In this document: positions 1-20,722 of the stretch, in pieces | Layout of the letters: each line of letters opens with the position of its first letter | Numbering within the stretch: position 1 is the stretch's first letter | IMG/VR virus record: IMGVR_UViG_3300025141_000970 | Location: 1-20,722 of that record | Direction: 5' to 3' (one strand) | Length of the DNA: 20,722 nucleotides | DNA from: a virus | Position numbers and translations under genes: made by a program | Notes under the pieces: model-generated | Databases searched by the model: none | What the model was told of the DNA's origin: nothing | The model's input: only the letters and a program-made list of their open reading frames with translations

Positions 1-750
1 GACGCCCCGAAGCCCACGCCCCCGGAACCCCCGCCAGCGCCGGTAGTAGCCCAGAAGCAGCCGAGCACCCTGGAGGTATACACTGTGCGCTTCCATGAAT
101 GGTGCAAGGAACAAGGGTTTCAGGATTGGGCATTGGTCTCCACCGCATTGCTCGCATGTATTGTCTCGACTGTGTTAACAATCAGGCTTTCGATAGGTAT
201 GGGACAAGGGCAATCGGTCGCGCTCGCATTTATGTTCGGCGTCTTGTGGGAGATGTCAAAGTACACTTTCGCATGGGCCGGGATAGCGCACCCGCACAGG
301 AACATAAGGATCGCCGCTTGCGTAACTACAGGAGCCCTTATCACAGGCTCAATGGTGGCATCGGTAACGTGGTTATCTAAATCGGTAGCCCTTGAGAGCG
401 AGAGAACGATAGCTAGCTCCGTGGAATTCCAAGACATCAAACGCCAGCGTGACGTTATCGATAGAAGGATTAATAACCTCGGGTCACTTGCCGAATCCGA
501 TGCGGCAAAAAACTACCGGGCAAGAGCCCTTGCGACGGACGGTAAGATTGCAAGTGAGATGGGAAAATATACGGCGTTAGGGAAGGAGCAAACAAAATTA
601 CTTTCGGCCGCGACTGAACCGGGAGCGTATCTTATACCATTCGCGGTGGTAGCATTCATGCTAGAGATAATAGGAGTGCTAGCTCTCGCGCTCTGGCGCT
701 ATCGGTGGGCAGACTTAGAGGAGCCCGTTTCTTGTAATCCCCTCGATTAG
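1..750 (+). CDS. Proline-rich multi-pass membrane protein, 5' end outside window
   Basis: I do not recognise this family. The frame is open from base 1 to the TAG at 748-750, so the gene probably starts outside the window. The first 28 codons form a Pro-rich linker (DAPKPTPPEPPPAP...). A GTG at 85 with a good SD (GGAGGT, 72-77, 7-nt spacer) could start a shorter 221-aa form. Counting from that GTG, hydrophobic segments lie near residues 18-35, 45-68 and 75-97, then a charged probable coiled coil (about 100-170), then a last strong membrane helix (about 182-205), giving about four membrane spans with a soluble coiled-coil domain between the third and fourth. It lies directly upstream of the endolysin on the same strand, so a role in lysis or in the envelope is possible, but this is inferred from position only. 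Its opposite orientation to the virion operon suggests a separate transcription unit. Confidence 0.65.
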   Translation, partial: DAPKPTPPEPPPAPVVAQKQPSTLEVYTVRFHEWCKEQGFQDWALVSTALLACIVSTVLTIRLSIGMGQGQSVALAFMFGVLWEMSKYTFAWAGIAHPHRNIRIAACVTTGALITGSMVASVTWLSKSVALESERTIASSVEFQDIKRQRDVIDRRINNLGSLAESDAAKNYRARALATDGKIASEMGKYTALGKEQTKLLSAATEPGAYLIPFAVVAFMLEIIGVLALALWRYRWADLEEPVSCNPLD

Positions 751-765
751 TGGTACTATTAACTA

Positions 766-837
766 GGGTCGGTGAACCTGTTCCCACTCCCAGAGAGGTA
801 ATAGTAACCTCCCCCATATTCACCGGCCCTTTTTTTA
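766..837 (+). terminator. Terminator-like hairpin plus T7 ahead of the endolysin
   Basis: GGGTCGGTGAA (766-776) pairs with TTCACCGGCCC (820-830) with one G-U wobble and is followed at once by a run of seven T. The 43-nt loop is long for an intrinsic terminator, but it holds its own small hairpin (GAGGT/ACCTC near 795-811). The structure ends 3 nt before the ATG at 840, so it could stop or attenuate transcription into the endolysin. It could be chance, because the region is also open in the endolysin frame from GTG 750. Confidence 0.35.
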
Positions 838-839
838 TC

Positions 840-1250
840 ATGGCAAAGAGACTCAGCAAAAATTGGTTGGCTTCTGAATTCGCGTGTAAGTGTGGGTGCC
901 CATCCGGGCGCATGGACACTAAACACATAGAGAAGCTTCAGCGATTAAGGACATCGATAGGGGTAGCCCTAAAAGTCAGCTCTGGAATAAGATGTGCTGA
1001 GTACAATGCAACCATCGACGGAGCCGCTAAGAAATCCTGGCACGTTCCGCGTGACGGTGTGTGCTATGCTTGCGACATTACGTTTGCGCATGGGCCAAGA
1101 AGTAACTCCCGAATCCTGAAGTTATACACCCTTGCCGACCAACTACACTTTCGAGGGCTGGGGCTGTACCGTGGAAGAATCCACGTAGACAGTAGACCGA
1201 GCAGACGCGCACGATGGATTGACCACTTCTGGAATTGGAAAGATTCTTGA
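840..1250 (+). CDS. M15A-type (Peptidase_M15_3) endolysin
   Basis: This is a 136-aa zinc peptidase predicted to cut peptide bonds in peptidoglycan, most likely the phage endolysin. From ATG 840 the family layout is visible: an N-terminal SEF box with a Cys cluster (FACKCGC, residues 14-20), SSGIRC (47-52), SWH with Zn ligand H68, a Gly then YACD with ligand D79, GLGLY (106-110) and IHVD with H115 and D117, then an ARW box. The 136-aa length is normal for a single-domain M15A lysin. An in-frame GTG at 750, overlapping the previous stop, would add 30 residues, but the domain begins naturally at MAKRLSKNW. Neither start has a clear SD. There is no signal peptide, so it would depend on a holin, which is encoded convergently just downstream. 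The stop at 1248-1250 abuts the stop of the opposing reading frame at 1251. Confidence 0.85.
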   Translation: MAKRLSKNWLASEFACKCGCPSGRMDTKHIEKLQRLRTSIGVALKVSSGIRCAEYNATIDGAAKKSWHVPRDGVCYACDITFAHGPRSNSRILKLYTLADQLHFRGLGLYRGRIHVDSRPSRRARWIDHFWNWKDS

Positions 1251-1460
1251 TTACCAAGTGATCTTAATCCCCGCGGTCCCTGCTACTCTCTCGGCGGTGG
1301 CTGTTGCTTCTGCAAATGCCTTAACGCCTCTTCCAATCTCAGAATTAAATTGCATAAAGCCTTCCGGCTCGAATTTTCCGCTAGAAAAAGACCAGTCATC
1401 ACTAAACCGTACGCCAGCAAGGAACAGATTATTATCCGGTCCATCCAGATTTAGGAACTT
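1251..1460 (-). CDS. Probable -1 frame extension of the holin (start-less ORF)
   Basis: About 69 codons lie in the -1 frame of the holin gene, beginning inside its A8 run and ending with TAA at 1253-1251. There is no ATG, GTG or TTG in frame ahead of the conserved-looking part and no SD, so it is not a standalone gene. It does look coding: about 40 percent of codons begin with G, and the translation is soluble and ordinary (DNNLFLAGVRFSDDW ... AGTAGIKITW). The alternative frame over the same bases is much poorer. It exactly fills the apparent gap between the holin and endolysin stops. Read through, the holin would grow from 79 to about 146 aa with a C-terminal hydrophilic domain of unknown function. 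An assembly error (one missing A) would give the same picture. Confidence 0.6.
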   Translation of the reverse strand, partial: KFLNLDGPDNNLFLAGVRFSDDWSFSSGKFEPEGFMQFNSEIGRGVKAFAEATATAERVAGTAGIKITW

Positions 1461-1466
1461 TTTTTT
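1434..1466 (-). promoter_or_regulatory. Possible -1 recoding signal in the holin gene
   Basis: The holin's last codons read ATT TTA AAA AAA AGT TCC TAA. A AAA AAA (1466-1460) is a slippery heptamer in the zero frame, and T TTA AAA just before it also fits. Nine nt after it, ATCTGG (1450-1445) can pair with CCGGAT (1439-1434) around a 5-nt loop, with one G-U pair. The stop is two codons after the heptamer. An A8 run could equally cause transcriptional slippage. Confidence 0.5.
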
Positions 1467-1690
1467 AAAATAGTATCCGCTATTGTTCGGGCGTTGGCTT
1501 GTGCTGCATCGGTCTTTCCTTTTGCCCAGCTTCTACCCGCTATATACGTTGGCCCACATACGGCTGCGATTACCGCACCGACGATCTGAGTGAATGGGTT
1601 ATCCGGCAGCACGGAGAGGGCTAGCCCCCCGACCATCCCCACAACGGCTATCCAGAATTCCGACGACTTGACCCCTGGCTTGTTATTCAT
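1451..1690 (-). CDS. Holin, two membrane helices (zero-frame product)
   Basis: This 79-aa protein has a short hydrophilic N-terminus (MNNKPGVKSSE) and two hydrophobic helices (about residues 12-30 and 34-53) joined by a tight turn with DNP. A basic tail rich in K, A and R follows. This is the usual shape of a small phage holin that opens the inner membrane so the endolysin can reach the wall. The start has a strong SD (GGAGG, 6-nt spacer) and overlaps the end of the preceding 81-aa gene by 8 bases, so the two are translationally coupled. The zero-frame stop lies just after an A8 run; a -1 shift there would add a further 69 residues (1251-1460). Holin function is inferred from topology, size and position opposite the endolysin. 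Confidence 0.7.
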   Translation of the reverse strand: MNNKPGVKSSEFWIAVVGMVGGLALSVLPDNPFTQIVGAVIAAVCGPTYIAGRSWAKGKTDAAQANARTIADTILKKSS

Positions 1691-1928
1691 CTTTTTCCTC
1701 CTTCGCCCGCTGGACGCTAACCCTTATACGGTACTCCTCACGGAACTCGTAAAAGCAGCGAGAAAAATCAGCAAGCTTATCTCTCATCTCAGTAATCTGG
1801 GTTTCTAAAAGACCCAACCTATATTCTATTGAACCTCCCGAGGACTTCTGGAGCCCCTTCTCCACGACCTTAACCAGCGCCATGACAACGCCAACAAGAG
1901 CCGCCGTAGTCGCGCTGTCTTCCATCAT
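1683..1928 (-). CDS. Small membrane/coiled-coil protein of the lysis cluster
   Basis: An 81-aa protein whose function I do not recognise. Residues about 7-23 are moderately hydrophobic (TTAALVGVVMALVKVV) and could be a signal anchor. They are followed by a heptad-like charged stretch (about 35-80, beginning YRLGLLETQITEMRDKL) that should form a coiled coil. A short membrane anchor plus coiled coil beside a holin is typical of spanin-like or holin-accessory proteins, but no lipobox partner is visible. The start overlaps the tail-fibre stop in an ATGA arrangement with AGGA just upstream, and its own end overlaps the holin start, so fibre, this gene and holin are tightly coupled. Confidence 0.6.
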   Translation of the reverse strand: MMEDSATTAALVGVVMALVKVVEKGLQKSSGGSIEYRLGLLETQITEMRDKLADFSRCFYEFREEYRIRVSVQRAKEEKDE

Positions 1929-3559
1929 TCGTCCTTGATGTAGTTTTTGCCTGTCAACTTACCGAGGTCTGAAACAACCTCCTCCATATTGATGCGTACC
2001 GTCTTCCCGGTCTTCGTATTTTGAGAGAAGTACTCCCATTCACCTTCTGCATTGTGGGGACTTAGCCGGGTGTGGTTGCCGTGCGCGTCGATACACTGAA
2101 GCGTACTATCCCCGTAGGCGACAGTCGGTGGTGTAAAGTCATTGAACCATTGGGCCTTCTTGCTGATTCGCAATTCGTCCATATAGAATTTAGCGTCACC
2201 GCTCCCGCCCTGGTCTGCTCCGACACGAATCCCTCCATGGGTATAGAGCCGATTGGTGTTCTCGGCAGATGCTTTCTTGGTCCCGTTCAGAAAGAAAGAA
2301 ACAGTCCCACCATGCTGAACCATAGCGAAGTGATACCAGGTCTTATCATCAGCAATATCACTGCCATAATCCCAAGTAAGCAGGTCGGCAAACGTAGAGC
2401 CACCATCGAAAGAAATGCTGTCACCGGCCGAGCTTGTCTGTCCTAGATTGATTCTCCAGGAGCCCTCGTTGTTGCCTGTTGAGGTCGCCCCTGACTGAAT
2501 AATTGTGTCATTTGATGCCAACGAGCCGGACGGAAAAGAAATCCAGAAGTCGATTGTCCATTCATCATAGCCAAGCCCAAGCGCCGGATCATCCGAGTCA
2601 CCGTCGAGGTCTACGAGGTCGCCCGTCCCGTCAAAATAGGCACAGTGAGTGCCGAACTTGGGGCTCGGCGAAGATGTGACAAATGATGGGTCGCCGCTTG
2701 CTGTACCAGCAGCCAAGCCCCACGCACCCGAATCGTTCCAGTTGTTATCGAAGTGCATCAAGACAGCAGTGTCTAGGCCGATGTCGCTTTTTGCGAATAA
2801 TTTTGAGTATCCTGTCGTAATTGATGGGACAGCGACTTGAGACTTAAGAGCCACTGCGCCATCCACATCCAGCGCCCCCGCAGCCGGTGCACCCACATTG
2901 ACCCCAACGGTGTTGGCACTGTGATCAATCGTCAGCACATTAGATGCAGCAGCCTCGGCGTTTCCGGTGATGTACATTCGCTTATTACTGGAGTTGTATT
3001 TTATGCTCGCCTCATCGGGGTCCGTTTGGTCCCCAAATAAAATACCCTGCCAGCCATTATCGTTGGAGATGATGTTGACATAAGCCTCTGTCGCATCGTT
3101 CTCAACAATCAAAGGCGAATACTCGGCAGGTGTTGACGCCGTGCCTCGATTTGAAACAACCAACAATGCAGATGGGTTGTTTGAGCCAGCCTCGACAGGA
3201 TCACACCCAACCCCCACTGTGTCATTAGCTGCGTTAACCATCAACATTTTGGCGTTGTTCTCAGATTCAACGACGAAATCGCAATCGTCTCCGTCAATAT
3301 TTATGGTTACGGCACCGTCCTCGATAGTCACTTGGTCATCGTTGCTGGAACTCTGGTCGTCGATACCGGCCAGAGTTGCACCACCAGAAGCCGCAATGGT
3401 CACCGTGTCGGTGCTTGCGTCAGTCGTGAGGGTCACGTTTGACCCGGCAGCTAGCGTAAGATCGTCACTACCATCATCGGCAATTACGTCGCTTTGACCT
3501 GAAACTTTAACAGTCTTAAAGGCACTCGTAGCGCCTGCCCCATGTTTAATAACGGCCAT
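1925..3559 (-). CDS. Tail fibre/appendage with LamG-type domain
   Basis: A 544-aa structural protein, probably the receptor-binding appendage. Residues 1-60 form an N-terminal attachment-like module of short beta repeats (FKTVKVSGQSDVIADDG, then a T-rich LTLAAGSNVTL region). Residues 60-250 are repetitive, D/N/T-rich and beta-structured (repeated ANDTVGVG / SANTVGVNVG strands). Residues about 262-480 match a LamG/concanavalin-like glycan-binding fold: AVLMHFDNNWND, the YFDGTGDLVDL strand, WTIDFWISF, TWYHFAMV, FFLNGTKKA and MDELRISKKAQW. A C-terminal box (about 488-540) includes HTRLSPHNAEGEWEYFS and KTGKTVRINMEEVV and resembles end modules of other phage fibres. The start has a good SD (GAGGT, 6-7-nt spacer) and follows the 102-aa gene after 3 bases. 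Carbohydrate binding is inferred from the LamG fold. Confidence 0.82.
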   Translation of the reverse strand: MAVIKHGAGATSAFKTVKVSGQSDVIADDGSDDLTLAAGSNVTLTTDASTDTVTIAASGGATLAGIDDQSSSNDDQVTIEDGAVTINIDGDDCDFVVESENNAKMLMVNAANDTVGVGCDPVEAGSNNPSALLVVSNRGTASTPAEYSPLIVENDATEAYVNIISNDNGWQGILFGDQTDPDEASIKYNSSNKRMYITGNAEAAASNVLTIDHSANTVGVNVGAPAAGALDVDGAVALKSQVAVPSITTGYSKLFAKSDIGLDTAVLMHFDNNWNDSGAWGLAAGTASGDPSFVTSSPSPKFGTHCAYFDGTGDLVDLDGDSDDPALGLGYDEWTIDFWISFPSGSLASNDTIIQSGATSTGNNEGSWRINLGQTSSAGDSISFDGGSTFADLLTWDYGSDIADDKTWYHFAMVQHGGTVSFFLNGTKKASAENTNRLYTHGGIRVGADQGGSGDAKFYMDELRISKKAQWFNDFTPPTVAYGDSTLQCIDAHGNHTRLSPHNAEGEWEYFSQNTKTGKTVRINMEEVVSDLGKLTGKNYIKDE

Positions 3560-3562
3560 AAT

Positions 3563-3871
3563 TTACCTCGCTGGTCGAACTGTAAGTAGTGAAGTTAGAA
3601 CGCTGCTTGTTACCCCGCCGGGGGTCCATCTAAAAACAGCGTTAGCCGGGATGGCGAAATCGTAAACTATCAACGTGGGGGCACCCGTGCCTATCGAGTC
3701 ACTCTGGACAACGAACTCATCCCCCAATTTAGTAACTACAACCAGCTTCGCCGTTCCGGCCTGGGCCGTTGCGTGCACAAACCAGGATGCCCCTGTGTTG
3801 TTTGAGCTTTTTAGCGCTTGGTCAATGTCATCTGTTGACGCCTGTGTGGTTACTGCTTCAAATGTCCTCAT
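3563..3871 (-). CDS. Small beta-rich phage protein, function unknown
   Basis: A 102-aa protein not recognised. It has no membrane helix or signal peptide. After an N-terminal helix-like part (residues 1-30, including TDDIDQALKSS) the rest alternates hydrophobic and polar residues as in a beta sandwich (KLVVVTKLGDEFVVQS, TLIVYDFAIPANAVFRW). AGGA lies 8 nt before the ATG. It sits between the large ejection protein and the tail fibre, only 3 bases before the fibre start, so a tail-tip or fibre-attachment role is plausible. The 64 bases upstream of its stop-start neighbourhood (3872-3935) hold only a weak imperfect hairpin around CCGTTACCCTGTTACGG. Confidence 0.6.
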   Translation of the reverse strand: MRTFEAVTTQASTDDIDQALKSSNNTGASWFVHATAQAGTAKLVVVTKLGDEFVVQSDSIGTGAPTLIVYDFAIPANAVFRWTPGGVTSSVLTSLLTVRPAR

Positions 3872-3935
3872 AATTAATTCCTATCTTTAGGCCGTTACCC
3901 TGTTACGGTGTCCGGCGTCTGAATTGCTTAAGATT

Positions 3936-6935
3936 CTATCCCATCGCTATCTTTTCAACTTCGGAAGGCCCAAAGGCTCCCATGGTCTTAAGTAACGGGG
4001 TTGATTTAATCTTAGTGCCTTCTTCCTTCTTTGCGTAGGAAGACTGCAAAATATTAATATTCTCGGGTTTGTGCGATACATCGAAGGGCCTCTTGAATAA
4101 TATGCTCGCCTGATTCCGGTAGGCATGATGCACCCGCGTATCGCTATCGTCGCTGAACAGAGAAAACCTCTCCAACAGACCGGCGACAATACTTCCATAA
4201 ATGTTTGGGTAAGTCTTTTCGAGCATATCTACATGGGTAGAGGTAAGCGTCCCGGCCTCAAAATTCCCAAGCGTTTCGCCGATAGGATCCTCAAGAACGG
4301 CAAAGCGGATCTCCTGCTGTGCAAGCTCCCTGTCTGTGGGTTGGCGTTCGGGAACGCCCATTATTTTATCGTCGATTGTGCGACTGTCTTTATTGAACCC
4401 CTCCATCGCGTGGTGCATCCCTGCCAGCCCTTTGGCTTTGAGTGACGCGGAGAGATTAGGCATGTCGTGTTCAATTGGCCCGGTGATTTTATCGATAGCC
4501 CCCATAAGCGCCTCGGGATCTTGGAGCTTCATTGCTCGTTCCTTGGCCTTCTTATAGTCCTCCATCTTGGTGGTTTTCTTTTTCGACTCTTCCTCTCCAA
4601 ACTGTGCCGCTAGGGGGGCTAGGAAGAGCTTCGTTCTGTTCGGACGCACGGGGATACTCCCACCAGGACCGCCTTTGGTCATACGGTCTACAATCTTATC
4701 CAGCGATGTGTTCATTACCTTCCGGGCATTGGAAATATTGTGCTCCATCATTGCCAGTTTTCGTGCGGTAGCTGCGCCATCGGCCAAGCCACCCATGATA
4801 AAACCGGCAGCGGCACCAACGGGGCCAAATGTGAGACCACCAAAAGCACCATAGCCAAAACGTCGATAGAGTTGTGCGGCATAACGAGGGTGAAAGCCAT
4901 TGCCTCCCGCAGCCTCATTTATAAACCGGGTCTCCCTCATCGATTGAATCATCTCATCAATATTTGTTTTGGTACTTCTAAGCGTGGAAGACACTCGACC
5001 GGCAGACAGCGCGGCGTCCCCTTCAAACCCGTAAAGCTTATTCGCGGAAGTTGAAAAGTCGTCAGCCGCAGCAAAAAACTCGTGGAACCGCTTTTCTGTT
5101 TCAACCCCCCAAGATGCTTGCATAGTATTGTCGCCGCGCCCCTCAAGATTCTTAAGGAATTTGCCGACCTTTTGGGTGTTGATCCATTCGTCTTGCCATT
5201 TGTTTTTACCTTTACTTATCCGGTCCCCAAACTCCGTCTTAAAGTCATCTATGGCACTAATGAAGCGGGAGAACTTGGGGTTGATTGTGGCCTGAGTTTC
5301 CGCCGCTTGGCCCCATAGGATTTTATTTTCAAGCAATTTCCGAATCTTGTTTTCGGACTTTGCTAGCGCCCCCTGTGTATTCCACTGGAGCACGTTCCGG
5401 CCTTTCTTGCCGAATGCCCAATGGCCTAGATATTTCTTATAGTCATCCAATAGGAGGAAGGTATCTTCCCCGGCTTCTATGATTGCTTTCCACTGATTCT
5501 CAGAAGTGGCTGCACGGACTTTCGGCGTGACTAACTCGTCCCATTGTCGTAGCATTTTCTCAAGATGTTCCGGCTTTGCTTTGCCATTAAGAACATCCAT
5601 TAGTGTTTTGGCATGGCCTCGGAGTTCCCGGCCACCGGCTTTCCAAGCGTAGCCGCCTGTCTCCCTCATGGCTTGGCCTAGTGTGTGGAGGTCGCCATAA
5701 ACCGTTTCTATTGTTTCCCGAGCGGCCAGAATTCCCCTGTGCGCCATAGCTGCGCGAGTCTCAAGGTCACTTTTCACTTGCGTGTTTGAGTAGTTAGCTA
5801 GGCGAAATTCGTCAACATTCTCTGCGGGTTCATTGAATAACTGCTTTCGCATGTGCTCGCGCTTGTTTCCCCCACGAGAATTCTGCGCCACCGTTCCCAG
5901 ATCATCCAGAACGGTATTCAGGTTCGTGACGATATCATCCTGAGATTTACGGAACGTGGCCTCTTTTGCTATCGCGCCAGCCCTTGCCTCTTTAGCTCCT
6001 CTATATAATCCAACCTGTTTTTTAAGGGTTTCACTCTCAACCCCTAAGAGCCCTCCGGTTAAATCGAGTAACTTATCTTGGGCTTTCACCGACATTTTAC
6101 TATTCGTGGCTTTTTCGTATAGGGACGCAAACCCATCGGACATCTTCTTAGCCCCGCCCGGTACGCCTACCATCGTTGCATGAACACCTGCGTTAGCCAT
6201 GCCGCCAAATAATGCACTGTAACCGATATTCGACCAAAGCATTTCAGCCGCCTCGTCGGGGTCGCCAAGTGATGCTTCCGTGAGTGTTGTACCTGCGCCG
6301 AATGCGGCACCCTCTAAAGCCCCACCCGCTGCCTTTGGTAATGTCGAGCTTAGGATTTTAAGAGCTAGGCCCTTGTCGGCACCACGAGACAGGACGGCGC
6401 TATTCGCGAGAGTTTGTTCTAATGCGCGACCGCCCTTGAACGCTAACGATGAAGGGGCCAATCTTGCGACCAGTTTCCCGCCACTTACTGCCGATGATGT
6501 TCCCCCGGAGAAGAACGCTGGCAACATGGCCCCACCGATCTCGGCCGCAGTACTGGTTCCGCTGTACTCTTCGCGCCAATGCTTCAGCCTGTCTTTCTCG
6601 ATAAACTCATTCAGGAACGCATCGGAGACGCCCAGAGTGGCCCCCCGCGCCAAGCCGGAAAGAGCTGCACCCGCGTAGCCTTCTGCTGTGTCGGTACCGT
6701 ACTTCTCTTTGCGAGCTAGCCGATCCCAGTCTGAAGTGCTGCCATACTCCCCGCCCTTCTCCATAGCTTCCAAGGCTTCAGCGCCGGGGATCATGTGGCG
6801 GCTACCGTCTGGGGCAATAACAGGGACGCGTTCTATCTGATTAAACGCGTATTCCCGCGACAGAACAAGCCGCTTAACGTGCTCTTGGGGAACTTCTTCG
6901 TAAGCATTCTTTTTAAAGTTGTAAAGTCTAGGCAT
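3936..6935 (-). CDS. Large internal virion (DNA-ejection) protein
   Basis: A 999-aa protein from ATG 6935. An upstream in-frame ATG at 7073 adds 46 Arg-rich residues that are only the M15 gene read in another frame, so I reject it. The N-terminus (PRLYNFKKNAYEEVPQEHV) leads to a short APDG...IPGAEALEAMEKGG motif often seen at the start of phage injected proteins. Gly/Ala-rich hydrophobic segments lie near residues 85-110, 128-150, 200-222 and 236-260. A long charged helical body follows, then a Gly/Ala membrane-active segment near 688-722 (YGAFGGLTFGPVGAAAGF) and a hydrophilic tail. This matches large ejection proteins that cross or form a channel in the envelope. No lytic transglycosylase motif is evident; the peptidoglycan-cutting activity may come from the adjacent M15B domain. 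The start overlaps the M15B stop by 8 bases, with a weak SD. Confidence 0.72.
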   Translation of the reverse strand: MPRLYNFKKNAYEEVPQEHVKRLVLSREYAFNQIERVPVIAPDGSRHMIPGAEALEAMEKGGEYGSTSDWDRLARKEKYGTDTAEGYAGAALSGLARGATLGVSDAFLNEFIEKDRLKHWREEYSGTSTAAEIGGAMLPAFFSGGTSSAVSGGKLVARLAPSSLAFKGGRALEQTLANSAVLSRGADKGLALKILSSTLPKAAGGALEGAAFGAGTTLTEASLGDPDEAAEMLWSNIGYSALFGGMANAGVHATMVGVPGGAKKMSDGFASLYEKATNSKMSVKAQDKLLDLTGGLLGVESETLKKQVGLYRGAKEARAGAIAKEATFRKSQDDIVTNLNTVLDDLGTVAQNSRGGNKREHMRKQLFNEPAENVDEFRLANYSNTQVKSDLETRAAMAHRGILAARETIETVYGDLHTLGQAMRETGGYAWKAGGRELRGHAKTLMDVLNGKAKPEHLEKMLRQWDELVTPKVRAATSENQWKAIIEAGEDTFLLLDDYKKYLGHWAFGKKGRNVLQWNTQGALAKSENKIRKLLENKILWGQAAETQATINPKFSRFISAIDDFKTEFGDRISKGKNKWQDEWINTQKVGKFLKNLEGRGDNTMQASWGVETEKRFHEFFAAADDFSTSANKLYGFEGDAALSAGRVSSTLRSTKTNIDEMIQSMRETRFINEAAGGNGFHPRYAAQLYRRFGYGAFGGLTFGPVGAAAGFIMGGLADGAATARKLAMMEHNISNARKVMNTSLDKIVDRMTKGGPGGSIPVRPNRTKLFLAPLAAQFGEEESKKKTTKMEDYKKAKERAMKLQDPEALMGAIDKITGPIEHDMPNLSASLKAKGLAGMHHAMEGFNKDSRTIDDKIMGVPERQPTDRELAQQEIRFAVLEDPIGETLGNFEAGTLTSTHVDMLEKTYPNIYGSIVAGLLERFSLFSDDSDTRVHHAYRNQASILFKRPFDVSHKPENINILQSSYAKKEEGTKIKSTPLLKTMGAFGPSEVEKIAMG

Positions 6936-7323
6936 GATATTCCCAATGCCACCATTCTTTACCCGCTGTCTTGTGGGCATAGCCTGGCCATTTGAATCCG
7001 TACTTGGCCGCATTCTTCTTAAGCCATTTAAACATGGGGCTATCCTTACCCTTGCCAGCGAGGTTGATGTCATAGCCTGTGCCGTGCATGTGTGTGCTTC
7101 TCCTCAGCTTTTCCTCCGACCAAGTAGGATGCAGTCTCTTCTGCTCCTCGTAGTCCCTATTCCCTGAAGTAATATACATCGGCTGCCCTGTCTCATTCTG
7201 GTACGCGGCGGCCATTTCCTGCATAGACTTCGCCGCTCTAGGGTTTATCGCATCTTCAACAGGGTCAGAGAACATTCTTCCGCTAGTGTCTCTACCAGCA
7301 ATAACGCCCCCTGCCCCCGTTAC
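6928..7323 (-). CDS. M15B (VanY-type) peptidase domain, probably made by -1 frameshift
   Basis: Residues counted from ATG 7275 show a complete M15B D,D-/L,D-peptidase core of 115 aa: NPRAAKSM, SGNRDYEEQKRLH (37-49), STHMHGTGYD with Zn ligands H62 and D69, and EWWHWEY with catalytic E107 and ligand H110. It should cut stem peptides in peptidoglycan. The ATG has GGAAGA directly touching it, with no SD spacing. The same frame is open and coding-like for 16 codons further upstream (VTGAGGVIAGRDTSGR), back to a slippery A AAA AAG at the end of the 559-aa gene, of which this is exactly the -1 frame. I therefore read it as the C-terminal domain of a frameshift fusion of about 690 aa, a virion-associated lysin for entry. 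A standalone lysin started at 7275 or an assembly error are the alternatives. Confidence 0.75.
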   Translation of the reverse strand, partial: VTGAGGVIAGRDTSGRMFSDPVEDAINPRAAKSMQEMAAAYQNETGQPMYITSGNRDYEEQKRLHPTWSEEKLRRSTHMHGTGYDINLAGKGKDSPMFKWLKKNAAKYGFKWPGYAHKTAGKEWWHWEYHA

Positions 7324-7343
7324 TTTTTTCCTTCTTCTACTCC
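7282..7343 (-). promoter_or_regulatory. dnaX-like -1 frameshift signal
   Basis: The zero frame reads GAA GAA GGA AAA AAG TAA, placing the heptamer A AAA AAG (7329-7323) in the required X XXY YYZ phase directly before the stop. An SD-like GGAG (7343-7340) lies 10 nt upstream, the spacing known to stimulate shifting at E. coli dnaX. Downstream, TAACG (7322-7318) can pair with CGTTA (7306-7302) around an 11-nt G-rich loop, and GCTGGT (7299-7294) with ACTAGC (7287-7282). The first stem is closer to the heptamer than usual. Confidence 0.6.
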
Positions 7344-8999
7344 AAACTTAGCCCTGTTCGCTCGCCAATATGATGCCGAACCTTTCTCATCGGCTGTGGA
7401 TAGCCCTTCGTAACCAATGCCCTTGGTCTTAATCGCCGATTCAAGGAGGAGCTGCTGCCTTGCTGGGCCGTCCATAGTGTCCCACCGTGCGCTTTCGATC
7501 TCGTTAATCATTGACTCAAGGCCATCGAGCATGGCGTTGGCGGCTGCTTGGCTTTTCCATACGCCGGGGATGAACTTCAGCATGATCTCATAATCCTTGT
7601 CAGAGATTCGCCCTTTGTCGGTATACATGAGGAGTTGCCTCGCTATTAGGCCGCGCTTCTGCTCCATCTTTCCGCCGTGAGAGTCAAAAAATGCCTGCGT
7701 GATCTGCCACGATCCAGGGATATCCTCCGGTCCTCTCTGCTTAATCATTTCCCGGTAAGAGCCAATCTGATTTTTAATCGACTTTAACTGCCCCATGTCT
7801 GCACGGGTCTTATCCCCAACAGCGTCTTTCCCTGATTTCCCCGCCTTCTGCGCGAGGCTGGCTTTCCACTTATTCTCCCCGTCCTCCAGCTTCAGTAACG
7901 ATATCTTATCTGAGAACACTTTTTCATCGATCCCAAACTCTTTGCCCATTGATGTGACTTTTGCGTTAAACGTGCGGAATGCCGCCGCTCTTGCTAGGCT
8001 ATCTGCCTGTCTTTCGTCACCGAGCATACGCATGGCCATCCCGTATACGTTCCTGCTCTCATCAACCATTCCTTTAAGCTTCTGGTACTCCATCTTCTGG
8101 GCTTCGATATCTTTATCGATTGCAGAGTTTACGATTGATAGCGCCGTGTTTGGTAGCTTCCCCCCGGATAGCCCTTGAGCATAAGCCCCCATCGCAATCC
8201 CTATTACGGCGGCAACCTTTGACATAACGCTAGGATACGCCCTCATGGGGTTAATTTCCCAACTTGCGAGCTTCGAGGTAGCCGTGCTTAATGCGGTTTC
8301 CGCTTCTTTAACCTTCGAGCGAGAGTACTCAACCTGGGATTCTTGCCTTATTCGGCGCTCTTCTGCCGCATAGTCTTCTTCTGTCTGTCCGTATGCTTTC
8401 TTTTGGTCTGTCCGAAAATCGGACAGTTCTTTTTCGAGTCTCCTGAGCTTTCCTTTGATACTTTCCCCGCCTGGCTCCATCGGGGGAGCACCTGTACCTG
8501 CACCTGCACCGGCACCTACAGCGGCTTCCGGTCGTGGGGGAGGCGTTATGTCAAGCTGCTCCTCCTGCGTTCTCATTTGTTCTGGCGTTGGTTGTGTTGA
8601 CACTGTTGATGGGTCAACTCCGGCCGGGTCTTCCGTGCCCCAGTAGCCTACGTCTGGATGACTGCTTACCAGAGCGGGATCAATGGACTCCACATTCATG
8701 GGTTCGGTGGAATGCCCCCCTGTTCTGAACTTGCCCTTGTATACCTCGTCCATAATCTGGGCGCGTTCGGTATCATTCTTGGCCTTCTTTAGCTTCATCT
8801 CCGCGAGCTTCCTGTCATGCTCCGGTAGGTCACGAAAGGCATTAAAGAAATCGCCTACATTGGACGCAACAGCTTCCCCGAAATATTTCAATTGGGCCAT
8901 TGGGCCATACTTCTGGATGTCTTCGACCGAGCGTGTTGGTCGGTCGGCGGCTGTTTGGGTAGGGGCGAAACGGCTTGCCCCTCCGTGTGGTGAAACCAT
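7320..8999 (-). CDS. Coiled-coil internal virion protein (zero-frame product)
   Basis: A 559-aa phage protein, probably inside the virion. An N-terminal hydrophilic part (residues 1-155) is followed by a Gly-Ala/Thr dipeptide tract (about 160-170) encoded by a hexanucleotide repeat. Next come a long charged coiled coil (about 174-245), a short hydrophobic Gly/Ala segment near 258-280 (KVAAVIGIAMGAYAQGLSGG) and a helical region (NSAIDKDIEAQKMEYQKL, then RMLGDERQADSLARAAA). The last two parts resemble a family of podoviral ejection proteins; this is recognition by eye. The ATG overlaps the previous stop as TAATG, so it is translationally coupled. The gene ends in A AAA AAG TAA, and a -1 shift would fuse it to the M15B peptidase. 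The zero-frame protein would then be the abundant form and the fusion a minor one. Confidence 0.72.
   Translation of the reverse strand: MVSPHGGASRFAPTQTAADRPTRSVEDIQKYGPMAQLKYFGEAVASNVGDFFNAFRDLPEHDRKLAEMKLKKAKNDTERAQIMDEVYKGKFRTGGHSTEPMNVESIDPALVSSHPDVGYWGTEDPAGVDPSTVSTQPTPEQMRTQEEQLDITPPPRPEAAVGAGAGAGTGAPPMEPGGESIKGKLRRLEKELSDFRTDQKKAYGQTEEDYAAEERRIRQESQVEYSRSKVKEAETALSTATSKLASWEINPMRAYPSVMSKVAAVIGIAMGAYAQGLSGGKLPNTALSIVNSAIDKDIEAQKMEYQKLKGMVDESRNVYGMAMRMLGDERQADSLARAAAFRTFNAKVTSMGKEFGIDEKVFSDKISLLKLEDGENKWKASLAQKAGKSGKDAVGDKTRADMGQLKSIKNQIGSYREMIKQRGPEDIPGSWQITQAFFDSHGGKMEQKRGLIARQLLMYTDKGRISDKDYEIMLKFIPGVWKSQAAANAMLDGLESMINEIESARWDTMDGPARQQLLLESAIKTKGIGYEGLSTADEKGSASYWRANRAKFGVEEGKK
8489..8518 (+). 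repeat. Hexanucleotide tandem repeat, five units
   Basis: Five successive hexamers near CACCTG (CACCTG, TACCTG, CACCTG, CACCGG, CACCTA) lie inside the 559-aa gene. On the coding (minus) strand they give a Gly-Ala/Thr dipeptide tract. This is a flexible-linker microsatellite and a likely site of length variation among relatives. Confidence 0.75.
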
Positions 9000-10135
9000 T
9001 ATTTCTTTCCTTTCTCCCCCTTGGACAGCATATCCATGAAGGACTTAGCGTCTTCCTGGGTGAATCCGCTCTCTTGTGGTTGCGGCGAGGCTCCGGGCCT
9101 TGCCCCCTTAGTGTACACTCCACCGGGAGAAGGTGGTAAATCCCGAAAAGGCAAACGCCCTGGAATTTTGCGCCATGAAGCACCGGGGGTTCCTGGGATA
9201 TCCGTCTTGGCGACGGGGACATAGGGCGTTCCTGGTAGTGGTATGCTCTGAGGGTAGCGCCTAGCATACGCCGCCCCCGGCGATGCTTGCTCCAACGCCT
9301 CAAGGCGTTTTGCTAGGAATTTCTTGTCTTCGTTTTCTTTCTTTAGCAGCGCAAGGGTAGTTAAAGCCGCCTTGTTCGGGTCGGATACAAGAAGCCCTGT
9401 TTTTGGATCGCGGCTAATGAAGCTCCTGCCAACTTCTGTCTCGGCTACGGCATCGTCAAGCAGCGGTCCCATGTTGCCTTTGCCACCACCGAAGCCTTCT
9501 TTGTAATCGAAGGCCCCTGTCCTAAGCATGTTCATGAACTCCTCGGTAGCTTCCGGGGATATCGGTCGAGTATTCTCCTTGGCTCGCTTATCGGAGAACA
9601 TTCCAACAACTGAGGCTATGGTCCCTACTGCACCAGCGGTTCTTTGTTGCTCTTCCTGTACCGCCCCACGTTTTTTCTGCGCCATCATTTGGTCAATCTG
9701 TTGACGAAACTGATTATCATCCATCGCCAGCATACCCGCAGCCCCCGCTTCCTCTCGGGTATAGCCCTGCTTCTCTGCTTCGGCCGCTATCGCCGCAGGA
9801 GCCATTGACTGGACGTAAGACTCTCCACCGGCCTCGCTCCCCATTCGCATACCCGCACCACCGCCACTGCCGCCACTGCCGCGAGCTAATGCTACCTGTC
9901 CTGCCGCCTGTTCGCGCTGGATCTCCTTGGCTGCTCTGGTTGCCGGTCCTCCGACCCTAGCCATGCGCCCCGCCCCCCCGATATCTTCGACTAAGTTTTG
10001 TCGATAGGGGTTACGGTTCAAGTATTCGCCGGGGGGACGTAGGTTTACATCGATAGCCCTATCCTGAGCCGCTCGTTCCTCGGTCCCTTTTATTGCCGTT
10101 TGCTCCGCAGGTTCCCACGGCATACTCCAATCCAT
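8999..10135 (-). CDS. Virion protein with S74-like chaperone/autoprotease box
   Basis: A 378-aa protein. Residues 1-90 are helical and charged, a Gly/Ser linker follows (about 86-100), then an Ala-rich helical region to 170 and a short hydrophobic stretch (TAGAVGTIASVVGMF) leading into SDKRAKENTRPI at 181-192. That is the signature of Peptidase_S74 intramolecular chaperones, whose Ser and Lys five residues later (here S181, K186) act in self-cleavage. The following residues fit the family: AFDYKEG, a stretch GLLVSDPNKAALTTLALLKKENE and a terminal helix to about 283. A Pro/Gly-rich tail of about 95 residues follows. S74 domains usually end tail fibres; here it lies inside an internal-protein gene. 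AGGAG precedes the ATG. Whether it cleaves is unknown. Confidence 0.7.
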   Translation of the reverse strand: MDWSMPWEPAEQTAIKGTEERAAQDRAIDVNLRPPGEYLNRNPYRQNLVEDIGGAGRMARVGGPATRAAKEIQREQAAGQVALARGSGGSGGGAGMRMGSEAGGESYVQSMAPAAIAAEAEKQGYTREEAGAAGMLAMDDNQFRQQIDQMMAQKKRGAVQEEQQRTAGAVGTIASVVGMFSDKRAKENTRPISPEATEEFMNMLRTGAFDYKEGFGGGKGNMGPLLDDAVAETEVGRSFISRDPKTGLLVSDPNKAALTTLALLKKENEDKKFLAKRLEALEQASPGAAYARRYPQSIPLPGTPYVPVAKTDIPGTPGASWRKIPGRLPFRDLPPSPGGVYTKGARPGASPQPQESGFTQEDAKSFMDMLSKGEKGKK

Positions 10136-10151
10136 AATTAACTCCTAGTTC

Positions 10152-10856
10152 CTAACCGTAAGCCATGCCCGGTCCGGGTGATGGTGCGGTGCTCCCCGCG
10201 TCCATGCCGGTGGGCTCGTGCCGAAATACATTTGCTCCTGAATTCGATTGAGGGGGTTGCTTCTCATCCCCACCCATAGATGCGGCAAAACCCGCCGCCG
10301 CGCTTATCGCCATGTTCCTGGCTTGCTGTTCGTTTAGCTGCACACCCTTAAGCGCTAGGTAATTCCGCAGCCGCTCACCCAACGCAAACAACGTTTGGCC
10401 TTGCTGTAGCTGTGACGCCGCCTGTGCCATTTTGGTACCAAGGCTAAAGCGTTCCACCGATTCTCCCGCCATGCTTGTTCCATATTGACCCAGGATTTTA
10501 CCACCCATTCCTGCGCCGTGTCGCGTAGCGGCATACCTTGTTTCGGGGGATGCACCGGCCATAGCCGCAGCCTGGGTTCTCAGACCTTCTTGTCCAACCT
10601 GCCGCGCCCTCATTTCACTTATAAGGGGCCTCCCCCGCAAACTTCTGGCAGCTTCGACGGATCTACCTAACCTCGCCTGGGTCTCTGGGTCCAGGTTTTC
10701 AGAAACGTCGTGCATGGCGATCTCTTTATCGGCGATTAAACCTGCGGGGTCGAGAAATCTCCCTAGTACGGGGGTCTCCGAGAGGTATTCAAGAGGCCCC
10801 CAAAAACCGCCCTCATCGGCAACGTCTTGTTTAAATCGTTGTTTCTCGCTTGCCAT
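10152..10856 (-). CDS. Ala/Arg-rich virion-region protein, function unknown
   Basis: A 234-aa protein I do not recognise. The N-terminus is charged (ASEKQRFKQDVADEGGFWG). The middle is Ala/Arg/Gly-rich and helical (near residues 60-150), and a helix rich in Q and A leads to NEQQARNMAISAAAGFAASMGG (the last part about 177-196). The final 40 residues are a disordered Pro/Ser/Gly tail. Its place between the nozzle and further internal proteins suggests a small internal or ejection protein, like the 14-16 kDa partners of larger ejection proteins in other podoviruses. The start has AGGA and lies 8 bases after the nozzle stop. The tail coding region contains the 37-nt patch shared with the portal gene, read here in a different frame. 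Confidence 0.65.
   Translation of the reverse strand: MASEKQRFKQDVADEGGFWGPLEYLSETPVLGRFLDPAGLIADKEIAMHDVSENLDPETQARLGRSVEAARSLRGRPLISEMRARQVGQEGLRTQAAAMAGASPETRYAATRHGAGMGGKILGQYGTSMAGESVERFSLGTKMAQAASQLQQGQTLFALGERLRNYLALKGVQLNEQQARNMAISAAAGFAASMGGDEKQPPQSNSGANVFRHEPTGMDAGSTAPSPGPGMAYG
10217..10253 (+). repeat. Direct repeat copy A (in the 234-aa gene)
   Basis: This 37-nt segment matches 19965-20001 in the same orientation at 35 of 37 positions (differences at 10220 and 10238). It contains an EcoRI-type GAATTC. Here it encodes part of a low-complexity tail (PPQSNSGANVFRHEP) in a frame different from the portal's. It looks like a transplanted piece of the portal gene. Confidence 0.9.
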
Positions 10857-10864
10857 ACGTAATC

Positions 10865-13800
10865 CTAACTAATTATGTCCGATTTTGGGAATTTAAAACT
10901 ATTCTCAGGCTTCTTGACCCCGACTAACATAGACACGCCTTGAACCCGGAAGTCGCCGCCCGTCGATTCGGTCGTTTCAGTAATCCCGAACTTAAGCGCC
11001 CTTACTTTCTGCTTTGGTAACTTCGCTACTAATTGAAATTTTGATGTACCAGGAGCCGCGTCCATCTCAACCAGTGTAGGGGATTCGTTGTAGTCGGTAT
11101 AAAGAAGTAATTGCGGATTTGACGCCGCGTTGTAGTCGCCAAGGAACAAAAGCCTATAGACACGCCCTAGCTGTTGCAGCTCGCCCACATTAATCCACCC
11201 TGTAATGAATCCATAAGCATACCCCTTATCGGCTGATACAAGCTTGTCGTAGGTCTGTGATGAATGTTGCTTACAGAGAATCCCATTGACGCCGAGCCTA
11301 TAGTGCTCACCCTCCACCATTAAGGAGGCGGCGTTTAGCTTTAGATCTGCATGTAAGTCCCAGGCCGAAAACTGGTCGAAAAGATAGTTATAAACAAGAA
11401 TCCCTCCAGTATTATAGGCCGTGAAGCGAACCTCGTGGGAGTCCTCAAAGACATGCCCGTCAATCAGGTAGTTGGCTGTGGAGACATAACCGTCAGCAAC
11501 CTTAGCCCCTTTAAACGAAACTTTCATGCTCCGGTCACAAAGCATTAGCCCTTGGCGAGTCTGAAAGAATACCCCAACAGGAGTCTCTACGCGGCAACAT
11601 CCATCTAGGGCACCTTGCCCCGGAGCGAATCTCCGCAGCGGCGAAAAACCAGGGCCAGCCCCGGTAGAGCTAGGACCATCCCCCGACATATAGTAGCCAT
11701 TCCGAGCACCGAGAATAAGCATGTGTTCCAAATTGGGACAGATAGCGCGAATCTTTTCGGCGCGGTTATCCACCGAGCGAATAAATGAGTCGCTAAACCC
11801 TGTCTCCTGGCCCTCTACAAACCTTTTTGAAAACCAGACAGTGTTTTCGGTGGTAGCCAGGAATACGCGGTCCTTCCAAACAGTAATGTCATATTGAGAC
11901 GGGGGGGCTATGTTGCCTGCAACACCGCCCGTAGTATACAGAACAGGGTTATCGATAAGGTCAGCGTCGGGGAGCCTGTCCTCTATTGATTGGATTCGGC
12001 TACTCCTATCCATTAATGCTTCAGCGCAGCGATGGAAGATGCTGCCGCCCGTGGCCGTGTCTGTTGTCCTGTAGAGAACAATCTTGACCTCCGACCTTGC
12101 TCCAGCACTCACAAAACTAAAGCCACCGGGGTTCACTAGCGTAGTCGCATCCCTTTTATAAGTCATAAGAAGAGTGTAGACGTTTACAGTGACCACGTTA
12201 TTATTTAGGTCGCCCGTAGTTATGGGGAGCGACGGGTTGGACTGCTGAACCTTGCCGTTATGGTCCACCCATTCGTAAATGGCTACATAGCTGTATGTGT
12301 CATCGAGCGTATCCGCGACAGTGGCTAAGGACATAGAGTGAATTTCGGGGTAGTAGAAAAAATTATCTTCTTTAAAATAATCCCCCGAATAATCCCAAAG
12401 GATACCACCAGCCACCTTTAAAGCGCCGTTCGCCTGAACGCTCGGCAAATACCGTGTCGGGGCAAAGTCGAGAATCCCCACGGCGGCATCCATCGCCGTT
12501 AAATCCAACCCGTCAGAATTCAGATTAACACCACTGTAACGGGATGTTCCGAACCGGTATTTAGTTGCAACGTATTTTTCCGGGCTTGTATCGTTTGCGT
12601 TATCCGAAAAAGCCTCCGAGACTGTTAGGCTCGTATCGCTCGCTATGGCGGATACGCTTCTCGATTCCCCCGTAACCGTAATTATATCACCAACGGCTAA
12701 TTGAGAAGTGAAGCGGGTGTTTACCCCCGTAACCGTAGTGCTCGCGATTGGGTCTATAGAGCCGCTTAATACATCGGTCGAGCTTTCAGCGTGAACACGC
12801 GAAACACCGTGCATTAAGTGGCACCGGTTAAACACCATGTACTGCATGAACCTAAAGTCAATTTCTTGTGTCCAAGGCCCGGCGCTTATCGCTGTTTTTG
12901 CTATAACCTCCCCTTGGTGATTCATAATCAAGCCCACAGAGGTATTGAATACTGAGTGAGCAAGCATAGCATCGCCAGAGACATTGTTTGGTCGGGTCGC
13001 ATGACCGACACCCAAATAAAGATCTCTATTATGGGCAAAGCAATCAGACGTAATGGTCATCCCGTAAAGGTCGAGGTCTACATCAGCCCCACCGCCAGAC
13101 AGGGTATAGTCGTAAGCGTTAACAAGGAATTCCGGGCTCCTTGCCAGTAGGTTTGTTTTGTTGGCGACAACGGTAAAGAAGAAACGAACCTTTCCGGAGA
13201 CATTTTTCCCCGCAGTCCCATTTACGAGTATGAATCCGGGCAACGACGTACTCTGATAAGCCATTGTGACCGTGTTTAGGGTTGCGTTTTGCTCGGACCC
13301 TTGGAGGACTAGCGCCGCGTTGTAGACCCGGTATTTTACCCCGTCCGGTTCATCCCCCGAACCACCTGGACCCCCTATGGCGTTTGCTGATGCAGTATAG
13401 GCAACAGCAATGTAGTCCCCCGTAGTTCTGTCACTAGGAGTCACTACCTTGAGCATTATGCCGCCAACTAGTTCCATGTTCCCTTTGTTCGCCGCACCAA
13501 CATACTCGGAGGTTGCCGAAGACGATGGTGCCCCTGCTGTGTTTGCGAGAGGAAAATGTACCCTGGACTCGAAAGCTGCCGTTGTTGGGGATGGGGAACT
13601 TGCCTCGGAGAGCGTTCCCCCACTGTTCTCATAATAGGACAGGCGAAGGTACCTATCGGAAGGGGATGGGGACGTAATGCTGTAATTAACCCGAGCCAGG
13701 ACACATATTCCATTAGAGATGGAGGCATTGTTTACCGCTTCAACAGCCCAAACAGGGTTTGTTATATTGACTAGGAACAATTCTCCAGCCCCGCTGGTGA

Positions 13801-15064
13801 GTAGCGCGGGGATTAGTGCGTTGGATATCGCGCCGCTGCCTGCCCCTGTGTCTACCTTTGCGTATTTAACCCGGCCGTTCCCCACGTAGGCGAAAAGAAA
13901 GACGTACTGTCCCGAGACAGCCACCTGGACGCGAGGCACATTATAAAAGGCGTTTGCCGTCGTAAGGGTGCTAAAGAGGGTTCGCCCAACGATCTCGGTT
14001 CTTGTCTCTTTATCGATTACCTTGGCATAGCTTCGCCAGACGATCCCCGAGTCACCTACGTTTCCTATCGTTCCCCCCGTGGGTGTGCTTGCGGGATTTA
14101 ATGGGACTGGTACGGTTAAGTCGATAGTCATTGAGGTAGCGGATGGGAGTGCAGTTACAAGATAAGTTCCATCGGGCCAGGATCCGCTAGTGAAGTTGAT
14201 TACTACCTGTTGACCAATGGCGAATTGATGCCCAGTAACAAGGCCATTGAGTGTCAGTTCGGTCCCATTTATAACCAAGAAGCGGAACACATCATCTTTC
14301 GTGTGTCCGGTGGTCCCGACGAACTCTATGCCTACCCCATGATTCAGAGTCGTATCAGGCCCGGCGGCTATCCCGGTACCTCCGCTAACATAGCTCCCGT
14401 CGTTATTTTCGTCGTACTCCCAATTCCATGTGTCGGGAGTCCCTTCGCTGGCAATTGTTACCTTGTATACTCTGTCGTTGTCGGTCCCTGTGAACCATGT
14501 AAGAGGGTTTACGGTGGGTGCTTGCCCGCAGGATCCCCCTCCGCTGATGCAACTCATTGTTGCGCTAGGAACGGCATTCACTACTGCGCTAACGCTGCTA
14601 AACGTAGCAGACATTGTTACGTTTTCGGTGGGGTCAATCTCCGACCAGGCATGGACCTCAAACCCGTTAGCCTGTCCGATCTGCGCCGATGTTTGTACAA
14701 TATTTGTACCCGCTTCAACCAGCTCGGTTTCGAGAGTGGACCCGACAACGGTGCCTTTATTTACCCAATGGTCCGAGGTCGAAGTCTTGCTGTATGCAGA
14801 ACGCCCATCGAAGGCGAGAATCTCGTCGTTATAGGCGGCTAAAGCCTTCCCCGTATCTATCGTCCTCGCAGAATCGCCAGTGTCTATCGCAGGGATATCG
14901 TTTGAAATGCTGTGGAAGCCCTTTCTTTTGCGGAGCTCACCGGCTTTATAGAAATGGCCATTTGTAATGAGCGTCATCTCACCGGCCGGGAGTACGCGGT
15001 CGTGAATCTTGTCGTTTATCCCTTTCGCTAGTGGAATTCCGATTAGTTTTTTCTCTAAAGCCAT
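10865..15064 (-). CDS. Very large nozzle-like tail protein
   Basis: A 1399-aa, beta-rich protein with no signal peptide. The N-terminus (EKKLIGIPLAKGINDKI...TLITNGHFYKAGELRKRKGF) is typical of podoviral tail-nozzle or tail-tubular-B-like proteins: a short strand, a GIN motif, then a statement of rows beginning with a basic patch. The C-terminal third has the expected propeller-like motif series: WKDRVFLATTENTVWFSK (about residue 1060), a HMLILGARNGYYMSGDG strand, GCCRVETPVGVFFQTRQG, and DQFSAWDLHADL. The middle holds a long insertion of Ig/beta-type repeats rich in T, S, G and V (including two near copies of TVTG strands around 760-800). At 1399 aa it is far longer than P22 gp10 or T7 gp12, so it probably carries extra surface domains. 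The ATG overlaps the previous stop (TAATG) and has only a weak SD, so it is likely translationally coupled. The nozzle role is inferred from N-terminus and gene order. Confidence 0.7.
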   Translation of the reverse strand: MALEKKLIGIPLAKGINDKIHDRVLPAGEMTLITNGHFYKAGELRKRKGFHSISNDIPAIDTGDSARTIDTGKALAAYNDEILAFDGRSAYSKTSTSDHWVNKGTVVGSTLETELVEAGTNIVQTSAQIGQANGFEVHAWSEIDPTENVTMSATFSSVSAVVNAVPSATMSCISGGGSCGQAPTVNPLTWFTGTDNDRVYKVTIASEGTPDTWNWEYDENNDGSYVSGGTGIAAGPDTTLNHGVGIEFVGTTGHTKDDVFRFLVINGTELTLNGLVTGHQFAIGQQVVINFTSGSWPDGTYLVTALPSATSMTIDLTVPVPLNPASTPTGGTIGNVGDSGIVWRSYAKVIDKETRTEIVGRTLFSTLTTANAFYNVPRVQVAVSGQYVFLFAYVGNGRVKYAKVDTGAGSGAISNALIPALLTSGAGELFLVNITNPVWAVEAVNNASISNGICVLARVNYSITSPSPSDRYLRLSYYENSGGTLSEASSPSPTTAAFESRVHFPLANTAGAPSSSATSEYVGAANKGNMELVGGIMLKVVTPSDRTTGDYIAVAYTASANAIGGPGGSGDEPDGVKYRVYNAALVLQGSEQNATLNTVTMAYQSTSLPGFILVNGTAGKNVSGKVRFFFTVVANKTNLLARSPEFLVNAYDYTLSGGGADVDLDLYGMTITSDCFAHNRDLYLGVGHATRPNNVSGDAMLAHSVFNTSVGLIMNHQGEVIAKTAISAGPWTQEIDFRFMQYMVFNRCHLMHGVSRVHAESSTDVLSGSIDPIASTTVTGVNTRFTSQLAVGDIITVTGESRSVSAIASDTSLTVSEAFSDNANDTSPEKYVATKYRFGTSRYSGVNLNSDGLDLTAMDAAVGILDFAPTRYLPSVQANGALKVAGGILWDYSGDYFKEDNFFYYPEIHSMSLATVADTLDDTYSYVAIYEWVDHNGKVQQSNPSLPITTGDLNNNVVTVNVYTLLMTYKRDATTLVNPGGFSFVSAGARSEVKIVLYRTTDTATGGSIFHRCAEALMDRSSRIQSIEDRLPDADLIDNPVLYTTGGVAGNIAPPSQYDITVWKDRVFLATTENTVWFSKRFVEGQETGFSDSFIRSVDNRAEKIRAICPNLEHMLILGARNGYYMSGDGPSSTGAGPGFSPLRRFAPGQGALDGCCRVETPVGVFFQTRQGLMLCDRSMKVSFKGAKVADGYVSTANYLIDGHVFEDSHEVRFTAYNTGGILVYNYLFDQFSAWDLHADLKLNAASLMVEGEHYRLGVNGILCKQHSSQTYDKLVSADKGYAYGFITGWINVGELQQLGRVYRLLFLGDYNAASNPQLLLYTDYNESPTLVEMDAAPGTSKFQLVAKLPKQKVRALKFGITETTESTGGDFRVQGVSMLVGVKKPENSFKFPKSDIIS

Positions 15065-15402
15065 TAAAATACCCAGATATCGACAGTGATTGTTGCGGCG
15101 TATGTGCTGCTAAGACGTAGAATTTGTTCCTCTTGCTTATGCTGCGATTGCTTATCGCAGATATCCCCTCCTGCGAGTGTTCTCGTGCGCGTCAAAAACC
15201 AGCCTTTTAGCTTTCGCCCTAGCTTGTGGTCTACATCCGTTAGGCCGTTTGCCAGTTCAACATCCTCAAGCAAGTGCCCATCTAGGAGAGGGCAAGCCTC
15301 TACAGACCGAAGAGTATTCTCCAGGCTGTCCTGAACGCCCTCTATGCTGCCGTCCTTCGTGGTTTTTCTTACATAGGGACTAATGAATGAGTTTTGCGCC
15401 AT
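15064..15402 (-). CDS. Conserved small podoviral structural protein
   Basis: A 112-aa protein starting at ATG 15402, 7 bases after the adaptor stop. A longer in-frame ATG at 15459 adds 19 residues that only overlap the adaptor gene, so I prefer 15402. The sequence has a recognisable pattern: YVRKTTKDGSIEGVQDSLENTL, then a short strand LLDGHLLEDVELANGLTDV, HKLGRKLKGWFLTRTR, and a terminal TYAATITVDIWVF. This pattern is familiar from small proteins found between adaptor and nozzle genes in podoviruses, but I know no assigned function; the beta-rich end suggests a small sandwich or trimeric cap, possibly a connector or tail accessory. It ends inside the TAATG junction with the nozzle gene. Confidence 0.7.
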   Translation of the reverse strand: MAQNSFISPYVRKTTKDGSIEGVQDSLENTLRSVEACPLLDGHLLEDVELANGLTDVDHKLGRKLKGWFLTRTRTLAGGDICDKQSQHKQEEQILRLSSTYAATITVDIWVF

Positions 15403-15409
15403 GACAGAC

Positions 15410-16123
15410 CTAATTAAAGAGTTTAACCCATGAATTTGCATGGGTGCCGACTGAGGCATCGATTATCTTATGAGGGTGCCCCGCGTCTTTCTTAGCCGCC
15501 GCACCTTCTATGCGCTTCTGTAGGTCTCCCTTTTCCGCTAAAAGCATTCTAACGTCAGACTCTTCTTTCATAAGGCATTTAATGGCAGCGGAAACCACTA
15601 GATATTCCTGGTAGCCAATTGCAACGCTCTTGTTTTTTGAATTAATATTTGCCGCGTCATCTTCGCCGCCTGTTCTGAATTGCTGGCACTCTGGAACGTA
15701 ATGAAGCGTCACCGTCCCCGATGGGGGAGTAGTAGGAATGAAGTGAATCTTATCGTCCCGAATCTGATATCGAAGGGCCGCGAGGCTCCCCGCTATAACG
15801 GCGGCATTGCTATTGTACATATTTCGCTCTTGAAACGAGTAAGGCTTAATTGTGCAAGTAACCCCGCCAGTCTCAAAATCGACGCCTAGTGCCTTATAGA
15901 AATCGCTAGGTAGCGTCCCTGGATTAGTCCCCGGTAGAGAATAGGTTGTTGTGTTGACGTAGTAATCTTCAAAAACCAGAATCATAATGTCGTGCAACTC
16001 TGCCAAGGCAGCGTTTAGCCAAACTCTAATCTCGGTATCTGAAACGAAAGTAGACCCCTCCATATCCGCACGTTGTCTTACTTGCGTCATAAGGGTAGAA
16101 AATACGTTATCGTTAGTAGGCAT
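15410..16123 (-). CDS. Head-tail adaptor (SU10-adaptor-like)
   Basis: A 237-aa protein that probably forms the ring joining the portal to the tail. The helical N-terminus carries the usual adaptor pattern: FSTLMTQVRQRADMEGS, FVSDTEIRVWLNAALAELHD, then an aromatic FEDYYVNTTTYSLPG strand and LPSDFYKALGVDF. A beta-rich middle follows (YQIRDDKIHFIPTTPPSGTV, a LHYVPECQQF strand), then a C-terminal helix bundle (AIGYQEYLVVSAAIKCLMKEES, a KGDLQKRIEGAAAKKD helix). Length and order, after capsid and before nozzle, fit the adaptor family. It has one of the strongest SDs in the window (GGAGGGG, immediately ahead of AAATG). A hairpin in the leader (16133-16163) may influence access to it. Confidence 0.75.
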   Translation of the reverse strand: MPTNDNVFSTLMTQVRQRADMEGSTFVSDTEIRVWLNAALAELHDIMILVFEDYYVNTTTYSLPGTNPGTLPSDFYKALGVDFETGGVTCTIKPYSFQERNMYNSNAAVIAGSLAALRYQIRDDKIHFIPTTPPSGTVTLHYVPECQQFRTGGEDDAANINSKNKSVAIGYQEYLVVSAAIKCLMKEESDVRMLLAEKGDLQKRIEGAAAKKDAGHPHKIIDASVGTHANSWVKLFN

Positions 16124-16132
16124 TTCCCCTCC

Positions 16133-16163
16133 AAATAATAAGGGGGACTGTTACGCCCCCCCT
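16133..16163 (-). terminator. Weak terminator or attenuator hairpin before the adaptor gene
   Basis: On the minus strand AGGGGG (16163-16158) pairs with CCCCCT (16146-16141) around an 11-nt loop and is followed by TATTATTT, a broken U tract. The same C run could instead pair as TCCCC with GGGGA in the adaptor SD. Either partial termination or control of the SD is possible, and I cannot tell which. Confidence 0.4.
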
Positions 16164-16166
16164 ATA

Positions 16167-16397
16167 TCAATATTCTTCTTTGTCGCTGCCTGGGTTCCCC
16201 TCGTAGTCCATAGCAATATGAACAAAATCAAGGAGAGCCTCACACGCTGCCTTCTCCTTTTCAGGAGTCAGCTCCAAGCCCACCGTGCTCGCGAACGTGT
16301 TGCAAGCTGCTAGAAGAGCTTTCTTATTATCGTCGGGTTTAGGCTTTTTAGCACCCTGGCCCAATATCATTAGAGCAAGCCCCTTTTTCTTAGGCAT
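16167..16397 (-). CDS. Small acidic/basic phage protein, function unknown
   Basis: A 76-aa protein with a basic N-terminus (PKKKGLALMILGQGAKKPKPDD), an Ala/Cys/Leu helical centre and an acidic end (NPGSDKEEY). Small proteins with an N-terminal LALMI-like hydrophobic stretch and a KPK basic patch occur between capsid and adaptor genes of other podovirus-like genomes, but I do not know a function. It has a clear SD (AGGAG, 6-nt spacer) and follows the 124-aa gene after 12 bases. A weak terminator-like hairpin lies just past its TGA stop (16169-16167). Confidence 0.6.
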   Translation of the reverse strand: MPKKKGLALMILGQGAKKPKPDDNKKALLAACNTFASTVGLELTPEKEKAACEALLDFVHIAMDYEGNPGSDKEEY

Positions 16398-16409
16398 GGC
16401 TTACTCCTA

Positions 16410-16784
16410 TTAGGTTAATGTGCTGTTTTTTAGACACATAAAAAAGTGTAATTTTGCACCACTGTCCGGTTCAACCAGAGTACCGCCACCATTGTCCACC
16501 TTTACTACCGCAGTAGCACTTGAGGCGTCGGTGGTATCAATGACAGCAAAAAACTGGTCCGTTGAACCCTCTGTAGCCTCTTCAAGTGTGCAGCCCAGGT
16601 ATAAAAACTTCTGGTATTTGTCATCTAGTGTAATGGTGTAAACTCCGGTCGTGGTTCTTGCGACCGAAAAGCCACTGGCATTTGTCGAATCAACAACGCC
16701 AGAAGCCCCGATAGTACTAACACCGGCAAGAATAACAACCTCGCGCTCTAGCGCCCTTACGGGCTTAAAATCTCTATTCGCCAT
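16410..16784 (-). CDS. Probable capsid accessory/decoration protein
   Basis: A 124-aa, beta-strand-rich protein with no membrane segment. It starts ANRDFKPVRALEREVVILAG, continues with repeated strands (ASGVVDS, GFSVARTTTGVYTITLDD, YQKFLYLGCTLEEA, FFAVIDTTDASSATAVVKVD) and ends in LHFFMCLKNSTLT. Size, Thr/Ser/Gly-rich beta character and the place right after the capsid gene fit capsid decoration or stabilisation proteins of other phages. It has an excellent SD (AAGGAG, 8-nt spacer), consistent with high expression. Homology to a known decoration family was not established; the call rests on context and composition. Confidence 0.55.
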   Translation of the reverse strand: MANRDFKPVRALEREVVILAGVSTIGASGVVDSTNASGFSVARTTTGVYTITLDDKYQKFLYLGCTLEEATEGSTDQFFAVIDTTDASSATAVVKVDNGGGTLVEPDSGAKLHFFMCLKNSTLT

Positions 16785-16810
16785 ATCTAGGCTCCTTTCC
16801 TAATTAAGGT

Positions 16811-18025
16811 TTAAGCCAAAGCAATTCGGCAATTCCAACCTGGAGCAACGCAAGCCGCGTTTCCGTAGAAACCGATACGAACCTCGTAAGCATCGGCGGT
16901 AGCTTCACGAAGCATGTTGTTTCCATCAAGGTCAAGAATTTGCGGGGCTTCGCCCAAGCTATTCAAGGACCAAGTATCAAGCTGGAGCGCCCAAGCAACG
17001 TCAGCCTGACAGTTAACATCAGGGATAACATCAACAGTTCCAGACGGACCGTGCAGTTTTAAAGAAGTGAAGCCTACATTGGCATCGGACGCGCTAACCT
17101 TGTCGTATTGGACCTTAGAACCAAGGGCTTTTTCAAGATTAGCATAAGAGGCATAGTCCATGAAAACGTGACTTGGAGAGCCGCCGTTTCTAGCTGCAAC
17201 GCTAAGGCCGTCAATCAATGCCTCTTCAATTGGCTTTGCGCTACCATCGGAGCGGCACCCACCTAAGCGAGTTACGTCAGAGGTACGGTCAACACCAAAA
17301 AACGAGGTAGCGCCAGGGGCCGAACTAGGACACCACGCCTCAAGCCCTCGGATTTTCTTATAACTAGCTCCAGCATGGGCATCACCCAACTGGAAGATAT
17401 GGTCCCCTGCGTCAGCGTCAACGTGAAGAGCAGATACCGTAAGCGTCCCAGCGTCACGGTCGATAGCTGTAATAGTCTTTGTGCCAACATTGCTGAGTAG
17501 GGCACCGGTAGCAGTAGGGGCTAAAACGATATTCATTCCAACTTCAAAGTTAGCAATATCTCCAAGAGTAGCCAGGGTTAGCGTAGTCCCGCTACCAGGG
17601 TCGGAGGAGTTTTGAACTCCAATAGAGCCAGAACCATCACGGTACAAACTAACCGCCAGAGACCGTTTAAGTGCATGAATAGCCCCGTCGATTTCCATTG
17701 TGGCGTATCGAATAAATGCATCAGCATTACCCTGGCTCGCTTTGATTGCCTCGTGCGAGATTGACGCAAAGGAATAATCGCTTACACGAGTCAAGAGGAA
17801 CTGTTTAAGGCTGGAGGTTGAGGTATTATCCTGGGCGCTGCCAAACGTAGCAGACCGCCGTTGAGGCCCGGTCACGATTAAAGGAATCGGCATATTCTCG
17901 CCGCCGAATTTCGTATATTTGGGGATCATAGCAAGGAGAGGGTTATTCTTATAAACCATCTCTTTGATTCGTTGGGGTTTGTAGTGTTCTTTAAGGGCTT
18001 CGGTTACGGCGGTAGTTAATGCCAT
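16811..18025 (-). CDS. Major capsid protein (HK97-like)
   Basis: A 404-aa protein that should form the head shell. Features consistent with an HK97-type capsid protein of podoviruses include the N-terminal helical arm (ALTTAVTEALKEHYKPQRI, then NNPLLAMIPK), the P-like strand GGENMPIPLIVTGPQ and FLLTRVSDYSFASISHEAIKA. A spine-helix region with FIRYATMEIDGAIHALK follows, then an inserted beta domain near residues 150-215 (a Gly/Thr-rich LTLATLGDI stretch). The C-terminal A-domain part includes GGSPSHVFMDYASYANLEKAL, VDVIPDVNCQADVAWAL and a final YEVRIGFYGNAACVAPGWN strand. It follows the scaffold gene, as usual. SD GAGGA lies 7-8 nt before the ATG, but this SD sits in a hairpin (18030-18055). 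Confidence 0.88.
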   Translation of the reverse strand: MALTTAVTEALKEHYKPQRIKEMVYKNNPLLAMIPKYTKFGGENMPIPLIVTGPQRRSATFGSAQDNTSTSSLKQFLLTRVSDYSFASISHEAIKASQGNADAFIRYATMEIDGAIHALKRSLAVSLYRDGSGSIGVQNSSDPGSGTTLTLATLGDIANFEVGMNIVLAPTATGALLSNVGTKTITAIDRDAGTLTVSALHVDADAGDHIFQLGDAHAGASYKKIRGLEAWCPSSAPGATSFFGVDRTSDVTRLGGCRSDGSAKPIEEALIDGLSVAARNGGSPSHVFMDYASYANLEKALGSKVQYDKVSASDANVGFTSLKLHGPSGTVDVIPDVNCQADVAWALQLDTWSLNSLGEAPQILDLDGNNMLREATADAYEVRIGFYGNAACVAPGWNCRIALA

Positions 18026-18029
18026 GGTA

Positions 18030-18055
18030 CTTTCCTCGCTATAAGGGCGAGAAAG
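18030..18055 (-). promoter_or_regulatory. Hairpin covering the capsid-gene SD
   Basis: In the transcript CTTTCTCGC (18055-18047) can pair with GCGAGGAAAG (18039-18030) as nine base pairs with one bulged G and a 7-nt loop. The second arm contains the Shine-Dalgarno site of the major capsid gene. It could regulate initiation, stabilise the 5' end of a processed capsid mRNA or be an RNase III-type site. Confidence 0.5.
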
Positions 18056-18063
18056 CTACAAGG

Positions 18064-18969
18064 CTAAATCTCGCCGCGCATAATAGCAGCCGCCCTAGCA
18101 AGTGACTCTTCTCGTGATAAAAGTTCACCGTCACGCGCTGGCGTCTGCGACGTTAATTGATTAGATAATGTTTTTGGCCTTTGGATTTCTTCTGCTGGCT
18201 GGCTAGGCTTAACGTCTTGCGCTGTTTCTGGCTCAGGTTGCCAGTGTCCCTTATAACGATCTCTCAGCTTGCTACTTTTAAAGTAACGTTCGGCTTCGTC
18301 CTCGTAATACCGTTCAACCAAATCCGCCGCTTGTTTATATTCAAGGACGGTTCCATCGAGCTTAAATTGCTCTTGCATGATTTCATAAACGGTATGATAG
18401 GCATTATGGGCCGGTATCATCTCGTATTCTTTATTAGTTTCGACGAAATTCGTTATTTTGTCAATAATACCGCTATACGTCTGTTCATATTCCCTCTTTT
18501 TTGCGTTATTTTCTCGGTCGAGGGCGTTTTTACGATTTAATTCCTGTAATTCCTCGATTTGTTTTGCCTGTCGAGAGACCACATCCTCAATAGGGACATT
18601 CCCGTCGTTAATAATTCGACGAGTTAGCCCATCATAGGAGAGGCCAAACTTTTGCAAGAACGCCATAGGGTCGGAACTTGCCATTTCCTGAAGACCTTCT
18701 AGCTCACTGGCCTTCTTTTTTATCCCTTTAAATTCTTGTTTTTCTTCTCGGAAGCGTCTTTCCTGCCGTGCGAGGTTCGCGAACTGTTTATGGAAAGCGG
18801 CACGTTCAGCTTGCTCCTGATACGTTTCCACCACTGGACTCTCATTTGAATCCGGTTCTCGGACTTCTGCCGCCCCATTAGCCGGTTCAGAAACTTCAGG
18901 TTGAACTTCATTATCCCCCCCTTGGGCTTGTTCAACTACTTCGCTTGCAGACTCTTCTGCGTCAGACAT
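18064..18969 (-). CDS. Scaffolding protein
   Basis: A 301-aa protein that probably guides head assembly and is removed afterwards. It is very acidic at the N-terminus (residues 1-50, E/D/S-rich) and then almost wholly helical: LARQERRFREEKQEF, KKKASELEGLQEMASSDP, MAFLQKFGLSYDGLTRRII, VVSRQAKQIEELQELNRK. The coiled-coil middle, LARQERRFREEKQE-type box and Pro/Gln-rich stretch (QPEPETAQDV) near residue 250, ending in LARAAAIMRGE, are typical of phage scaffolds. It lies between portal and capsid genes, as expected. A strong SD (AGGAGAAG) precedes ATG 18969. No internal protease is present in the window, so scaffold exit or a protease elsewhere must be assumed. Confidence 0.8.
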   Translation of the reverse strand: MSDAEESASEVVEQAQGGDNEVQPEVSEPANGAAEVREPDSNESPVVETYQEQAERAAFHKQFANLARQERRFREEKQEFKGIKKKASELEGLQEMASSDPMAFLQKFGLSYDGLTRRIINDGNVPIEDVVSRQAKQIEELQELNRKNALDRENNAKKREYEQTYSGIIDKITNFVETNKEYEMIPAHNAYHTVYEIMQEQFKLDGTVLEYKQAADLVERYYEDEAERYFKSSKLRDRYKGHWQPEPETAQDVKPSQPAEEIQRPKTLSNQLTSQTPARDGELLSREESLARAAAIMRGEI

Positions 18970-18998
18970 ATTCTTCTCCTGGTGTGAATTAAAAAGGT

Positions 18999-20722
18999 TT
19001 ATTGCATTCCTGAGATTGCTTCAGATAGCGCGGGGGGCAAATCCCCCTCTGCTGGTGGAGCACCTTCCATCGGTGGAGCCCCTGGCGCAGGAGCCCCACC
19101 ACCGGGAGCGGGAGCCCCCTCCGGTGCCATCGTTTGTTGCTCCGCTTGTTGTGCCATTTGTTGGGTTTGGATAACCCGAATAGCGTCGTCCATATATCGA
19201 CGAAGTAATTCAAGACGTTCCTCGGGAACCTTGTCAATTTTTGCGCGTAAATAGGCTGATTGGACCCTTTGTATCGCAAACTCAAGATTAGAGAACGTTT
19301 CCGGGGGATGGTAACGTCCCTTCTCAATCATTTCCTCTAACAAAAGGTCCACATCATCAATAAACGCAGTAGCCAATTGATTTACCGATTCTAAATCAGG
19401 GTAGTCAAGCAAGGCACGAGCTTCGGTGGGGTTCAGGATGCCAGCTTGCGCCATTTCTTGTATCGTTTGTAACTTTGCGGCCGGAGTAGTTGATAGTAAC
19501 GCAGTCGGAAAAATCTGCATAACGTACTGGTCTTCTTCAAGGTTGATTTCCTTCCATTTAATACGCTCGATATATTTATCCCCATGACTAATAACCTCAT
19601 AGGTGTTTCCTTGTTCCTCAATATCCCTAGCAATATCAATGAGTTGGCGGGATGCTTCGAGGAACAGGTTTTCGTAAGCCTGAGCCACCAACATAAATCG
19701 CTCTGATTGGATATCGGAAAACTCTCGGATAGCTACCCCGGAATCTAAGCCAGCCGGTTTTTTGGCCTGTGCAGCCATTTCAGATATACCGGCAACCTCA
19801 TAAGCACGGCCAAACAATCGATCCAGGTGAGAGAAAACCTCACCGGAAGTCGTTCTAGGTACATGGAAGTCCGGCTTAGTTCCGGTGTATTCGATCACAA
19901 CCCAAGGCTCGCTGGTAATGTGCGCCTTAGTGATTTTAGATCCCGCCTCAACAAATACCTTCGGCGTACCGAAATACATTTGCTCTTGAATTCGATTGAG
20001 GAGTGAGTTGATTTCTACCTGGACCCCTAAGAGCTGTTCTGCCAACCCTTGACCCCAGAAGCCAAGCAAGTTTTCGGTCCAGCGAATGAATACGAACGGG
20101 AAAAAATCTTTGTCGTAGGCTTCATCTAGTAAGGTTACATTATCTAGGACGATGCAATGACGACCATCAGAAGAGCCCTTTTTGCTAGCCAGATGCCAAG
20201 ACTCCACGCACTCAACCTGATTTGACGTAGCTTTTGTGCCGGATGTGCTAATATCCACTTCGGCCGCATTTAGGATTTCCTTTTCAAATTCAGGGTAGGT
20301 GGCTAAGAGAACTTCTCTTGAAACCACCTTGCGCTGAAACATTTGGCGAGGTTTTCCGTAGTAGCTCTCCGCGTCGTCTGTAACAATCTCATTGGGGAAA
20401 ATTCTCTCCGCGACGATTCGCTCCCCATCGGCGTAGATTTTCATTACTCCTGTCCCGAATACTGTGGCGTCCAAAAATACCCTTGGCGCAACGGAGTAAA
20501 TGCCGGTGGCGTAAAACTGCCCATTGCAGAATTTATCTAGGAGCTTGGCTTTTCGTTTTAAGGAATAGTCCCCGCCGGAGGTGAGGAATGTCACCTTGGG
20601 TCGATTCTTTGCAATCTTGCTTGTGACCGTTGTGCACATGGAATGGACAATATTTAGTGTAACATCGTCAGACCGCGCACCGGCTCTATTTGCGTAATTG
20701 TGGCTCGCGATACCGCTTGCGT
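18999..20722 (-). CDS. Portal protein, 5' end outside window
   Basis: The gene makes the dodecameric DNA gate at one vertex of the head. The frame is open to the right edge, at least 27 codons beyond the first internal ATG at 20639, so the start lies outside. Numbered from that ATG, the visible parts fit podoviral portals: FATGIYSVAPRVFLDATVFGTG-like region (43-65), VAERIFPNEIVTDDAES (75-91), the wing and clip with FVFIRWTENLLGFWGQGLAEQLLG, a stem-like NRIQEQMYFGTPKVFVEAGS (about 215-234), GISEMAAQAKKPAGLDSGVAI and long C-terminal helices, then a Pro/Gly/Ala-rich tail (GGGAPAPGAPPMEGAPPAEG) ending in ISGMQ. It starts the structural cluster; the terminase is expected upstream, outside the window. 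Part of its sequence (19965-20001) is repeated in the 234-aa gene. Confidence 0.85.
   Translation of the reverse strand, partial: ASGIASHNYANRAGARSDDVTLNIVHSMCTTVTSKIAKNRPKVTFLTSGGDYSLKRKAKLLDKFCNGQFYATGIYSVAPRVFLDATVFGTGVMKIYADGERIVAERIFPNEIVTDDAESYYGKPRQMFQRKVVSREVLLATYPEFEKEILNAAEVDISTSGTKATSNQVECVESWHLASKKGSSDGRHCIVLDNVTLLDEAYDKDFFPFVFIRWTENLLGFWGQGLAEQLLGVQVEINSLLNRIQEQMYFGTPKVFVEAGSKITKAHITSEPWVVIEYTGTKPDFHVPRTTSGEVFSHLDRLFGRAYEVAGISEMAAQAKKPAGLDSGVAIREFSDIQSERFMLVAQAYENLFLEASRQLIDIARDIEEQGNTYEVISHGDKYIERIKWKEINLEEDQYVMQIFPTALLSTTPAAKLQTIQEMAQAGILNPTEARALLDYPDLESVNQLATAFIDDVDLLLEEMIEKGRYHPPETFSNLEFAIQRVQSAYLRAKIDKVPEERLELLRRYMDDAIRVIQTQQMAQQAEQQTMAPEGAPAPGGGAPAPGAPPMEGAPPAEGDLPPALSEAISGMQ
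19965..20001 (+). repeat. Direct repeat copy B (in the portal gene)
   Basis: This 37-nt segment matches 10217-10253 at 35 of 37 positions (differences at 19968 and 19986). Here it encodes the portal motif LNRIQEQMYFGT in the portal frame, so the portal is the likely source and the other copy the recipient. Confidence 0.9.

Follow-up and report, generated by a model that had tools for sequence, protein, structure and literature searches.

The stretch of DNA analysed here, referred to as the window (20,722 nucleotides, IMG/VR record IMGVR_UViG_3300025141_000970), carries on the minus strand of its 20.7 kb a structural module of short-tailed-phage type, with the gene order portal, SU10-like capsid protein, p237, p131, p1399, p234, p378, p559, lysin, p999, and p544 (LamG). 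The positions of the features discussed below are given in Table 1. By gene order, p378, p559, and p999 appear to stand where T7 has gp14, gp15, and gp16, respectively, and the position of p559 between the tail gene and the largest protein points to a gp15-like ejection protein; p559 is thus probably an internal or ejection-type virion protein. Neither p559 nor p999 matched a PHROG or Pfam family, no tape-measure match was obtained for p999, and a single-sequence scan with p999 gave no match. The structure model of p559 was unusable (pLDDT 57, pTM 0.37), and the fold search returned one weak, uncharacterised match. A weak match to Peptidase_S74 (endosialidase chaperone), below cut-off at 5.5e-4, was found in the middle of p378 and is unexpected given the ejection-protein position of this gene. 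The plus strand encodes a separate, endolysin-like M15_3 peptidase at 750-1250 (PF08291 and phrog_894), and the phage therefore has two M15-type cell-wall peptidases of different families, VanY and M15_3.

Table 1. Positions of the features at the p559-lysin junction and its neighbours in the window, and of the second-group loci in their own contigs
Feature	Contig	Position	Strand	Basis or remark
p999, large protein, next in module	window	3936..6935	-	ORF; ATG overlaps the last codons of the lysin
Whole -1 extension, 131 aa + stop	window	6928..7323	-	open frame
VanY/M15 peptidase domain, PF02557	window	6934..7248	-	residues 26-130 of the 131-aa -1 stretch, 4.6e-11
Stem-loop, 66 nt, putative frameshift-stimulating element, directly 3' of heptamer	window	7257..7322	-	folding
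ATG of 115-aa lysin ORF, rival start	window	7273..7275	-	weak GGA upstream
Linker, 16 codons, -1 frame, VTGAGGVIAGRDTSGR	window	7276..7323	-	VT[G/R]AGG common to the L075/L076 -1 frame
p559, carrier protein, 559 aa, zero frame	window	7320..8999	-	ORF; homologues in 16 related records; role by gene order
Slippery heptamer A_AAA_AAG, zero-frame phase, directly 5' of p559 stop	window	7323..7329	-	conserved in L075-L077
SD-like GGAG, 10 nt 5' of heptamer	window	7340..7343	-	same element in L075, L076, and L077 at 10-11 nt
p378, upstream neighbour of p559, T7 gp14 position	window	8999..10135	-	gene order
p1399, tail protein, nozzle position by gene order	window	10865..15064	-	tail PHROG, 8e-6
Carrier ORF of ~550-560 aa ending G_GGA_AAC TGA, SLT in -1 frame	L168	4273-6302
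Carrier ORF of ~550-560 aa ending G_GGA_AAC TGA, SLT in -1 frame	L174/L175	5262-7237
517-aa carrier ORF, possible G_GTT_TTT site, lysin in -1 frame	L176	5289-7240

The last codons of p559 are GTA GAA GAA GGA AAA AAG TAA, so that, as the earlier note had pointed out, A_AAA_AAG stands in the zero-frame slippery phase at the very end of the gene. The string AAAAAAG is not rare as such in the window (6 observed versus 5 expected). The upstream GGAG that had been likened to the dnaX element is also present; taken alone it is weak, with 21% of random sites pairing equally well with the anti-SD, and its weight derives from its recurrence in all four phages that carry the signal. The stem-loop that follows the heptamer was absent from the earlier note. 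Its predicted stability is -33.9 kcal/mol (z -6.0, with 0 of 200 shuffles as stable), which ranks it by stability within the top 0.5% of 65-nt stretches on this strand, and its base pairs extend into the spacer after the heptamer.

No stop interrupts the -1 frame between a point 21 nt 5' of the heptamer and the TAG ending at 6928, and this frame does lead into a complete M15B peptidase, as had been claimed. The 131-aa stretch scores 43.1 bits against PF02557 VanY (curated cut-off 25) and contains the zinc ligands and catalytic acid of the HxxxxxxD and ExxH motifs (H62, D69, E107, and H110 in the numbering of the 115-aa ORF, read from the sequence). Because the frame stays open to this TAG, the predicted fusion comprises 559 + 131 = 690 aa, the size expected earlier. 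The lysin occupies the whole interval, since p999 starts inside its last codons. Searches of IMG/VR and INPHARED with the window VanY or p559 as the query found no close relatives, only remote VanY endolysins.

One alternative to a fusion is that two separate proteins are made and that the heptamer is incidental, the lysin being translated from the ATG at 7275 or by reinitiation 45 nt after the p559 stop. The earlier note held that the peptidase lacks a usable start signal, a claim that stood only in part: this ATG, the sole early start in the lysin frame, is preceded by a weak GGA and would give a complete VanY domain, but it lies in the 3' arm of the stem-loop and is paired there. Burial in a stem of -33.9 kcal/mol argues against its use.

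We propose instead that the end of p559 would act as a signal for programmed -1 ribosomal frameshifting of the dnaX type. Some ribosomes would read on through AAA AAG to the TAA and release the 559-aa protein. The remaining ribosomes would pause at the stem-loop while the upstream GGAG pairs with 16S rRNA, would slip from A_AAA_AAG to AAA_AAA, and would thereby yield a 690-aa fusion with a C-terminal VanY-type peptidoglycan peptidase. In dnaX the SD-like element lies 10 nt upstream of the heptamer, and the resemblance of p559 to the E. coli gene covers A_AAA_AAG, an SD-like element at this distance, and a hairpin about 5-6 nt downstream. The same heptamer in E. coli dnaX, followed after a 5-nt spacer by an 11-bp hairpin, gives 50-80% frameshifting (PMC8861025). 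The outcome differs, in that ribosomes shifted on dnaX soon meet a stop and make a shorter protein, whereas the p559 shift would add a C-terminal enzyme whose domain varies among relatives. Scans of bacterial and archaeal genomes for the capsid protein and the signal pattern gave no match that would point to a host.

Relatives of the phage were reached via the capsid protein, which gave 56 related loci; a p559 homologue was present in 16 of the 24 records searched, and these were fetched. Three of them, L075 (3300025131_000529), L076 (3300025069_000002), and L077 (3300038315_000952), come from named metagenomes other than that of the window. Their p559 homologues are 32-34% identical to p559 and end in GGA AAA AAG, followed by TAA, TAA, and TAT TAG, respectively. 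All three keep GGAAAAAAGTA, the upstream GGAG, and a hairpin 6 nt after the heptamer. The expectation of the earlier note that homologues would retain the heptamer while the surroundings drift is therefore borne out in these contigs, and here the enzyme itself belongs to another family: the -1 frame leads into an SLT lytic transglycosylase (PF01464; 9e-11, 7e-11, and 4e-8), unrelated to VanY, with phiKZ gp144 as the nearest solved relative. The carriers of A_AAA_AAG amount to four contigs but only three separate lineages. An indel shortly upstream distinguishes L075 from L076, yet both have the same GGCGGGGAGCGCGTAACCGGAAAAAAGTAAC.

The three hairpins are each of 11 bp with one bulge. Between L075 and L077 two pairs have changed in a compensatory manner, and further pairs switch to or from G-U. 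Their shuffle z-scores are modest (-0.8 to -2.1); in each contig the signal region ranks in the top 0.1-0.5% of positions for stability at one of the two tested lengths. Codon-position counts in the linker of L075 and L076 were too few to decide anything. In the same two contigs the first ATG of the -1 frame is codon 33, within the stretch that aligns to phiKZ gp144, which again argues against a separately initiated lysin.

A six-A homopolymer is a possible indel site, and the layout could in principle reflect a mistake in assembly or sequencing, or a frameshift mutation by which one long gene was recently split. This is exceedingly improbable, given that four contigs, divergent from one another and in three cases derived from other named metagenomes, share exactly six As and the same frame relation, and that the surrounding GGAG and hairpin are kept. 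None of the observations that the earlier note regarded as fatal to a frameshift fusion was made: the assembled sequences of all four contigs have six As rather than seven, and none of the relatives seen has both regions in one frame. Together with the retention of the signal in three other contigs, this supports the earlier reading of the locus.

The signal also goes together with the lysin. Twelve fetched relatives, some of them near-copies of each other, have no lysin ORF in the slot; in these the p559 homologue lacks the heptamer at its end, and no more than a few dozen bases separate it from the start of the p999 homologue. L095 and L091, a near-copy of L074, likewise have no lysin and no heptamer, and p999 is conserved in lysin-less relatives as in all four heptamer phages. 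When 350 distinct ORF ends in the related contigs were compared, an in-phase A_AAA_AAG stood in the last codons of only 4, and these 4 are the very ones that have a lysin in the -1 frame. Among 2.9 million IMG/VR contigs, the 24-nt pattern GGAAAAAAGTANNNNGGGCRGGSG, written so as to fit all four phages, matches only L075, L076, and L077. VanY was found in 0 of 24 related records and SLT in only three (L075-L077), and the giant proteins of seven lysin-less relatives examined contain no lysin domain. If the lysin were a separate protein, the presence of heptamer, GGAG, and hairpin in four phages and in none of the lysin-less relatives would be left unexplained.

L074 (520-5208) is the nearest relative of the window by p999 (60% identity) and has neither lysin nor heptamer. 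In the p999 tree the window pairs with this lysin-less phage (support 99/99) inside a five-member clade, the other members of which carry SLT. In L074 and L091 p999 begins 3 nt after p559, which suggests loss of the whole cassette. The simplest history comprises one ancestral cassette, one enzyme exchange, and one loss, although the tree does not force a choice between a single change and two cassette gains.

A scan of 75 SLT loci for slip sites revealed a second group of phages with the same layout and other slip sites (Table 1). In L168 and L174/L175 a GC hairpin lies 4-6 nt downstream of the slip site, the next gene encodes a giant protein (1439-1519 aa), and the hairpins of the two differ by two compensatory pairs. 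The L176 lysin is 65% identical to that of L175, and its possible slip site is likewise followed by a hairpin at 4-6 nt. The second-group carrier proteins matched no known phage or family, and no relation to p559 was detected. The -1 frame of L168 contains no ATG, GTG, or TTG anywhere, and the first start after the slip is codon 81 in L174 and codon 60 in L176, both inside the domain; consequently, it is hard to see how these lysins could be produced other than as fusions. This speaks against separate proteins in the second group, and for the p559-lysin pair we consider separate translation unlikely. A TTTAAAG in L142 was judged to be a chance occurrence, as it is embedded in a long SLT frame that is overlapped by a frame of only 87 codons. 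In L155 (6908-9067) and L156 (6917-9532) the SLT is N-terminal in large proteins with a T7 gp16-like layout; these proteins directly follow an overlapping ORF of ~350 aa and represent an in-frame alternative to the frameshift layout.

The fused product could also arise by slippage of RNA polymerase on the A6 run, which would yield a fused message. As a rule, such slippage needs runs longer than six As, and the run here is short in this respect. The GGAG and hairpin, at the right distances, are moreover stimulators of ribosomes, and the G_GGA_AAC of the second group has no long homopolymer. Polymerase slippage is known for Thermus dnaX (PMC5009743), and for p559 we rate it as very improbable. 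Ribosomal slipping, and a ratio set by it, is what we infer from an arrangement that displays the sequence features of a dnaX-type site: an in-phase X_XXY_YYZ heptamer, an open and coding -1 frame, an SD-like element about 10 nt upstream, a downstream hairpin (a hairpin or pseudoknot being expected at about 5-9 nt), and conservation across homologues. Judged from sequence, programmed -1 frameshifting is very likely the best explanation of the p559-lysin layout.

Hydrolases are known on podovirus ejection proteins, as in T7 gp16, K1E/K1-5 gp35 (a gp15 homologue), and SU10 gp20 (PMC8954989, PMC9509320), and transfer of the hydrolase domain between gp16-like and gp15-like proteins is known as well (PMC8954989). 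The window resembles these systems in having a hydrolase domain within what is, by gene order, the ejection-protein module. It differs in that every copy of T7 gp16, K1E/K1-5 gp35, or SU10 gp20 would carry the enzyme, whereas here only the shifted copies would. Neither paper reports a frameshift for these hydrolases, the word being absent from both. If p559 is gp15-like, as its position suggests, the fusion would load the particle with a limited dose of hydrolase for ejection at infection, and what fraction of the carrier molecules bears the enzyme would be determined by the frameshift.

A frameshift fusion might instead serve lysis or assembly from within, with p559 not ejected at all. The lack of a known family match for p559 and its poor structure model are compatible with such a role, which we nevertheless consider doubtful: the phage has its separate M15_3 endolysin gene, the structural genes follow a T7/SU10-type order, and ejection-protein hydrolases have the precedents named above. 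Packaging and ejection of the fusion as an entry lysin is thus what we infer from gene order, and it is probably correct. The account as a whole, with a dnaX-type signal, p559 and its 690-aa fusion, an ejected dose of lysin, and exchangeable lysins, is one in which we place considerable confidence.

Frameshift-made minor structural proteins with C-terminal extensions are known from the T3/T7 capsid, the A2 head protein, and Listeria phages (PMC5009743). Those extensions are Ig-like or other non-enzymatic domains on capsid or tail proteins, in contrast to the peptidoglycan hydrolase predicted here. Lambda G-GT is similar in that a -1 frameshift near the end of a structural-module gene gives a minor fusion; GT serves as a chaperone and is not part of the virion (PMC5009743), and in place of a chaperone fusion ahead of the tape measure gene the present extensions are VanY or SLT. 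The PRFect paper counts lysins among the genes in which frameshifts are known to occur, citing a lactococcal lysin made up of two overlapping genes; to go by the title of that work, the shift occurs within the lysin gene itself and does not attach a domain to another phage protein. Frameshift-made extensions of phage structural proteins and virion hydrolases on ejection proteins are thus each known separately. In the open-licence literature, where absence is not proof, we found no paper that joins a frameshift-made extension with an ejection-protein hydrolase, and no description of lysins being exchanged downstream of a slip signal that is itself conserved.

Because related phages attach a transglycosylase with the same signal, the signal may be regarded as a socket for exchangeable lysins. 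On balance, it seems that short-tailed phages have recurrently and independently evolved the attachment, by frameshifting, of a measured and exchangeable dose of hydrolase to an ejected protein, with one conserved slip-signal socket and a second group that uses other slip sites. The class may be wider than annotation shows, since lysins without a start in the -1 frame, such as that of L168, escape ordinary gene calling. If true, the socket would keep the proportion of armed to unarmed carrier protein fixed and would let a phage swap its lysin chemistry, peptidase or transglycosylase, with the carrier unchanged, and it would bear on the question of what controls entry-lysin dose in phages.
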